Of a stretch of DNA of 64,000 bases, positions 1-64,000 are shown in pieces. Position 1 is the first letter of the stretch; every line of letters starts with the position of its first letter. Made by a program: the position numbers and the translations under genes. Origin of the DNA: an uncultured Treponema sp. (GTDB lineage: Bacteria > Spirochaetota > Spirochaetia > Treponematales > Treponemataceae); NCBI GenBank assembly GCA_946410085.1, contig CAMJZA010000002.1:1-64000 (forward strand), given 5' to 3'. A model generated the notes under the pieces. It worked only from the letters and a program-made list of their open reading frames with translations. It was not told the DNA's origin and made no database searches.

Positions 1-244
1 GGGTGAAACCTTGCCTGTTTCGGTTTGGCGGAAGAAACACCTCCACGTGCGTGGAGAAAACCTGCCGAGCTGGTCAATCACGTTTACTTCCTTGGAAACA
101 CCTCCACGTGCGTGGAGAAAACTCTTCTCGATGGGTGCCCGTGATTCCCTCGACGGAAACACCTCCACGTGCGTGGAGAAAACTTCCACACAAGAACCTT
201 GCAAGCTCCGGTCGGAGAAACACCTCCACGTGCGTGGAGAAAAC
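1..244 (-). CRISPR. Type I-E CRISPR array, leader-proximal end (continues off the left edge)
   Basis: Four identical 28-nt repeats start at 34, 95, 156 and 217, with an exact 61-nt period. Read on the minus strand the repeat begins GTTTTCTCCACGCACG and ends GGAGGTGTTTC, with an internal CTCCACG/CGTGGAG-type palindrome typical of I-E repeats cut by Cas6e. A 29th position (33, 94, 155, 216) reads T, C, C, T on the minus strand, so the layout is best described as 29-nt repeats with 32-nt spacers. Three spacers are complete (62-93, 123-154, 184-215). Positions 1-32 have the right length for a fourth spacer at the window edge. The array is in the same orientation as the cas genes and lies downstream of cas2. 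Confidence 0.97.
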
Positions 245-362
245 ACCAAGATATCGTGTATAGAGTCGTTACAATACACCATATATAGCGTATCACCCTA
301 TCACTTTTGAAAAGCAAATAGTTTTTTAGATGCCGTATCCTACCTTATAAAGAATGATATGG
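245..362 (-). promoter_or_regulatory. CRISPR leader
   Basis: This AT-rich, non-coding stretch of 118 nt separates the end of cas2 from the first repeat. It sits at the end of the array where I-E leaders occur and where new spacers are added. It is expected to carry the pre-crRNA promoter and the integration-host-type binding site. I see TATATA-like runs (about 280-290) but no promoter good enough to call with confidence. Confidence 0.7.
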
Positions 363-659
363 TCAAGAGCTGGCAATCGCCATAGTTTTTTCTATGATAA
401 GCTGGAGGCCAGAAATCTCACCGATTTCTTTATCTGGATCCCCGCTTCCCCATATCTTATATCCCGGAGCCTTGTTAATCCGTTGGAACACAAGCAGGCC
501 GGATGAAGGGGGACAGGATTTCATCAAATAGTCTATCACGTCATCCGCAACGGAGTCCTTTATGCCTGAGACAAAAATATTTGCCCTCGGCTCAACGAAC
601 CAGAGCTTCATCCGCCCCCGTACGGCAGGGGGCAAATCATTCGCAATCACTACGACCAT
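363..659 (-). CDS. cas2: CRISPR-associated endoribonuclease/integrase subunit Cas2 (type I-E)
   Basis: This 98-residue protein matches the E. coli-type Cas2 pattern: an N-terminal strand MVVVIAND, then PPAVRGRMKLWFVEPRANIFV and a C-terminal strand. It is the structural dimer in the Cas1-Cas2 spacer integrase. Its ATG overlaps the cas1 stop (TGATG), so the two are translationally coupled. It is the last cas gene before the leader. Length and composition are normal for I-E Cas2, which is longer at the C-terminus than the general Cas2 family. Confidence 0.95.
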   Translation of the reverse strand: MVVVIANDLPPAVRGRMKLWFVEPRANIFVSGIKDSVADDVIDYLMKSCPPSSGLLVFQRINKAPGYKIWGSGDPDKEIGEISGLQLIIEKTMAIASS

Positions 660-1519
660 CAGTCTTTCCCCAGCATCTCCTCGATGTCCGGATTGATTTT
701 TTCAAGGAGCCTTGTGTTGATGACCCGATTCCGGAATTCTGTCATCACCTGATACTTGTTGTAAACGCCAGCCATCTCAAAGGTCATCTTGAAAGCCAAA
801 TCAATGCACAGCTCCTCTTTGTACAAATCCGCCAGGTCATACACAAACGGGAGCGGACTTCCAGAATGAATGAACCCTATATGCGGAGAATAACCCATCG
901 CATACACGCATGAAGTGATAATCGCATACAACGCGGCATTGCAGGCTGTCAGGATCTGATTCGTCAAATCGCTCAGCTCCATCTTGCCGGGAACATAGCT
1001 CCGTCCTTTCCATCCCACGCCGTACTGCACGGCCTTTGCCTCATACAGTTGCCTGACGCGGTAGCCTTCCATCCCCATCATTTCCTTCAGCTTTTTTCCG
1101 GCAAGCTCGGCTTCTGGGAAACGGCGGGCATACATCCGCCGGGCAACTTCAAGAGACTTTTTGGAATCGGCGGCAATCTTCATTTGTCTCCGATAATTGC
1201 GGGTATTGGCAGTGGGAGTTTTCCCCACCGCATAAAAAAGCAGGGAATCCTCACCGACCCAGCAGATCGTGCAGTTCGCGGCCGCCATGACTTTCACGGC
1301 CTCATGGGTGAGGCTCGTTCCCGGCCCAAGCAGCACGGTAGCGATTGTCGCAACAGGAAGCCGGACAACATGACCCTCGCTGTCAATCCATTTCACGCTC
1401 GAATCATCAATCTCGAGCCTGCCACGCTCAAGATACAGGAACGGATACCTGTCCTTTATCTGAGGAAGCGTATCATGCGTGACCTGTATCAGAAGCCTTC
1501 CGTGTGACTCCCCAGCCAT
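659..1519 (-). CDS. cas1: CRISPR-associated integrase Cas1 (type I-E)
   Basis: Cas1 is the catalytic subunit that inserts new spacers at the leader end of the array. The 286-residue sequence shows the family hallmarks: GPGTSLTHEAVKVMAAANC in the N-terminal half, a Glu in the helix with GMEGYRVRQLYE, a His in GFIHSGSPLPFVYDLADLYK and an Asp in the same segment. These correspond to the metal-binding Glu/His/Asp triad. The ATG overlaps the cas5e stop by one base (TAATG). The gene is intact and of normal I-E length. Confidence 0.96.
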   Translation of the reverse strand: MAGESHGRLLIQVTHDTLPQIKDRYPFLYLERGRLEIDDSSVKWIDSEGHVVRLPVATIATVLLGPGTSLTHEAVKVMAAANCTICWVGEDSLLFYAVGKTPTANTRNYRRQMKIAADSKKSLEVARRMYARRFPEAELAGKKLKEMMGMEGYRVRQLYEAKAVQYGVGWKGRSYVPGKMELSDLTNQILTACNAALYAIITSCVYAMGYSPHIGFIHSGSPLPFVYDLADLYKEELCIDLAFKMTFEMAGVYNKYQVMTEFRNRVINTRLLEKINPDIEEMLGKD

Positions 1520-2259
1520 TACGGTTCACCATCCGGCATGTTCAGCGGAATTTTCGTGACGCGCCTGTCCTGATATTTCTTGACCCTGCCAAACTGAACG
1601 GGCACATCGTTGAGCGTGAAAGCATCCCCGTCCTCAGACTCGCCGTCAACCACGCGGAAATCCGCAATCAGCTTTCGTGACTCATGGGACAGGGCCTTCT
1701 GCATCGCAGCCGTTTCCGCATCGGATTCCGTCCCGAAAGTTCCCTGATATACAAAGTCGCTTGGCACACAGCACCTCCGTCCAAGGGAAAGGGGCCACAC
1801 AGGATTTTGCAGTGCTCCGGCACACGCATCCGCAATATCGGCGGGAATCTCAAAGATGACGGCAAAAACGGCATCCTGCAGGTAGTAGCGGTGAGTCATC
1901 TTTGTGCCAGAAATTTTACCGTCAGCAGTTTTTGAAAAGCCACCATTACATTTTCTTGGAATCATATTGCTTTCCCGCTTGTCCTTGTCATCATACCCCG
2001 CGCCAATCATCTGAAAGTCGTGCAGGACAAGAGGCCGGGCCCTGTCCTTGTCGCGGAACGCTATCACGGTCTGACGCAAGCCCGCAAAACGCGCCAAAAG
2101 CTCCCTCTGCTCGCCGCCGGCACCGAGCGCGCACAGAAGAAGTCCGAGCACCCCGGATTTTGTCGGAAAATCCAGTGTGTCGCGCCGTCCGAATTTTGAA
2201 TCGAAACCCCATGACTGGAGGGGAGCCTCCAGCCACAGGAGCAAGAACTTGGTTTCCAT
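1519..2259 (-). CDS. cas5e: Cascade subunit Cas5e (CasD)
   Basis: Cas5e binds the 5' handle of the crRNA in the Cascade surveillance complex. The 246-residue protein begins METKFLLLWLEAPLQSWG and continues with FGRRDTLDFPTKSGVLGLL, both typical of the Cas5 RAMP N-terminal fold in type I-E. It follows cas7e after three bases and overlaps cas1 by one base, so it belongs to one polycistronic unit. No truncation is visible. Confidence 0.95.
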   Translation of the reverse strand: METKFLLLWLEAPLQSWGFDSKFGRRDTLDFPTKSGVLGLLLCALGAGGEQRELLARFAGLRQTVIAFRDKDRARPLVLHDFQMIGAGYDDKDKRESNMIPRKCNGGFSKTADGKISGTKMTHRYYLQDAVFAVIFEIPADIADACAGALQNPVWPLSLGRRCCVPSDFVYQGTFGTESDAETAAMQKALSHESRKLIADFRVVDGESEDGDAFTLNDVPVQFGRVKKYQDRRVTKIPLNMPDGEP

Positions 2260-2262
2260 CCG

Positions 2263-3450
2263 CTAGGCCTTCACCGCGCTTTTTACGCCTTCAATCAGAT
2301 GGTCAATGCTGAAATCCTCGTTGATACCAAACTCAAATTCTTTGATTTTCCCGAACAGGCTGCCGGAAAGTTTTTCTTTTTTAGCAAGCTGATTCTTCAC
2401 TTCCTCAATGCTGGGCTGCAGGTAACCGCCGTCCCGGGCCTTTACCGGAGTCTCAAAAGAAAGCTGCACCCCTTGCCCCTCTCTGACGAGCACTTTGGCA
2501 TAATCCCAGGTGCAGAATCCTGCCTGAGAAGTCTGCCTGGCACTGGGAACGGCAATGTAGAGGGCCTTGATAAAGGCTTCTATTGCCTGGGGAAAAAACT
2601 CATCATTGTTCCCCATTGTCTCATACAGCTGTCCCAAATCAAGGGTGATGTAGCGGTAATAAGTCGCGGCGTTAAACTCAAGCGTTCCAATGTGGGCTGA
2701 TTCCTGGGCCTCTGAAAAATCATCGAGGGCCGTGAAAAACTCAATCTGGTTGGTCACTTTGTGGGTAGAGATGGCATGGCTGAACGAAGCGGCGGCCTCA
2801 ACATCCAGAGAAGAAGCCTGCGCAATCATGCGGCCGAACAGCGCGATGTCAAGGCCGTCAAGCTCATCAGTGAGAGCAAACTGGGGTTTTCCTATCAGTT
2901 CTTCAATTTTTTTTACCCGTTTATCCTTGTTTTTGTTTTCTCCGGCTTTTTTTGTTTTTTCCTTTTTTTTCTCAGAAAGAGGAAAGACTCTTTCATAATC
3001 AAAAGCATTATTTTTAAACTCGTTAGCCAAAGCTTCTATCTCTTTCTGCCCCATAAAAATCAGGGTGTCGGATTTTGAGTCCTCAGAATCATCGGAAGAA
3101 GGAGCATCTGACTCATCAAACTTCTTCCGTGCTTCCTTGCTGAAAATGGATTCTACGGAAAGCCCGCACTTTCTCGCAGATATATCATCCGCGCCAAGTT
3201 TCTTGCAGGCATCTCCTATCAGGTTCCCAATGAGCTTTGTTCGTTTGGCAAGCTGCACGCCCCCGACATCCTGCATCGCCATCCGCACCGCTCTCTTCCA
3301 GCACTGGCTTGAGACGCGGGCACGGGTCACGCCGCCGACAACGGCAGTCTTTGGTGCGCCGACATCGTCGCGGTTCAGGCAGGTCACCGGAAATGACTGC
3401 AAGATGTGGAATTCGATTCTCTTATTTGTGTACTTGTTCTTCTCTTTCAT
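2263..3450 (-). CDS. cas7e: Cascade backbone subunit Cas7e (CasC)
   Basis: Cas7e forms the crRNA-binding backbone of Cascade. The N-terminal block FHILQSFPVTCLNRDDVGAP followed by GGVTRARVSSQCWKRAVR is diagnostic for type I-E Cas7. At 395 residues it is somewhat longer than usual. Extra length comes from a charged insert around residues 110-185, with a Ser/Asp-rich segment and a Lys/Glu-rich segment (KKKEKTKKAGENKNKDKR). The ATG is preceded by an AGGAG site, 39 nt after cas6e. The insert region is AT-rich compared with the rest of the gene. Confidence 0.95.
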   Translation of the reverse strand: MKEKNKYTNKRIEFHILQSFPVTCLNRDDVGAPKTAVVGGVTRARVSSQCWKRAVRMAMQDVGGVQLAKRTKLIGNLIGDACKKLGADDISARKCGLSVESIFSKEARKKFDESDAPSSDDSEDSKSDTLIFMGQKEIEALANEFKNNAFDYERVFPLSEKKKEKTKKAGENKNKDKRVKKIEELIGKPQFALTDELDGLDIALFGRMIAQASSLDVEAAASFSHAISTHKVTNQIEFFTALDDFSEAQESAHIGTLEFNAATYYRYITLDLGQLYETMGNNDEFFPQAIEAFIKALYIAVPSARQTSQAGFCTWDYAKVLVREGQGVQLSFETPVKARDGGYLQPSIEEVKNQLAKKEKLSGSLFGKIKEFEFGINEDFSIDHLIEGVKSAVKA

Positions 3451-3489
3451 AATTCTATCTCCTACAAAAAAATTTCGCTTACGTTAGCA

Positions 3490-4104
3490 TTACATAAGGT
3501 CGTTTTGAAGTGGCATGACCTGCAGGAGGCCAAAGCCGAACGCCTTTCCCTTGCCTATTCCCTCTTTCACGGACTTTTTGAACTGCTCCCGGTCGGTCAC
3601 CTTCATTCTTCCGGTAAAGACAGCCTTTGCAAGCGTGACCGGCTTTCCGTCCTTGTTGAACTGCACGATGTTCGTATCGCCTACGGCAAGAGACCCCGGA
3701 ATCACCTCAAAGCCGTAAGACGAAGCCTTTGCCTTAAACCATTCCGCAAGGGCATCCCTTCCCTTTACGGGTACAATCTTCCCCGTTTCCTTTGAGCGCT
3801 TAACGGGGTTTATCTGCACGTCAAAACCGTAATAGTCGGCTTCAAGAAAGGCCTCGGGTATATCCCGGATCTCCGTCTCGGCAAAGTCACAGGATTGCGG
3901 GGCATCCTCGGAAAAAATCAGGATTCGCTTCTCCTCCGCGTCCGCATCCAGAACGCGATACAGGAAGTCCCGGGTCACGCCTTCTTTCTTTGGGAACAGG
4001 TCGTATATCTTTTTATGAAGCGAATAGGCATCGAAGAAGTCCTTGTTCTGCCTGCGAAGCTCCATGTACTGCTTTTTTGAGATTCGCAAAAGGGTCGCTT
4101 TCAT
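3490..4104 (-). CDS. cas6e: CRISPR pre-crRNA endoribonuclease Cas6e (CasE)
   Basis: Cas6e cleaves the repeat hairpin of pre-crRNA and stays bound in Cascade. I start it at 4104 rather than 4164 because that ATG overlaps the cse2 stop (ATGA) and has GGGAGG just upstream. This gives 204 residues. The catalytic-type His is visible at about residue 30 in YSLHKKIYDLFP, and the C-terminus has the Gly-rich RAMP loop GIGKGKAFGFGLLQV. Its position between cse2 and cas7e differs from the E. coli order, where cas6e follows cas5. Confidence 0.94.
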   Translation of the reverse strand: MKATLLRISKKQYMELRRQNKDFFDAYSLHKKIYDLFPKKEGVTRDFLYRVLDADAEEKRILIFSEDAPQSCDFAETEIRDIPEAFLEADYYGFDVQINPVKRSKETGKIVPVKGRDALAEWFKAKASSYGFEVIPGSLAVGDTNIVQFNKDGKPVTLAKAVFTGRMKVTDREQFKKSVKEGIGKGKAFGFGLLQVMPLQNDLM

Positions 4105-4616
4105 GCATTTTCCTCCCCAGCATTTTCCGCATCGGCTGAAGTTCCGTAAAACTGCTGCGCCCACTTTGACTTGACTCTCTCCCCGTCACCAAAATAGCGC
4201 AGGTCATCCAGCAGGGACTGATAGCTGACAGCAACGTTCTTACCGGTGATGAACTGCAGGACAGGCCGCAAAACCGAGCAAAGCTCCGGCACGTCAGAAC
4301 AGGCAAGAATCCGTCGGAGCTTTGAGCGGGCAGGATCACTTTCCCTGTTCCACTCATATGCCGCACACAAAGCCGCTCCCAGTCCAAGAGATCCGTCGCT
4401 TTCACGCCCGCTCTTTGCAATGGCGGCAAGAACCAATGCGTAAGGAAGCCGTTCCCAGTTTCTGTCCAGATGAACACCGTAATCCGCCAGGTATTCCCAG
4501 CACTGGTACTCCGTAGCGGGATTGTCCGCCCGCTTAAGGGCAGCCCGGAAAGCGGAGTCGTTTTTAAGCCTCTCAAATACGCGTTTCGCGAGCGTTTCCT
4601 TTTGCTCAGATTCCAT
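4101..4616 (-). CDS. cse2: Cascade small subunit Cse2 (CasB)
   Basis: Cse2 forms the dimeric small subunit of type I-E Cascade and stabilises the R-loop. The 171-residue helical, Arg/Lys-rich protein contains segments typical of the family, such as RADNPATEYQCWEYLADYG and a C-terminal LLDDLRYFGDGERVKSKWAQ. The start abuts the cas8e stop directly (TAG then ATG). Position and length support the call more than individual residues, since Cse2 is poorly conserved. Confidence 0.9.
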   Translation of the reverse strand: MESEQKETLAKRVFERLKNDSAFRAALKRADNPATEYQCWEYLADYGVHLDRNWERLPYALVLAAIAKSGRESDGSLGLGAALCAAYEWNRESDPARSKLRRILACSDVPELCSVLRPVLQFITGKNVAVSYQSLLDDLRYFGDGERVKSKWAQQFYGTSADAENAGEENA

Positions 4617-6194
4617 CTATCTCTCCTCCTTCACGTTTTTTATCCCCGGTCTGTTCTTTGCCCATGCCTCCATCTGCCTTGCGGTATCCTTGGGGCAGTT
4701 CGCGTCATAAATCCTGTTGACAAAAGACCAGAATTTCCGGTACAATGGCTGAAGGCCTTCCTGCGCATCCGGACCGGAACATATATCGACCACATGTTGG
4801 AATTCATGCTCGCAGAGTTGCCAGAATTCCTGTTTGGGTACACCAAGTCTCTCTTCTATAATTGTCTGTCTTGATTTTCCGTCGCTGTTCTTCTTATTGC
4901 TAAGCTCCTTCAAGTATCTTTCGATAGAATCTCCCATTTCTTTCTCACATTCATTCATTTCATGCATTGTGTCCAGCAAACTGGTAAAAAAATTCGCATC
5001 ATACGTATCCATGTACACAGATTTTGGGAGCTTGACCTCTGACTCAACATAATCATTATTTTCCTTTATCTTCATTCCGAAGTTATCGCTTCCTACATCA
5101 AGGCCTCCTGACCAAATGAAGAAAGCATCCTTAGTTTTCATGGAAAGAAACTTGTTCAATGCGATTCGCATACCGATGTTCTGAAAATCAGCTTCATCCA
5201 TTTTCTTTGCCAGCAAAGAAGTCAATAATCGCCACGGACGTTTTGAAACGTCAGAGGCAAGATATTTTATTTCGCTATTATCATCCAGCTTCCAAGAGAT
5301 ACTTAAATCTATCCATGAAGATCCATCCTGAAGCTTCTTTTTATCAGCTTTTGACCGATGGTATACAATACCTTCCGTAAAAAAGATTCCCTTCTCGGTA
5401 AAATACAGGAATCTGCTCATAGGAACCAAGTGCCCAAGCAAAGTTTCTTTTGATTCCCGTGCAATGTCATCATCCTCCGACTTCGGCATATTCTCCCAAA
5501 AAGGAGTTCCCAAGGATAAGACAACATTAGAAGCCTTTATATCGGTATGTGACAGTAAATTTAGATAAACAGATTCTACAATTGAATCAAGAAGTATGTA
5601 ACTGTGCAAAAACTTATTGAATCCTAAACCGGGACCAGGATTCGCTGTAGGACTCTTTTGAGGTAAGTTTTCCTTGATTTTTATTTTATTGTTCACTTGT
5701 TTTCCCCTTAGGGCAAAACTTTGAACTGTTATCAAATAGAGAGCAACCCTATTTGGTTCATACGTAATATCTTCGGAATCATATTCCGAAATAACAGTAT
5801 TGTTGTCAGCCCACAAGTCAGGGAAAAATCCATTTCCCACTGTAACAGGAACAAGCTTTTTCTCATCAGAACAATATTGCTTATCTGCAATCTCCGGCAT
5901 CTGCAGGAACGGCCGTTCCCCGTAGAGCCAGAAGCAGTCCCGGTGGCTGTCAAGGTAGTCCAGCACGGCTTTTCTCATGCCGTCGCAGCCAAGGGCCTTC
6001 CATCCGTCCTCGTCTTCCGGCGTGCACGCAGTTTGGGCTATAGCCAGCAGCAGCTTGAACACGGCTATTTTCTCTATGGGATTCCCGCCAAGGGCGGTAA
6101 GGCCTGCATCCGTGAAAATCCGCCTCACCCCAACCTTTCCTTCCCCAACGACAGGAATCCACTGCTCGTCGAGCAGGTTATATCTGTTTTCCAT
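4617..6194 (-). CDS. cas8e: Cascade large subunit Cas8e (Cse1/CasA)
   Basis: Cas8e recognises the PAM and recruits Cas3. The 525-residue protein opens with NRYNLLDEQWIPVV, the usual Cse1 N-terminus. It is followed by IEKIAVFKLLLAIAQTACTP and by the conserved FWLYGERPFLQMPE segment. The start codon has a strong GGGAGGG site and overlaps the cas3 end by 17 nt. Bases about 4780-5890 are visibly more AT-rich than the flanks and the rest of the operon, which suggests allele exchange or a separately acquired segment in the middle of the gene. Confidence 0.93.
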   Translation of the reverse strand: MENRYNLLDEQWIPVVGEGKVGVRRIFTDAGLTALGGNPIEKIAVFKLLLAIAQTACTPEDEDGWKALGCDGMRKAVLDYLDSHRDCFWLYGERPFLQMPEIADKQYCSDEKKLVPVTVGNGFFPDLWADNNTVISEYDSEDITYEPNRVALYLITVQSFALRGKQVNNKIKIKENLPQKSPTANPGPGLGFNKFLHSYILLDSIVESVYLNLLSHTDIKASNVVLSLGTPFWENMPKSEDDDIARESKETLLGHLVPMSRFLYFTEKGIFFTEGIVYHRSKADKKKLQDGSSWIDLSISWKLDDNSEIKYLASDVSKRPWRLLTSLLAKKMDEADFQNIGMRIALNKFLSMKTKDAFFIWSGGLDVGSDNFGMKIKENNDYVESEVKLPKSVYMDTYDANFFTSLLDTMHEMNECEKEMGDSIERYLKELSNKKNSDGKSRQTIIEERLGVPKQEFWQLCEHEFQHVVDICSGPDAQEGLQPLYRKFWSFVNRIYDANCPKDTARQMEAWAKNRPGIKNVKEER

Positions 6195-8892
6195 GAATAC
6201 CCTCCCTTCTTACCTGATAGCCGAGCAGCAGGTTATAATAAAAGCGGCTTCTGCTCCCGTCATCGTTCTCACCGCCGCACGGAAGCTTTTGCATCGTATA
6301 CAGCATGGAATCGTCTCCCACAATCGCGCATCGCAGCGGATGCTCATCGTCATCACGTCCAGTATACAGGTAATCCGAGAACACCTCAATACTTTTTTCA
6401 TATTCGGGGGCATGCTTCACAGCGACGTTCACGCAATGTTCCGACAGGGTCTTGCTTATTTTCATGCGCTCCCGTTCAGGAATATCACGGCTTGTTCCGG
6501 GAATAAGTATGGATGCCCCTGAACAAAAGCGCAGTCTATGACCATCACCATCCTTCTCAAAGGATCTGAGCAAAAGGACCGAGACGCTCTCCTGCTCCGC
6601 ATAACGGGTCTGTACCTGTGACTCGGTTTTCGTATTGTCAAACGCAATCTCCTTTGACCGGGTGAGTCTGGCAAAGCCTTCGAGCCTCTTTTTCTTATTT
6701 TCCATCTCTTCTTTGTATGATTTCCACAGGCCTCTTTCCTCTCGATCAGAATACGTGTCCTCCAGCAGCCGGCGGATGTCACCCGGCAATGAGACTGAGC
6801 GGAGATCTTTCCACTGCTCGCAGGTCCGGCACAAAACATACTCGCTGTAGACGGCCCCGCTCGCGCCGAAGACATTCTTTTCATTGCAGACGGACTCAAA
6901 GCGTGGTGCGATGATCATGCAGGCACATTCCGAACCGGAAGGACGTACAGAAGCGTTGGAGGCATGCCTCCACAAGCGGCCCATGCGCTGCAGCAGCATA
7001 TCCGTCGGGCAGACAGCCGTCAGCAGGAAGTCCGCGTCTATGTCGAGCGACTGCTCCAGGACCTGCGTTCCCACAAGAATCCGTCCCTTTTCGCTGCGGC
7101 GGGCCTTACCGTCAGAGCCATACATCCCCACCCAATACGCCTCATTCTCTGACCTGCGGGCCTTCTCATAGCGGGAGTGCACAAGACCGCATTCTACGTC
7201 CGTACCGCATCTTCCGGCGATAAGCTTGAAAACATCCTGCGCGTCCTGCACCGTATTTTCAATCCACAGGACCTGCTGGCCGGCAAAAGCCTTATCCAGC
7301 GCCGTCTCGCAGGCCACCCCGCGGTCATCGCAAAAGCTGACGGTGACAGTATTCCCTTGCCCGGTCTCGCAGGCCGTTTCCTGCAGGGAGCCGCTTTGTA
7401 TGAGGTCTGTCCGGCAGGAGTCCTCCGAATCCACCACGGAAGAAGCCTGGGCCGTCACCAGAGGATAGGACTTATTAAGGTCCAGCCCGGCAGGAAGCCG
7501 CAGGATTCCTGCCTTCTGCCGTGCGGTGAGCGTCGCACTGAGCAGGATGACGGTACATGCGCTCTTCCTAAGGCTTTCAACGAGCGCATTGAGGAGCGTT
7601 CCGGTATAGGCATCATAACTGTGGATTTCATCAAGAATGACGACTTTCCCCGCAAGTCCGAACGAGCGCACCATGCCATGCTTCACGTCCATCACGGACA
7701 TCAGGGCTTGGTCAACGGTTCCCACCGCGAACGGGGCGAGGATACCGCGTTTTTTTGCGTCAAACCAGCTTTTTCCCATGCCGCCATCCTCACCGAACGT
7801 CCGTTCCATCCAGGCAGATCCATGAAGCAGGCGGAGAGAATCATCCGTTGTCTGAGAAGAAAGAATTTTTTCAAGGAAGACCTCAACCCGCCCATATATC
7901 CTGTTTGACGTGAGCTGCGTCGGCAACGCAAAATAAAGCCCGGTCGCAAGTCCCCGGCTCAAAACCCGGTAAGCCGCATACAAGGCCGCCTCCGTCTTTC
8001 CCAATCCCATGGGTGCCTCAAGCACATACACGCCGGGACCGTTCACCGACTCAAAGAACGATTTCTGTACGTCCCGGGGAGCAAAGCCGAATATGTCCTT
8101 GAACGACAGCCCCTGCCTCACGGAAAGCCTGTGGAATCCGGCATCACGGACGGCCCTGTCCGCCATCGTGATGATTTCGTCCCGCCCAGGCCTGTCCGAC
8201 TCCTTCAGGCCCGCGAAATACCCGCCCGAAGCTATCCAGTCCGAGACAATGACCAGCCCGCCAAGGACACAGGCCTCATCCCAGCTCTGCACGTCCTGCC
8301 AGGCCGCCGCTCCATCACTGAATTCGGATTCCAGATTCTCCAAGAGCGCATGCCTTGCCTGAGTCCAGCCGGTTCCGCCGTACCGTTCTTCTGGATAGGC
8401 AATGGAATCCCCCGGCCTGAATCCATGATGCATGCCTTCAATCAGCGCAATATACTTCTTTAAGTGCGTACGGGCAGCCGCAAGCGAAATCTGCGTCACC
8501 TTCGCATGGAAGGAACAGCCTTTCCGCTTCGCGTTTGCAGAATTTGCCCCGATGCCCGAAAGCCGCGACAAGGCCATACAGACCTTGCCGTCTGAGCCGG
8601 GAGAGCAGGCCTCATAAATCATTCTCTGAAAATCAGGATTTATCTTACCTATGTCGTGGACTGCGGCTGCAAGCGGGGAGCTTCTGACAAACAGGATTCT
8701 GCGGAGTTTTTCGGGGATACGCAAAATGATAGAGGAGGCAACGTAACCCGTTATGCGGCAATGGGTTTCGACATCAAGCCCCGGTAGCTTTTCGTCGCCC
8801 GCCCCCTGAACAGTCTTGCTCAAAAAGACAAAATCAGACAGGTCAACGTCCCAGTCTTTGCACGTTTCAGCTCGTTTTGATGGCCTCAGCAT
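6178..8892 (-). CDS. cas3: CRISPR-associated helicase/nuclease Cas3 (type I-E)
   Basis: Cas3 is the HD nuclease-helicase recruited by Cascade to degrade target DNA. The HD domain shows an early His (DVETHCRITG) and AAAVHDIGK. Helicase motifs follow: APMGLGKTEAAL (Walker A), ILDEIHSYDAY (DExH box), LLSATLT and QRMGRLWRH (motif VI). The ORF track opens at 8958, but that start lies inside the tRNA-Arg gene. I prefer ATG 8892, which has CGGAG at good spacing and gives 904 residues. ATG 8934 would overlap the tRNA acceptor stem. No promoter or terminator is visible between the tRNA and cas3. Confidence 0.95.
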   Translation of the reverse strand: MLRPSKRAETCKDWDVDLSDFVFLSKTVQGAGDEKLPGLDVETHCRITGYVASSIILRIPEKLRRILFVRSSPLAAAVHDIGKINPDFQRMIYEACSPGSDGKVCMALSRLSGIGANSANAKRKGCSFHAKVTQISLAAARTHLKKYIALIEGMHHGFRPGDSIAYPEERYGGTGWTQARHALLENLESEFSDGAAAWQDVQSWDEACVLGGLVIVSDWIASGGYFAGLKESDRPGRDEIITMADRAVRDAGFHRLSVRQGLSFKDIFGFAPRDVQKSFFESVNGPGVYVLEAPMGLGKTEAALYAAYRVLSRGLATGLYFALPTQLTSNRIYGRVEVFLEKILSSQTTDDSLRLLHGSAWMERTFGEDGGMGKSWFDAKKRGILAPFAVGTVDQALMSVMDVKHGMVRSFGLAGKVVILDEIHSYDAYTGTLLNALVESLRKSACTVILLSATLTARQKAGILRLPAGLDLNKSYPLVTAQASSVVDSEDSCRTDLIQSGSLQETACETGQGNTVTVSFCDDRGVACETALDKAFAGQQVLWIENTVQDAQDVFKLIAGRCGTDVECGLVHSRYEKARRSENEAYWVGMYGSDGKARRSEKGRILVGTQVLEQSLDIDADFLLTAVCPTDMLLQRMGRLWRHASNASVRPSGSECACMIIAPRFESVCNEKNVFGASGAVYSEYVLCRTCEQWKDLRSVSLPGDIRRLLEDTYSDREERGLWKSYKEEMENKKKRLEGFARLTRSKEIAFDNTKTESQVQTRYAEQESVSVLLLRSFEKDGDGHRLRFCSGASILIPGTSRDIPERERMKISKTLSEHCVNVAVKHAPEYEKSIEVFSDYLYTGRDDDEHPLRCAIVGDDSMLYTMQKLPCGGENDDGSRSRFYYNLLLGYQVRREGIHGKQI

Positions 8893-8926
8893 TTCCGCTC
8901 CGGATTGCTGTATGAAAATTCCCGAT

Positions 8927-9000
<74 letters not shown>

Positions 9001-9009
9001 ATACTGACT

Positions 9010-9038
9010 ACAGTACTACAAAACGGCCTTTTATTCAA
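9010..9038 (-). promoter_or_regulatory. Sigma70-type promoter for tRNA-Arg (and possibly the cas operon)
   Basis: On the minus strand TTGAAT (9033-9038) and TACTGT (9010-9015) are 17 nt apart. The predicted start is near 9003, just upstream of tRNA base 1 at 9000. Because nothing resembling a terminator or second promoter separates the tRNA from cas3, this promoter may also feed the cas genes. Confidence 0.6.
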
Positions 9039-9367
9039 GAGCCGCCGTCCTGATACTGGCAGTCATCATCCTGATCAGCTACACGATGCACAGCCTCTTC
9101 CGGCCGCTCGGCGAGGTGCAGAATGCGGTCAGAAACATCGCGTCGGGCGATGCAGACCTGACCCGCCGCCTGAATACGGACATCCGCACCCCCTTCAAGT
9201 CCATTCACGCTATCGTGGACGGTTTCAACGCATTCATGGAAAAAATGCAGGGCATGGTGCAGAGCCTGAAACGTTCCGGCAGCCAGCTTGACACGAGCGT
9301 TGCCGAAATGAACAGTACCGTGTCCCGACTCGGCAGCGACATCAACAGCTTCAAGACCGGAGCCTAG
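9011..9367 (+). pseudogene. Methyl-accepting chemotaxis protein remnant (TM2-HAMP fragment)
   Basis: The open frame runs from a stop at 9005-9007 to TGA at 9365-9367 and can be read upstream of the track's ATG at 9086. It encodes a hydrophobic helix (AAVLILAVIILISYT) followed by a HAMP domain with ASGDADLTRRL and the start of a coiled coil. The N-terminal sensor region and the whole methyl-accepting signalling hairpin are missing. The GDADLT-R signature matches the complete receptor at 10915-13041, so this is probably a decayed paralogue. Its 5' break coincides with the tRNA/cas junction. Confidence 0.8.
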
Positions 9368-9394
9368 CCGCCCCCGTGGCCAAAGGCCATGCAT

Positions 9395-9415
9395 CAGGGG
9401 GTCTCAGGCCCCCTG
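9395..9415. terminator. GC-rich stem-loop between MCP remnant and hisS
   Basis: CAGGGGG and CCCCCTG form a 7-bp perfect stem around a TCTCAGG loop. There is no T-tract, so the terminator role is only a possibility. Confidence 0.35.
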
Positions 9416-9456
9416 GTAAACCGGCCTGCGGTCCCGGGCAGAAAGGCCGCATGGCA

Positions 9457-9485
9457 TTGTCTTTCTGCCCCATCTCTGCTAGAAT
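9457..9485 (+). promoter_or_regulatory. Sigma70-type promoter of hisS, close to the start codon
   Basis: TTGTCT (9457-9462) and TAGAAT (9480-9485) are separated by exactly 17 nt. The -10 ends 7 nt before the preferred hisS ATG at 9493, so the transcript would start at or next to that ATG. Confidence 0.65.
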
Positions 9486-9492
9486 GCAGGGC

Positions 9493-10788
9493 ATGGAAAC
9501 GATTATACAGCCGAAAGTTCTGAAAGGGTTCAGGGATTCCCTGCCCGCGGATGAGATTCTCCGCTCATCACTGATTGAAAAACTGACCAGCATATACCGG
9601 TCACGGGGCTTTGTGCCCATCGACACCCCGGTACTCGAATACACCGAAATCCTCCTGCGCAAGAGCAACGGCGAAACCGAAAAACAGGTCTTCCGCTTTG
9701 AAGACAACGGTGGCCGGGACGTTGCCATGCGCTTTGACCTGACCGTTCCCTTCGCCCGCTTTACGGCGGAACACCGGGACGAACTCTACTTCCCCTTCAA
9801 GCGCTACCACATCGCCAAGGTCTGGCGGGGCGAAAAACCCCAGGCGGGCCGCTACCGGGAGTTCGTGCAGTGCGACTTTGACTATGTGGGGAGCGACTCG
9901 TCCGCCTCAGATTTTGAAATTCTGGAGCTGATGAAAGCCGCCCTTGCCGGAATCGGCGTGGACAAGGTGACGATTCACGTGAACCACCGGGGCATCTTTA
10001 ACCGCTTCCTTGCAAAAATTGCCTGCAGCGAAAAGAGCGAGGATATCCTGCGCATCGTAGACAAGCTTGCCAAGGTGGGCAAGGACGAGGTAGAAAAAGA
10101 ACTTACCGAAGTTACCGGCAGCACGCAGTCGGCCGCCCTCATACTGGACTACATACAGCCCAAGGACAGCTGGGAGGCAACGCTTTCCCACCTGGAAGAA
10201 CTTGCCGGCGGCGAAGCGGAAGACACGAAGCGCATGAAGGAAATCCGTGCAATGATGGATGCAACGGGCATCAGCGCCGCCTACGTGCTTGACCCGTCCA
10301 TAACGAGGGGCCTTGACTACTACACGGGCGTAGTCTACGAGACCTTCCTGAACGAACTGCCTTCCATCGGCTCCGTCTGCTCAGGCGGCCGCTACGACAA
10401 CCTTGCGGGCCTGTACATGAAGGACAGGATTCCCGGCGTGGGGGCAAGCATCGGGCTTGACCGTCTCATTGCGGGCCTGAACCAGCTGGGACTGACCGAA
10501 AGCAGGGGCAGCTACATCGATGCAGAAATCTTCAATCAGGACGGAACGCGGACCGTCGCATACGTCAAGGCTGCTGCGGCCCTGCGCGAGCGGGGAGTCG
10601 CCGTAGAAGTCTTCCCCGATGCGGCAAAGATGAACAAACAGTACGCCGTTACCGACAAGAAGGGCATTAAGTGGGGCATCTTCGTCGCCGAAGACGGCAA
10701 CCTCACGCTCAAGAATCTGGCAACCCGCGAGCAGTTCGAGCGCCTCAGCGCGGACGATGCCGCAAAAAAGATAAAGGGGAACTTGTAA
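9493..10788 (+). CDS. hisS: Histidine-tRNA ligase
   Basis: HisRS charges tRNA-His. The 431-residue class II synthetase starts METIIQPKVLKGFRDSLP. It shows motif 2 (KVWRGEKPQAGRYREF), the histidine-binding GLDYYTGVVYE block and motif 3 (GVGASIGLDRLIAGL). The track's start at 9376 adds a non-homologous, low-complexity leader that spans the promoter and a GC-rich hairpin, so I place the start at ATG 9493. ATG 9484 is also in frame but lies inside the -10 box. No Shine-Dalgarno site at normal spacing is present, consistent with a leaderless message. Confidence 0.96.
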   Translation: METIIQPKVLKGFRDSLPADEILRSSLIEKLTSIYRSRGFVPIDTPVLEYTEILLRKSNGETEKQVFRFEDNGGRDVAMRFDLTVPFARFTAEHRDELYFPFKRYHIAKVWRGEKPQAGRYREFVQCDFDYVGSDSSASDFEILELMKAALAGIGVDKVTIHVNHRGIFNRFLAKIACSEKSEDILRIVDKLAKVGKDEVEKELTEVTGSTQSAALILDYIQPKDSWEATLSHLEELAGGEAEDTKRMKEIRAMMDATGISAAYVLDPSITRGLDYYTGVVYETFLNELPSIGSVCSGGRYDNLAGLYMKDRIPGVGASIGLDRLIAGLNQLGLTESRGSYIDAEIFNQDGTRTVAYVKAAAALRERGVAVEVFPDAAKMNKQYAVTDKKGIKWGIFVAEDGNLTLKNLATREQFERLSADDAAKKIKGNL

Positions 10789-10860
10789 ATCCTCCGGGGG
10801 TCCGGGGGGGGGCCCTGTCCTTTTTTACAGGACGGAAATACCCGCAGGCTCAAAAACAAA

Positions 10861-10896
10861 CAGCCCCGGCAGACGCTTCTGCCGGGGCTGTCTTTT
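10861..10896. terminator. Bidirectional intrinsic terminator between hisS and the MCP gene
   Basis: A perfect 13-bp stem (CAGCCCCGGCAGA / TCTGCCGGGGCTG) encloses a CGCT loop. It is followed by TCTTTT on the plus strand and preceded by an A-rich run that gives T's on the minus strand. It serves two convergent genes. Confidence 0.9.
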
Positions 10897-10914
10897 ATGC
10901 ACTGTCCGGAAGGA

Positions 10915-13041
10915 CTAGACCCTGAACAGGTCTATCTGGCTTCCGATCTTGGCGATGGAATCCTGTACCTGCTTTGAGATGTCTCCCAGTGCGGCACCGG
11001 TTTCGTTGATCTTGCGGGCACCGTGGCCCATCTCTTCCATGCCGTTCTTCATGCTCGTCGCAACATCCTTCAGGGTCGCCATTTCGCGGGTAATCTTTTC
11101 GCGCATCTGGCTCATCATCTTGGATGACTTCTGGACTTCCACCGTCGAATCGTTCATGTTCTTCAGGGCAGAGCTGATCTGCTGTGAACCGGAGTTCTGC
11201 TCTTCCATTGCCGCCTTAATCTGGACGACCAGCTGATCGGTCTCCTGAATCTTGGTGGACACGGAGTTGAACGCCGCACTCGTCTCCTGGGAAGCCGTAA
11301 CGACTTCGGAGATGGAATCCTGAATCTTCTTGAGCTGTTCACCGATCGTCTTGGACTGGCCGGACGAAGTCTCGGACAGCTTGCGGATTTCGTCGGCAAC
11401 GACCGAGAAGCCCTTGCCGGCTTCACCAGCATGGGCAGCCTCGATTGCGGCGTTCATGGCGAGCAGGTTCGTCTGTTCGGCAATGCTTGAGATAGCCTGG
11501 TTGGCTTCCTGCAGCATCTGGGACTGCTCTTCAATCTGCTTGATACGCTCGTTCACGTCCTGCTGCTTGGCAAAACCCGTCTTTGCATCGCTTTCAAGGC
11601 CGCCGAAGGAAGCCGCCATCTTGTCCACCGACTTGTTGACGCTCGCAATGTTTCCGACCATCTCTTCAACGGCGGCGGAAGCCTGGGCAACGCCCGTAGA
11701 CTGGCCTTCGATCAGGTTGTCCAGCGTAGTAATGCTGTCTGCAATCTCGTCAACCGCTTCTGCAGTCTGGTCAACGGATATCGTCTGGTTCGTAATCTGG
11801 CCCGAAATGCTGTCGATGTTCGCAATGATCTGCGTAATCGCACTCGCCGTGTCTTCGGTACTGGCAGACAGGTCGTTTCCGGTCGCCTCAAGGACACCCT
11901 TGGACCCCTTGACTTCCTTGACGATGGTCTGCAGCTTGTCGCAGAAGAGGTCAAAGTGGATGATGAGGTCTCCGATCTCGTCGCGGACCAGCAGCTTGAC
12001 GCGCTTGGTCAGGTCGGCATCTCCGGCGGACAGCTCCTTACAGACCTTGGTCACGTTGTTGATGCGCCACATGAGCCAGAAGATAAAGCGGCCCACGACA
12101 ATCATCACGATGATTGCGAGGATCATCGTGACGGGCACAATCGTCTTGATGCTGAAATCCTTTATCTGGTTAACCGAGGAAAGGCTCTTGGCGACAAAGA
12201 GCATGCCGTTTACTGAGCCTTCTCCGCGGGACAGCGGGTAGTAGACCGTCAGGTAGTCAACACCCTGTATAACATTCCGGCCCTTGTACTCGGCCCCCTT
12301 GTTCAGAACCGTATCAACGATCGTCTTGTTGTCCAGCCTGGTTCCGGCAAGCGACTCGCCCTTGGCATTGCGCAGGGTAGTTCCCATGCGCACGTCGCCG
12401 CCGAATACCGTACATTCAACGTGGTAGCTCCGCTTGAGCTTATCCAGGAAGTCATCATCGTCCTCAGAGGCAAGGTCGTAGACGGCGACGGCAGCACCCA
12501 CGACAGCACCGTTCGACTTGACCGGTGCGGCACAGATAACACCGTACTTACAGCCGGCGGCAGGTTCGCAGCTGAACATGGCTGTTCCCTTGAGCGCGCT
12601 GGAAACGGAATAGACGCCGGAAAGATCAATTCCCGTGGGGAACTCCGCATCGGAACTTGCAATAACCTTTCCATAGGAATCCGTAAAGCAGAAGATGTCA
12701 ATGCTCGAACCGCTGTCAACGTTGTTGGCAAAGATGGCAAGCGAGGTACGGTCATTCTGTTCATAATAGGATACGACGCTCATGTCGCCGGCGGCAAGAT
12801 CGGCAATCTCCTTGCCCTCCCCCTTGCGCTCTTCCAGAATCATGAGACAGCCTTCCATCGTGTAAACCAGCTCGTTCTGAACCTCATTCAGGTAGCCCCT
12901 GTCAAAGACGGCGATGGACAGGGCCGCAACGCCCGCACAGCAGATGATGATTGCAAGGCCCACATAAATCAGCAGTTTGGTACGAATCTGCACGTCACGC
13001 TTCGCGTTCGTGTCAAACCGGTCCAACTCTTTCTTTGCCAT
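10915..13041 (-). CDS. Methyl-accepting chemotaxis protein
   Basis: This 708-residue transmembrane chemoreceptor has TM1 at about residues 24-48 (LLIYVGLAIIICCAGVAALS) and an extracytoplasmic sensor of about 250 residues, probably Cache-like. TM2 is near 305 (TMILAIIVMIVVGRFIFWLMW). A HAMP domain with SAGDADLTKRV and the long helical signalling hairpin follow, with the conserved tip VVADEIRKLSETSSGQSK. It would form clusters with CheA/CheW and be modified by CheR/CheB. The ATG is preceded by AAGGAG. The ligand cannot be judged from sequence. Confidence 0.95.
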   Translation of the reverse strand: MAKKELDRFDTNAKRDVQIRTKLLIYVGLAIIICCAGVAALSIAVFDRGYLNEVQNELVYTMEGCLMILEERKGEGKEIADLAAGDMSVVSYYEQNDRTSLAIFANNVDSGSSIDIFCFTDSYGKVIASSDAEFPTGIDLSGVYSVSSALKGTAMFSCEPAAGCKYGVICAAPVKSNGAVVGAAVAVYDLASEDDDDFLDKLKRSYHVECTVFGGDVRMGTTLRNAKGESLAGTRLDNKTIVDTVLNKGAEYKGRNVIQGVDYLTVYYPLSRGEGSVNGMLFVAKSLSSVNQIKDFSIKTIVPVTMILAIIVMIVVGRFIFWLMWRINNVTKVCKELSAGDADLTKRVKLLVRDEIGDLIIHFDLFCDKLQTIVKEVKGSKGVLEATGNDLSASTEDTASAITQIIANIDSISGQITNQTISVDQTAEAVDEIADSITTLDNLIEGQSTGVAQASAAVEEMVGNIASVNKSVDKMAASFGGLESDAKTGFAKQQDVNERIKQIEEQSQMLQEANQAISSIAEQTNLLAMNAAIEAAHAGEAGKGFSVVADEIRKLSETSSGQSKTIGEQLKKIQDSISEVVTASQETSAAFNSVSTKIQETDQLVVQIKAAMEEQNSGSQQISSALKNMNDSTVEVQKSSKMMSQMREKITREMATLKDVATSMKNGMEEMGHGARKINETGAALGDISKQVQDSIAKIGSQIDLFRV

Positions 13042-13147
13042 ATTCGCTCCTTATCTCCCATAAAAGGCCGCCGGGCCTCTTTATAAAATCGGATGTTTTG
13101 TCCCGGAACTCCCCTGAAATACAGCAGAAGCCCCAATAATACCTTAT

Positions 13148-13176
13148 ATTCTATAGTAAAACGCAGAAACTGGCAA
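13148..13176 (-). promoter_or_regulatory. Sigma70-type promoter of the MCP gene
   Basis: On the minus strand TTGCCA (13171-13176) and TAGAAT (13148-13153) are 17 nt apart. A leader of about 100 nt with an AAGGAG site follows. The 23-bp repeat block lies directly upstream of this promoter. Confidence 0.65.
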
Positions 13177-13208
13177 GCATTTTTTACAGGGAAAAAGCTC
13201 CCTCCCCC

Positions 13209-13369
13209 TGCACCGTACAGAACACTCCCTGTGCACCGTATTGAACATCCCCTGTGCACCGTATTGAACATCCCCCGTGCACCGTATTGAACACACCCCG
13301 TGCACCGTAGTAAACACTCCCCGTGCACAGCAGTAAACAGCTGCCCTGCACTCCCGAGTCCGCAAAATC
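13209..13369. repeat. 23-bp direct repeat array, seven units
   Basis: The core TGCACCGTA (degenerating to TGCACAGCA and TGCACTCCC in the last two units) starts at 13209, 13232, 13255, 13278, 13301, 13324 and 13347, an exact 23-bp period. Middle units read TGCACCGTATTGAACATCCC plus three bases. Each unit carries a GTGCAC-type palindromic core in most copies. The block lies between two divergent promoters (MCP and the gene at 13454). It is non-coding: the ORFs predicted through it are repeat artefacts. The rest of the 13042-13453 gap holds the two promoters and their leaders. Confidence 0.92.
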
Positions 13370-13398
13370 CGTCCGGTCACTCCGCATGCGAAAAAAAA

Positions 13399-13427
13399 TT
13401 GACAATCTTCCCTTATACTGATACTAT
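13399..13427 (+). promoter_or_regulatory. Strong sigma70-type promoter
   Basis: TTGACA (13399-13404) and TACTAT (13422-13427) are 17 nt apart, a near-consensus match. Transcription would begin near 13434 and drive the unknown gene at 13454. Confidence 0.75.
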
Positions 13428-13439
13428 AGGATATTATTC

Positions 13440-13457
13440 ATGAAGGGGTTTGTATGA
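13440..13457 (+). other. Five-codon leader ORF overlapping the start of the 13454 gene
   Basis: ATG-AAG-GGG-TTT-GTA-TGA encodes MKGFV. Its TGA overlaps the next gene's ATG (GTATGA). It may be chance, but its position between promoter and gene would allow translational coupling. Confidence 0.3.
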
Positions 13458-13954
13458 CACTCAGGGAAAAATACGAACGGGGCCTGCAGGACTCCGAAAA
13501 CTTCATAACCGGTGAAAAGGAAAACGTCACCGTCTCATATAGATTGGGCGAGCAGCTCGGCAGGTTCTTCAACGATGAACTGGACTATACCGAAATGAAC
13601 ATCCACGTGGACTACCCCAACGAGATGCTCAAGCGCGATGACTGGGACGTCAAGATAAAATTCCAGCTCAGGAAGCGGGACATAGACTGGTTTGCGGACT
13701 CCCCCTACGTCTACCGTTCGCTTGCCACTCTGGCGGACTCCGACTGGAGCAAGGGAGAGCCGGAGGACAGCGAGGCAAAGGAAATCATGCGCGGTATGAA
13801 GGACGTGATGGTTCCCATACAGGACGGCCTCGGCATCAAGACCGTCGGGGTCGAGTGGGCCGTTCACGTGCCGGACTGTACGACCTTTTTCGTCTCTTTC
13901 TTCTATAAATATGTCATGGAAGAAGGCGAGGAAGAGGACATCGCGACGAGCTGA
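13454..13954 (+). CDS. Uncharacterised protein, 166 residues
   Basis: I do not recognise this family. The protein is soluble, acidic and rich in aromatic and charged residues, with no signal peptide or membrane segment. Visible blocks are YTEMNIHVDYPNEMLKRDDW, WDVKIKFQLRKRDIDWF and a C-terminal TTFFVSFFYKYVMEEGEEED. The start is supported by AAGGGG seven bases upstream and a near-consensus promoter. It is monocistronic, with a stem-loop behind it and argF on its own further downstream. Coding bias is like that of its neighbours, so it is likely to be a real gene. Confidence 0.8.
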   Translation: MTLREKYERGLQDSENFITGEKENVTVSYRLGEQLGRFFNDELDYTEMNIHVDYPNEMLKRDDWDVKIKFQLRKRDIDWFADSPYVYRSLATLADSDWSKGEPEDSEAKEIMRGMKDVMVPIQDGLGIKTVGVEWAVHVPDCTTFFVSFFYKYVMEEGEEEDIATS

Positions 13955-13978
13955 TCGCTGACACATACACGGAATCAA

Positions 13979-14017
13979 GAGGGAGCTTCAGGAGCCGGCG
14001 GCTTTTGAGGCTCCCTC
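13979..14017 (+). terminator. Stem-loop between the unknown gene and argF
   Basis: GAGGGAGC (13979-13986) pairs with GCTCCCTC (14010-14017). An alternative inner stem GGAGCC/GGCTCC is also possible. There is no strong T-tract, so it may act as a weak terminator or an RNA-stabilising element. Confidence 0.45.
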
Positions 14018-14039
14018 AAACACTTTGAGAGACATATAT

Positions 14040-14993
14040 ATGGAAGCAGAAAAATTTGACTCACCGTTCAAGGGCAGGAGCCTCTTGAACTGGATTGACT
14101 GGACGCCGGAAGAGATTACCCAGATTCTGGACTGGGCATTCCTCGTAAAAAAGCAGTCCCATGCGGGAGAAGTGCACCAGCGCTTTCTCGGCAAGACAAT
14201 CGCCCTCATCTTTGAAAAGCGGTCAACCCGTACCCGCTCTTCGTTCGAAACCGCCTTCGGCGAGGAAGGCGGCCACCCCGTCTTCATGTCCACCGCGGAC
14301 ATCCAGCTGGGCGGCAAGGAGAGCGTCAAGGATACCGCCCGCGTTCTGGGACGGATGTTCAGCGCAATCGAGTTCCGCGGCTACAAGCAGGAGCACGTGG
14401 AAGCACTTGCCACGTATTCCGGGGTACCCGTCATCAACGGGCTCACCGACTCCTTTCACCCGACACAGGTACTCGCAGACATCATGACGCTCAAGGAGCA
14501 GTTCGGCACGCTCAAGGGGCTCAAGCTCTGTTTCTGCGGAGACGGACGCAACAATATGGCCCGCTCGCTCATGCTCATCTGTTCCAAGTTCGGCATAGAC
14601 TTTGCGATGTTCTGCCCCAAGTCCCTCTCCCCCGACGCACAGATTCTGGACATCTGCCGGCCCTTTGCAGCCGCATCGGGAGCAAAAATTTCAGTTTCCG
14701 ATGAAATTTCGGTTGTCAAAAATGCCGATTGCCTTTATACTGATGTGTGGGTTTCAATGGGTGAAGAGCAGCTTAAGTCAGAGCGGCTCAAGGAACTCAG
14801 GCCGTTTCAGGTGAACAAGGCCCTGATGGCCGCCACGGGTAAGGATTCGACCATACTGCTGCACTGTCTGCCGGCCGTAAAAGGCGAAGAAGTCACCGAA
14901 GACTTGTTCGAAAGCGACAGGAGCAAGGTCTGGGACGAGGCCGAAAACCGCAAGCACACGATAAAGGCCATCATGCTGGCCCTTATCCCGTAA
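14040..14993 (+). CDS. argF: Ornithine carbamoyltransferase
   Basis: OTCase interconverts ornithine plus carbamoyl phosphate and citrulline. The 317-residue sequence has the carbamoyl-phosphate site EKRSTRTRSSFE, HPTQ, the ornithine-binding WVSMGEE loop and HCLPA near the C-terminus. I prefer ATG 14040 over the TTG at 14025. No other arginine-pathway genes are adjacent, so the sequence does not show whether it works in biosynthesis or in arginine catabolism. Confidence 0.96.
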   Translation: MEAEKFDSPFKGRSLLNWIDWTPEEITQILDWAFLVKKQSHAGEVHQRFLGKTIALIFEKRSTRTRSSFETAFGEEGGHPVFMSTADIQLGGKESVKDTARVLGRMFSAIEFRGYKQEHVEALATYSGVPVINGLTDSFHPTQVLADIMTLKEQFGTLKGLKLCFCGDGRNNMARSLMLICSKFGIDFAMFCPKSLSPDAQILDICRPFAAASGAKISVSDEISVVKNADCLYTDVWVSMGEEQLKSERLKELRPFQVNKALMAATGKDSTILLHCLPAVKGEEVTEDLFESDRSKVWDEAENRKHTIKAIMLALIP

Positions 14994-15030
14994 AAACCCA
15001 TAGAATTACAGGATTGCATGGAGGAATCAC

Positions 15031-15486
15031 ATGAAAAAGCTTTTATTCGCTCTCGTTCTGGCAGCAGGAATGCTTATTCCCGCTTTTTCCCAAGAAAAGG
15101 CAACGACGAAGGCCATCTGGGATCACGGCGATAACGTTTCCAGCCTGACCTACCAGAACTTTGTTATCTCGAGGATTTATGACTCCAGTGACGCATATAT
15201 CGTGCTGTACGAGAAGGCCGGATACGAAGTCGGCAAGGTTGCCATCCCGAAGAGCTGGGCCTACCAGGGTACCACGGTGGAAGCCCACAAGACCCACAAG
15301 CTCTTCTTCCGCAACCGGATCAAGACGCTTGCTCCGATGATGACCGTCTACTACAAGGACGGTGCGTTCTACAAGGTCATCCTGACCGTTTCCAACAACA
15401 AGGGTGACGGAACCTGGGCCGTTGCTCCGAACGGCTACGAGTCCGGCGTCAACCAGGATGCGACGAGCATCGACGTTGCATTCTAG
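15031..15486 (+). CDS. Small secreted protein of unknown function
   Basis: The 151-residue protein opens with a clear signal peptide (MKKLLFALVLAAGMLIPAFS then QEKA). The mature part, about 130 residues, is predicted to be beta-rich and periplasmic or surface-exposed. It includes NFVISRIYDSSDAYIVLYEK and VYYKDGAFYKVILTVSNN. A GGAGG site lies at good spacing before the ATG. Codon use is strongly biased to a few codons (AAG, GAC, ATC, AAC), and a strong terminator follows. Both suggest high expression. I do not recognise a named family. Confidence 0.88.
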   Translation: MKKLLFALVLAAGMLIPAFSQEKATTKAIWDHGDNVSSLTYQNFVISRIYDSSDAYIVLYEKAGYEVGKVAIPKSWAYQGTTVEAHKTHKLFFRNRIKTLAPMMTVYYKDGAFYKVILTVSNNKGDGTWAVAPNGYESGVNQDATSIDVAF

Positions 15487-15515
15487 TTCAGTTTCCTAGC
15501 ATCGCCGTATACATT

Positions 15516-15546
15516 CCTCCGTCCGCTTTGCCGGGCGGAGGTTTTT
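15516..15546 (+). terminator. Intrinsic terminator after the secreted protein gene
   Basis: CCTCCGTCCG pairs with CGGGCGGAGG (10 bp, one G-U) around a CTTTGC loop and is followed directly by TTTTT. Confidence 0.9.
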
Positions 15547-15571
15547 CTATGCGGGGTCGTCATTTACAAAA

Positions 15572-15598
15572 TTGTCATCATTTTATTTCATGTATCAT
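15572..15598 (+). promoter_or_regulatory. Possible promoter of the DHH phosphoesterase gene
   Basis: TTGTCA (15572-15577) and TATCAT (15593-15598) are 15 nt apart, shorter than ideal. The -10 ends 10 nt before the ATG at 15609, implying a leader of only about four bases. Confidence 0.4.
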
Positions 15599-15608
15599 TC
15601 GGAACAGT

Positions 15609-16595
15609 ATGGGTAACCTCTCTCAAGAACAGATTGCTTCATTCGGCGAGTTCGTCAAAAAGCACGGTCATTTCATCATCATCGGCCACAAGGAACCGGA
15701 CGGAGACTGCATGGCAAGCAGCCTTGGGGTTTCCTATATCCTCGATCACTTCGGCAAAGAATACCTCCTGCTGAATGCCGGGCCCTTCAAGCGCAGCGAA
15801 GTCAAGCGCTTTGCCCCCCTCTTCAAGCAGGAACTGCCCTTCATGTCCGAGCAGGACCGGAAGGAAACGGGACTCATAATCGTCGACTGTTCGGAACGCT
15901 CCCGGCTGGGAGACGAGCTGAAGGAAGGGCTCGAAGGCCTGGACTGCTTCATCATAGACCACCACAAAACCGCCTGCGCAGGAGATGCGGCTTCGATCAT
16001 TGACCCGGCCGCCCCTGCCGCCGCCCTGCTCGTCCAGCAGCTCTATGAGGGCCTGGTCGGCATACCGGATACGGAAAAGGCAAAGACCCTCTTCTTCGGC
16101 CTCATGACCGACACGGGATTTTTCCGCTACCTGGGAACCGGAGACGCCGATGTCTTCCGCGCCGCCGCCCGCCTCGTAGAAGCAGGCAGCAACCCCCGGG
16201 AAAGCTATCAGGCAATGACGGGCGGCAAGAGCTGGAATACGCGCAAGCTGCTCGGAATCATACTGGACCGGGCAGAACGGCACCTTGCAGGCAAGCTTGT
16301 CATCAGCTGGGAAACGCAGGAGGACACGAAGAAGTACGGACAGGATGGCCGCGACAGCGATGCGTTCTACTCGCTCATGCTTGCAGTCGAAGGCGTCGAA
16401 GCGGTCGTCTTCGTCAGGCAGGAAAGCGACTTCAACTGCACGCTCGGCCTGCGCTCAAGGGATGCCGTCGACGTCAGCAGCGTTGCCAGTAAATTCGGCG
16501 GCGGCGGCCATAAAAATGCGTCCGGTGCGAGCTGCGAGGGCAAGATTGAAAGCCTCATTCCCGCCCTTGTCAAGGAATTTGCAAAGCAACTGTAG
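15609..16595 (+). CDS. DHH/DHHA1 phosphoesterase, NrnA-like
   Basis: The protein probably removes nucleotides from short oligoribonucleotides and/or hydrolyses pAp or cyclic-dinucleotide products, as NrnA-type enzymes do. The 328 residues show the DHH-family motifs: GHKEPDGDC, IVDCSERSR, DHHKTA and GLMTDTGFF, with a C-terminal DHHA1 motif GGGHKNASGASC. The track's start at 15528 runs through a terminator and promoter, so I use ATG 15609. With CdaA and a PgpH-type enzyme in the same window, a role in c-di-AMP or pApA turnover is possible but only inferred. Confidence 0.92.
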   Translation: MGNLSQEQIASFGEFVKKHGHFIIIGHKEPDGDCMASSLGVSYILDHFGKEYLLLNAGPFKRSEVKRFAPLFKQELPFMSEQDRKETGLIIVDCSERSRLGDELKEGLEGLDCFIIDHHKTACAGDAASIIDPAAPAAALLVQQLYEGLVGIPDTEKAKTLFFGLMTDTGFFRYLGTGDADVFRAAARLVEAGSNPRESYQAMTGGKSWNTRKLLGIILDRAERHLAGKLVISWETQEDTKKYGQDGRDSDAFYSLMLAVEGVEAVVFVRQESDFNCTLGLRSRDAVDVSSVASKFGGGGHKNASGASCEGKIESLIPALVKEFAKQL

Positions 16596-16606
16596 GACCG
16601 GAGACC

Positions 16607-17278
16607 ATGTACATCTTCCTTTTAGCATCCATTCCCTGCCTCCTGCTCTACTTCCTCAATGCACCCTTCGCAGCGGAAGCCGGAAAACGCAGCGGCAGTT
16701 ACTGGCTCGCCTTCTGCCTGGGTTTTTTCCCGGCAATCATCTGGTGTGTCATCGATGAATTCTTCATCTATGCGACCCACCGCTTCACGGACTCGCTTTC
16801 TGCATGCTATGCCTACCTGCTGCTCAAGGACAGCCTGCTCCCGACGCTTACCCTGAGCGGCCTGTACCTGCTGCTTTCACGGCGCCCCATGGAAAACAGG
16901 ACCTTTGCCCTCCTGCCCCTGCTCGCCGCCTTTTACATGGCATACCTGCCCTACAGCGTCATAACGGGAACGGAACGCTTCAGCCCCTTCCTCTGCTTCG
17001 TCAAGCCCCTGCTGACCTGTGCGGCCATTGAACTGACGGCACTCTGCAGCATGGGGCTCTGCGGGAGCATAAAGTCAGGCAGGAAGGTCCCTGCAGCAGC
17101 ATTTGCGCTGCTCATCCTGCTTGCCCTCGCCCTGCCTGCCCTCGCAGAAAGCCTCTGGTACCTCCACTACGCCCCCGTCATGTACCGGGGCATTCTGGCA
17201 GTCCTGCTGGCGGCGGCAGTTGCAGTCCCCATTTTTCTGTGCAAAATGCACGGTAAAACCCTAGACAAATCTATATAA
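16607..17278 (+). CDS. Polytopic membrane protein of unknown function
   Basis: The 223-residue protein has about six hydrophobic helices, starting with MYIFLLASIPCLLLYFLNAP and including FALLPLLAAFYMAYLPY and AAAFALLILLALALPAL. It follows the DHH gene after 11 nt and is probably co-transcribed. The topology suggests an inner-membrane protein with short loops. One acidic motif (WCVIDEFFIYATHRF) might be functional. I do not recognise the family. Confidence 0.8.
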   Translation: MYIFLLASIPCLLLYFLNAPFAAEAGKRSGSYWLAFCLGFFPAIIWCVIDEFFIYATHRFTDSLSACYAYLLLKDSLLPTLTLSGLYLLLSRRPMENRTFALLPLLAAFYMAYLPYSVITGTERFSPFLCFVKPLLTCAAIELTALCSMGLCGSIKSGRKVPAAAFALLILLALALPALAESLWYLHYAPVMYRGILAVLLAAAVAVPIFLCKMHGKTLDKSI

Positions 17279-17289
17279 ATTATGATAAT
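17262..17289 (+). promoter_or_regulatory. Probable promoter of the infC operon
   Basis: TAGACA (17262-17267) and GATAAT (17284-17289) are 16 nt apart in an AT-rich patch that overlaps the end of the upstream gene. It would give an untranslated leader of about 85 nt before infC. Confidence 0.45.
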
Positions 17290-17381
17290 ATTGCGGGAAA
17301 TGCGGAACAAAAAGGCATTTTACAGAAATATGTGTACTCGCCGGAAGGCTTACCTGACGGCAGCGGGCACAAGGAGGATCG

Positions 17382-17951
17382 TTGGCAGACAATAAGGGAA
17401 TGCGCATAAACGGAAACATCCGTGTGCGCGAGGTAAGGCTCATTGATAATGAAGGTAACCAGAAGGGCATTGTACCCACGCTAGAAGCCCTCAAAATGGC
17501 AAGAGAGCAGGAGCTCGACCTTGTTGAAGTATCGCCGAACGCTAATCCGCCGGTCTGTAAAATACTGGACTTCGGAAAATACAAGTTCGAACAGGAGAAA
17601 AAACTCCGTGACTCCAAGAAGAACCAGAAAGTATTGAAAATAAAGGAAATCCGTATGCAGCCGAAAATCGGCTCGGGTGACCTTGACACGAAGGCGAAGC
17701 ATGTACAGGAATTTCTGGACGAGGGTGATAAGGTAAAGGTAACGATTCGTTTCCGCGGGCGTGAGCTTGCCCATACCGAACTCGGCTATGATGTCCTTAA
17801 AGAGGTTGAAAAACGGCTTACCGAAGGCTCCTACGCCATGGAAAAGGCCCCCATGATGGACGGCCGCTTTATGTCCATGACGCTCAGCTCAAAAGCCAAA
17901 AAGAAAACGCCCCAGGCACAGGCCGCGGGGAAGGTGGAAGAAAATGTCTAA
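17382..17951 (+). CDS. infC: Translation initiation factor IF-3
   Basis: IF-3 binds the 30S subunit and checks start-codon selection. The 189-residue protein shows IF3-N ([34 protein letters not shown]) and IF3-C ([17 protein letters not shown]). It starts with TTG behind an excellent AAGGAGG site. Unusual start codons are known in infC genes of other bacteria, where IF-3 represses its own translation, so TTG here could serve the same purpose. The C-terminus has a Lys/Gln/Ala tail and overlaps rpmI by eight bases. Confidence 0.97.
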
Positions 17952-18150
17952 GAACAAGATGAAGACAAAGAAAAGCTCAGCCAAGCGCTTTTCGCTTACC
18001 GGCACCGGTAAAGTAAAGTACAAGAAGATGAACCTCCGTCATATCCTGACGAAACGGTCTCCCAAACGCAAGCGGAACCTGCGCAAGGCAGGCATCCTTT
18101 CCGAGGATTCGGCACGAAGGATCCGCAAGCAGCAGATTCCCTACGCGTAA
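17944..18150 (+). CDS. rpmI: 50S ribosomal protein L35
   Basis: This 68-residue basic protein has the L35 pattern ([35 protein letters not shown]). It overlaps the end of infC by eight bases, so translation is probably coupled. The SD is inside infC (GGAAG before the ATG). It is the second gene of the classic infC-rpmI-rplT operon. Confidence 0.97.
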
Positions 18151-18220
18151 GCAGCTGCGAATGCAGAGCGCATACGAGCGTTATACGGAAACTGAAAAAT
18201 CGAATTTGAGGAGATGAATC

Positions 18221-18580
18221 ATGTCTAGAGCAGTAGATGGACCAAAGAGGAAAAATCGCCGCAATAAAATCTTGAAGCTCGCAAAGGGCTTCTACGGCGA
18301 CAGGAAGTCAAACTATAAGGCCGCAAAGGATGCGGTCGTCAAGGCACTTGACCATGCCTACACCGGCCGCAAGGAAAAGAAGCGGGTGTACCGGCAGCTG
18401 TGGATTGCCCGTATCAACGCGGCAGTCAGGGCTGAAGGGCTCTCATACAGCCGCTTCATCAACGGTCTGGCAAAGGCAAAGGTTGTCATCAACCGCAAGG
18501 CTTTGAGCAACATGGCTATTGAAGATCCTACGGCATTCAAGGCCGTTGTTGATGTCGCAAAGAAAGCGTTAGGCGCATAA
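18221..18580 (+). CDS. rplT: 50S ribosomal protein L20
   Basis: L20 is needed for early 50S assembly and often represses its own operon. The 119-residue protein is normal in length, with [40 protein letters not shown] and a C-terminal [16 protein letters not shown]. It has GAGGAG upstream. The 70-nt gap after rpmI shows no terminator. Confidence 0.97.
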
Positions 18581-18592
18581 GGCGTTATCAGT

Positions 18593-19210
18593 ATGATTTC
18601 CCTCGATCAAGTTTTGTTATTGCAGAAAAAGGTAGAGACTGCTGTAGAAAAAATCAGCTTCCTTTCGGGGCAGGTTGAGCAGCTGAAAAACGACAATGAT
18701 GCTTTGCGCACGAAATGCGCCGAGCTTACAAAGGCATTGGACGAAAAAACGGAGTTAGTTTCTTCCCTTGAAGACAATCAGGGCAAGATCGAGGAAGGCA
18801 TTCTGACAGCCTTGAACCGGCTTGATACCGTTGAGAACGCAATCCTCAACGGTACGGCAGAGGGTGCTTCCCCTGCCGCCGGAGACAACGGCGGTGAGGC
18901 GGGCGGAAGTGCCGCAGCAGGATCAGGCGATGAAGCAGTGGAAGAAGATGACACTGCCGCATTCGACTATACCGGCGGCATGACCTCAGAAGAATCACCG
19001 GAACTCAAGGAAGTTGCAAGCGAGATTGCAGACGCAACGAACTCTTCCCAAGACGTGCAGATGCACGAGACTGCTCCGGCAGAAGGCGGAGCCGATGCTC
19101 CCGCAGAAAGCGCAGCCGGTGTTCCTGCGGACGGTGCGCAGGCAGATGCAGCACAGGCCCAGCAGGCACAGGACGCAGAGTCCCTGAACGGGCAGTTTGA
19201 TATTTTCTAA
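18593..19210 (+). CDS. Coiled-coil protein, ZapB-like, with acidic Ala-rich tail
   Basis: The first 80 residues form a coiled coil with heptads (LLLQKKVETAVEKISFLSGQ, VEQLKNDNDALRTKCAELTK), resembling ZapB-type division proteins. The rest, about 120 residues, is low-complexity and acidic, rich in Ala, Gly, Glu and Gln, and ends LNGQFDIF. It starts 12 nt after rplT and is followed 14 nt later by zapA. That pairing supports a role at the FtsZ ring. The disordered tail ending in a short hydrophobic motif might be a docking peptide. The function is inferred from context. Confidence 0.7.
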   Translation: MISLDQVLLLQKKVETAVEKISFLSGQVEQLKNDNDALRTKCAELTKALDEKTELVSSLEDNQGKIEEGILTALNRLDTVENAILNGTAEGASPAAGDNGGEAGGSAAAGSGDEAVEEDDTAAFDYTGGMTSEESPELKEVASEIADATNSSQDVQMHETAPAEGGADAPAESAAGVPADGAQADAAQAQQAQDAESLNGQFDIF

Positions 19211-19224
19211 GTACCGCAGGCAGG

Positions 19225-19542
19225 ATGGCAATGGGCAGGCTCCAGATAGACATTTTGGGAACTTCCTTTGCCGTCCAGGCACCAGAAGACGACGCCTACC
19301 TGAAAAAACTCTTTTCCTATTATTCTGAAATAATTTCGACCATAAAAAGAACCAGCAAAATAAAGGACAACCTTGAAATAAGCATCATGGCGGGCATAAC
19401 GCTGGTAGACGAGCTGTACAAGGAAAAACAGCGGAACGTCAGCTACGCAAATGCACTGAACAACACAAATGATGCGGAAGCAAACCGCATTACCGCCGAC
19501 ATGATAAAGAAGATAGACAAGGTTCTTGCCGATGATGAGTGA
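19225..19542 (+). CDS. zapA: Cell division protein ZapA
   Basis: ZapA bundles FtsZ filaments. The 105-residue protein fits the family: an N-terminal strand pair (RLQIDILGTSFAVQAPED), a YYSEIISTIKR helix and the SIMAGITLVDELYKEK helix before a C-terminal coiled coil. A start at ATG 19231 is also possible. It follows the ZapB-like gene directly and overlaps the DUF188 gene, so the three are in one transcription unit. Confidence 0.85.
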   Translation: MAMGRLQIDILGTSFAVQAPEDDAYLKKLFSYYSEIISTIKRTSKIKDNLEISIMAGITLVDELYKEKQRNVSYANALNNTNDAEANRITADMIKKIDKVLADDE

Positions 19543-20080
19543 GAAGCCCCCTGTACCGGCACAAAACAGTCCGCAGCCGGACAAACATCCGAAGCAACGG
19601 CCGGACAAGCGTCCGGGCCAACGGCCGTGGATTTGGGTAGACGCAGATTCCTTTCCTGCAAAGGCACGGGACCTGCTGCTGAAAACGGCGGGCGGCAAGG
19701 GACTCCGCATCATCTATGTGGCAAATCACGACATACCCTTCAGTCTGAGCAATCCCCTCTTTGAAATGCGGATCTGCCCCAACATGCCCGGTGCAGCGGA
19801 CGACTGCATCGCAGACGGCTGTATACCCGGAGACATCGCAGCAACCCGTGACATTCCCCTTGCCGCCCGCCTCGTGGACAGGGGCGTGCACGTCATCAAC
19901 GACCGGGGCGTGTACTACGACAGGCGGACGGTGGAAAAGCGGCTCAAGGAGCGCGAGCTTTCCCTGCAGATGGAAGCGCTCGGCCTGCATACCGGCCACA
20001 GCCGCGAAGGCTACGGAGGCAGGGAGCTGGATGCGTTCGGCAAGTGCCTGCATGCCCTCCTCGCCTCGCTGGGCCTGTAA
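19532..20080 (+). CDS. DUF188 (YaiI/YqxD family) protein
   Basis: The 182-residue protein has the UPF0178/DUF188 core: WVDADSFPAKARDLLLK, an acidic PIN-like first strand, then AADDCIADGCIPGDIAATRD and HVINDRGVYYD. The family is conserved in bacteria but has no firm biochemical role. The fold resembles PIN-like nucleases. The first 30 residues are a Pro/Lys-rich extension (PDKHPKQRPDKRPGQRPW). The start at 19532 overlaps zapA by 11 bases, and the TTG at 19526 in the track is less likely. Confidence 0.88.
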   Translation: MMSEKPPVPAQNSPQPDKHPKQRPDKRPGQRPWIWVDADSFPAKARDLLLKTAGGKGLRIIYVANHDIPFSLSNPLFEMRICPNMPGAADDCIADGCIPGDIAATRDIPLAARLVDRGVHVINDRGVYYDRRTVEKRLKERELSLQMEALGLHTGHSREGYGGRELDAFGKCLHALLASLGL

Positions 20081-20143
20081 GCAGGGCAGCAGGACGGGGC
20101 CTTTTATCGGGCAGGATTTTCAGGCGGGGCGGACGGGGCAGCT

Positions 20144-21238
20144 ATGGACTTTACGGTATTTACGGCGGGAAAGGATGACGGCGGCAAGCGCCTGGACCGG
20201 GTAGTTCGGGCAGTGATGGACGGCAGGGCAACCCCGGACACGAATATCTTTCAGGCCTTGCGGAAACGGCTCATACGGCTCAACGGCAATAAGGCAGAGC
20301 CCTCGGCACGGGTACAGGTGGGGGACCGGATAGAGATAGCCGGATTCCTGCTGCAGCCCTCCCCTGCCGGGGCATCGCTTCCCGCCCAGCCGCCCGCCCC
20401 CGACACGACCCGGCCAGCCCCGTCCGCCCGCAGCAGTACACGGCTGGAAGTCCTCTTCCAGAACGATGACATCATGTTCATCAACAAGAGCGCGGGCATC
20501 AGCGTGCAGCCCTCATCAGGCAGCAAGGAGAGCATCAGTCAGATTGTCAGGGCGGCATGGGAAGCGGCAGGACCGCACGGCTCACTCTCGTTCATTCCTG
20601 CCCCCCTCCACCGGCTTGACCGCTACACGTCGGGAGTCCTCGCCATATCCCGGAGCGCACGGGGAGCCGCCTGGTTCAGCCGGGCGATACAGGAACGGAC
20701 GATACGGAAGTTCTACCTCGGAATCTGCCAAGGGCTGCTTGAGAAAGATGAGCTGTGGGAGGACATGCTGACCGCCGGGGAAGCGGGCGGCGGCAGGGGC
20801 ACCGGCTTCCACACGGTACAGCGGGCGGCAGCGACCGGGGACGGCGATACAGCCGGCGGCAATCTCGCCCGCACGCGGGTACATCCCGTCAGCTCCGGCC
20901 GCCGGGGGCAGGACGATCTGACCCTCGTGCAGTACGAGCTTTTGACCGGACGCAAGCACCAGATACGCGCCCAGTCCGCCCTGCACGGCCACCCCCTCTA
21001 CGGCGACACTGCCTACGGAGGCAAGCCCTGCGGCGGCACCGGTAGCGGAGCCCCCGGCGGGCTCTTCTTCCTGCACGCAGTCAGGATGGAGTTCCCGGCA
21101 GACAATCCCCTCGTCCTGCCCCCCTGCATCGAGGCCCCCCTGCCGCAGGCGTTTGCGGCGTTCATCGGATGCGGGCAGGGCGAATTTCCCGGCTTTTCCA
21201 CGGCGGAAGCTTGCAAAAGTTCCCGTCTGCCCGTATAA
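20144..21238 (+). CDS. RluA-family 23S rRNA pseudouridine synthase
   Basis: The enzyme isomerises uridine in rRNA (RluC/RluD type). The 364 residues contain an N-terminal S4-like RNA-binding region (ALRKRLIRLNGNKA) and a Pro/Ala-rich linker (about 75-95). The catalytic motif HRLDRYTSGVLAISRS contains the essential Asp, and YELLTGRKHQIRAQSALHGHP is typical of the family. A Gly-rich insertion lies around 205-240. Its stop codon TAA lies inside the -10 box of the next gene. Confidence 0.92.
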   Translation: MDFTVFTAGKDDGGKRLDRVVRAVMDGRATPDTNIFQALRKRLIRLNGNKAEPSARVQVGDRIEIAGFLLQPSPAGASLPAQPPAPDTTRPAPSARSSTRLEVLFQNDDIMFINKSAGISVQPSSGSKESISQIVRAAWEAAGPHGSLSFIPAPLHRLDRYTSGVLAISRSARGAAWFSRAIQERTIRKFYLGICQGLLEKDELWEDMLTAGEAGGGRGTGFHTVQRAAATGDGDTAGGNLARTRVHPVSSGRRGQDDLTLVQYELLTGRKHQIRAQSALHGHPLYGDTAYGGKPCGGTGSGAPGGLFFLHAVRMEFPADNPLVLPPCIEAPLPQAFAAFIGCGQGEFPGFSTAEACKSSRLPV

Positions 21239-21239
21239 T
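21211..21239 (+). promoter_or_regulatory. Sigma70-type promoter of the P-loop/Asp23-like gene
   Basis: TTGCAA (21211-21216) and a perfect TATAAT (21234-21239) are 17 nt apart. The -10 overlaps the stop codon of the preceding rluA-type gene. Confidence 0.75.
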
Positions 21240-21252
21240 GAACGAAAAGGAT

Positions 21253-22137
21253 ATGAGTTTATTTTCAAAGTTAAAAAACCACGGCATGACAATCTATGCA
21301 CTCACCGGCAAAAGCGGTACGGGAAAAAGCTTTCGGGCAAAGCTGATTTCCGAGCAGTACGCACTGACCGCCATGATAGACGACGGGCTTTTGATACAGG
21401 ATGAGAAAATCGTCGCGGGGAAGTCCGCAAAGCACGAAAAAACCTATATGGGTGCTGTCCGCGTCGCCCTTTTTGACGATAAGGAGCACCGCGATGCCGT
21501 CGCAAAGGCAATTCAGAAACAGAAGGTAAAGCGGATTCTTGTACTCGGAACGAGCGAAAAGATGGTTCAGAAAATCTGCGACCGCCTTCAGATACCGCAG
21601 CCGGAAAAATTCATCCATATCGAAGAAGTTGCAACACAGGAAGAAATTCAGAAGGCAATCGTCAGCCGGAACGCGGAAGGCAAGCACGTCATTCCCGTTC
21701 CCGCCATCGAAGTAAAAAAATCCTACCCGCAGATTTTCTATGATTCAGTGCGGGGTCTCCTTTCCAAGGAACTGGGAAAAACCGGCAAAAAGCTGAAGAA
21801 AGACAGGATGACGGAAAAATCCATCGTAACGCCGGAATTCAGCAAGAAAGGCAGGCTGGAAATTTCACAGGCAGCCCTCGTCGAAATGACCCAGCACTGC
21901 ATTGAACAGTTCGGCCAGGACAACGACATACAGATACACGTCAGGAAACTGGTCATAAAGCCGGAAAAACAGGGCTACCGGCTCGTCCTGACGATCGACG
22001 TTCCCTTCGGCAAGCAGCTGATGGGCACGATCCACAAGCTGCAGGAGTACATCATCAGCAACATTGAACGGACCACCGGCCTCATGCTCGAAATCAGCAT
22101 CATCATAGACAAGATTATAATGGACAAACAGGCCTGA
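21253..22137 (+). CDS. P-loop ATPase fused to an Asp23/Gls24-like domain
   Basis: The 294-residue protein begins with a Walker A motif at residues 19-26 (GKSGTGKS) in a small kinase-like P-loop domain that includes AMIDDGLLIQDEKIVAG. The C-terminal 95 residues (GRLEISQAALVEMTQHCIEQ, then MGTIHKLQEYIISNIERTTG) have the strand-helix pattern and ending of Asp23/Gls24 alkaline-shock proteins. I start it at ATG 21253 with AAAGGA upstream, because the track's start lies inside rluA. Asp23 family members are usually standalone, so the fusion is unusual. The function is unknown. Confidence 0.75.
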   Translation: MSLFSKLKNHGMTIYALTGKSGTGKSFRAKLISEQYALTAMIDDGLLIQDEKIVAGKSAKHEKTYMGAVRVALFDDKEHRDAVAKAIQKQKVKRILVLGTSEKMVQKICDRLQIPQPEKFIHIEEVATQEEIQKAIVSRNAEGKHVIPVPAIEVKKSYPQIFYDSVRGLLSKELGKTGKKLKKDRMTEKSIVTPEFSKKGRLEISQAALVEMTQHCIEQFGQDNDIQIHVRKLVIKPEKQGYRLVLTIDVPFGKQLMGTIHKLQEYIISNIERTTGLMLEISIIIDKIIMDKQA

Positions 22138-22172
22138 CGGAGCGGACAGGTCACGGTCCTGCAAACGGCGGT

Positions 22173-23072
22173 CTAAGGTTCCGCCGACAGCGCACATGCT
22201 TCAAGCAGATTGTCCAGCGTGACACCGCTGATGCTGTAGCGGTAGTTTACTGCCTGCAGTGCCTGCCGGTCTTCGTCTGACACCGCCGGTCCGGGGAGCA
22301 GGGTCGGAATGACGATATAGGCTGCATCCTTCCGGTAGACCGAAAACAGGATTTCCGCCCCGTTTCCAAAATACAGCTTTGCCGCATAGTCGACCGCAAG
22401 GCCTTCACGGGGGCGGATGTTCTCGAGCCTGCCCCGTCGGAGCTGCCCGTCGGCTTCTGCCCTGCCAAGGCCCGTCAGGCATTGGGGATACAGGAAGGGA
22501 TCTGCCCAGAAGGACTCATCGGCAGACAGCAGGGGGAGGATGCCGGCGTCAACGGCATACACGGCGGTATCTGCCGCTGAACGGACAGCGACCCGCCCCG
22601 TCATGGAATCTTCGTTCCCGAACAGGAGGGACGAAAGCGTCCTGTGAGATGAGTCGGAAAAGCGGAGGGAAAAGGCATCCTGTTCCCTGACGCCGAAATT
22701 GTCCCAGTCCCTGCGGGATGAGGACATTTCATACGAACTCACGGATGATGAGGCAAGGACCAAAAGCTTTTCCACCAGCTGCGTGTCGGCAGGCCAGATA
22801 AACTCATGGTTCCCGTCGCTGGAACTTCCCAGCCAGATTCCGCCCCGCTTTACCAGGCTCACCGACCTGGCCCCCAAAAATTCCCCGTCATTCCGGGACA
22901 GGTCAACGGTGCATACGCTATCCCGTGCGGCCGGATTCAGCAGGACAAGCTCCCGGCTCCGGGGCTGCCTGCGGTGCATGAAGGGAAAGAAAGAAAGGAC
23001 AAAAAGCAGGAGGAGCGCAAGGTCAAAGAGGTAAAAGAAAAGTATCCCCCGAGCCCTCGACAGGCGCTTCAT
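22173..23072 (-). CDS. Membrane-anchored DUF4340-like protein
   Basis: The 299-residue protein has one N-terminal transmembrane helix (ILFFYLFDLALLLLFVLSFF), then an extracytoplasmic domain. The pattern VSLVKRGGIWLGSS, WPADTQLVEKLLVLASS and WDNFGVREQDAF resembles DUF4340 repeats, which occur beside gliding-type ABC transporter genes. No such transporter genes are adjacent here. The ATG overlaps the stop of the upstream secreted protein gene by four bases, so both are made from one message. Confidence 0.6.
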   Translation of the reverse strand: MKRLSRARGILFFYLFDLALLLLFVLSFFPFMHRRQPRSRELVLLNPAARDSVCTVDLSRNDGEFLGARSVSLVKRGGIWLGSSSDGNHEFIWPADTQLVEKLLVLASSSVSSYEMSSSRRDWDNFGVREQDAFSLRFSDSSHRTLSSLLFGNEDSMTGRVAVRSAADTAVYAVDAGILPLLSADESFWADPFLYPQCLTGLGRAEADGQLRRGRLENIRPREGLAVDYAAKLYFGNGAEILFSVYRKDAAYIVIPTLLPGPAVSDEDRQALQAVNYRYSISGVTLDNLLEACALSAEP

Positions 23073-23434
23073 TCAGCAAAGAGCATGGCCCGGAGATAGG
23101 AATCCCGAGCCTCCTCGAGCGCCAGATCAATCGTCCAGAGCGGCCATTCGGGATGCTCGCGCATTGCCTGCTGCCGGAGGCTGTCTTCATACAGGGCGGT
23201 TCCGGCATCGCACATGCTCAGGTCGCGGGTAAATGCAGCAAACTGGCCGGCAGCCCAGGTAAAACTCTCCAGACCGGGATCAAAGGCTTCGGCAGCATCC
23301 CCGGCGGGCGCAGAAGAAGCTGCCTGTTCAGCAGGATCAGCAGGCACACTCAGCGGCGTGCGGAGAATCTCCTGCGCAGCAGCGCCTGCAAGTAACAGCA
23401 GCAGGGCAGAAAGAAAAACAGCGGTTCGTTTCAT
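23069..23434 (-). CDS. Small secreted protein of unknown function
   Basis: The 121-residue protein has a clear signal peptide (MKRTAVFLSALLLLLAGAAA then QEIL), an Ala/Pro-rich linker (about 25-50) and a helical C-terminal part (DLSMCDAGTALYEDSLRQQA, LALEEARDSYLRAMLF). It is translationally coupled to the DUF4340-like protein, suggesting they act together in the periplasm. AAAGGAG precedes the ATG. No family is recognised. Confidence 0.75.
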   Translation of the reverse strand: MKRTAVFLSALLLLLAGAAAQEILRTPLSVPADPAEQAASSAPAGDAAEAFDPGLESFTWAAGQFAAFTRDLSMCDAGTALYEDSLRQQAMREHPEWPLWTIDLALEEARDSYLRAMLFAE

Positions 23435-23463
23435 GGGAAAACTCCTTTTTTCCGTATGATTCT

Positions 23464-23491
23464 ATTGTAACGCAGAACAATCCAAAGTCAA
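23464..23491 (-). promoter_or_regulatory. Sigma70-type promoter for the secreted/DUF4340-like pair
   Basis: On the minus strand TTGACT (23486-23491) and TACAAT (23464-23469) are 16 nt apart. It overlaps the 3' end of the upstream neuB-type gene. Confidence 0.6.
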
Positions 23492-24669
23492 GGGCAGCGC
23501 GTCAGCAGATCATTCCAGTCTACGCCCGCACCTGCCCCGACGTCGCGGGTCAGGACACAGCCGGTAAGCAGCCGGGCATACTCCGGCGAAATGCCGGGAG
23601 TCAGGACTTTCTCGGTACGGAGGACGGAAACATCGGCCTCCCCTATCCGATCCCCCTGCTTCATCGCCCGCAGGTAGTGCAGGCTCCGGTTTGTCCTGCC
23701 GTAGTTGGCCCGTTCGCTCGCAGCAAGCCGCTTTACGCCGCTGCCGAGTGCCGCTTCAACCATATCAGAGCCGTACTGCCCGTTCATCTGACGGAGGACT
23801 TCGGGAAGGGCAGCCTGCGGGACACCGTCTTTTTCGCACTTGTGCAGCACAGCCCGGGTCTGGTGTACGGCCTGCACCATCTGGGCAAACTGCTCAGGTT
23901 CCAGTGCAACGGGATCGTCAAGACCGTCAGTCCTGCGGCTGAGCGTAATGTGCTTTTCTATCATCACCCCGCCCACCGCCGCCGTCAGCACGGGAATCAG
24001 GACCGGGTCAAGGCTGTGGTCGCTTATGCCCGTCGGAAGGCCGAATACCCGCCTGAGCGTGTCGACGCAGCGGACGTTATACTCGCGCTCGGGCGCAGGA
24101 TAGCTCGTAATGCAGTGCAGGAGCGTAAGCGGAGGAAGGGAGACTGTTCCCGCCGGAAGAAGCTCGGATGCCTGCCCGCAGGAGCATCCTGCATCCCTGC
24201 GGTCTCCTTCCAGGATGTCAACCGCCCGCTCTATGTCGCCGAGCCGGGAAACCCCGCTCGAAAGGATGATCGGAATGCTCCCGTAATACGCAGCACACGC
24301 TTCCAGCAGGGGCGTGTGGTTTACCTCGGGGCTTGCGATTTTTACTGCATCGGGATGCAGGGCAGCAAGTTCCTTCAGGGACCGCAGTCCAAAGGGCGAG
24401 CAGGCAAAGAGAAGGCCCTTCTTGTGCGCATAGTCCAGGCAGGAAGCATAGAAGGAAACGTCCGCTTCAAGCTCCCGAAAGCGGTCGTAGAGCCTGACCG
24501 CCCCGCCCGGCAGCGTGACGAAACCGGTGTCGGGGTGCAGGATTTCATCGGCATAGACCCACTGGAACTTCACGCAGTCCGCACCCGCATCCGCCGCTGC
24601 GTCTATCAGGGCAAATGCCTTGTCCAGCGAACCGGCATGGGACGTTCCGATTTCTGCAATTACGGTCAT
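23488..24669 (-). CDS. NeuB/SpsE-family sugar acid synthase with SAF domain
   Basis: NeuB-type enzymes condense phosphoenolpyruvate with an amino sugar to make sialic-type nonulosonic acids. The 393 residues show EIGTSHAGS, ADCVKFQW, HPDAVKIASPEV and IEKHITLSR in a TIM barrel. A C-terminal antifreeze/SAF-like domain follows (LRAMKQGDRIGEADVSVLRT). Length is slightly above the usual 340-350. No other nonulosonic acid genes (neuA, neuC, pse) are in the window. It lies three bases after pncB and is probably co-transcribed with it. Confidence 0.9.
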   Translation of the reverse strand: MTVIAEIGTSHAGSLDKAFALIDAAADAGADCVKFQWVYADEILHPDTGFVTLPGGAVRLYDRFRELEADVSFYASCLDYAHKKGLLFACSPFGLRSLKELAALHPDAVKIASPEVNHTPLLEACAAYYGSIPIILSSGVSRLGDIERAVDILEGDRRDAGCSCGQASELLPAGTVSLPPLTLLHCITSYPAPEREYNVRCVDTLRRVFGLPTGISDHSLDPVLIPVLTAAVGGVMIEKHITLSRRTDGLDDPVALEPEQFAQMVQAVHQTRAVLHKCEKDGVPQAALPEVLRQMNGQYGSDMVEAALGSGVKRLAASERANYGRTNRSLHYLRAMKQGDRIGEADVSVLRTEKVLTPGISPEYARLLTGCVLTRDVGAGAGVDWNDLLTRCP

Positions 24670-24672
24670 CTG

Positions 24673-25890
24673 CTAGTACTTCCCCAGCCGCCAGTTGATG
24701 GCGCGCTGCAGGTACTCCTCGTACTGCTTGTTCTCGCCGATTCCCTTTCCCGGCGAGTCGGAAATCTTTACGACGGGAATGCCGTTCGCCTTGACGGTCT
24801 TCATGACGATATTAAGGGGATCAACGCAGGTGTCGTTGACGAGGAAGGTTCCGATGCCGAACGCAACGCGGGTGCGGTCCTTGAAATGCCGGTAAATCTT
24901 CGTTGCCCGCTCAAAGTCCAGGCTGTCGGAAAAGAGCAGGGTTTTCTTGGCCGGGTCTATGCCGAGCTTCTTGTAGTGGGCTATCATCTTCTCGCCCCAC
25001 TCGATCGGGTCGCCGGAATCGTTGCGCACGCCGCTGAACAGGGTCGCATTCTTCACGTCGAAGTCCAGGAGGAAGCAGTCGGTCGTGATGCAGTCCGTCA
25101 GGGCAATTCCCAGCTGCACGCCGTAGAGCTCATGCCAGTCGTCCATGACGAACTTATTGGAATAGGCGGGGTTGCGCTCCGGGTAGCCCTGCCCCGTCAC
25201 CATGAAGACCTCGTGCGCCATCGTACCGATGGCGGTCAGGCCCTCCTTCATCGCGATTTCCACGTTGGAGGTACCGGAGAAGACGCTGCCGCCGAGCCGG
25301 CCGGCCTCGTTCGCTTCCTTGAACATCCTGATAATCTGTTCCTGGGTCCCCTTGTTGAAGCGGCGGCGGGTGCCGAATTCGCTGAAGGCCCCGATCTCGT
25401 ACGTGCCGCCTGCGAGACTCTCTATCTTGCCCTTCGCCCGCTCGATGGCGGAATCCGCAATCTCCTGATAGCGGTCCTTATACCGGTAGGCATAATAGAC
25501 GTTGTTGACGATGGACAGGACGGGGATTTCGTAGTAAATCGTCAGGAACCAGGGGCCGACCGTCCTGATGTTCAGTCCGCATTCCGCATCGGTATTGATG
25601 ATGAAGTGCTCCAGCATGGGATGCCAGACCGCAAGGAAGGAGATGTAGCCCTTGTCCAGCCACTTGATCGAGGCAAGATAGTCCAGTTCCTCCTTCTTGA
25701 ACTGCACCTGGCAGTAGAGGGCGATCTGGCGCTTGATTTCTTCTACCATTTCAGGGGTAAAATGCACGTCCCTGTTGCGGCACACGAACTTCCACTCGAC
25801 GTTCGCATCCCCGTACATCCGCATGGCAAGCTGGCCCATACTGAACTTATACAGGTCGGTATCCAAAAAGCTAGTGATAATCTGTTCCAT
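24673..25890 (-). CDS. pncB: Nicotinate phosphoribosyltransferase
   Basis: PncB converts nicotinate and PRPP to nicotinate mononucleotide in NAD salvage. The 405 residues match the E. coli-type PncB: SFLDTDLYKFSMGQ at the N-terminus, EFGTRRRFNKGTQEQIIRMF, GTMAHEVFMVTGQ and KKTLLFSDSLDFERA in the phosphate-binding part. CAGGAG lies upstream of the ATG. A hairpin (ATGCCC/GGGCAT) sits in the leader between promoter and start. Confidence 0.95.
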   Translation of the reverse strand: MEQIITSFLDTDLYKFSMGQLAMRMYGDANVEWKFVCRNRDVHFTPEMVEEIKRQIALYCQVQFKKEELDYLASIKWLDKGYISFLAVWHPMLEHFIINTDAECGLNIRTVGPWFLTIYYEIPVLSIVNNVYYAYRYKDRYQEIADSAIERAKGKIESLAGGTYEIGAFSEFGTRRRFNKGTQEQIIRMFKEANEAGRLGGSVFSGTSNVEIAMKEGLTAIGTMAHEVFMVTGQGYPERNPAYSNKFVMDDWHELYGVQLGIALTDCITTDCFLLDFDVKNATLFSGVRNDSGDPIEWGEKMIAHYKKLGIDPAKKTLLFSDSLDFERATKIYRHFKDRTRVAFGIGTFLVNDTCVDPLNIVMKTVKANGIPVVKISDSPGKGIGENKQYEEYLQRAINWRLGKY

Positions 25891-25944
25891 AAAATCGGCT
25901 GCTCCTGTTCCATGCCCTGGCAGACCGGGGCATACATAGCATAA

Positions 25945-25974
25945 ATTCTACCATAAACAGGCAGCGGGTTTCAA
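25945..25974 (-). promoter_or_regulatory. Sigma70-type promoter of pncB
   Basis: On the minus strand TTGAAA (25969-25974) and TAGAAT (25945-25950) are 18 nt apart, upstream of a leader of about 50 nt. It is divergent from the ABC-F promoter. Confidence 0.65.
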
Positions 25975-25981
25975 GGGCGAC

Positions 25982-26010
25982 TGTACACGTCCGGCAAAAA
26001 TCAATATAAT
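25982..26010 (+). promoter_or_regulatory. Probable promoter of the ABC-F gene
   Basis: TGTACA (weak -35, 25982-25987) and TATAAT (26005-26010) are 17 nt apart. The ATG at 26009 in the ORF track overlaps this -10, which is one reason to reject it as the start. Confidence 0.55.
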
Positions 26011-26056
26011 GGCGGACAGCACAGCAACACATTCAGTACATTTACAGGAGTCTATT

Positions 26057-27697
26057 TTGATTACAGTAAGCGATTTGAGCCTCAAATTCAGCGAGAAACC
26101 GCTCTTTAAAGACGTCAATCTGAAATTTACGAAAGGCAACTGCTACGGCATAATCGGTGCGAACGGAGCAGGCAAATCTACCTTCTTGAAAGTCCTCTCC
26201 GGAGAGGAAGAGCATGACGGAGGCGAGGTCTCCATTACCCCCGGCGAGCGCATGGCCAAGCTGAGCCAGGACCACTTCGCATTTGACGCATACTCGGTCA
26301 AGGAGACCGTCATGATGGGCTTTCCCCGCCTGTATGAAATCGGCAAGGAAAAGGACGCGATATACGAGAAGCCGGACTTTTCCGAGGAGGACGGCATCCG
26401 CGCGAGCGAACTGGAGGCAGAGTTCGGCGAGCTGGGCGGCTACGAGGCGGAAAACCAGATAGAACAGATGCTTTCCGGTCTGGGACTGGAAGAGGAGTTC
26501 CATGACAAGATGATGAGCGACCTGGACGAAAGCCAGAAAGTCCGCGTCCTCCTCGCACAGGCCCTCTTCGGCAGCCCCGACATCCTGCTCCTCGACGAGC
26601 CGACCAACGGTCTTGACCTTGAATCGATCAGCTGGCTTGAGGAATTCCTGATTGAGTTCCCCAACATCGTCATCGTCGTCAGCCACGACCGCCACTTCCT
26701 GAATGCCGTCTGCACCTACACCTGCGACATTGACTACGGTAAGATTACCCAGTACGCCGGCAACTACGACTTCTGGTACCAGATGAGCCAGATCATGCAG
26801 AAGCAGGCCAAGGACGAGAAGAAAAAGCGCGAGGATAAGATGGCCGAGCTCAAGACCTTTATTGCCCGCTTCGCAAGCAACGTGTCCAAGGCGGGACAGG
26901 CTTCCAGCCGCAAGAAGGTACTTGAGAAGATGGAGCTGGAGGACATGCCGGTTACGAGCCGCAAGTTCCCCTGGGTCCACTTCCAGAGCGACCGGCCCAT
27001 CGGTAACTTTGTCCTGACGGCCGAGAACCTCAATGCAAAGGACGGCGACGGTACGCCCCTCCTGAACAATTTTTCGATTACGATTCACCCCGGCGAGAAG
27101 GTCGCCTTCGTGGGCATGGAGCAGAACTCCAAGACCGCATTCTTCAACATCATTGCAGGAGAGGCAAAGTCGGAGGGCGGGACCGTCAACTGGGGACAGA
27201 CGACGAGTTTCTCCTACCTGGCACGCGACAACGGCAGGTACTTCCAGAACGAGCTGAACATCACCGACTGGCTCAAGCAGTTCTCCAAGGAGCAGGACGA
27301 CGCATACGTGCGCGGATTCCTCGGCAGGATGCTCTTTACCGGCGATGAAAGCCTCAAGAAGGTCAAGGTCCTAAGCGGAGGCGAGAAGGTCCGCTGCATG
27401 CTGTCCAAGATGATGCTTTCCGGCGCGAACGTCCTTATCCTGGACGACCCGACCAACCACCTGGATCTGGAGTCCATCGAAAGCCTTAACGAGGGCCTGG
27501 TCCGCTTCCCCGGCGTCGTCATCTTCAACAGCCACGACCACGAGTTCATCTCGACGATTGCAAACCGCATCATCGAGATTACGCCCCGGGGCGTGATTGA
27601 CCGCATGATGAACTTTGACGACTACCTCAAGGACGATCAGGTGAAGGCCCTGCGCAAGGAATACTACGCCGGCCTCAAGAAGAAGATACGGATATAG
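26057..27697 (+). CDS. ABC-F family ATPase, YbiT-like
   Basis: ABC-F proteins act on the ribosome, at the E site. I start at TTG 26057, with AGGAG six bases upstream, giving MITVSDLSLKFSEKP and 546 residues. Domain 1 has a good Walker A (GANGAGKST) and LLLDEPTNGLD but a degenerate signature (LDESQKVRV). Domain 2 has a degenerate Walker A (GMEQNSKTAFF), a canonical signature (LSGGEKVR) and LILDDPTNHLD, with Asp where the catalytic Glu is expected. The overall layout follows YbiT, and no transmembrane domain is present. Confidence 0.93.
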   Translation: MITVSDLSLKFSEKPLFKDVNLKFTKGNCYGIIGANGAGKSTFLKVLSGEEEHDGGEVSITPGERMAKLSQDHFAFDAYSVKETVMMGFPRLYEIGKEKDAIYEKPDFSEEDGIRASELEAEFGELGGYEAENQIEQMLSGLGLEEEFHDKMMSDLDESQKVRVLLAQALFGSPDILLLDEPTNGLDLESISWLEEFLIEFPNIVIVVSHDRHFLNAVCTYTCDIDYGKITQYAGNYDFWYQMSQIMQKQAKDEKKKREDKMAELKTFIARFASNVSKAGQASSRKKVLEKMELEDMPVTSRKFPWVHFQSDRPIGNFVLTAENLNAKDGDGTPLLNNFSITIHPGEKVAFVGMEQNSKTAFFNIIAGEAKSEGGTVNWGQTTSFSYLARDNGRYFQNELNITDWLKQFSKEQDDAYVRGFLGRMLFTGDESLKKVKVLSGGEKVRCMLSKMMLSGANVLILDDPTNHLDLESIESLNEGLVRFPGVVIFNSHDHEFISTIANRIIEITPRGVIDRMMNFDDYLKDDQVKALRKEYYAGLKKKIRI

Positions 27698-27731
27698 GAT
27701 TGAAACGCCGGCAGGGACAGGAAGACAAGCA

Positions 27732-27762
27732 GACGGGACAGGCTGCACGATTCTGTCCCGTC
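27732..27762 (+). terminator. Stem-loop after the ABC-F gene
   Basis: GACGGGACAG pairs perfectly with CTGTCCCGTC around an 11-nt loop. A second small hairpin (GGCGG/CCGCC) follows. No T-tract is present, so termination is likely but not certain. Confidence 0.5.
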
Positions 27763-27856
27763 CGGCGGAGTCCGCCCCCTGCGGGGGAAGCCGGTGTCAT
27801 TTTTCATGCAATCACCGTCTGCCTTTTTATCGGTAAAAGGCAGGGAAAAAAAAATC

Positions 27857-27885
27857 TTGCCATTTCTGCATTCACCGCTTATAAT
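27857..27885 (+). promoter_or_regulatory. Sigma70-type promoter of the SUMF1-domain gene
   Basis: TTGCCA (27857-27862) and a perfect TATAAT (27880-27885) are 17 nt apart, 31 nt before the ATG at 27917. Confidence 0.75.
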
Positions 27886-27916
27886 TACCGTTATCGAATC
27901 AATCAGGAGGTTACCG

Positions 27917-29368
27917 ATGCTCTCCGGCTCCAAAAAGCTTATCCTTGTGATTACCGCCATATCCGCTTTTTTGTGCAGTGTACAGGCAGACGACTATGCA
28001 GCCTTGCTTGCAAAAGCCAGGGATTATGAGTCCAAGGGGCAATATGCCCATGCGCTCGGAACCTATTGGGATGCCATGGAGTCTGCCCCCGGAAAGGCTT
28101 CTGAAGCCTGCGATGCATACGGGCGGATTGCCCGCACCGTTGGCAGCGGAGCGGTCGGCAGCGACAATGACTCTTATACCAGTTGGATTATGATGTATAC
28201 TGATTTGGAGTCTTACTGTCTTGAGAGCGGGATTTATGCCCTCGCTGTCTCCGAGCTGAAAAAAGGCAGGCCTGACAAGACTACCGGCACACTGTCATAC
28301 AGCGCCGATGTTTCACTTGTCAAATCCAAAAAGTATGATGATATATGCTCTCTCTTTCAGACGGGGAATAAGGCCGTCCGGGGATTGAAGTGGAAGGCAG
28401 TACCTGCTGACTTTGACAAGGCAGTTTCGGCGAAAGTCCCGTCAGGAAAGGATTATTCCGTTCAGTTTGCCCTTGAAGACAGGGATGGAAACATTCTGTC
28501 CAAGGGGGAGCTGCAGCAGCTCGGGAAAACATCCGTGGTCTATGTGTTCTCCGGTCTCTCCGAGGATGTTTCTGCTGCCATAGACGATGGGGTGGCGAAG
28601 ATTGTACCTGTTGTCTTTGTGCGCAACGGGGAGGATATTCCCGTCAAGCTGACGGTCAAAGGAGGCTTCAGCACCGACACGCACGCTGTTGCGCTTTCCC
28701 AGTTTGACTACGGTACTGTCGCTGTGAAGGGAACAGATTCCAAAGAAAGGAATTTCAGTTTCCGCATGATGAGCACCGAAGTCACCCAGCTTCAGTACAA
28801 GGCTATTACAGGTAAAAACCCTTCGAGCTTTAAAGGCAGGGACAGGCCCGCAGAGTGCATAAGCTGGTATAAGGCTGTGGAGTTCTGCAACCTTCTGAGC
28901 GAGACACAGGGCCTCACGCCAGTTTACAGTATCAAGGGATCCCGGAATGTCGGGAACTGGGGGACATGGAATGTCAAAGACCTTGAAGCAGATGCCGGGG
29001 CTGACGGCTGGAGGCTTCCCTCCCTGAATGAATGGCTGTTTGCCTTTCAGGAGGGGGAACATGGAAGTTCGTATGCTTACAGTGGCAGCGATAACCTGGA
29101 TGAAGTGGCATGGTACGGTCTGAACAGCAAGGAGACTCATGATGTGGCTTCAAAAAAGCCGAATGCCTTGGGTATTTATGACATGAGCGGAAATGTCTGG
29201 GAATGGTGTTTCGACCTAGATGGCGTCAAAACGAGAAGAAGCATTATGGGCGGAAGCTGGCTTTCCGGCAATGCCTACTGTCAAGCTGCAGAAGGCCATT
29301 CTTATGCCGTGGATGCAAATGCTGCTACCAAACAATTTGGATTCCGCATTGTCCGTTCCGCAGAATAG
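27917..29368 (+). CDS. Secreted protein with C-terminal SUMF1/FGE-fold domain
   Basis: The 483-residue protein has a signal peptide (KKLILVITAISAFLCSVQA), a helical TPR-like start (ARDYESKGQYAHALGTYWDA) and a beta-rich middle. The C-terminal formylglycine-generating-enzyme-type domain shows RMMSTEVTQLQYKAITG, GWRLPSLNEWLFAF, GIYDMSGNVWEWC and IMGGSWLSG...FGFRIV. The paired active-site cysteines of true FGE are not evident, so it is more likely a binding or surface protein using the C-type-lectin-like fold. AGGAGG precedes ATG 27917. Its base composition is somewhat less GC-rich than its neighbours. Confidence 0.85.
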   Translation: MLSGSKKLILVITAISAFLCSVQADDYAALLAKARDYESKGQYAHALGTYWDAMESAPGKASEACDAYGRIARTVGSGAVGSDNDSYTSWIMMYTDLESYCLESGIYALAVSELKKGRPDKTTGTLSYSADVSLVKSKKYDDICSLFQTGNKAVRGLKWKAVPADFDKAVSAKVPSGKDYSVQFALEDRDGNILSKGELQQLGKTSVVYVFSGLSEDVSAAIDDGVAKIVPVVFVRNGEDIPVKLTVKGGFSTDTHAVALSQFDYGTVAVKGTDSKERNFSFRMMSTEVTQLQYKAITGKNPSSFKGRDRPAECISWYKAVEFCNLLSETQGLTPVYSIKGSRNVGNWGTWNVKDLEADAGADGWRLPSLNEWLFAFQEGEHGSSYAYSGSDNLDEVAWYGLNSKETHDVASKKPNALGIYDMSGNVWEWCFDLDGVKTRRSIMGGSWLSGNAYCQAAEGHSYAVDANAATKQFGFRIVRSAE

Positions 29369-29391
29369 CTTTCTGCATGGGGGAGAAGAAT

Positions 29392-30645
29392 ATGAAGAAG
29401 ATGGCGTTCGCATTGCTGGTAACCATGGTACTCTGTGTTTCTGCCTGCGGGAACAGTAACGGAGGAAAGCCTGCCGCAAAAGGACAGGAATCAGACTCCG
29501 GACAGGAGCTTGCAGTGAAAACCGCAGCGGAGAAAACTGCGGCAAAAAAATCCGGTGTGGTCAAAGCCCGTCCAACGGGCACCTTTTACAGCATGCAGAC
29601 TGCGGTCGACGCAGACAGCGGGGCCGCCATTGCCGACATGCTTGTTCCCGACGGATGGTCGGTGTACGGATCCTCGCGGACGAACATCTGCGACTGGATG
29701 TATCCCATGCAGGGATATGCAGGCGTGCTGAATCAGGACGGGACGGTGTTCGTGGAGATGCAGACAAGCGAACACTATACGATGAAGGCGGAAAACTTCG
29801 GGACGACGGGGACGCTTGTCACCCAGCAGGCAGTTCCCGCGCAGGAAGGGGAAAACTGGAAGGAATATGCAACCTATCTGTATTACAAAAACGCCTCGGA
29901 CTATCTGGATTACTTCTGCAGGACACACTACGGCTCTTATGAGGTCATAAAGGACATTGAGCTGGGCAACAAGTTCGCGGGGGAATACCAGGCATACGTG
30001 AACAAGGTGGCGGACACGGAGGTTAACTTCGCCCGCCAGTTTTTTTCCGTCAACGGGACGATACAATATGCAAAGATGTGGAGCGAGGGAACAGAAATAT
30101 GCAGGCAGATTTCTTTTACCAGCAACGGAAAAGAGTATTATGCGGAGCTGACGATACCGACATTCGGATACGGAATGCTGATGCAGTCCGCATACGGATA
30201 TGCTTATGTAAACATCATGACCGACTCATGGCAGGTTCCCTTCATTCTGGTGTACATGGCGGAAAACAGGGAACTCTTTGACAACAATTACGAGGCATAT
30301 AAGGCCGTCGCGGACAGCATACAGCTCAGGAGCGAGTTCGCCGACCTGGTGAGGAAGCATTCCGAGCAGATTCAGCTGCGTTACATGCAGCAGACCCAGA
30401 TTGCGATAGACGCTTCAATCGAAGCAAGCAGGGAATACAACGGGAGCTTCTCAAGCACGATGGATAAGGTGCGCAATATGTGGGAGGACTGCATAAAGGA
30501 GCGTGATGAATACGTCAGGGAGGACGGAAGCCACTTCAAGGTAGATACGCGTTATGACTCCGTGTACCAGAGCGGGGACAGATACTACCTGGGAACGGAC
30601 GGTTCTGCCCCGGACGGATGGACAAAGCTGAACAAGGCCTACTGA
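29392..30645 (+). CDS. Lipoprotein of unknown function
   Basis: The 417-residue protein has a lipoprotein signal (MKKMAFALLVTMVLCVSAC, Cys at residue 19), then a Lys/Ala-rich linker (about 20-55). A folded domain starts GTFYSMQTAVDADSG and contains many aromatic residues (DWMYPMQGYAGVLNQDGTVF). GGGGGAG precedes ATG 29392. It lies 23 nt after the SUMF1-domain gene, so both probably work in the same envelope compartment. The C-terminal segment (YDSVYQSGDRYYLGTDG) resembles a small beta-hairpin repeat. No named family is recognised. Confidence 0.85.
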   Translation: MKKMAFALLVTMVLCVSACGNSNGGKPAAKGQESDSGQELAVKTAAEKTAAKKSGVVKARPTGTFYSMQTAVDADSGAAIADMLVPDGWSVYGSSRTNICDWMYPMQGYAGVLNQDGTVFVEMQTSEHYTMKAENFGTTGTLVTQQAVPAQEGENWKEYATYLYYKNASDYLDYFCRTHYGSYEVIKDIELGNKFAGEYQAYVNKVADTEVNFARQFFSVNGTIQYAKMWSEGTEICRQISFTSNGKEYYAELTIPTFGYGMLMQSAYGYAYVNIMTDSWQVPFILVYMAENRELFDNNYEAYKAVADSIQLRSEFADLVRKHSEQIQLRYMQQTQIAIDASIEASREYNGSFSSTMDKVRNMWEDCIKERDEYVREDGSHFKVDTRYDSVYQSGDRYYLGTDGSAPDGWTKLNKAY

Positions 30646-30729
30646 TGGCACCCGGACAAGTCTCTGCCTGTTCCCATAGGCAAGCGGAGTTCAAAAGCCT
30701 GTTTTCAGAAGTTCTACGGTCTGCCCGGG

Positions 30730-32328
30730 CTAGAAGTGGTGGCCGAAGCCGATGGAAAGTTCCCAGCCTTTCTCATAGCTCCGCCAGTCTTTGTTGTAGT
30801 CCTTTATGAGAAAACTGCCCACGTCAAAACCGATGCTCGTGTGCAGGACATAGCTCTTGAACTTGGTGGGATACAGAAAGCCCTCGACGCCGGCGCAGTA
30901 AATGCCCTCGTTGAGGTCAAAAACTTTTCCCACATCAGTTCCGCCCCGCCGGGCACGGTTCTTGAAGAGGGCAATGTCCGCAAAGGGGGATATCTGCATC
31001 TCCACGTTTATTGCGCTCAAGAAGCCGGAAAAGCTGGTCGTCAAAAGGTGTACGGGGGCTTCCAGGCTCAGGATGACAGCCTGATCGGTTTCCAGTGCGA
31101 GGTTGTACTCTCCCCGCACCTCATAGCCGGGGGCGAAGGTCTGCTTGTCGAGCGCTCCGCGCAGGCGGGGGCCGATGTTGATGAGCGCACTCTCGTCTCT
31201 GTTCTTTTCCACGTTGAACATCGTAAAAAAGTGCAGGTTTGCCGCAAGGCCCGCATACTTCCACGCCTTGAACAGCTTTATGTCGCCGTCTATGTAGGGA
31301 ATGATGCCCCGAGCAAGCTCCCCTTCCCGGAAGTTGCGGGTGATTGCCTGGGTCGTTGAAAAGGCATAGCCGTTCCTGAAATTCCCCTTCCAGTCAATGC
31401 CGTTTACCCCGGTAGTCTGCCCGACCGTCAGTTTTGGACTTGCATGAAGCCGGTGATTGTTTTCGTTAATGCCGTCCGCATCCCAGGTATAGGAGCCGGA
31501 GACGTAAGGACGGTACACGAGGGGGGCCCCCGTTCCGATTTTGGCAATCGTCAGCGGCAGGGAAAGCTGGGCAGATTCCCTAAAGTACAGTTCGTCATCA
31601 TATTTTTCAAAGTCATCGTTTCCCACGGCCGTCTGGGTAAAGGAAAAGTCCAGCTCCCGCTTGCCGACGGGAATCTGCAGGAGAGGTCCTGTGTTGACGA
31701 TGAACTCAGGACGCGAGTCCCCGATGGTCCAGGCAAGGGCCATCTCATTCTTCCAGGTCGCCGTTACCGGCCCCACATTGAAGGGAAAGTCATAGCGGAG
31801 CCCACCCCCGGGGGTAATCTTGGAAAAGTTATCCGGCTCTTCTTCCGTACCGAAGTTGCAGTTCAGGAAAGAAACGAGCGGATTGGTCTTGCCCAGAAAG
31901 TTCTGGTCGCTCAGCATCAGGGTAGCCTGCAGGCCGGTGTTGGAGCTGTAGGTCGGATAGGGGACGATCATGAGGGATGAACTGTCTTCAAAGGAGTACA
32001 CCGCATCGACGAGCTGAACGCCCCCTTCGCCGGGCAGGGCCTCCCAGCAGTACTCTATCTTTTCCAGGAGCCGCGTGTTTTCCAGCTGCTGGCGGATATA
32101 GGCAAGGTATGATTCCAGTTCGTCCTGCGACTCGAATATCCGCTCTTTTTCAATCGGGGGCATCTTCCTGAAAAGCATCTTGGGGTCAGTCTTTTCACGT
32201 GAATCAAGCGTAATGCGGTTAATCCGGTACCGCCCCCCCTCCTCCGCATGGACAGCGGACAGGGAAAGAAGGATGAGGCAGAACCAGATACAGGACAACA
32301 GCCGTTTAGCCACTGACAGACACCTCAA
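30730..32328 (-). CDS. Omp85-like outer-membrane beta-barrel protein
   Basis: The 532-residue protein has a signal peptide (LLSCIWFCLILLSLSAVHA), one POTRA-like domain (about 30-110, RINRITLDSREKTDPKMLF) and a long barrel with alternating strands. It ends in an aromatic C-terminal strand (GWELSIGFGHHF), as outer-membrane proteins do. The barrel part resembles the BamA/TamA surface-antigen domain. It is the last gene of the envelope glycan cluster, 35 nt after the sugar transferase, and could export or anchor a product of that cluster. Confidence 0.78.
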   Translation of the reverse strand: MRCLSVAKRLLSCIWFCLILLSLSAVHAEEGGRYRINRITLDSREKTDPKMLFRKMPPIEKERIFESQDELESYLAYIRQQLENTRLLEKIEYCWEALPGEGGVQLVDAVYSFEDSSSLMIVPYPTYSSNTGLQATLMLSDQNFLGKTNPLVSFLNCNFGTEEEPDNFSKITPGGGLRYDFPFNVGPVTATWKNEMALAWTIGDSRPEFIVNTGPLLQIPVGKRELDFSFTQTAVGNDDFEKYDDELYFRESAQLSLPLTIAKIGTGAPLVYRPYVSGSYTWDADGINENNHRLHASPKLTVGQTTGVNGIDWKGNFRNGYAFSTTQAITRNFREGELARGIIPYIDGDIKLFKAWKYAGLAANLHFFTMFNVEKNRDESALINIGPRLRGALDKQTFAPGYEVRGEYNLALETDQAVILSLEAPVHLLTTSFSGFLSAINVEMQISPFADIALFKNRARRGGTDVGKVFDLNEGIYCAGVEGFLYPTKFKSYVLHTSIGFDVGSFLIKDYNKDWRSYEKGWELSIGFGHHF

Positions 32329-32363
32329 GACACAGCAATTATATCAATACACAGCAATACTGC

Positions 32364-33785
32364 TCAATAGGCACCAATGCCCCGCAGGACAACCCAAATC
32401 GTCTTGACCATAATCCACAGGTCAAGCCAGACGGACCAGTTCTGTATATAGTAGGTATCGAGGGTAATGCGCTCCTCGTACCCCGTATCGCTCCGGCCGG
32501 AAATCTGCCACATGCCGCTTAGTCCCGGGGTAACGGAAAGCACGTAATCGCAGTATTTGCCGTAGCGCTCCAGCTCCGGTTCCGTTACCGGACGGGGACC
32601 GACAAAGGACATCTCCCCGATAAAAATATTCCATATCTGGGGCAGTTCGTCAAGGCTCGTCTTGCGGAGGAACTTTCCGAACCTGGTCACGCGGGGATCA
32701 TCGGAAAACTTGCGGTCTTTCTTCCACTCAGATGCCCGTACGGGATCAGTTGCCAGTATCTTTTCCAACTCCCTGTCGGCGTCGGCAACCATGGAACGGA
32801 ATTTCCAGCAGCGTATTTCCTTCCGCTTCTTGCCGATCCTCCGGTGGGCATAAAAAACCGGTCCCCGGGATGTTGCCTTGATGCCGATCGCAATGATAAT
32901 CGTCAGCGGAATGACGAAGGGAACGGCGACAAGGCAGAGGAGAATATCGATTGCCCGCTTTGCAAGCAGGGCGCCGTGCTTAGTCAGGTAGTTCGTTGAC
33001 GAGAAACCGAGGATACCGCCGAAATCCCGCATGTGCAGGGACATATTCGTAAAGAGTTTCTGCTTGGGGATCTGAATCATGTAGCGGTAATGGGTCTGAA
33101 TGTACTCCCGGTCCCGCTCGTAGTCACAGACGATTGCCACGAGGATATCCAGTTTTTCAATGACGCGCTTGATGCTTTCCGTCGGGAAAAAGACGGGAAT
33201 GCCCCGGTATTCCATCCGGTGTACGGCAGAATCCGTAATGATCAGGCAGGGAATGTAGCCGAAGCTGGGATTCTTGAGCAGGCGGTCAATGATGAAGATT
33301 GCGTTTTCGCCCTTTGAGTAGATGACGGCAGGCACCCCCCAGCGCTTGATTTTACCGAAAAAGAAGCGGGCGATTTCCCGCCCGATCGGCAGGAGAAAGG
33401 TTGCAAAGGGCCAGCCGAGCACAAGTGCAATGGCAATGGGCCAGCGGTCGTCGGTCTCGACGTTGATGCTGATTGCAATGCCGAGAAAGGCAAAAAAAGT
33501 ACAGAGGGAAAAGCGCTTTATCTCCTCCTGCGGGGCAATCAGAATGCCGGGATAGAGGCTCGCCGCATAGAACACGACGAGAATCGCAGGCAGGTAAATC
33601 CAGTAGGTAACGAATGAACGGAAATTGATCAGTGAATGGTTGATGAGGTTGACGATAAAGAAGCCGATACCGATACAGAGCAGGATGATAAGGGCATCTA
33701 TAATCATCAGGATAAGTCCTGAGAAGAGGGAGCTGGTCCTCTTGAAATTGGCATGAAAATATTTCTCAAATTCTAATTCAGTCAT
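32364..33785 (-). CDS. Polyprenyl-phosphate sugar-1-phosphate transferase
   Basis: This enzyme type loads the first sugar phosphate onto undecaprenyl phosphate at the inner membrane. The 473 residues show four N-terminal membrane helices and a nucleotide-fold middle. A fifth helix (LLCLVAVPFVIPLTIIIAIG) precedes the bacterial sugar transferase domain with RKTSLDELPQIWNIFIGEMS, VGPRP and a C-terminal LSGMWQISGRSD. I start at ATG 33785, since the track's TTG at 33800 overlaps a TATAAC box. It follows two glycosyltransferase genes on the same strand. Confidence 0.93.
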   Translation of the reverse strand: MTELEFEKYFHANFKRTSSLFSGLILMIIDALIILLCIGIGFFIVNLINHSLINFRSFVTYWIYLPAILVVFYAASLYPGILIAPQEEIKRFSLCTFFAFLGIAISINVETDDRWPIAIALVLGWPFATFLLPIGREIARFFFGKIKRWGVPAVIYSKGENAIFIIDRLLKNPSFGYIPCLIITDSAVHRMEYRGIPVFFPTESIKRVIEKLDILVAIVCDYERDREYIQTHYRYMIQIPKQKLFTNMSLHMRDFGGILGFSSTNYLTKHGALLAKRAIDILLCLVAVPFVIPLTIIIAIGIKATSRGPVFYAHRRIGKKRKEIRCWKFRSMVADADRELEKILATDPVRASEWKKDRKFSDDPRVTRFGKFLRKTSLDELPQIWNIFIGEMSFVGPRPVTEPELERYGKYCDYVLSVTPGLSGMWQISGRSDTGYEERITLDTYYIQNWSVWLDLWIMVKTIWVVLRGIGAY

Positions 33786-33791
33786 TGCGCG

Positions 33792-33822
33792 GTTATACAA
33801 TCCCCCGTAAAAGATACAGCAA
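33792..33822 (-). promoter_or_regulatory. Weak promoter candidate for the sugar transferase gene
   Basis: On the minus strand TATAAC (33792-33797) lies six bases before the ATG at 33785. The best -35 is TTGCTG (33817-33822) at a 19-nt spacing. The match is moderate. Confidence 0.3.
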
Positions 33823-33835
33823 AAGAGGGATTCCC

Positions 33836-34945
33836 TTATATTACAGGATTCTCCCGCTCATTGCAAGCCTTCAGCTGTTCCGCTATGACAGCAGCAGCCT
33901 TTTTGTAGCTGTAGCAGTCGGGCAGCGGGGGAAGCGGACTCGTGTCCTGCCAGACTGCCTCCATTTTTGCGGCGAGGTCAGCCGCATCCCCTGCCCGGAA
34001 GAAGCTGACGGGGAAGGCCCCGTACAACTCCCTGAACACCGGAATGTCCGAGATAACGGCCCTTGTACCGCAGTACATGGCCTCAAGCGGCGGAATACCG
34101 AAGCCTTCATAGAACGAGGGCTGCACCAGGAGACGGGCCGACGCAAGCAGGGAGACAAGCCGCTCATCGCTCACATGGCCCGTGAACGTAATGCCTTCTC
34201 CTCCTGCAGCGAGCAGCCGTTCCGTCTCTGCATCCCTGGTGCGGAAGTTTTCGGCGGAACCGACGATGACAAGCCGCGCCCCGGTCTTGGCACGGAAGGG
34301 CGGAAAGGCATTGAGCAGGGTCAGCAGGCCCTTGTGGGCCTTTATGTTGCCGACGAAAAGGACAAAGGCGTCTTTCTGTTCCGCCCGTCCGTCAAGCAGG
34401 CCAGCTTGTTTCGCCTCCTCCAGAAAGCGGGGAACGCCGTTGCAGCTGACGTAGACGGGCTTTTTGCAGTGCAGGAGAGCCAGAATCCGCCCCCTGCTGA
34501 ACTCGGAGACTGTAAACAGGGCCCTTGAGCGGAAGACGGCATAGCGGTACAGGCAGCTGCGTACAAACACCCCTGCCCGGCCCGTGAGGCCGGGAAAATC
34601 GAGGAAAACGAGGTCGTGTATCGTCGAGTAGACGGGAATCCGTATCCCGGACGGGATATTGCAGTAGGGGGTAAAATAGCAGTCACAGGCATTGATTTGA
34701 GCGGTGATGCCGCGGGGAAACAGCAGCAGTTCCCGCAGGGAAAAAGGCTGTACGCCGCAGGGAACAAGTTCCACCCGCTCCCCGTACGCCCGGGCAGCGG
34801 CCGCAAGCGCAGGCAAGCTCTCCGGCCCTGCAAGCAGGAGGACGCATTCAAACGCTTCATCAGCGCACAGGAAGGGCAGAACCCCCGCAAGAAAGCTCCC
34901 GATGCCGCTCTTGCCGTACATCCGGCAGTCAACGGCAAGTTTCAT
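33836..34945 (-). CDS. Glycosyltransferase family 4 protein
   Basis: The 369-residue GT-B enzyme starts MKLAVDCRMYGKSGIGSF. It has the GT4 pattern in the C-terminal half: FVLFVGNIKAHKGLLTLLNA, ITFTGHVSDERLVSLLASAR and LVQPSFYEGFGIPPLEAMYC (E-x7-E nucleotide-sugar motif). It overlaps the upstream glycosyltransferase by four bases (ATGA). The sugar specificity cannot be told. It is part of the surface glycan cluster. Confidence 0.9.
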   Translation of the reverse strand: MKLAVDCRMYGKSGIGSFLAGVLPFLCADEAFECVLLLAGPESLPALAAAARAYGERVELVPCGVQPFSLRELLLFPRGITAQINACDCYFTPYCNIPSGIRIPVYSTIHDLVFLDFPGLTGRAGVFVRSCLYRYAVFRSRALFTVSEFSRGRILALLHCKKPVYVSCNGVPRFLEEAKQAGLLDGRAEQKDAFVLFVGNIKAHKGLLTLLNAFPPFRAKTGARLVIVGSAENFRTRDAETERLLAAGGEGITFTGHVSDERLVSLLASARLLVQPSFYEGFGIPPLEAMYCGTRAVISDIPVFRELYGAFPVSFFRAGDAADLAAKMEAVWQDTSPLPPLPDCYSYKKAAAVIAEQLKACNERENPVI

Positions 34946-36129
34946 CGGGCACCGCCCGTGCCGTGTTCAGCCCGCGGAGGTTGTCCTGCCGGCACGGCTT
35001 GCCCCTGCCGAACACTTTTCACCGTCAGGATCGTCTTTTCTATGACCGCTGCCATCTGCGAGCGGAAGCGTTCTTCGGAAAACGCAGCCGCATGTGCCGT
35101 GATGATTCCGGCCTTGAAGGCCCCCTCCCCGTCCAGCCGTTCAAAGCGGTCCAGCGCTTCCAGCAGGGACTCCGCAGTCTGTTCCGCAAAAAAGACCCCT
35201 GTCGTACCGTCAATGACCGTCTCGAGCGCTCCGCCGGAACCATACGCTATGACCGGGCGCCCGCATGCCTGGGCTTCCACGGGGATAATCCCGAAATCCT
35301 CCTGGGCACAGAAAATGAGGGCACGGCAGCGCTGCAGGTAGGACTTCACCTCTGCATCGGCAATCCGCCCCGTAAAACGGATGTCAGCCCCCTTGAACGA
35401 GGCAGCGAGCTGCCGGAGTTCCTTTTCCTGTCCCCCGCTCCCGATGACAACAAGCTTCCGCCCCGTCCTGCCGCAGGCCTGTACGGCAAGGTCGAGCCGC
35501 TTGTAGGGAACCAGGCGGCTGAAGGCAAGGTAAAAGCCTTCGTGGGGCTGTCCGTTCGGGGTAAAGGAGACCGTATTGACCGGCGGATTGACGACCGTTG
35601 CCTCCCGCCCCCAGAATTTCTGAATGCGGCGGGCAATATATGCGGAATTTGAGACGAGACAGTCCACCCGCTGACTCGAGATATAGTCCCATTGCCGCAG
35701 GCCGGGAATCCAGCGCTGCATGAAAAAGCGGGTAAGCATGCCGGACCGCCGGTAATACTCGTAATAGAGGTCCCAGGCATAGCGCATGGGACTGTGGATA
35801 TAGGCAATGTGCGGCGTATCGGGCCGCGTTATGACCCCCTTTGCGCAGGAGGAAGATGAAGAAAGCACCAGGTCATAGCCCGTCAGGTCAAATGCTTCCC
35901 AGGCGCCCGGCATGAGGGAGAGCATCTTCGGGTAAAGCCTGGTCGCCATCGGTATGCGCTGAAGACGGGAAACATGGACTTTCTCCGGCGGAAAAAACGA
36001 TGCCATCTTCTTTGCATCGTAGACGAGGGTATAGATGTCGGCATCGGGATACAGGACGAGCAGCTGCTGCAGGACCCGCTCTCCGCCGCCGTAGTTCACG
36101 AGCCAGTCGTGCGTTACCGCAACCTTCAT
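34942..36129 (-). CDS. Glycosyltransferase family 4 protein
   Basis: The 395-residue enzyme begins MKVAVTHDWLVNYGGGERVL, close to mannosyltransferases of the WbaZ type. Visible features are PHIAYIHSPMRYAWD, VNPPVNTVSFTPNG, FYLAFSRLVPYKRLDLAVQA and IFCAQEDFGIIPVEAQACGR with the retaining E-x7-E motif. The last 25 residues are a Gly/Pro-rich tail. It is coupled to the RseC-like gene upstream and the second glycosyltransferase downstream by 4-bp overlaps. Confidence 0.92.
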   Translation of the reverse strand: MKVAVTHDWLVNYGGGERVLQQLLVLYPDADIYTLVYDAKKMASFFPPEKVHVSRLQRIPMATRLYPKMLSLMPGAWEAFDLTGYDLVLSSSSSCAKGVITRPDTPHIAYIHSPMRYAWDLYYEYYRRSGMLTRFFMQRWIPGLRQWDYISSQRVDCLVSNSAYIARRIQKFWGREATVVNPPVNTVSFTPNGQPHEGFYLAFSRLVPYKRLDLAVQACGRTGRKLVVIGSGGQEKELRQLAASFKGADIRFTGRIADAEVKSYLQRCRALIFCAQEDFGIIPVEAQACGRPVIAYGSGGALETVIDGTTGVFFAEQTAESLLEALDRFERLDGEGAFKAGIITAHAAAFSEERFRSQMAAVIEKTILTVKSVRQGQAVPAGQPPRAEHGTGGAR

Positions 36130-36572
36130 CGTCCTGCCTCAGCATTCAGCGCGGCAGCCGCAGTGCTGACGGCGACAACCTCTGCCGTGCCCCGCGGCGG
36201 GAAACGGCGGGTAACAAGAATGACAAGGGCTGCAGAAAGCACCAGGCAGAGGAGGACAAAGAGTGCCCGCATGCCGTCGGCAGCCCTCCCGTCCAGACGG
36301 GAAGCAAGAGGAGCTGCCGCAAAGTAACCGGCAACGGCGGAACAGAAGGGAAAGAGCAGGGAAACAAGCCCTTCTACGGCCTGCCGCCTGCCGCACTGCT
36401 CTATGACAACGACATCTCCAGCATGGAGGGAAAACTGTCTGGGATTCGTTACCCTGACGGGCTCCTGCTTCCTGCTGCAGGCAGAAGCACAGGAGACACA
36501 TTCAAGCTTTGAAACCGGAAGGACGGTAAGAGACCCGGCCTCCGCTGAAACGACAACGGCCTGCTTGCTCAT
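36126..36572 (-). CDS. RseC/MucC-like membrane protein
   Basis: The 148-residue protein has an N-terminal beta domain with a Cys cluster (LECVSCASACSRKQ) and SLHAGDVVVIEQCGRR. Two transmembrane helices follow (AVEGLVSLLFPFCSAVAGYF and MRALFVLLCLVLSAALVILV). This is the RseC/MucC layout, linked in other bacteria to redox or sigma-E control and to reducing-system (Rnf/Rsx) maturation. No rse, rsx or rnf genes are near. I start at ATG 36572, which overlaps the TPR gene stop. Confidence 0.82.
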   Translation of the reverse strand: MSKQAVVVSAEAGSLTVLPVSKLECVSCASACSRKQEPVRVTNPRQFSLHAGDVVVIEQCGRRQAVEGLVSLLFPFCSAVAGYFAAAPLASRLDGRAADGMRALFVLLCLVLSAALVILVTRRFPPRGTAEVVAVSTAAAALNAEAGR

Positions 36573-37093
36573 CCGCGTTTGGCCAGCTCCTTCATGCGTT
36601 CGCTGCACACCTGAGCACCGGCGGCGTTGCCGAGCTCCTCGTAACAGTCGCGCAGATTGTAGAGGGCATCATAATAATAGGGATTCACGACCAGGGCATT
36701 CTCGAATGCCTCGCTTGCAGTCTCATATTCATCCTGATTGAAATAGAGGACGCCGAGCGTGTTCCAGAGGCGGTAGTTGTCTCCATTCAGGCTCAGGCCC
36801 ATCATCGCATATTCAAAGGCAGCAGCAATGTCACTGCTCTCATAGCAGATGGTCGCAAGCGTCTCGATAACCTCCTCGTCGGTCGGATTCATGTAAAACG
36901 CGTTCTGAATCGCCTTCCTCGCATCCTTGATGTCGCCCGCATCACGATAGGTCAGCGCAAGATTGAACCAGAGCAGGTAGTTTTCTTTTTCTATATTGAT
37001 TGCCCGCATAAAGCAGGCTATCGCTTCCGTATAGTCTCCGTTAGAGGCAAGCTTTATCGCCTGATTGTTTAAACTTTCGCTGTTTTCCAGCAT
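36569..37093 (-). CDS. Tetratricopeptide repeat protein
   Basis: The 174-residue protein consists of about four TPR units: NNQAIKLASNGDYTEAIACF, NYLLWFNLALTYRDAGDIKD, NYRLWNTLGVLYFNQDEYET and YYDALYNLRDCYEELGNAAG. There is no signal peptide, so it is probably cytoplasmic and a scaffold. ATG 37093 has AGGAGG seven bases upstream, which is better than the track start at 37120. It begins the chain of 4-bp overlaps through the glycosyltransferases. Confidence 0.88.
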   Translation of the reverse strand: MLENSESLNNQAIKLASNGDYTEAIACFMRAINIEKENYLLWFNLALTYRDAGDIKDARKAIQNAFYMNPTDEEVIETLATICYESSDIAAAFEYAMMGLSLNGDNYRLWNTLGVLYFNQDEYETASEAFENALVVNPYYYDALYNLRDCYEELGNAAGAQVCSERMKELAKRG

Positions 37094-37137
37094 AGCTTTT
37101 CCTCCTGCGTACCGGACCATCAGACTCCGGCACTTCT

Positions 37138-38280
37138 TTATAGTATAGCAGGAATCATCGAATAAAACAAGTTACAAATACTGCCGGCAGCTTCATTCCC
37201 TGCCCCGAAAAGCTCCCGGAAAGCTGCACAGCCTTCCTGAATGAAGCGGATGCCCTGTTCCCGTGCGTCCTGTATGACCCCGGCTGCATCAAGCATGGCA
37301 ATTGCCTCCTCAACAGCGGGACTCTCTATGCCTTCCCTCCCGGCCCGTGCAAAGCAGTCCAGCAGGGCTGCCCGTTCCCCAGAGCCGGGAGCATGAAGAT
37401 CCGCAAAGAGGAGGACAGGAAGGGACCTCTTTCCTTCCACGATGTCGTCTCCCCGCTTCTTGCCGGGATTGCCGCTCGTCAGGTTTATTACGTCGTCAAT
37501 CACCTGAAAGCCTGCCCCGATATACGAAGCCGTCTCTCCCGCACGCAGGGCGGTCTGTTCGTCCGCACCCGCAGACAGCACACCGATCTTTGCGGCAAGG
37601 GAAGCAAGCGTTCCCGTTTTATTCCGCACCATTGCGATGTACTCATCCCCGGACGGGAATGCAGCCCCGGCAGGAGAGGCTCCTGACGAAGCTTCAGCTG
37701 TCCCCGCAGCCCGGTGCCAGGCAATGTCCATCGCCTGCCCCAGGTGAAGGCGGCGCAGTTCCATCGCGTAATTCCGGTAGAGCAGGAGCTTCATGCCATC
37801 GTCTGCTGCAAGACCGTCAATACAGCCTGCAGCCACAAAGTAAAGCCAGGAAGCGGCATTTATCGCCGTATCAAGGCCCCAGGTAATATAAGCGGCATCT
37901 TTACCGCGCCGCGTCGTTGAGGAATCTTCAATGTCATCGTGAATCAGACTGGCCGTATGAATGAACTCCAAGAGCGGAGCCAGCTGATATGCGGTATCCA
38001 GCAAGGGTGAATCTGCACCGGTTTTCTGCCCCCGGGACTCCAGAAAAGCCTGCGCACACAGGACAAGGAGCAGGGGGCGCCAGCGCTTGCCCCCCAGATC
38101 AATCAATTCCCGGCAGGGCTCAACGAGATTCTGCCAGTGGACACTGCGGACGGCGGGAAACTCCCTGCCGAATATCCGTTCCGCCCAGCCGGCATCCTGC
38201 GGTCTGTCCGACAGATGCGGGAGTGCGGCAGCTATTTCCTGTTCTATCCGCCCCAGATAGGGCAAAAAACGTGCATCCAT
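37138..38280 (-). CDS. Polyprenyl synthetase family protein
   Basis: This trans-prenyltransferase makes a polyprenyl diphosphate from IPP and an allylic primer. The 380 residues contain the first Asp motif (SLIHDDIEDSSTTRRG) and a second motif FQVIDDVINLTSG, which reads DDxxN rather than DDxxD. It is longer than typical (about 300-330) because of an N-terminal extension and an Ala/Gly-rich insert (ASSGASPAGAAFPSG). It lies 12 nt after cheB and upstream of the glycan genes. Supply of a lipid carrier or quinone side chain are both possible. Confidence 0.9.
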   Translation of the reverse strand: MDARFLPYLGRIEQEIAAALPHLSDRPQDAGWAERIFGREFPAVRSVHWQNLVEPCRELIDLGGKRWRPLLLVLCAQAFLESRGQKTGADSPLLDTAYQLAPLLEFIHTASLIHDDIEDSSTTRRGKDAAYITWGLDTAINAASWLYFVAAGCIDGLAADDGMKLLLYRNYAMELRRLHLGQAMDIAWHRAAGTAEASSGASPAGAAFPSGDEYIAMVRNKTGTLASLAAKIGVLSAGADEQTALRAGETASYIGAGFQVIDDVINLTSGNPGKKRGDDIVEGKRSLPVLLFADLHAPGSGERAALLDCFARAGREGIESPAVEEAIAMLDAAGVIQDAREQGIRFIQEGCAAFRELFGAGNEAAGSICNLFYSMIPAIL

Positions 38281-38292
38281 CAGGCTCAGCCG

Positions 38293-39495
38293 TCAGCCGT
38301 TTACGTGTTCATTGACGGTCGAGTTGATTGCGTCTGCCATGCCTTCCAGAGCAACCTGCTTCTGTACGGCTCCCAGCTCAAACGCAGCCCGGGGCATACC
38401 ATAGACAATGGAAGACTTTTCATCCTGTCCGAGCGTCCATGCCCCCTGCCTGCGCATTTCAGCAAGCTGGGCTGCACCGTCGCGCCCCATACCCGTCATG
38501 ATGATACCCAAAGCCCGGTTCTGATACAGCTTGGCAACTGACTCAAAAAGCACGTCGGCAGACGGCCGGTGTCCATTGCGGAGATCTTCCTGCGAAAGGC
38601 GGATGACATTACAGAGCGTTGATTTTTCGACCTTAATGTGATAGTCACCCGGAGCAATATAAATCTGGCCGGGATGGATCAAGTCACCGTCCTCAGCTTC
38701 CTTCACCTCAAGCGGACAGATGCGGTTCAAGCTTGCCGCAAATTCCTTCGTAAAACCGGCCGGCATGTGCTGGACGACGAGAATCGGCCGGGGCAGCTTG
38801 GGATCAAGCTTCGCAAAAACTTCGCGAAGGGCGTTGGGACCGCCCGTTGAAATGCCGATTGCTACGATGTCGATGGGACCGCCCCTGCGGACCGGTTCAA
38901 TGACGGCAGGCTCTTTTTTCTTGGACTGGAACAGGGTTTTGGGCAGTTCCGCAGGCTGGGACCTCGTCGTGTCCATCGGCTTTATCTTGTCGGAAATGCC
39001 TTCTTTCTTTGCGGCGGACTCGGCTTCCTTGAGCTTCGCCTCGCGCAGGAAGAAATCCATCGGATAGACGTCCTTTCCTTTCCGTACGGCATAGCGGCGG
39101 CCATAAGATGCAATCAGTTCAATCAGATCACCGCCGACCGAATTGATGTTGCTGGAAATGGAACCGGACGGCTTTGTAATGAAGTCACTTGCACCCAGTT
39201 CAAGGCACTGCATCGTAACGGTAGCACCCTTCGTTGCAATGGATGAAAGGACAATAACGGGAATATCAATCTGACGGGCCCTGCGTTCCTTCAGGAACTC
39301 AAGGCCGTTCATCTCCGGCATTTCTATGTCAAGGATAATGATGTCCGGATTCAGCGCAGGAATCTTCTGAAGGCAGAACTTACCGTTCATAGCAGTTCCA
39401 ACCGTATGCAGTCCCGTCGTTGAATCAACGATACGCGAAATCAAGTTCCTCATCAACGCAGAATCATCACAGATAAGAACTTGTATGTCTTCCAT
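38293..39495 (-). CDS. cheB: Chemotaxis response regulator protein-glutamate methylesterase CheB
   Basis: CheB demethylates and deamidates chemoreceptors. The 400-residue protein has an N-terminal receiver (VLICDDSALMRNLISRIVDS, IIILDIEMPEMNGLEFL, Lys in DFITKPSG), a charged linker (about 140-195) and the esterase domain. The esterase has the catalytic Ser in GISTGGPNALREVF, His in VVQHMPAGFT and Asp in MTGMGRDGAAQL. It lies downstream of cheR on the same strand after 134 nt, and its likely substrate class includes the receptor at 10915-13041. Confidence 0.96.
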   Translation of the reverse strand: MEDIQVLICDDSALMRNLISRIVDSTTGLHTVGTAMNGKFCLQKIPALNPDIIILDIEMPEMNGLEFLKERRARQIDIPVIVLSSIATKGATVTMQCLELGASDFITKPSGSISSNINSVGGDLIELIASYGRRYAVRKGKDVYPMDFFLREAKLKEAESAAKKEGISDKIKPMDTTRSQPAELPKTLFQSKKKEPAVIEPVRRGGPIDIVAIGISTGGPNALREVFAKLDPKLPRPILVVQHMPAGFTKEFAASLNRICPLEVKEAEDGDLIHPGQIYIAPGDYHIKVEKSTLCNVIRLSQEDLRNGHRPSADVLFESVAKLYQNRALGIIMTGMGRDGAAQLAEMRRQGAWTLGQDEKSSIVYGMPRAAFELGAVQKQVALEGMADAINSTVNEHVNG

Positions 39496-39576
39496 AGAAA
39501 TTTACCCCTCCATTTCCTTGCTTGCAAACTACTCGGGCAAGTGAATTTTAACCATGTCCAACGAGTTCCCGGCACA

Positions 39577-39601
39577 CAATGCAGGCACGTGCGCTGCATT
39601 G
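39577..39601. other. Stem-loop between cheR and cheB
   Basis: CAATGCAG (39577-39584) and CTGCATTG (39594-39601) are exact inverted repeats around GCACGTGCG, itself nearly palindromic. It lies in the 134-nt cheR-cheB spacer without a T-tract, so it may be an operator or an mRNA processing or stability element. Confidence 0.5.
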
Positions 39602-39629
39602 CGGTATCAGGCCCTCCCTGAAACTGCAG

Positions 39630-40445
39630 CTACGCTTCTTTTTCGTACAGGCAGGCCCACTGGGTCTTCAGGAATTTGAACTTTGTTTCCATGCCGAACA
39701 GGCTTTCTGAGTGTCCGATGAACAGATAGGAATGCTTTGCCATCGCATTCCAGAAACGGTCAATCGTCGCCTTCTGGGCATCCTCGTCAAAATAAATGAG
39801 GACGTTCCGGCAGAACACGATGTCAAAGTCCTTGACGCCCGACTCGTGGGCAAGGTTATGGTAGTCAAAGCTGATGGTTGAAAGCAGCTCGGGCTTGACC
39901 TGAAAGCCCTCGGGTGTCTTCGTAAAGAAGCGGTCAAGGTAGTCCTGGGGAATCCCCGTGATGCGGTTTGTCTGGTAGAAGCCCTGGCGGCCGACCATAA
40001 GGGACTTGAGCGAGATGTCAGATGCCCGGATACTGAAGGTATAGGGAGCCGGCAGCTTGTCCTTGAGCAGCATCGCAATCGTATAGGGTTCCTCACCCGT
40101 CGAGCAGCCGGCGCTCCAGATGTTTATCTTCGTATGTCCCGTCTTTTTCTTGTCTTCTATCACGTGGGGAATGACATAATTGATTAAGGCGTCAAAATGA
40201 GGCTGGTTCCTGAAGAAACGCGTCAGATTCGTCGTTATGCTGTCCAGAAAGAGCTTGAGCTCCTCCTGATCGGACGTAACCATCTTAAAGTAGGTGTCCA
40301 CATCGTTCAGCTGCTTCTCCCGAAGCCGCTCCTTCAAACGACTGTCCAGAATAGAACGGTTCGTATCTGAAAACGTAATACCGCACGCCTTATAAATCAA
40401 ATCGCGGTACATAGTAAACTGTGAATCAGTAAGCAAGTCAGCCAT
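39630..40445 (-). CDS. cheR: Chemotaxis protein methyltransferase CheR
   Basis: CheR methylates chemoreceptor glutamates with SAM. The 271 residues show the N-terminal helical domain (MTSDQEELKLFLDSITTNLT), the SAM site IWSAGCSTGEEPYTIAM, the ASDIS motif and FDIVFCRNVLIYFD. I start at ATG 40445, since the longer track ORF reads back through the promoter. The -10 TATAAT ends six bases before this ATG, and no Shine-Dalgarno site is possible in such a leader. Confidence 0.96.
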   Translation of the reverse strand: MADLLTDSQFTMYRDLIYKACGITFSDTNRSILDSRLKERLREKQLNDVDTYFKMVTSDQEELKLFLDSITTNLTRFFRNQPHFDALINYVIPHVIEDKKKTGHTKINIWSAGCSTGEEPYTIAMLLKDKLPAPYTFSIRASDISLKSLMVGRQGFYQTNRITGIPQDYLDRFFTKTPEGFQVKPELLSTISFDYHNLAHESGVKDFDIVFCRNVLIYFDEDAQKATIDRFWNAMAKHSYLFIGHSESLFGMETKFKFLKTQWACLYEKEA

Positions 40446-40451
40446 AGAGCT

Positions 40452-40480
40452 ATTATATACCGCAATCGAAAAAAAGTAAA
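40452..40480 (-). promoter_or_regulatory. Sigma70-type promoter of cheR, leaderless layout
   Basis: On the minus strand TTTACT (40475-40480) and TATAAT (40452-40457) are 17 nt apart. Six bases (AGCTCT) separate the -10 from the ATG, placing the transcription start at the start codon. It is divergent from the lepB promoter. Confidence 0.7.
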
Positions 40481-40501
40481 CAAGCAATTCCAGAAACTCG
40501 C

Positions 40502-40530
40502 TTGAAAAGCACCTTTCCTTGTGCTAGTAT
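40502..40530 (+). promoter_or_regulatory. Sigma70-type promoter of the signal peptidase gene
   Basis: TTGAAA (40502-40507) and TAGTAT (40525-40530) are 17 nt apart. Eight bases separate the -10 from ATG 40539, so the leader would be about two bases. Confidence 0.7.
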
Positions 40531-40538
40531 AACGGCAC

Positions 40539-41246
40539 ATGATGAAAGAGAAACGACAAAACGTATACGAGTATTCTTTTGAGATGCAGCGCAGAAGGAA
40601 GCGGCGGATTACCACGACCCTGGCCACCATTTTCGGGACCTTCCTCTTCGTGACCCTCTTCCAGAGCTTCATCCTCTTTCCCATCCACATCAAGTCGGAC
40701 ACCATGGAAGACGGGCTTTCTGCAGGAGGCATCGCCTTTGTGTGTCCCCTGCTGAAGAAGCCCGAACGGGGCGACCTGTGCTATATAGCACGCATGGACG
40801 GACACCGGGAGTCATACCTCATGCGGCTTGCAGACTCCTTTGTCCGCTTCTTCACCTTCCAGCAGATCTCACCCTTCTCTGAAAGCAGCAAAAACAGCGG
40901 ACAGCCCTTTGTCAGGCGGGTCATCGCCCTGCCCGGCGACAGTGTATATATGAAGGATTTTGTCCTCTACATCAAACCGGATGCAGACAAGCACTATCTG
41001 TCCGAATTTGAGCTTTCGGGCAAGCCCTACAACGTGCAGATTTTTTCGATTCCTGCCGAATGGGACAATGTCGGCGTGTCAGGTGACCTGGAGGAGCAGA
41101 CGCTGGGAGAGGGAGAATACTTCGTCCTCGCCGACAACCGCGTGGAAAGCCTGGATTCCCGGCACTGGGGAGCCGTTAAAAGCGACCGCTTCCTCGGACG
41201 GGTCCTCCTCCAGTATTTTCCCGTCACCAGCATCAAGGCATACTGA
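40539..41246 (+). CDS. lepB: Signal peptidase I-family protein with altered active-site residues
   Basis: The 235-residue protein has one transmembrane helix (TTLATIFGTFLFVTLFQSFI) and then an S26-type domain. Conserved boxes are recognisable: IKSDTMEDGLSAGG (box B), FVRRVIALPGDSVYMKD (box D) and ESLDSRHWGAV (box E). Box B normally has the nucleophile Ser just before Met, but here it is Thr. Box D normally has the general-base Lys before Arg, but here it reads Arg-Arg. Processing of secreted proteins is the family role, but this copy may be inactive or mechanistically different. It is divergent from cheR and 15 nt before hemW. Confidence 0.82.
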   Translation: MMKEKRQNVYEYSFEMQRRRKRRITTTLATIFGTFLFVTLFQSFILFPIHIKSDTMEDGLSAGGIAFVCPLLKKPERGDLCYIARMDGHRESYLMRLADSFVRFFTFQQISPFSESSKNSGQPFVRRVIALPGDSVYMKDFVLYIKPDADKHYLSEFELSGKPYNVQIFSIPAEWDNVGVSGDLEEQTLGEGEYFVLADNRVESLDSRHWGAVKSDRFLGRVLLQYFPVTSIKAY

Positions 41247-41261
41247 CCGCCTCCTGACCGG

Positions 41262-42491
41262 ATGACATCCAAAAGCCTGTACGTCCACATCCCCTTCTGC
41301 CGTTCAAAGTGTGCCTACTGTGACTTTTTCAGCAGGGGGGAAAGCAGGTTTGTTCCCGACACGTACCTGGACGCCCTCATCAGGGAACTTTCCTTTTATA
41401 CTGTCCGATACGGGATTGAGCAGTTTCGGACAGTCTACCTCGGAGGCGGTACGCCCAGCCTCCTCTCCCCGCCTCAGCTTTCCCGGCTTCTGCACGCAGC
41501 CTGCTCTGCCCCCCTGCCCCCCGAAGAAGTGACCGTCGAGATGAACCCCGAAAGCCTTTCAGAAGACCTGCTTGCCGTTTTCGCAGACTGTCCCGCAGAA
41601 CGGAAGCGGCTTTCGCTCGGAATCCAGAGCCTGCAGGAAACGGCCTTGAACGCAGTCAACAGGCACTGCACGGCACAGGAAGCCCGGAAAGCCCTTGACC
41701 TCACGGCACGGTACTGGCGGGGAGACCTCTGCCTGGACCTCATCGCCGGCCTGCCCTGCCAGACGGATACAGCATTCCTCAAATCCCTGCATGACTGCCT
41801 CGCGTACCGGCCGCAGCACGTCTCCCTCTACAGCCTGACCGTCGAAGAAGGGACACCGCTGTACACGACAATCGGCAGCATGGACTGGAATGCCGATGAG
41901 GCGGACGGACAGTGGATTGCCGGAAAGGAAGCGCTGGAAGCGGCAGGCTTCCGTCAGTACGAAGTGTCCAATTTCTGCAGGGAAGACCACGAAAGCAGGC
42001 ACAACATGACCTACTGGATGCAGGAAGACTACATCGGCATCGGGAGCGGGGCGACAGGTAGCATCTATGCCTTCTCCGGCGAAGGAGGCCTGCGCTGGAC
42101 GAACACCCGGGACATCGCAGCCTACAGCGCCTTCTGGAATGCCTGTGACAGGTCCGGCAACTCCGCCGGCAGCACCGGCGAAGCAGCAATCCCCTGCGAA
42201 AGGGAACGCCTGACGCTTGAAATTGAAGAAGAGGAATTTCTGATGATGGGCCTCCGCAGCACATACGGCATCAGTGCAGGGGAATACCGGCGCCGGTTCC
42301 CGGCACTTGAGCCGTGGCACGGCCGGCTGGAATGCAGGCTCGGCGTACGGGGAGGAGCCTGGGAACGCTTCTCGGCACTGGACGGCATGGCATCGGGCTG
42401 TAAAATTCGCAGGGAAGGAGACGATGTCACGTATGCTTTTGAGGGAAAGGCCCTTTCATTCCTGAACCGCTTTTTGCGGCTCCTGGCATGA
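41262..42491 (+). CDS. hemW: Radical SAM protein HemW (HemN-like haem chaperone)
   Basis: HemW belongs to the coproporphyrinogen oxidase-like radical SAM family and is thought to insert haem rather than oxidise. The 409 residues begin with SLYVHIPFCRSKCAYCDFFS, which carries the CxxxCxxC cluster motif, followed by TVYLGGGTPSLLSP and SLGIQSLQE. A short C-terminal HemN domain is present (GISAGEYRRRFP). It lies 15 nt after the signal peptidase gene and is probably in its operon. Confidence 0.9.
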   Translation: MTSKSLYVHIPFCRSKCAYCDFFSRGESRFVPDTYLDALIRELSFYTVRYGIEQFRTVYLGGGTPSLLSPPQLSRLLHAACSAPLPPEEVTVEMNPESLSEDLLAVFADCPAERKRLSLGIQSLQETALNAVNRHCTAQEARKALDLTARYWRGDLCLDLIAGLPCQTDTAFLKSLHDCLAYRPQHVSLYSLTVEEGTPLYTTIGSMDWNADEADGQWIAGKEALEAAGFRQYEVSNFCREDHESRHNMTYWMQEDYIGIGSGATGSIYAFSGEGGLRWTNTRDIAAYSAFWNACDRSGNSAGSTGEAAIPCERERLTLEIEEEEFLMMGLRSTYGISAGEYRRRFPALEPWHGRLECRLGVRGGAWERFSALDGMASGCKIRREGDDVTYAFEGKALSFLNRFLRLLA

Positions 42492-42496
42492 AGCAC

Positions 42497-42525
42497 TTGA
42501 CTTAATGAAAAAAAACGAGCATAAT
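42497..42525 (+). promoter_or_regulatory. Sigma70-type promoter of the mS38/COX24-like gene
   Basis: TTGACT (42497-42502) and CATAAT (42520-42525) are 17 nt apart, 29 nt upstream of the GTG start at 42555. Confidence 0.7.
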
Positions 42526-42554
42526 ATTCACTAGAAATTTTAAGGAGTCCTATC

Positions 42555-42644
42555 GTGCCTTGTGGTAAAAAAAGAAAGCGCGCAAAAATTGCAACACATA
42601 AGCGGAAGAAGATGCTTAGGCGGAATCGGCATAAAGCAAAGTAA
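42555..42644 (+). CDS. Small basic AURKAIP1/COX24 (mS38/bS22)-like protein
   Basis: This 29-codon gene is too short for the ORF track. It starts with GTG behind an AAGGAG site and its own promoter. It encodes MPCGKKRKRAKIATHKRKKM plus LRRNRHKAK. The Lys/Arg pattern KKRKRAKI..HKRKK..RRNRHK matches the COX24/AURKAIP1 C-terminal domain found in mitochondrial mS38 and in tiny bacterial ribosome-associated proteins. A role on the small ribosomal subunit is inferred. It is followed by a hairpin region and dxs. Confidence 0.82.
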   Translation: MPCGKKRKRAKIATHKRKKMLRRNRHKAK

Positions 42645-42738
42645 GCCTGTAGTAGTTTTTGCTCCGAAAAAGAAGGACGGTTGTTCCTGCAATCCATTTG
42701 TCTGCAAATGGTTTACAGGACAGCTTTCCGACAATGCG

Positions 42739-42762
42739 GCCGGGAAATTCCCGGCTTTTTTT
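42739..42762 (+). terminator. Intrinsic terminator directly upstream of dxs
   Basis: GCCGGG and CCCGGC flank AAATT and are followed by seven T's. The dxs ribosome-binding site (AGGGAG) begins only a few bases later. A second stem (CCATTTG-TCTG-CAAATGG, about 42695-42712) lies upstream. The arrangement could end the small upstream transcript or attenuate dxs. Confidence 0.8.
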
Positions 42763-42778
42763 ATAGGGAGAAAGCGGT

Positions 42779-44755
42779 TTGCTCCTGCAGAACATCAACT
42801 CGCCTGATGACCTGAAAAAAGTTCCCTCCTCACAGCTTCAGCTCCTTGCCGGCGAGCTGCGGTCGATTATCATCAAGACCGTTGGAAAAAACGGCGGCCA
42901 TCTTGCAAGCAACCTTGGTACCGTGGAGCTGACAATCGCACTGCACCGGGTCTTCAACAGCCCGCAGGACGCAATCATCTGGGACGTAAGCCACCAGTGC
43001 TATTCCCACAAGCTGCTGACGGGCCGCTATCGGGATTTTCCGACGATCCGGCAGAAGGACGGTCTATCCGGCTTTACCCGCATCAGCGAGAGTCCGCACG
43101 ACTACTTTGACGCCGGACACGCTTCTTCCTCCATTTCTTCCGCACTCGGCCTGCTTTCCGCATGGCGGATGCAGGGCCGGGAAGACAAGGTCGTTGCCGT
43201 CATCGGAGACGGTGCCCTGACCGGCGGCATGGCCTATGAAGCCCTGAGCCATGCGGGCCAGCTCGCAAAAAACCTCATCGTCATCGTCAACGACAACAAG
43301 ATGTCCATAAGCCCGAATACCGGATCCGTATCCCGCTACCTGTCCGTCCTTACCGCAACGGCAGGCTACCAGAACTTCCGGTACAAGATAGACCGTCTCG
43401 TCGACGACATTCCCTACATAAACAGGAAGCTGGGAAAATTCATCTACCGCTTCAAGCGGGGCTTGAAAGGCCTCCTCCTTACGAACAACCTCTTCGTGGA
43501 CCTGGGATTCGAATATGTCGGCCCCCTCAACGGGCATAATATCCAGCAGCTTGAACAGATGTTCCGCCGCGTCAGGAAGATGAACCGGCCGGTCATCATC
43601 CATGTCATCACGAAAAAAGGAAAAGGGTACCGGCCGGCAGAGCATGATCCTTCAACCTTCCACGGCGTCGGCCCCTTCAACATCAGCGATGGAGTCGTAG
43701 AAAAGTTTGACACGGTCAGTTTTACCGAGGTCTTCAGCCATGAAATTGTCAGCATGGCCGCAAAGGACTCCCGCATCTGCGCGATAACGGCAGCCATGTC
43801 AAAAGGAACGGGGCTGGACGCCTTTTCCCGGCGCTACAGGGACCGTTTCTTTGACGTCGGCATTGCAGAGGAACATGCCGTTACCTTCGCGGGCGGCCTT
43901 GCTGCGGGGGGCATGGTTCCGGTTGTCGCAATCTATTCAACCTTCATCCAGCGGTCAGTCGATCAGATTATCGAAGATATTGCCCTACAGGAACGGCATG
44001 TCATCATGGTCTTTGACCGGGCAGGAGCCGTCCCGGCAGACGGAGAAACCCATCAGGGCATTTTCGACATCGCCCTCCTCCGTCCCATTCCGAACCTGAC
44101 CCTGCTGACGGTAGCCAGCGAAAAAGACATGGAACTCTGCCTGAACTGGGCCGTAAACGAAGCAAAAGGTCCCGTTGCCCTGCGCTGGCCCAAGATGTCA
44201 TGCCCCTCTGAAATACCGGCCTTTTCCAAGCCCGTCATGAGCGGACGCGGCATTCTGGTCAAGAGCGATGAATTTGCCCCTGCCCTGAGCGTCGCACTGG
44301 AAGCAAAGGCAGAAGGCAAAAACAGGCTCCTTGCGGCACTCAGCTCCAAACGGAAAGGGCGGAAGGCATCCGACATGCTGCTGGTCTGTACCGGCAGCAT
44401 GTACAGTGAAAGCCTGACGGCGGCAAGAAGCCTCCTGCTCAAGGAACTCTCTGCGGATATCTACATTCTCCGCTTCCTCAAGCCCTTCGATGAAAGCTAT
44501 TTCCTGTCAATCGTAGAAAAATATGCAGCCGTTGTCTTCATTGAAGACGGCGTCCGCATCGGCGGCATGGCAGAATACCTTGACCGCCTGGTCTGTCAGG
44601 GCGGCAGGAAGGGCAGCAGAATTCCGACAGCAGTCCTCGCTTTCCCGAACCGGTTCCTCAGAAACGGTAACCGTGAACAGATACTCGAAGAAGCCCGCCT
44701 GAGTCCGAAGGATATAGCCGCCGCCGCAATGAACGTATGGGAGCAGACGAAATGA
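42779..44755 (+). CDS. dxs: 1-deoxy-D-xylulose-5-phosphate synthase
   Basis: DXS makes DXP from pyruvate and glyceraldehyde-3-phosphate, the first step of the MEP isoprenoid pathway. The 658 residues show GGHLASNLGTVELTIALH, the thiamine diphosphate motif GDGALTGGMAYEAL...IVNDN, DVGIAEEHAVTFAGGLA and FDRAGAVPADGETHQG. An insertion of about 30 residues (LSVALEAKAEGKNRLLAALS) sits before the C-terminal transketolase domain. It starts with TTG behind AGGGAG. Its ATG-overlapping neighbour is folP. Confidence 0.96.
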   Translation: MLLQNINSPDDLKKVPSSQLQLLAGELRSIIIKTVGKNGGHLASNLGTVELTIALHRVFNSPQDAIIWDVSHQCYSHKLLTGRYRDFPTIRQKDGLSGFTRISESPHDYFDAGHASSSISSALGLLSAWRMQGREDKVVAVIGDGALTGGMAYEALSHAGQLAKNLIVIVNDNKMSISPNTGSVSRYLSVLTATAGYQNFRYKIDRLVDDIPYINRKLGKFIYRFKRGLKGLLLTNNLFVDLGFEYVGPLNGHNIQQLEQMFRRVRKMNRPVIIHVITKKGKGYRPAEHDPSTFHGVGPFNISDGVVEKFDTVSFTEVFSHEIVSMAAKDSRICAITAAMSKGTGLDAFSRRYRDRFFDVGIAEEHAVTFAGGLAAGGMVPVVAIYSTFIQRSVDQIIEDIALQERHVIMVFDRAGAVPADGETHQGIFDIALLRPIPNLTLLTVASEKDMELCLNWAVNEAKGPVALRWPKMSCPSEIPAFSKPVMSGRGILVKSDEFAPALSVALEAKAEGKNRLLAALSSKRKGRKASDMLLVCTGSMYSESLTAARSLLLKELSADIYILRFLKPFDESYFLSIVEKYAAVVFIEDGVRIGGMAEYLDRLVCQGGRKGSRIPTAVLAFPNRFLRNGNREQILEEARLSPKDIAAAAMNVWEQTK

Positions 44756-45594
44756 AATGCCTCCACCTGGCAGACAGGGACATCACGACAGACCGGCCTG
44801 CATTCATCATGGGCATCGTCAATGCCACGCCGGACAGCTTTTACAGCGCCAGCAGAGGCGGCATTGATCGTGCCCTGCAGCTTATAGAGGAAGGGGCCGA
44901 CATCATAGATATCGGAGGTGAATCTACCCGCCCCGGTGCATCCTATGTCGATGAAGCAGAAGAACTCCACCGGGTCGTCTCGGTGATTGAACAGCTCAGG
45001 CGCAGGTCCGGCATCCCTGTTTCCGTCGACACCCGCAAGCGGTCCGTCATGGAAGCAGCCTGGAATGCAGGGGCAGACATCCTCAATGATATTTCCGCCC
45101 TGGAAGATGCGGCAGACATCGCAGCCTTCGCCGCAGACAGGAAACTGCCGGTTATCCTAATGCACAAGCGGGGCATTCCCAGGACCATGCAGGAAGAAAC
45201 CCGCTACGACAACGTGGTCAGCCAGGTCAGTTCCTATCTTGCACAGCGGGCCGCCGCCGCAGAAGCAGCAGGCATTGCCGGGAACAAGATTATCGTTGAC
45301 CCGGGAATCGGCTTCGGCAAGGGACTGGAAGAAAACCGCCGGCTCATCTGGAACTGCGGTTCCCTCTGCGGGGGCAGGTATCCGGTTCTGATGGCACTCT
45401 CACGGAAAAGCTGCATCGGACTCATGGTCGGGGAAGATGATGCAACCGGTGACGGACGGCTCTACGGGACCCTCGCCGCCGACATCATCGCCGTTCAACG
45501 GGGGGCATCCCTGCTGCGGGTTCACGACGTCAAGGCTTGCCGTAACACGCTCGACGTGATAAAATCACTCCAAGACTGCGGGGAAGAGGGGTAG
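44752..45594 (+). CDS. folP: Dihydropteroate synthase
   Basis: FolP joins p-aminobenzoate to dihydropterin diphosphate in folate synthesis. The 280 residues carry FIMGIVNATPDSFYSASRGG, IIDIGGESTRPGA, PVSVDTRKRSVMEAA, ILNDISALED and VDPGIGFGKG. ATG 44752 overlaps the dxs stop (ATGA), so they are coupled. The order dxs-folP-cdaA places unrelated pathways in one unit. Confidence 0.96.
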   Translation: MKCLHLADRDITTDRPAFIMGIVNATPDSFYSASRGGIDRALQLIEEGADIIDIGGESTRPGASYVDEAEELHRVVSVIEQLRRRSGIPVSVDTRKRSVMEAAWNAGADILNDISALEDAADIAAFAADRKLPVILMHKRGIPRTMQEETRYDNVVSQVSSYLAQRAAAAEAAGIAGNKIIVDPGIGFGKGLEENRRLIWNCGSLCGGRYPVLMALSRKSCIGLMVGEDDATGDGRLYGTLAADIIAVQRGASLLRVHDVKACRNTLDVIKSLQDCGEEG

Positions 45595-45597
45595 CGA

Positions 45598-46419
45598 TTG
45601 ACATTCTTTTCGGTTTTAGGCCAGATTTATACGAATTACATCAATCCCTTTCTCGACATCATGCTGATGACATTCCTGATTTACTGGGCCTATAAGCTCA
45701 TCATCAGGACAAATGCCCTTCAAGTTCTGCGGGCAGTCATCTACTTCGTCATTTTCTACGTCATCGTCGTATTCATCCTTCGTCTGAACACCCTGAGCTG
45801 GCTGCTCAACATCGTCGGCCCCGCCTTCATCATCGGGGCAGTCATCATCCTGCAGCCGGAAATGCGGAAAATATTCCTCAAACTGGGACAGACTGACTGG
45901 TTCCTGCTGGGAGGAAAGAAGAAGCACACGTATGTGGATTCCGTGCTGGTCGCCGCATATGAAATGTCCAAACAGCGGCGGGGCATGCTGGTCGTGTTCA
46001 TGAAATCATCCAAGCTTGAACAGGTCATCGGGAGCGGACAGAAGATAAACGCAGACCTGTCCTCCAACCTCCTCATCACGATTTTCGGCCACGACACGCC
46101 GATGCACGACGGAGCCTGCGTCGTACAGGGCGACAAGATACTTGCGGCAGGCTGCTTCCTGCCCGTCAGCGAGAACTACGACATCAAGAAAACCTACGGG
46201 ACGCGGCACCGGGCCGCGCTCGGCCTGAGCGAGCAGTGCGATGCGGTGATTCTCGTCGTCAGCGAGGAATCCGGGGCAATCAGCCTTGCCTATGATTCAC
46301 AGCTCCACTATGACCTTCCGATTGAGACCCTGACGAGGATCCTTGAGAAAAAGCTAGAAATCAAGAAGGAAGATCAGAAGATAGAGGATTCAGAAGATGA
46401 ACACAAGTCTGCTTCGTGA
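45598..46419 (+). CDS. cdaA: Diadenylate cyclase CdaA
   Basis: CdaA makes c-di-AMP from two ATP at the inner membrane. The 273-residue protein has three N-terminal helices (IMLMTFLIYWAYKLI, VIYFVIFYVIVVFILRL and LLNIVGPAFIIGAVIIL), then the DAC domain with PMHDGACVV (DGA) and GTRHRAALGLSE (RHR). The start is a TTG three bases after folP, with GAAGAGGGG upstream. It overlaps cdaR by 23 bases. The degradation partner is probably the PgpH-type protein at 51317. Confidence 0.96.
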   Translation: MTFFSVLGQIYTNYINPFLDIMLMTFLIYWAYKLIIRTNALQVLRAVIYFVIFYVIVVFILRLNTLSWLLNIVGPAFIIGAVIILQPEMRKIFLKLGQTDWFLLGGKKKHTYVDSVLVAAYEMSKQRRGMLVVFMKSSKLEQVIGSGQKINADLSSNLLITIFGHDTPMHDGACVVQGDKILAAGCFLPVSENYDIKKTYGTRHRAALGLSEQCDAVILVVSEESGAISLAYDSQLHYDLPIETLTRILEKKLEIKKEDQKIEDSEDEHKSAS

Positions 46420-47395
46420 AAAACTGCTCAGTCACTGGAAGGAAAAACTCGGCTGCTTCATCATGGCTCTGGCAATATACGCCTTTTATCAGATCCAGCG
46501 TTTTGAGCGGGAAGAATTCACCGTGCCGCTGGAAGTCAAGGCGCCGGGTAACCTCACGGTCAGGAGCGGTTTTGCGCTCCCCCAGTACGTGAAGGTCAGC
46601 CTCAGGGCAGACCGGGGCGAACTGGGCGGCATTTCATCGAGCGACATCGGAGCCTTCATAGACTTAAGCTATGCGTCACGGGCAGGAAGCTATGATTTTC
46701 TCGTCAACGTGCGGCCAAACCGGAGGCTTTCCAGCCTTTCCCCCCTTGAAATCAGCGTCCAGCCTCAGCGGATACAGGTTGAAATTGAAGAGGAAATTGT
46801 CCGCTTCGTTCCCATTTCCGCAACCATCTCGGGACAGCCCGCATACGGCTACGAAAGCAGCGCGGTCAGCATGGTACCGACCAGCGTAAAGCTGCAGGGT
46901 CCGAAGAGCGCCGTTGAAGGCATACAGGAAATTCAGACCGAAGAAGTCTCCCTCGACGGGGCAACCGAAAGCATCAGCAGGGAAGTCGGCTTCATGAACC
47001 TCAGTTCCCTGGTCATGGTCGACCCGGAACAGCAGGTGCAGGTCTCCGTTGCCATTACGCCGATCGAAGCTTCCAGGACAATCGAGGGCATTGAGATAAG
47101 CTACGACAACATTGATTCCCGCCTTGATATTTCCCACGAACGCAATCTGGTCACTATTACCGTGGAAGGCAAGCTGCTGGAACTGGACCGGATGAAGAAA
47201 AACAGCTGTTCGGCATCGGCAGACTGTTCAATGGCAACCGGTCCGGGAACCATCGAAGTTCCCGTGTTCATCCATGTACCCGACAACGTAAAACTGACCG
47301 CATGGACCGTCAATACCGTAACCGTGACCTTTACGGAAAAACCGGAAGCGGAACTCAGTCCCGAAGAAGAAGCCGCCTTCGGCTATTATTACTAG
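46397..47395 (+). CDS. cdaR: YbbR-domain protein (CdaR-like)
   Basis: YbbR proteins encoded next to cdaA modulate the cyclase. The 332-residue protein has one N-terminal transmembrane helix (KLGCFIMALAIYAFYQI) and then repeated YbbR-like beta domains outside the membrane, such as EFTVPLEVKAPGNLTVRSGF and VQVSVAITPIEASRTIEGIE. The start lies inside cdaA (23-bp overlap), indicating stoichiometric translation. The repeats are shorter than those of Bacillus CdaR but follow the same pattern. Confidence 0.88.
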   Translation: MNTSLLREKLLSHWKEKLGCFIMALAIYAFYQIQRFEREEFTVPLEVKAPGNLTVRSGFALPQYVKVSLRADRGELGGISSSDIGAFIDLSYASRAGSYDFLVNVRPNRRLSSLSPLEISVQPQRIQVEIEEEIVRFVPISATISGQPAYGYESSAVSMVPTSVKLQGPKSAVEGIQEIQTEEVSLDGATESISREVGFMNLSSLVMVDPEQQVQVSVAITPIEASRTIEGIEISYDNIDSRLDISHERNLVTITVEGKLLELDRMKKNSCSASADCSMATGPGTIEVPVFIHVPDNVKLTAWTVNTVTVTFTEKPEAELSPEEEAAFGYYY

Positions 47396-47405
47396 CGCAG
47401 CAGCT

Positions 47406-47789
47406 ATGATTTGTGGAATAGGCTGTGACATCGCAAAAATCTCCCGATTCCAGTCCTGGCTGGAAAAACCGGGAATGATTGCCCGTTTTTTCAACGAACG
47501 GGAGTGCTTTCCGGGGCAGCATGCCAGCCAGGGACGGCTCATGGAATGGTATGCTGCACGCTTTGCCGCAAAAGAAGCTTTTGCAAAAGCATTAGGAACA
47601 GGTTTTTCTGCCTTTAAACTTGCCGATATGTATATAGAGAAGAACGATGACGGACAGCCTTTCCTCCGCGTGACGGGTGGGGCCAGGGAGAAAATGGAAT
47701 CCTTATATGGTAAGGATGTCCACGTCCATGTCTCCCTGAGCCATGAAAAGGAATATGCTGTTGCATTTGTGATTATAGAGCGGAGGTAA
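47406..47789 (+). CDS. acpS: Holo-[acyl-carrier-protein] synthase
   Basis: AcpS attaches 4'-phosphopantetheine to acyl carrier protein. The 127 residues show GIGCDIAKISRFQ at the start, RFFNERECF, the metal-binding WYAARFAAKEAFAKALGTG and HVSLSHEKEYAVAFVI at the end. It follows cdaR after ten bases in the same transcription unit. Confidence 0.95.
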   Translation: MICGIGCDIAKISRFQSWLEKPGMIARFFNERECFPGQHASQGRLMEWYAARFAAKEAFAKALGTGFSAFKLADMYIEKNDDGQPFLRVTGGAREKMESLYGKDVHVHVSLSHEKEYAVAFVIIERR

Positions 47790-47796
47790 TCTGTTT

Positions 47797-48699
47797 ATGA
47801 AAAAAGAGGAAGAGGGCGGCAAGAAACCGGCAGTCACCTATTGGAAGAAAGAACTGGCCGTCTGCCCCGTATGCGGGAAGAAATTCGGACAGGAAGAGAT
47901 GCACAAGGGTGGAGGCCGCATGATAGCAGGCCCCTTGACCGACGAACTGCACAGGGTTTTTGAGCCTTCAAAGAAATTCGGCCGCGTCTACCCCCTCATC
48001 TATGACATCGGATGCTGTCCCAAGTGCAATACGGCCCTGTTCTGGAATGACTTCACGGACCTAAAGGACAAGGCAAGCCTGGAACGGCTGGAAGCCGACA
48101 CGCCGCAGCGGCAGAAGCGGGTTGAAACCGTTTTCCCGAATTTCAACGTATCGACGGAAAAGAGCTTCATTGAGCGGAACCTCTATGACGGAGTTGCCTA
48201 TTACTACCTCGCCCTCCTGAGCTACGAAAAGGTTGACCTCGCATTCGGACCGACATTCAAGCGCGCAATGATAAGCCTCCGCCTTGCCTGGCTCTGCAAG
48301 GACCTGGATACCGCCTGTCCTGGGCACAACTTTGACTATATATCACAGGTCTTTTACCGGAAAGCCCTTTTCTTTTACCAGCAGACCCTGATCAATGAAA
48401 CCAGCCGCATTGAATCCATTGAGTCGATTCATTACTTTGGCCCCGATATGGACAAGAGCTACGGCTACGACGGCATCCTCTACCTCTGTGGCCTGTTGGA
48501 ATACAAGTACGGACAGCGGGAGGACGAAAGCCTGCGGCTCAAGAAGCTCAGCGAATTCAAGGGAGCGATCGCCAAGCTCTTCGGACTCGGAAAATCCTCG
48601 AAGGAAAAGCCGGGCCCCCTCCTTGAAGTTGCAAAGAACCTCTATGACGACATAGCAAAGGAGCTTTCGAACAACAACATCTTCTCGGATGATGACTAG
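47797..48699 (+). CDS. DUF2225 zinc-ribbon protein
   Basis: The 300-residue protein has a zinc-ribbon-like pair of motifs, CPVCGKKF (about 24-31) and CCPKCNTALFWNDF (about 73), then a helical region with NLYDGVAYYYLALLSYEKVD typical of DUF2225. The function of this family is unknown. It is seven bases after acpS and 15 before truA. The C-terminus (NNNIFSDDD) is acidic. A cytoplasmic, metal-binding role is inferred. Confidence 0.85.
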   Translation: MKKEEEGGKKPAVTYWKKELAVCPVCGKKFGQEEMHKGGGRMIAGPLTDELHRVFEPSKKFGRVYPLIYDIGCCPKCNTALFWNDFTDLKDKASLERLEADTPQRQKRVETVFPNFNVSTEKSFIERNLYDGVAYYYLALLSYEKVDLAFGPTFKRAMISLRLAWLCKDLDTACPGHNFDYISQVFYRKALFFYQQTLINETSRIESIESIHYFGPDMDKSYGYDGILYLCGLLEYKYGQREDESLRLKKLSEFKGAIAKLFGLGKSSKEKPGPLLEVAKNLYDDIAKELSNNNIFSDDD

Positions 48700-48714
48700 G
48701 ACGATGATTCATCG

Positions 48715-49503
48715 ATGACAAACGTACTCCTCTCCATCTCCTACGACGGCAGCGACTTCTGCGGCTGGCAGCGGCAGGACAAGTCAGACGGCGGGGAGCC
48801 CGTCCGCACCGTCCAGGGGGAACTGGAGACGGCACTGGCAAAGATGCTCAAGGCCCCCGTCAAGCTCTACGGCTCCGGCAGAACCGACAGCGGTGTCCAT
48901 GCCCGTGCCCAAAAGGCAAATTTCCTGTCCCCCTTCGATGCAATCCCCCCCTCCGGCTACGTGCGGGCCCTAAACGGTATCCTGCCCCGCGACATCAGGA
49001 TACAGTCGGCACAGCCTGTCCCCGAAACGTTCAATGCCCGCTTTGACGCAACCTCCCGCATATACCGTTACTTTATCCGCACGGGGACAACCCCGCCCTT
49101 TGCCAGTGAAACGAGATACCTCTGGTACCAGCCCCGAGAGCTGAACCTCACCCGCCTGAACGAGATGGCAGCTTTCCTGTCCGGAGAGATTGACTGCGCA
49201 ACGTTTTCCGCAGCAGGAGACCAGAGCCTTTCCACCAGGCGCTATATTGACCGGGCAGGCTTTTTTCCTGCCCCGGACCGGGAAAACACCCTCATATTCG
49301 AAATAGAAGCAAATGCCTTTCTCTGGAAGATGATCCGCTCACTCGTCGGAACCTTCGTCCAGCTGGACATGCAGGGAGCCGCACCGGCCGTGTTCAAGGA
49401 GATTCTGGACAGCAGGAACCGTCAGCGGGCACTGATGACCGCACCTCCGACTGGCCTCTTTCTCTGGGACATCCGCTTTGACGGTATCCGACGGCATGTC
49501 TAG
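48715..49503 (+). CDS. truA: tRNA pseudouridine(38-40) synthase TruA
   Basis: TruA modifies U38-40 in tRNA anticodon stems. The 262 residues include LLSISYDGSDFCGWQRQ, the catalytic Asp in GSGRTDSGVHARAQ, YRYFIRTGTTPPF and FLWKMIRSLVGTFVQL. The gene starts 15 nt after the DUF2225 gene and is convergent with radC. Confidence 0.96.
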   Translation: MTNVLLSISYDGSDFCGWQRQDKSDGGEPVRTVQGELETALAKMLKAPVKLYGSGRTDSGVHARAQKANFLSPFDAIPPSGYVRALNGILPRDIRIQSAQPVPETFNARFDATSRIYRYFIRTGTTPPFASETRYLWYQPRELNLTRLNEMAAFLSGEIDCATFSAAGDQSLSTRRYIDRAGFFPAPDRENTLIFEIEANAFLWKMIRSLVGTFVQLDMQGAAPAVFKEILDSRNRQRALMTAPPTGLFLWDIRFDGIRRHV

Positions 49504-49571
49504 GCGCCGGGCCGGCATTTTCCTTCCCGAATCAGCAGGTCAGACCTGGCGGCAGCCAGCCGTCAAGCCTG

Positions 49572-50249
49572 CTAGCCGCCGAGCAGACCGTGTTCCATGA
49601 AGCTGTAATAACCGTCCCTTGAGATAATGATGTGGTCAAGGAACTGTATGCCCAGGATTTCCGATGATTCCTGCAGCACCCGGGTCGTTTCCGAGTCCGC
49701 CGTACTGGGCAGGCAGGGACCGCAGGGATGGTTGTGGCAGCAGATGACCGCCGAAGCGTGCTCGGCGACCGGTTCAGAGAACACCTCCCTCGGATGAACG
49801 ATCGTCCGGGTCGTTGTCCCGATGGAAACAACCCGGATAGCGAGAATCTCATGCGCCCCGTTCAGGGAAACGCAGATGAAATGCTCCCGCTGTTCCATCG
49901 CATACTGCCGCACGTAGGGAATGACCTCCTCCGGAGTGTTTACCACGGCCTTCAGGTAGCCGCAGCGTCTCCTGCCCAGTTCAAGAGCTGCGGCGACGGC
50001 CAGTACCTTCGAGTTCCCCATGCCGTTAATGCAGCCCAGCCGCGGTACAATTTCCCCAGCGGGGCTTTCCTTAATGACCTCAAGGACCTTCCGTGACAGG
50101 GGTTCGACCGGCACAGCCTTAGAACCGGAGCCAAGAATCAGCATGACGAGTTCGCTGTCGCTGGGAAAGGAAAGCCCTTTCTGCAAGACCAGTTCCCTGA
50201 TGCAGGGATGCTGCCTGACGGTACGATAATCGTTTTTCATTCGTTCCAT
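49572..50249 (-). CDS. radC: RadC family JAB/MPN protein
   Basis: The 225-residue protein has a UPF0758 N-terminal helix-hairpin region (INGMGNSKVLAVAAALELGR) and a JAMM metalloprotease-like domain. The metal-binding set is VICCHNHPCGPCLPSTADSE, with an upstream Glu in HPREVFSEPVAEHASA. RadC has no proven role in DNA repair despite its name. The track's start at 50315 runs through the phoH promoter region. I choose ATG 50249, with 50240 as an alternative. Confidence 0.9.
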   Translation of the reverse strand: MERMKNDYRTVRQHPCIRELVLQKGLSFPSDSELVMLILGSGSKAVPVEPLSRKVLEVIKESPAGEIVPRLGCINGMGNSKVLAVAAALELGRRRCGYLKAVVNTPEEVIPYVRQYAMEQREHFICVSLNGAHEILAIRVVSIGTTTRTIVHPREVFSEPVAEHASAVICCHNHPCGPCLPSTADSETTRVLQESSEILGIQFLDHIIISRDGYYSFMEHGLLGG

Positions 50250-50301
50250 ACACCTATACATCTGCGGACAAAAGATAAAAAGGTACACATGAGGGCAAAT
50301 A

Positions 50302-50330
50302 TTGACGGATTGCATTTACTATATTACAAT
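50302..50330 (+). promoter_or_regulatory. Sigma70-type promoter of phoH
   Basis: TTGACG (50302-50307) and TACAAT (50325-50330) are 17 nt apart. Ten bases separate the -10 from ATG 50341, giving a leader of about four bases. Confidence 0.7.
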
Positions 50331-50340
50331 AAAAGCAATA

Positions 50341-51330
50341 ATGTCGGCATATACGATAGTGGTCCCGGATAACAACGTGCTCTGCCGCATTTGCGGGACC
50401 AATGACAGCAACCTGAAGCTCATCGAGAATTTTCTGGGAATTCCAATATTCGCCTGCGGAAATGAATTGTCCGTCGAAGACGGGGATATCGATGCCGTCC
50501 GCCGCTTCCGCTTTGTCATAGACTCCATCCTCGACGAGATTGCGCAGGGCTGCGGAGAGCTTTCCGACAGCGATCTGATCCAGTCGGTTCTGGCAGGAGC
50601 CATTGCCCCCTGTGCAGACAAGGGCAGGCTGAAGGCTGCTGACCATGCCTTTTTTGAGCAGAACAGCATCTGTGTGCCGGGAGCAACGCGGAGGGTCTAC
50701 CCAAGGACACGGGGACAGGCCCAGCTGGTCGCAATGATGCGCAAGAACAATGTCGTCATAGCGGAAGGTCCGGCAGGGTCCGGCAAGACCTTCCTCTGCA
50801 TCTGTGAAGCCCTGCGGCTCGTGCTGACCCATAAAATGAGCGGCATTGTCCTGACCCGGCCGGTCGTAGAGGCAGGAGAAAGCCTGGGCTTTCTGCCCGG
50901 AGACCTGAAGGAAAAACTCGATCCCTACATGCGCCCCCTCTACGATGCAATGCATGCCGTCCTTCCACGGGAAACCATCGCCAAGATGCAGGAAAATTCC
51001 ATCATAGAGACCGCCCCGCTCGCCTACATGCGGGGCAGGACGCTGAACGACAGCGTGATAATCCTTGATGAAGCACAGAATACGACGAGGGAACAGATGA
51101 AAATGTTCCTGACACGGATGGGAGAAGGCTCAAAGGTGTTCGTCACGGGTGACCTGACCCAAATAGACCTTCCCCGGCGCATACCGTCGGGCCTGGCAGA
51201 CGCAATTAACCTGCTCGGCAGCATTGACGGCATCGCAATACAGCACCTGGACGCAGAGGATGTCGTGAGAAATCCCCTCGTTAAACAGATAATAAAAGCG
51301 TACGAGAGTGAACGAAATGAAGCATTCTGA
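50341..51330 (+). CDS. phoH: PhoH-like ATPase
   Basis: PhoH/YbeZ proteins are RNA-linked ATPases often encoded with ybeY. The 329 residues have a short N-terminal KH-like region (NDSNLKLIENFLGIPIFACG), Walker A GPAGSGKTFLC, Walker B VIILDEAQNTTREQM and GDLTQIDLPR. I start at ATG 50341 rather than the TTG at 50302, which is the -35 box. It overlaps the PgpH-type gene by 14 bases. Confidence 0.95.
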   Translation: MSAYTIVVPDNNVLCRICGTNDSNLKLIENFLGIPIFACGNELSVEDGDIDAVRRFRFVIDSILDEIAQGCGELSDSDLIQSVLAGAIAPCADKGRLKAADHAFFEQNSICVPGATRRVYPRTRGQAQLVAMMRKNNVVIAEGPAGSGKTFLCICEALRLVLTHKMSGIVLTRPVVEAGESLGFLPGDLKEKLDPYMRPLYDAMHAVLPRETIAKMQENSIIETAPLAYMRGRTLNDSVIILDEAQNTTREQMKMFLTRMGEGSKVFVTGDLTQIDLPRRIPSGLADAINLLGSIDGIAIQHLDAEDVVRNPLVKQIIKAYESERNEAF

Positions 51331-53125
51331 AAAGCAAGGCGGAATCGGAATCATCCCGCGTTCCACGGCAAAATATGTACAGGATAACACCGTCAAGCTG
51401 CTGGCTTTTTTTGCCAGTTTCCTGCTTGCCGTCGCCCTGCTCTTCCTCCGCATCAGCCTGACGAATACAATTTCTACCTATAATATAAATGACTACGAGG
51501 TCGGTCAGATTTCCGACATCACGGTTAAGGCAGAAAAAAGCCTGCCCGCCGACAGCGAAAACCCGATTGCCGTCGAAAAAGGGGAAAAAGTAATCAAGAA
51601 GGGCTTCCCCATCACCGAGGAAGGCTATGCAAAGCTCAAGCGGATGTCCGCATCCCGGGCCTACATCGACTACCGGTCTTTTGCAAACTCAATTCTCTTC
51701 ATGATGCTGCTCGGCGCCCTCTATTTCTTCCTTTTCAGCAGGGTCTGCCTGGGTAAGAAATGCAGTCCGCAGGAACTCATTACCGAAGATGTCTTCTTCA
51801 TCGCTGTTTTTGCGTGTACGGTACTCGCATCGAGGACGGTCCACTTTTCCAGTCCCTATGCGATGAACATCATCTCCCCCATCGTGTTCTGTACCTTCCT
51901 GATGGCAATCCTGTTCGGACAGATGGACGCCATAAGCTTCGCCATCATCTCATCCTTCGGTGTCCTGTGCGGATCCGGCTACCAGCTCGTTCCCTTCATA
52001 TACAGTCTCTGCGTCAGCCTTGCTTCCTCCCGGATTGTCAGGAGGATTGAGCGGCGGATAGACCTCGTATTTGCAGCCATGCTGCAGGGAATTCTTTCTC
52101 CCGTCTTCCTCTTCGCCATCACGATCATTTTCAACGGTTCCATGCTGGGAAGTCCAACACGGGGAAACTATATGGCGCTGGCAGGTGTCATGCTCAACGG
52201 CTTCATGTCCGGCATTCTCTGCCTCGGATTCCTGACCCCGCTCGAATACCTGCTGAATTCGGCATCTGTTTTCCGCCTGATGGACCTGAGCGATACGAAT
52301 GCCGAGATTCTCAAGCGCATGTCGCTGACGGCAAGCGGAACATTCCAGCATTCAATCATGGTTGCCCAGCTCGCCGAGGCCGCCTGTGCCAAAATCGGGG
52401 CAAATGCCCTCCTGGCACGTGTCGGCGGCTACTATCACGACATCGGAAAAATCGACAACCCCGAATTCTTCACGGAAAATCAGAACAGCAACGAAAACAT
52501 CCATTCGACAATCAACCCTTCCCTTTCCGTCACCATCATCAAGAACCATGTCAGGAAGGGCGTAGAAATGGCACGGGAACTGCGGCTTCCGGCCCGCATC
52601 GTGGACATCATAGCAGAACATCACGGCAACAGCGTCCTGAAATTCTTCTATATGAACGCCCAGAAGGATGACCCGAATGCAAATCCTGGCGACTACTCCT
52701 ACAGCGGCACGCCGCCGACAACCAGGGAAAGCGGTGTCGTCATGCTTGCGGACACGGTGGAAGCAGCCTGCAAGAGCCTGAACAAACCATCAGCTTCCCG
52801 GATTGAAAAATTCATACAGACCCTCGTCAGCGGTAAAATTGAAGAAGGACAGCTGAATAACTGCGACCTGACATTTAAGGACATCAACATCATCGAAGAA
52901 ACATTTACCCAGCTCCTCATCGGTTACTATCATTCCCGCGTAAAATACCCGGATCAGAATGGAGATGACGCCCCGAAGGCTCAGGAAACCGAAAAACAGG
53001 AGGCGGGAGAAGAAGTCGGCAGCGACGCATCTGCGAAGAAAACGGCTTCCGATGAAGGTGAAAATACAAAAGATACGGAGGAAACACCTACAAAAGATGG
53101 CAAACAGGGTACTGGTGAGCGTTGA
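51317..53125 (+). CDS. pgpH: PgpH-type HD phosphodiesterase (7TM-HD), probable c-di-AMP hydrolase
   Basis: PgpH-type proteins hydrolyse c-di-AMP to pApA at the membrane. The 602 residues have TM1 (VKLLAFFASFLLAVALLFLR), a short extracytoplasmic region, about seven further helices and a cytoplasmic HD domain. The HD motifs are SGTFQHSIMVAQLAE, VGGYYHDIGKIDNPEFFTEN and IIAEHHG. The extracytoplasmic domain is shorter than in Listeria PgpH. A Lys/Glu/Thr-rich tail of about 55 residues follows. It overlaps both phoH and ybeY, so it is co-translated with RNA-processing genes. Confidence 0.9.
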   Translation: MKHSEKQGGIGIIPRSTAKYVQDNTVKLLAFFASFLLAVALLFLRISLTNTISTYNINDYEVGQISDITVKAEKSLPADSENPIAVEKGEKVIKKGFPITEEGYAKLKRMSASRAYIDYRSFANSILFMMLLGALYFFLFSRVCLGKKCSPQELITEDVFFIAVFACTVLASRTVHFSSPYAMNIISPIVFCTFLMAILFGQMDAISFAIISSFGVLCGSGYQLVPFIYSLCVSLASSRIVRRIERRIDLVFAAMLQGILSPVFLFAITIIFNGSMLGSPTRGNYMALAGVMLNGFMSGILCLGFLTPLEYLLNSASVFRLMDLSDTNAEILKRMSLTASGTFQHSIMVAQLAEAACAKIGANALLARVGGYYHDIGKIDNPEFFTENQNSNENIHSTINPSLSVTIIKNHVRKGVEMARELRLPARIVDIIAEHHGNSVLKFFYMNAQKDDPNANPGDYSYSGTPPTTRESGVVMLADTVEAACKSLNKPSASRIEKFIQTLVSGKIEEGQLNNCDLTFKDINIIEETFTQLLIGYYHSRVKYPDQNGDDAPKAQETEKQEAGEEVGSDASAKKTASDEGENTKDTEETPTKDGKQGTGER

Positions 53126-53594
53126 AGACGGAATGTCTGAACCTGCATGGCTTTCCAAGGCTGAAAGTTTCCTGCTCAAGGCACTGGAAAGTGCCGGTTA
53201 CGATGGGGAAGAGCTTTCTGTCATGTTCTGCTCCGACAGCTGCATCAGGAAGCTGAACCGGGAATACCGTAACATTGATGAAGAAACGGATGTTTTAAGT
53301 TTTGAAGACGGCAGCCGTTACACCGATGAGAACGGACTTGAGTGGACGGCGGCAGGGGATATAGCAGTGAGCCTTGAAACCCTGCCGAAGAATGCCGCCT
53401 ATTTTGAGGTCAGTGAGGATGAGGAGCTCAAGCAGCTGCTTATCCACGGCATGCTGCACCTGAACGGGCTTGACCACGGGGACGAGCACGTCATCAGGGG
53501 CAAAGAGCCGGTCTGCCCCATGCTGCGGAAGCAGAAAGAGCTGCTTGAAGCGCTCAGACAGGAAACAATTCTCACAGAAGCGAGTAAAGGATAG
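53097..53594 (+). CDS. ybeY: rRNA maturation endoribonuclease YbeY
   Basis: YbeY is a zinc RNase for 16S rRNA 3'-end maturation. The 165 residues contain SDSCIRKLNREYRNIDEETD, TDVLSFEDGSR and the three-His motif LLIHGMLHLNGLDHGDEH. The track's start at 52959 is inside pgpH in another frame. I use ATG 53097, which overlaps pgpH by 29 bases. The phoH-pgpH-ybeY-corC order is common in bacteria. Confidence 0.94.
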   Translation: MANRVLVSVEDGMSEPAWLSKAESFLLKALESAGYDGEELSVMFCSDSCIRKLNREYRNIDEETDVLSFEDGSRYTDENGLEWTAAGDIAVSLETLPKNAAYFEVSEDEELKQLLIHGMLHLNGLDHGDEHVIRGKEPVCPMLRKQKELLEALRQETILTEASKG

Positions 53595-53600
53595 AGGTCA

Positions 53601-54413
53601 ATGGGCTTATTTGGATTTAAAAAGGATGCCGGAGGATCATCAGCAAACGACGGTCCGGTCAGTGCAGAAGACGCCGCGCAGCAACGGCTTCTGACGGAAG
53701 AAAAAAAGGACATGATACAGGGGGTCGAAGACCTTTCCCAGACAACGGTCAAGGAGGTCATGATTCCCCGCATAGACGTAGATTTCCTCTCTATGGGAAC
53801 CAATGCGGAGGAACTGCTTCAGAAAATCACCGAAAGCGGCCATTCCCGCTTTCCCGTCTATGCGAGTTCAATCGACAATGTTGTCGGCGTACTCTACGTC
53901 AAGGACCTTATTGCGGCAATCTCGCGCCATGAGGAGCTGAACCTTGAAAAGATAATCAGAAAAGCCTATTTTGTCCCTGAAAGCAAGCGGATCGACAGCC
54001 TGCTGCGGGAATTCAAGCGGCGGCACGTCCACATAGCGATTGCAATCGATGAATACGGCGGTATCAGCGGCATCGTCTGCATGGAAGACATAATCGAACA
54101 GATTGTCGGGGATATTCAGGACGAATTTGACAACGAACGCGAGGATATTCTGTCCCTCGGCAATAATGTCTGGCTCTGTGATGCCCGCGTTGACCTGGAC
54201 GACCTGAACGAAACGATCGGGGCGGACTTTCCGTCCAACGACTTTGACACGCTCGGAGGCTTTGTCTTTGACCTCTTCGGCAAGATACCCGTTAAATTCG
54301 AAAAAGTCTCATGGAAGGACTACGATTTCATCGTACAGGAAATGGAAGGCCACAAGGTAGACGTCATAAAGGTAATATACCATAAAGTCAAGGAAAAAAA
54401 TACCGATGAATAA
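53601..54413 (+). CDS. corC: CBS/CorC_HlyC-domain protein (CorC-like)
   Basis: The 270-residue soluble protein has two CBS motifs (TTVKEVMIPRIDVDFLSMGT, then HVHIAIAIDEYGGISGIVCM) and a C-terminal CorC_HlyC domain (LDDLNETIGADFPSNDFDTL). CorC-type proteins are linked to magnesium/cobalt efflux and are encoded after ybeY in many bacteria. No membrane domain (DUF21) is present. It starts six bases after ybeY. Confidence 0.93.
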   Translation: MGLFGFKKDAGGSSANDGPVSAEDAAQQRLLTEEKKDMIQGVEDLSQTTVKEVMIPRIDVDFLSMGTNAEELLQKITESGHSRFPVYASSIDNVVGVLYVKDLIAAISRHEELNLEKIIRKAYFVPESKRIDSLLREFKRRHVHIAIAIDEYGGISGIVCMEDIIEQIVGDIQDEFDNEREDILSLGNNVWLCDARVDLDDLNETIGADFPSNDFDTLGGFVFDLFGKIPVKFEKVSWKDYDFIVQEMEGHKVDVIKVIYHKVKEKNTDE

Positions 54414-54456
54414 GCGAGAGTGGTGGGTCTCTCGAGGATTTATAGATGGGGGAAAA

Positions 54457-56625
54457 ATGAAAAGTCGTTTTTGGATTTCACGGGGACTTGGCATTCTAAT
54501 CATACTGTCAGCAGCACAGCTTTCTGCTCAGACACGGAGCAAAAACGCAGTCAGCCTGTATACCGAGGCATACAGTGCACAGCAGGTCGGAGACTATTAC
54601 GGTGCAGTGGAGTCCTATCGGGAAGCCCTGCAGGTTAACCCTCAGTACGGAGATGCCTGGTATAACCTTGCCGTCTGCGTCTACAACCTGGGAGAATATG
54701 ACCTTGCGGTAGAATACGCCGACAACGCCCTCCGCTACTCCCGCAGAACAAGTGAAATCCAGAACCTGAAAGGCATGGCCCTCATTTCCCTGGGCCGGCT
54801 GGACGAAGCCCGTGATGTTTTCAATGACATTCTGGCAAAGTATCCGAACGACATCGATGCCCGCTTCGGCCTTGCAGAGCTGAAACTCTATACAGGAAGC
54901 CTTTCTTCCGCAGAAAAACTGTATCTCGATGCCCTCAAGCGCGACAACAGGAACCGTAAGGCACTTCTGAGCCTTGCCCTGATTTCTTCAGAAGAAGGCA
55001 AGGATGAACTTGCAGAGCAATACGTCAATCAGGCTATTGAATACCATAACGGTGACCCGGAAGTCTACTATCTGGCTTCCTATCTGGCAACAAAACGCGG
55101 CAAACTGAGCGAAGCAGAACGGCTGATCCGGAGCGCGATTCAGATTAACGCAAACTACGACAGGGCGTATGAGCTCCTTTCAAACATCCTCTACGAGCAG
55201 AAGCGCTACAATGAAGTCATGGATCTGTGTGACTACCGCATTTCCCGAAACAGGAATCTGACGGGTGCATGGTATCTCAAGGGCCTGTCCCAGAAACGCC
55301 TCGGGGACAGCGAAGGGGCTATCACGACATTCTCTACGGCGCTTTTAATCGATCCCTACGATGAAGTCATGCGCTTCGCCCTGGAACAGCTGGCCCGTGC
55401 CACGCTCAGCGTCGAGGATTCCCGGCGGCCGAAGTGGGCATCATTCCACATCAATAAGGCAAAAGAATTCAAGCGGAATTTTGACGGACCGAGTGAGCGC
55501 TACGAATATCAGAAGGCCCTTTCCGTTGACCCGCTGAACGGCACTGCCCGTCAGGCCTTTGCCGACATGCTGGAACGCGACGGTTTCTACGAACTGTACC
55601 TGCAGCAGCTCAAATTCATCAGGGAAAATGAGACAACAACGACGGTAACTGCCGTCCAGAAGGACGAAAATACTCCTCAGACCACCGTGCAGCGGACCGC
55701 CCGGCAGATCAAGAACGATGATACGATCGAAGCCCTTGAAAGCATGATGAGCGATAACCTTGCCCATAAGTGGAGCGTTGATCCATTCTACCTCGATAAA
55801 ACAAGGTGGAACATCGGCATCTATTACGTGCACAGCGGGGTACAGATCCGCCATGCGGACGTTGAAGAGATAATCAGCCAGGCAGCCGGAGATATATTTG
55901 ACGGCGTTCCTTCAACAGTCGTCAATGTCCAGACGGTTGCCGTCTCCGGCTACGGCGATGCCTACCATCAGGCCCGGACTTCCGGCCGGGATTATTTCAT
56001 CATTCTTTCGGCGAATGAAACCGAGCGGTCATTCTCCCTCGATGCACAGGTATATTCCGGCAGGACCGGAACAAAAACGACGGACATGCACATCTACCGC
56101 ACGGGCAACGACCGCTTTGCAAAGGCCCTCCGCCGGCTCAGGCAGGCCGTCCTCGACATCCTGCCCATCAGGGGCGTCGTACTCGGTAACGCAACGAACA
56201 CACTCCTCGTTGACCTCGGAAAGAGCGACGGCGTTGTGCAGGGTGCCGTTTTTGACGTGGTAAAACAGGGAAAAATAAAGACGGTCGATACCGGAACTGG
56301 CGTCGTTTACAACAGTTCCGACACGCTCGGAAGCTTTACCGTCACAACGGCAAACGAAGAAATATCTGAAGGTGAATACAAGAAGAAGGGCTTCTACGAC
56401 GTACTCAACGTCGGCGACGAAATCGTCCTTGTCAAGCTTCCCGAAGACACAAAAGATGAAAGCGCAGAAGGAAACCTTGCCACGGATACCAAGCCCGCTG
56501 CAAACGCAAAGGGAGAGCCTGCAACCCAGGCAGCCGAAAGTGCGGAACGCGAATCGCTGCAGGAAAGTCTCAAAGTGCAGACGCAGGAATCCCCCCTCAT
56601 CACCATGATCCGGTCCATCCTGTAA
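54457..56625 (+). CDS. Large secreted tetratricopeptide repeat protein
   Basis: The 722-residue protein has a signal peptide (GLGILIILSAAQLSAQTRS) and at least eight TPR units from about residue 30 to 330, such as YYGAVESYREALQVNPQYGD and YNEVMDLCDYRISRNRNLTG. The C-terminal half has a beta-rich domain with RTSGRDYFIILSANETERSF and LVDLGKSDGVVQGAVFDVVK. A disordered Lys/Glu/Ala tail precedes MIRSIL at the end. ATG 54457 has GGGGGA upstream and excludes the 17-residue extension in the track. It probably serves as a periplasmic scaffold, but the function is unknown. Confidence 0.86.
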   Translation: MKSRFWISRGLGILIILSAAQLSAQTRSKNAVSLYTEAYSAQQVGDYYGAVESYREALQVNPQYGDAWYNLAVCVYNLGEYDLAVEYADNALRYSRRTSEIQNLKGMALISLGRLDEARDVFNDILAKYPNDIDARFGLAELKLYTGSLSSAEKLYLDALKRDNRNRKALLSLALISSEEGKDELAEQYVNQAIEYHNGDPEVYYLASYLATKRGKLSEAERLIRSAIQINANYDRAYELLSNILYEQKRYNEVMDLCDYRISRNRNLTGAWYLKGLSQKRLGDSEGAITTFSTALLIDPYDEVMRFALEQLARATLSVEDSRRPKWASFHINKAKEFKRNFDGPSERYEYQKALSVDPLNGTARQAFADMLERDGFYELYLQQLKFIRENETTTTVTAVQKDENTPQTTVQRTARQIKNDDTIEALESMMSDNLAHKWSVDPFYLDKTRWNIGIYYVHSGVQIRHADVEEIISQAAGDIFDGVPSTVVNVQTVAVSGYGDAYHQARTSGRDYFIILSANETERSFSLDAQVYSGRTGTKTTDMHIYRTGNDRFAKALRRLRQAVLDILPIRGVVLGNATNTLLVDLGKSDGVVQGAVFDVVKQGKIKTVDTGTGVVYNSSDTLGSFTVTTANEEISEGEYKKKGFYDVLNVGDEIVLVKLPEDTKDESAEGNLATDTKPAANAKGEPATQAAESAERESLQESLKVQTQESPLITMIRSIL

Positions 56626-56651
56626 TCCGTACACCACGGTTCCACACCCCT

Positions 56652-56695
56652 GCCCTGCGGCATGCCCTTCCAGTGACCGCAGGGCTTTGTATTTT
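56652..56695 (+). terminator. Intrinsic terminator after the TPR gene
   Basis: GCCCTGCGG (56652-56660) pairs perfectly with CCGCAGGGC (56677-56685) and is followed by TTTGTATTTT. It separates the TPR gene from the chemosensory operon. Confidence 0.85.
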
Positions 56696-56707
56696 CAAGA
56701 GATAACC

Positions 56708-56736
56708 TTGATTGCAGTACAAAAAACTGATATAAT
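56708..56736 (+). promoter_or_regulatory. Sigma70-type promoter of the second chemosensory operon
   Basis: TTGATT (56708-56713) and a perfect TATAAT (56731-56736) are 17 nt apart. The -10 is only six bases before the cheW ATG at 56743, so the mRNA would start on the start codon. Confidence 0.75.
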
Positions 56737-56742
56737 CAGAGA

Positions 56743-57201
56743 ATGAGCGAAAGTAACGAACAGCCGGATGATGACTGGCCTTACCTCATTTTCAGCGCCG
56801 GGGGCGAAAAATTCGCCGTTGCATCATCTTCCGTCAGGGAAATTGTACGGAACAACAGCATCTACCCCGTTCCCTTCGCACCTCCATACGTAAAGGGCAT
56901 CATAAACTGCTATTCAAGTCCTGTTGCTGCCGTGGACTGGATTTCCTTTCTGGGCAAGGAAGGCACGAATCCCCGCAAGGAAACCATTTTTCTCGTCCTG
57001 AAAGACTGTGAAGACATAGCCCTGCTTGTCTGGGGAATCGAAGAGTTCAAGTATACCAGAGAGATAACGAAGCAGCTCTTCCCGGAATCCGAGGAGCACG
57101 GCTGTTTCTCAGGAACAATCAGCTGGGACAACAATATGGTTCCCCTGCTTGATTTGAATGCGGCCGTCACAAAGATACGGGGGGACCTTGAAAACTGCTG
57201 A
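56743..57201 (+). CDS. cheW: CheW-like chemosensory coupling protein
   Basis: CheW links receptors to the CheA kinase. The 152-residue protein shows YLIFSAGGEKFAVASSSVRE, PFAPPYVKGIINCYSSPVAA and NMVPLLDLNAAV, the usual CheW beta-barrel pattern. It is the first gene of the cluster to 64 kb and is likely to be leaderless. The N-terminus is acidic (ESNEQPDDDW). No receptor gene is in the same unit. Confidence 0.92.
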   Translation: MSESNEQPDDDWPYLIFSAGGEKFAVASSSVREIVRNNSIYPVPFAPPYVKGIINCYSSPVAAVDWISFLGKEGTNPRKETIFLVLKDCEDIALLVWGIEEFKYTREITKQLFPESEEHGCFSGTISWDNNMVPLLDLNAAVTKIRGDLENC

Positions 57202-57571
57202 CCTGTATGCCGGACTGGATTGGGGAACTGTCGAACTGCTCATTCCCCGGCAAAGCATATCGGACGCAAGTCTCAGCGAAGCTTCGGACCATACAGCTGT
57301 CTCAATCGATGATGCCGTGCATACGGCTTTCCACGGCAGTCTTTCCCGGCCGGAAGGATCCTACCAGTCGATCCTCGTCATCGCCGGCAAGCGTTACGAG
57401 ACAGCCGTCATGCCGCAGACCGTGACGCTTGCCACGGAACAAACTTCTCCGCCCTGCCGCATTCTGCAGGGGGCATTTGCCCGGCACGGACTGCTTTCAG
57501 TCAGCTTTTCAGATACAAAAATTCGATATATCGTGGATATAGCACAATTCACGACGGGAGAAGACAGATGA
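57188..57571 (+). CDS. Unknown protein in the chemosensory operon
   Basis: The 127-residue ORF starts with TTG at 57188, preceded by GGGGGG, and overlaps cheW by 14 bases and cheB by four. It is soluble, with no signal peptide. Blocks such as TVELLIPRQSISDASLSEAS, YQSILVIAGKRYETAVMPQT and DTKIRYIVDIAQF suggest a mostly beta fold, perhaps a divergent CheW-like module. I cannot assign it to a family. Its place in a tightly packed operon argues that it is a real component. Confidence 0.7.
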   Translation: MKTADLYAGLDWGTVELLIPRQSISDASLSEASDHTAVSIDDAVHTAFHGSLSRPEGSYQSILVIAGKRYETAVMPQTVTLATEQTSPPCRILQGAFARHGLLSVSFSDTKIRYIVDIAQFTTGEDR

Positions 57572-58629
57572 TACGGGTTCTTTTTGTCGATGACTCTGCA
57601 CTGGTACGGAGCATGCTTAAACAGGTCTTTCAGGAAGACGAGCGCTTTCAGGTAGCCGGTGAAGCCTGTGACGGAAAGGAAGCCGTATCAAAGGCGCGGG
57701 AAGGCAACATTGACCTCATCATCATGGATATCAATATGCCCATAATGGACGGCATTGAGGCAACCCGACAGATTGCTGCCTTTTCACCCGCTGCCATCGT
57801 GATGTTCACGACCGAAGATACGATGGATTCAATCTACCGGAGTATCTCCGCAGGCGCACTTGAGGTTCTGCAGAAACCAAATCTTGCCGACATGACGGAA
57901 GAGATGCTCAGGAATTTCAGGGAAAAGATTTACGTCATTTCCCAATCCCGCAAGGATAAGCTGCATGTTTTTTCCAGCCATACGGTTCCGCAGCCGTCGG
58001 AGCCCCGTGAACAGACGGAAGCAAACAGCAGGCTTATTCCCGGCCTTCCGCGGAAAAAGTATGACATTCTCTTCGTCGGTTCATCAACGGGAGGTCCCAG
58101 CGCGATCCAGTCCCTGCTCCAGCAGCTTCCCAAAGATTTTCCCCTTCCCATTATGATAACCCAGCACATAGACAAGCTCTTTGACCGGCAGCTGGTAAAG
58201 TGGCTGAATGACACGACACAATTCAAAGTATCTCTGGCACGTGACGGCGAAGTTCCGGAACAGGGCCATGCATACATCGCTCCGGCAGAAAAACATCTTG
58301 CCATCAGCAGCTCAGGCGGACGCTATGTCATGCAGCTGAACAATGATCCCCCCGTCCATTTCCTGAAGCCCTCGGTCGACAAGATGTTTTCCAGCGCAGC
58401 GGCTGTTGTCGGGGATAAGGTGCTTGCAGTCATTCTGACAGGCATGGGAAAAGACGGGGCGGAGGGCGCCGTTGCAATCCGTCAGAACGGTGGCAGCATG
58501 CTGGCACAGGATGAGCAGAGCTGCATTGTATTCGGCATGCCGAAGGCGGTCATCGAAGCCGGAGCTGCGCAGGCCGTCTTACCCCTGGACAAGATAGGGG
58601 AAGTTCTTGCAGCTGCAGTCCGTCCATGA
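57568..58629 (+). CDS. cheB: Chemotaxis methylesterase CheB (second copy)
   Basis: The 353-residue protein has a receiver domain (VLFVDDSALVRSMLKQVFQE, LIIMDINMPIMDGIEATRQI) and an esterase domain. The catalytic Ser is in VGSSTGGPSAIQSLL, His in MITQHIDKLFDRQ and Asp in TGMGKDGAEGAVA. Residues around the His (QHID rather than QHMP) differ from the first CheB at 38293. It would set receptor methylation for the second pathway. Confidence 0.95.
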   Translation: MIRVLFVDDSALVRSMLKQVFQEDERFQVAGEACDGKEAVSKAREGNIDLIIMDINMPIMDGIEATRQIAAFSPAAIVMFTTEDTMDSIYRSISAGALEVLQKPNLADMTEEMLRNFREKIYVISQSRKDKLHVFSSHTVPQPSEPREQTEANSRLIPGLPRKKYDILFVGSSTGGPSAIQSLLQQLPKDFPLPIMITQHIDKLFDRQLVKWLNDTTQFKVSLARDGEVPEQGHAYIAPAEKHLAISSSGGRYVMQLNNDPPVHFLKPSVDKMFSSAAAVVGDKVLAVILTGMGKDGAEGAVAIRQNGGSMLAQDEQSCIVFGMPKAVIEAGAAQAVLPLDKIGEVLAAAVRP

Positions 58630-58669
58630 CTATGGCGGGTGTTTAATCGTGCCTAAGTAAGGAAGAGAC

Positions 58670-60073
58670 ATGCTGACGGAGTTTGATGCAGTTTTTAAGA
58701 CACTAGAAGCTCACTCTGGCATTACGGTTGCAAATGCTCACCGGGAATACATGGAAAAACTGATTCTGGAGCGGATCAGCGACATGGAAATTTCTTCCGC
58801 TGAATACACAGCCCTGATAAGCAGGGATGATGCGGAACTTTCATATCTGACGAATGCTGCAGCCGTCAATGAAACCTATTTTTTCCGTGAAGAGCGGCAG
58901 TTTGATTTTCTGAAGAATACCATCTTCATGCAGCGGAAGGCGAGGCCGTTGCATATCTGGAGCGCCTCCTGTTCCACGGGAGAAGAGCCGATTTCCATTT
59001 ATACCCTGGCAAAATTCTGCGGTCTGACCTGTTCCATCTCTGCATCGGACATCGATACCGATGCTCTTGCCAGCTTTAAAGCCGGGCAGTATACGGCAAA
59101 TTCCTTCAGGACTGACGGCAGTAAATACCGCGCCCTCATCGAACAGGTTGGAAGCTGGAAAGATGACAGGATGATCATCTCACCGGACGTCATCTCAAAC
59201 ATACATATATTCCCCTACAATCTTGCATCCGCAAGCCCTCCCCCCATCATGGAAGGCAGCATTGACATCATTTTCATGCGGAATGTCTTCATCTACTTCA
59301 CTGCGGAAGTCAGAAAGCGGATACTGAACAAACTCGCAAAGAGCCTCAAGGATGACGGCATCGTCATCCTCTCCATTAATGAGGTTGGGAACATCGACAA
59401 GAACGGTATCCCGTTCGATAAGCTCCATTCTGACACCATCTACTACCTGCAGAAACGGACGGGACCGGCAGAGCGGAAAGCGGTGTCTCCCGGAAGACTG
59501 GAACAGCTGAACATCGCAAAAACGGCAGAAACAATACCGGCAGTTCCCCGGCATCCGCTGCCACTGACTGCAAAAGATACACAACTCCCCAAAACAGCAG
59601 TAAAAGCCGGAGAGCTTCCCCGGCAGCCGCAGCCGCAGCCGGCAACCATTCATGCTCCCAGTCTGCAGGAGCTGTACGAGCATATAGACGGCTGCATCGG
59701 CAGGCATGACTGCGAAGCTGCAAAAAAAATGCTGAAAACGAAAGTTTTTAAGCCCCACGAAATGGAATTCAAATACTACTTTGAGGCCCTCATCAGCATT
59801 GAAGAGAACAGGGATGAACAGGCTGTTGAGGTACTTGAAAAGTCGGTCATGCTCAACAGCAGCTTCTGGCCCGCCCGCTACAGGCTTGCCCTGCTACGGC
59901 AAAAGCGCGGTGAAAAACAGGAAAGCCGGAAACAGTTCGAAAGCTGCTGCGCCAGCATTGAAAAGTACCGGAAGGATGCAAAGTCTGACTATGATTTCCT
60001 TCTTGGTGATTTCTGCCCGGAATATTTCGAAATGCTGTGCAGGAACTATGTAAAAAACGGAAAGGAAGGATAA
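58670..60073 (+). CDS. cheR: CheR methyltransferase with C-terminal TPR-like region
   Basis: The 467-residue protein has a CheR methyltransferase core with NETYFFREERQFDFLKN, IWSASCSTGEEPISIY, ASDIDTDALASFKAGQY and IIFMRNVFIYFTAEVRK. A Pro/Gln-rich linker (about 295-330) leads to a helical C-terminal region with TPR-like repeats (EYYFEALISIEENRDEQAVE type). CheR-TPR fusions occur in alternative systems such as Frz (FrzF). It starts 40 nt after cheB and ends six bases before cheA. Confidence 0.92.
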   Translation: MLTEFDAVFKTLEAHSGITVANAHREYMEKLILERISDMEISSAEYTALISRDDAELSYLTNAAAVNETYFFREERQFDFLKNTIFMQRKARPLHIWSASCSTGEEPISIYTLAKFCGLTCSISASDIDTDALASFKAGQYTANSFRTDGSKYRALIEQVGSWKDDRMIISPDVISNIHIFPYNLASASPPPIMEGSIDIIFMRNVFIYFTAEVRKRILNKLAKSLKDDGIVILSINEVGNIDKNGIPFDKLHSDTIYYLQKRTGPAERKAVSPGRLEQLNIAKTAETIPAVPRHPLPLTAKDTQLPKTAVKAGELPRQPQPQPATIHAPSLQELYEHIDGCIGRHDCEAAKKMLKTKVFKPHEMEFKYYFEALISIEENRDEQAVEVLEKSVMLNSSFWPARYRLALLRQKRGEKQESRKQFESCCASIEKYRKDAKSDYDFLLGDFCPEYFEMLCRNYVKNGKEG

Positions 60074-60079
60074 GGAACG

Positions 60080-62140
60080 ATGGCACTCTCAAAAGATGCA
60101 TTTGTCAAGGAATTTATCTCAGAGACAGCAGACAACCTGAATACCATCAACGATTCCATCATACAGCTCAAGAATAATGAAGATGACAGGGAAACGCTGA
60201 CCGTCATCCTGCGCTGCCTGCATACCATAAAAGGATCAGCCAGGATGCTCGACTATGCCGGCATCGAAAGTATTTCTCACGGACTGGAAGATGTATTCAA
60301 GGGACTCAGGGAAGAGAAATTCAGCCTGAACGACAGGATTGTCCAGCTGACCTTCAAGACCTGTGATATCATCAAGGGCTGCCTGCAGAAAATCGGACAG
60401 AACGAAGACTCGAACATTGATACCAAAAGTCTTCTCGCCGTCTTTACGAAAGCGGCAGAAGGTCAGTTCTTCTCACTCGACGAGCTTGCCGGTGCACCTG
60501 AGGCGGCAGATGCTGACGAAGTTTTTGAAAAACTTGAAAATATAACGTCAATCCGCATACCGATCGAAAAGATAAATGCAATCCTCAAATCCATCGATGA
60601 CATAATTACAAAACAGTTCAGCTTTAAAAAGCAGCTCGATGAACTTTGCCTGCAGAACCCGGACATGAAGATGGCGAACTTTCCAAACCAGATGAAAGAA
60701 GATGTCCTGCGCATTGAACAGTCGGTCCTGAACACCCAGCATCAGATTCTGGACCTCAGGCTGCTTCCCCTCGACATCATCCTCACGCCGCTGAAAAAAC
60801 AGATTGAAAGTGAGGCAATAAAATCGGGCAAGGGCATCCGTTTCGAAATTCCCGCCGCAAACTTCATGCTGGATAAGTTCATTCTGGAACGCCTGCGTGA
60901 TATCCTGCTTCACCTGGTCAGGAACTGCATAGATCACGGCATAGAAAGCAGGGAAGAACGTAAAGCTGCAGGAAAGGCTGAGACAGGGCTTATCAGGATT
61001 GTCGCCCGACAGATGTCAAACCACCTGCAGATACAGGTAACCGATGACGGAAGAGGCATGGACTGGGAAAAAATCCGAAAGAAAGCAGCACGGCTCTACC
61101 CGCAGGATGCCGAACGCATACGGAATGCGAATGAAACTGAACTGCAGCAATACCTGTATACCCCCGGATTTTCGACGCTGGACACGCCGACCCTGCTTTC
61201 AGGCAGGGGAATGGGACTTGACATCGTCCGAAGTTCCATAGAAACCATAAAGGGACGGATACGGCTGACCTCAAGAAAAAATGAAGGGACCAGCTTTGAG
61301 CTGACGGTTCCCCTGACGGTCGCAACGCAGGAGGGACTTTTCATACGTTCAGGCGACATGAAGTTTATGCTTCCCGCAGAATATGTCGTCGAACTGGAAG
61401 ACAGCGAAAACATTCCAAAAACCGTCATACAGGACCAGACGTACATAACGCTTGATGACCGCCTTATTCCCGTTTACAGTCTTTCTTCCATATTGGGATC
61501 TGAAAAAGCCTCGGCATCATTCCATATAATCGTCGTGGAATACCTCGAAAGCTGCATCGGCATCATGGTCGACTCGGTTGACCAGTATGAAAACCTCGTT
61601 ACCAGTCCTCTTCCCAAGATAATGCAGTCCATGAAGGGCCTGCGCGGTATCGTGTTTGATGAAAACTATTCGATAATCCCGATTCTGAATATCCCGAACA
61701 TAATTCAGCGCCTGAAAAAGCTCGTTGCCTATGACCTCAAGAAATCAAGGGTCAAGGGCATGAAAAAGACATATTCCATCCTTGTCGTCGATGATTCGTC
61801 TACAACACGGGAAATTGAGGCTGCAATCTTTGAAAGTGCCGGCTATGCAGTGGAAAGCGCCGTAGACGGTGTTGACGCCCTGAATAAATTGAACGAAAAG
61901 CATATCGATGCCGTCATAACGGATATTGCGATGCCCCGGATGGACGGAAACATACTGCTCAGCAATATCAGGCGGCAGGAACAGTACAACAACATGCCGG
62001 TTATCGTCGTTTCCGGTGCATACGACCCAGAAGCAAAGAAGCAGTTTATTGATGCCGGCGCCCAGGCTTTCATCGTGAAATCAGACTTCCAGCGCGGCAA
62101 CTTGCTGCAGGCTGTCGAGGAGCTTCTCAATGGCAGATAA
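60080..62140 (+). CDS. cheA: Hybrid chemosensory histidine kinase CheA with receiver domain
   Basis: The 686-residue protein has an Hpt domain with the phospho-His at about residue 48 (RCLHTIKGSARML), a dimerisation region and an HATPase domain. The HATPase shows HLVRNCIDHGIESREERKAA, DDGRGMDW and LSGRGMGLDIVRSSIE. A CheW-like domain and a C-terminal receiver follow (YSILVVDDSSTTREIEAAIF, AVITDIAMPRMDG). A fused receiver is characteristic of FrzE-like kinases. It overlaps the cyclase gene by 11 bases. Confidence 0.95.
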   Translation: MALSKDAFVKEFISETADNLNTINDSIIQLKNNEDDRETLTVILRCLHTIKGSARMLDYAGIESISHGLEDVFKGLREEKFSLNDRIVQLTFKTCDIIKGCLQKIGQNEDSNIDTKSLLAVFTKAAEGQFFSLDELAGAPEAADADEVFEKLENITSIRIPIEKINAILKSIDDIITKQFSFKKQLDELCLQNPDMKMANFPNQMKEDVLRIEQSVLNTQHQILDLRLLPLDIILTPLKKQIESEAIKSGKGIRFEIPAANFMLDKFILERLRDILLHLVRNCIDHGIESREERKAAGKAETGLIRIVARQMSNHLQIQVTDDGRGMDWEKIRKKAARLYPQDAERIRNANETELQQYLYTPGFSTLDTPTLLSGRGMGLDIVRSSIETIKGRIRLTSRKNEGTSFELTVPLTVATQEGLFIRSGDMKFMLPAEYVVELEDSENIPKTVIQDQTYITLDDRLIPVYSLSSILGSEKASASFHIIVVEYLESCIGIMVDSVDQYENLVTSPLPKIMQSMKGLRGIVFDENYSIIPILNIPNIIQRLKKLVAYDLKKSRVKGMKKTYSILVVDDSSTTREIEAAIFESAGYAVESAVDGVDALNKLNEKHIDAVITDIAMPRMDGNILLSNIRRQEQYNNMPVIVVSGAYDPEAKKQFIDAGAQAFIVKSDFQRGNLLQAVEELLNGR

Positions 62141-64000
62141 CATAGCAGCTACAGAAAAACCTACACCGAAAATCCTGCTCGCCCTGTATTCCAAAGCACA
62201 GGCGGCCTTTCTCAGAAAAGGCTTTGAGGAAGCAGGCTTTTCCGTCGTTACGGCAAATGACGGCATACATGCCATCCAGACTGCATCTTCCGTCCATCCG
62301 GACTGCGTACTCGTGTGCACGGACCTGCCTGTCATAGACGCCTACGCTTTCGCACGGATCATCAAGAATACGAATTACCTGCATGACATCGCCGTCGTCA
62401 TCGGTACCTCAGACGAGCAGGAAAACTTCAGCTTCTGGACGAACAACTGCAAATGCGACGGCAACTGTTCCCTGAGTACGGCAGGAATCGGGGACATCAT
62501 CAAAACGGTACAGGCTGCCATCCAGAAATGCGGAAAGCTCAAGAAAGGAGCTTCCAAAAGCCTGAGTTCCTCCGTTTCGTTCATCAAACTCCTCGGTGCC
62601 GCATACGACAAGGAACTGTATGAGCTGTACGTAACAAGAGAAGCCTACCAGAATGAGTCAAAGCACTATGAACTCACTTCTCTCGTCGAATCGATGTGCC
62701 AGACGATGCAGAGTATCCTTGACTTCGATGCCTTTGCATTGATTCTGAAGGGGGACCATCTGGTTGAAATCTATCTCTTCTCAGAAGATCTGGGCATTAC
62801 CGAAATAGAAGATTTCAAGCAGATAGCACGGGCTGACTTTGATGCAAAATCAGAACATGCCGGAGGCAATGACTGGCAGAAGGCGGAACGGATGGTAAAA
62901 CGCTTTAAACCGGCAAGAAAACAGAATGCCCTCACGGCCAAGATAAAGAGCTATGAGAAATTCCCCCTTGACGGAGATGAAATTCCTGACGGAATAGGGA
63001 ACATAAGCTACACTGCCCATGTGGGACTTTGCAGGGATCTGCTGTCCAATACCAGGACCCGGGAACGGATCGGAGCGTTCATCCGCATCTATACGCCCCT
63101 CATCGAAAAGACCCTCGAATTCAATCAGATTGCGGAAGCGGAACGGAGGGTCGAAAAGGCATTCTCCCGCTTCCTTCCCCCGTCAGTCATCAAGGGAATC
63201 ATCAAGGATGAACGCTCATTCGGCGAAAGCGCAGGAGAAAAACGACAGGTCGCAATCCTGATGGCGGATATACGGAATTTCACGGCGATAAGTGAGAAAA
63301 ATTCGCCCGAAGACGTCGTTGATTTCCTGAATATGTTTTTCGCAAAGATGGGAAAGATCATCATGGCCCACGGCGGAACAATAGACAAATTCATGGGCGA
63401 TGCGGTCATGGCCCTCTTCGGTGCACCGGAAAGCTACATCTACAACGGAAACCGGGCAGCTAACGCCGCACTCGAAATGAGCCGGGCTGCAAGGGAAATT
63501 GATACCAGCCTTCTGAATATGGGTGACAAGAAATTCCAGATCGGAATCGGCATAAACTACGGAACGCCCATTGTCGGAGCTCTTGGCAGTGAAGAAAAGA
63601 AGGAATACACGGTTATCGGCGATGACGTAAACCTCGCATCCCGCGTGGAAAGCCTGACAAAGCTGTACGGAGCAGAAATCCTCATCACGGAAAGTGTCAA
63701 GAAAGACATAGATGCAGTCCGGGAAGCCGCAAAGGAAAAGCTGCTGGAACAGACGGAGGAAGATTCCCTTCCCCACCTGATCCGCCATATTGACAACGTA
63801 AAGGTCAAGGGAAAAACCCATGCGGTCCGCATCTATGCCCTGAGTACTGACGAAACGCAGTATTCAGAGAGCTTCCTTGAAAACTACCGGAAAGGACTGA
63901 ATCAGTACGAAATCGGTAATTTCAAGACTGCAGGAGAATACTTTGCCCTTGCACACAAGGAAAATCCTGATGATAAGGCAACGGGAGAACTGCTCGACCG
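62130..64000 (+). CDS. Class III adenylate/guanylate cyclase with pseudo-receiver and GAF-like domains (partial)
   Basis: The gene runs off the window and is missing from the ORF track. From ATG 62130 it encodes over 620 residues: a degenerate receiver (about 1-130), a GAF-like middle (SLVESMCQTMQSILDFDAFA) and a class III cyclase domain. The cyclase has both metal Asp residues in VAILMADIRNFTAISEKNSP and GGTIDKFMGDAVMALFGAP, and IGDDVNLASRVESL. Lys in TIDKF and Asp in IGDD favour ATP as substrate. TPR-like sequence starts at the cut end. The receiver lacks the double-Asp pocket and has a CKCDGNC motif. Confidence 0.9.
   Translation, partial: MADNIAATEKPTPKILLALYSKAQAAFLRKGFEEAGFSVVTANDGIHAIQTASSVHPDCVLVCTDLPVIDAYAFARIIKNTNYLHDIAVVIGTSDEQENFSFWTNNCKCDGNCSLSTAGIGDIIKTVQAAIQKCGKLKKGASKSLSSSVSFIKLLGAAYDKELYELYVTREAYQNESKHYELTSLVESMCQTMQSILDFDAFALILKGDHLVEIYLFSEDLGITEIEDFKQIARADFDAKSEHAGGNDWQKAERMVKRFKPARKQNALTAKIKSYEKFPLDGDEIPDGIGNISYTAHVGLCRDLLSNTRTRERIGAFIRIYTPLIEKTLEFNQIAEAERRVEKAFSRFLPPSVIKGIIKDERSFGESAGEKRQVAILMADIRNFTAISEKNSPEDVVDFLNMFFAKMGKIIMAHGGTIDKFMGDAVMALFGAPESYIYNGNRAANAALEMSRAAREIDTSLLNMGDKKFQIGIGINYGTPIVGALGSEEKKEYTVIGDDVNLASRVESLTKLYGAEILITESVKKDIDAVREAAKEKLLEQTEEDSLPHLIRHIDNVKVKGKTHAVRIYALSTDETQYSESFLENYRKGLNQYEIGNFKTAGEYFALAHKENPDDKATGELLD

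Follow-up and report, generated by a model that had tools for sequence, protein, structure and literature searches.

Leaderless genes have been detected in 207 of 953 bacterial genomes, with the Spirochaetes among the groups concerned, and the proportion of TA-led genes reaches ∼20% in the Actinobacteria (Zheng et al., 2011, PMC3160421). Within the spirochaetes, dRNA-seq of Leptospira interrogans identified ∼440 mRNAs with leaders shorter than 10 nt, half of them shorter than 2 nt (PMC5243855). In Deinococcus-Thermus (PMC12340547) and in Mycobacterium tuberculosis (PMC3898074) a -10 element a few bp before the open reading frame drives a leaderless transcript, and the Deinococcus study found that an added -35 element raised expression, which implies that many native sites there have none (PMC12340547). 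In T. denticola one sigma70 start mapped by RACE lies 14 bp from the start codon, therefore short leaders are already recorded in the genus Treponema (PMC9481697). A search confined to the openly available literature turned up no account of leaderless mRNAs in Treponema. The leaderless strategy itself is known in bacteria; its documentation for Treponema appears to be new.

The window analysed here is a stretch of 64 000 nucleotides (contig C2, positions 1–64 000) from a genome of 3.64 Mb in 134 contigs, with a GC content of 54–55%. Relatives of its lepB with 71–73% identity come from rumen MAGs, including two from goat rumen, that are labelled Treponema sp. or uncultured Spirochaetaceae, and the host was therefore regarded as a rumen-type Treponema. 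The initial annotation had listed seven genes of the window in which a -10 box ends a few bases before the ATG, five of them with a -35 box at a 17-nt spacing. For these five, cheW, cheR, hisS, lepB and phoH, the layout was seen on direct reading (Table 1), and genome-wide scoring, blind to the earlier list, selected exactly these five genes in the window. The starts previously given for cheR (40445) and cheW (56743) were retained, whereas those of hisS, lepB and phoH had been placed 1–4 nt off and now stand at 9493, 40539 and 50341. The identities of the five genes were confirmed with Pfam.

Table 1. Promoter elements and coding sequences of the five genes with the leaderless layout in the window (SD, Shine-Dalgarno site)
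Feature	Position	Strand	Basis and remarks
cheR -35 element TTTACT	40475..40480	-	Direct reading; 17 bp from -10; scored
cheR -10 element TATAAT, 6 nt before ATG	40452..40457	-	Direct reading; scored
cheR coding sequence, start codon 40445-40443	39630..40445	-	TTTACT-17-TATAAT-6-ATG; chosen start without SD; Pfam CheR + CheR_N; orthologue alignments begin at residue 1
lepB -35 element TTGAAA	40502..40507	+	Direct reading; scored
lepB -10 element TAGTAT, TGC in front, 8 nt before ATG	40525..40530	+	Direct reading; scored; kept in relatives L122-L124
lepB-type signal peptidase coding sequence	40539..41246	+	TTGAAA-17-TAGTAT-8-ATG; chosen start without SD; Pfam Peptidase_S26
hisS -35 element TTGTCT	9457..9462	+	Direct reading; scored
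hisS -10 element TAGAAT, 7 nt before ATG	9480..9485	+	Direct reading; scored; all 30 orthologues have TANNNT 5-9 nt before ATG
hisS coding sequence	9493..10788	+	TTGTCT-17-TAGAAT-7-ATG; chosen start without SD; Pfam tRNA-synt_His
cheW -35 element TTGATT	56708..56713	+	Direct reading; scored
cheW -10 element TATAAT, 6 nt before ATG	56731..56736	+	Direct reading; scored
cheW coding sequence	56743..57201	+	TTGATT-17-TATAAT-6-ATG; chosen start without SD; Pfam CheW
phoH -35 element TTGACG	50302..50307	+	Direct reading; scored
phoH -10 element TACAAT, 10 nt before ATG	50325..50330	+	Direct reading; scored
phoH coding sequence	50341..51330	+	TTGACG-17-TACAAT-10-ATG; chosen start without SD; Pfam PhoH

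Distances from -10-like hexamers to the start codon, a count that the initial annotation had suggested, were compiled over the 1.58 Mb of the genome (43%) that was assembled from stretches, using a simple gene caller based on coding statistics only, which gave 679 operon-first and 487 internal genes. Upstream of the operon-first genes, -10-like hexamers were found at 6, 7, 8 and 9 nt from the start in 36, 20, 22 and 17 genes, respectively, against ∼4–5 per position elsewhere, so that 95 boxes were observed at 6–9 nt where ∼19 are expected. The peak was sought in the 487 internal genes and was absent. When these 95 sequences were aligned by their -10 boxes, an unselected -35 element (T88, T69 and G63 per cent) emerged at a spacing of 17 bp; a good -35 hexamer was located at 17 bp in 37 cases, at 16 bp in seven, at 18 bp in five and in between zero and two at each remaining spacing in the range of 8–29 bp. 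The logo and the spacing scan together match the sigma70 promoter form TTGaca-17-TAtaaT. Over the whole genome the strict pattern TTG-N20-TATAMT-N6..9-ATG gave 96 matches, none when reversed and 20 when the ATG was moved by 8 nt, to 14–17 nt. The -10 hexamer is short and a share of the boxes is expected by accident, but the positional peak, the exact 17-bp -35 element and the reversed-motif and moved-ATG controls make it scarcely credible that AT-rich upstream stretches simply mimic -10 boxes.

The absence of an SD site from such leaders, also claimed initially, was borne out across the genome as well as in the five window genes: an SD was present in seven of the 113 first genes that have a box at 4–11 nt, compared with 266 of the 566 that lack one. 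Starts were also assigned with a refined model, in which coding, SD and promoter signals are weighed together (718 operon-first and 448 internal genes). The layout was then found in 154 of the 718 operon-first genes (21%) and in 16 of the 448 internal genes, while the controls gave 42/717 (6%) at a decoy distance of 18–24 nt and 15/715 with reversed motifs. The excess over the decoy amounts to ∼15% of operon-first genes, or about one in six; given the decoy background of ∼6%, some of the listed genes are chance occurrences. With the refined starts an SD accompanied seven of 154 genes with the layout and 344 of 564 others (Fisher p = 3e-41), a contrast that is partly induced by the scoring. A pyrimidine directly preceded the ATG in 129 of the 154 (84%), rising to 46 of 51 (90%) where the spacing was 6 nt, compared with 235 of 344 SD genes (68%), an excess consistent with a transcription start at the A of the ATG. 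Use of ATG as the start codon differed little (148/154 genes with the layout and 323/344 SD genes).

RNA polymerase normally starts ∼7 nt after the -10 element; where the spacing is 6 nt, this position coincides with the A of the ATG. From this distance, the housekeeping (sigma70-type) promoters described here very probably start transcription on the A of the start codon or 0 to ∼4 nt ahead of it, producing a leaderless or near-leaderless mRNA of the first gene; at spacings of 7–10 nt a leader of 1–4 nt is indistinguishable from none. Initiation by 70S ribosomes at a 5'-terminal AUG has been described in other bacteria, and the mRNAs proposed here would be read by SD-independent initiation at the 5'-terminal AUG, probably in the same manner. 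As downstream operon genes are mostly SD-led, the genome would run two initiation modes in parallel. The support lies in the position of the box, the -35 spacing, the lack of an SD, the restriction to operon-first genes and conservation, and leaderless transcription of these genes is a supported prediction from sequence. Alternatively, the near promoter could be secondary, with the main mRNA originating further upstream and translated without an SD through an AU-rich leader. Weak, more distant promoter-like sites do occur at several genes, for example at 80 nt from cheR, but in the five window genes no other site within 160 nt comes close to the near promoter (scores of 12.8–15.6, any other scoring ≤7.4), and there is little likelihood that the principal transcripts arise elsewhere.

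The hisS orthologues of 30 genomes of the family share 62–74% protein identity. TANNNT, the form in which the hisS boxes were counted because the E. coli -10 weight threshold misses TAGTAT boxes, stands 5–9 nt before the ATG in 30 of 30, at 6 nt in 20 of them, and a TTG -35 is present in 27; at 20–24 nt TANNNT was found in 1/30, which also argues against chance. The layout extends to g13, to other g14 genomes and to G021; SD-like sites precede hisS in families f6 and f7, and in f4 neither the layout nor an SD was seen by eye. The hisS of a genome of 1.1 Mb (L238, G082) may carry TTGAAA-17-TACACT-7-GTG, a possible leaderless GTG start. The orthologues also bear on whether real promoters have been paired with wrong starts, translation beginning at a downstream SD-led codon behind a leader of normal length. 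Start calling is uncertain, and two of the seven genes listed initially had been misjudged; however, for most hisS orthologues, and for nearly all of those of cheR, the alignment begins at residue 1 or 2, and an unused ATG would show no enrichment at exactly 6–9 nt from a -10 box. An SD-led alternative start, which the initial annotation had named as a refutation, was sought within 50 codons downstream in the five genes and none was found. Mistaken starts are thus a very improbable explanation.

The promoters of cheR and lepB stand back to back inside the 93-bp gap (40446–40538) that divides these divergent genes. Upstream of lepB, TGCTATTAT-8-ATG is retained in three rumen relatives (L122–L124) despite diverged spacers; outside the closest rumen relatives the layout occurred in 7/23 compared with three at the decoy distance, and conservation there is not clear. 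Among cheR loci of the family, 15 of 30 (the cheR of the window included) have the leaderless layout and 12 of 30 an SD, one locus being scored as both. The paralogues found in the cheW search were too diverged to be of use in comparing orthologues. Downstream of the cheW at 56743, window positions 58700–59350 encode a second CheR-like domain with 30% identity to the cheR at 40445. Leaderless promoters often lie back to back where divergent genes are separated by a very short gap: besides cheR and lepB, secA (L072:7379-10228) and its neighbour (L072:10299-11543) are separated by 70 bp, and this divergent pair is also present in the genus relative G133.

Of the five window genes, phoH is the least certain, with a spacing of 10 nt, an alternative in-frame TTG 39 nt upstream preceded by GAGG at 7 nt, and an SD-led orthologue in G133. 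The two weaker examples of the initial annotation were rejected. The promoter of the nrnA-like gene scored only 2.9 at 10 nt, and an ATG in the same frame (window 15549), 60 nt before the assumed start and with GGAGG at 7 nt, is likely to be the true start. The top promoter of the sugar transferase is located 52 nt upstream.

Annotated genes with the layout include hisS, proS, dnaA, secA, ffh, lepB and those for NAD synthase, HPPK, a Ham1-family protein and the small subunit of exonuclease VII, together with cheA, cheW, cheR, flcA (flagellar collar), diguanylate cyclases and sensor kinases. The dnaA box (L013:2526-4139, minus strand) is TATAAT at 8 nt, and the divergent Ham1-family neighbour shares the layout. 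The proposal of a leaderless subset that includes chemotaxis genes agrees with the tests made here, with two genes removed; a chemotaxis-specific programme was dropped after annotation of ∼55 of the predicted leaderless proteins showed mixed functions, and the predicted set is a broad housekeeping and signalling collection.

In the genus relatives G133 and G001 the share of genes with the layout was 20% (decoy 6%) and 17% (decoy 4%), respectively, and orthologue concordance with G133, from few pairs, was 3/6 versus 2/22 (p = 0.05). Near and far counts of the strict pattern were 446:101 in nine genomes of the genus, 224:72 in three genomes of genus g13 in the host's family, 187:28 in G021, from another family (f5) of the host's order and the densest among 149 genomes of the phylum searched, and 88:22 in G166, elsewhere in the phylum. 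No excess was present in four small (1.0–1.5 Mb) f7 genomes (22:15) or in five f14 genomes (64:60). In G082, of the host's family, the strict pattern gave 1:0 and a looser pattern a mild excess of 43:25. By several independent lines of sequence evidence, the leaderless layout is widespread in Treponema and in part of its relatives.

The genes described here resemble the TA-led genes of Zheng et al. (2011, PMC3160421) in their TAtaaT-like signal ∼12 bp (first T) upstream and in their preference for operon-first positions; the main text of that study makes no mention of Treponema, whereas the present host is an uncultured rumen species, for which the patterns of the -35 element, the orthologues and the clade have also been described. 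L. interrogans is likewise a spirochaete with many leaderless mRNAs, mapped there and predicted here, but it belongs to another lineage and its motility genes are under-represented among them at 37 °C, whereas cheA, cheW, cheR and flcA are included here (PMC5243855). The sites described here typically carry a -35 element at 17 bp, in contrast to what is implied for many of the native Deinococcus sites (PMC12340547).

A further proposal, that Treponemataceae-type spirochaetes conserve both modes of initiation, with a fixed core of genes (hisS above all) that is obligatorily leaderless and others such as cheR that switch in evolution between leaderless and SD-led, is speculative and on present evidence rather unlikely. 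If it were true, conditions favouring leaderless initiation would shift defined housekeeping and chemotaxis proteins jointly. The findings bear on start-codon annotation, on expression tools for treponemes and on the understanding of antibiotics that spare leaderless initiation, and cheR, with the leaderless layout in some close relatives and an SD in others, would offer a natural system for asking what effect the mode of initiation has.
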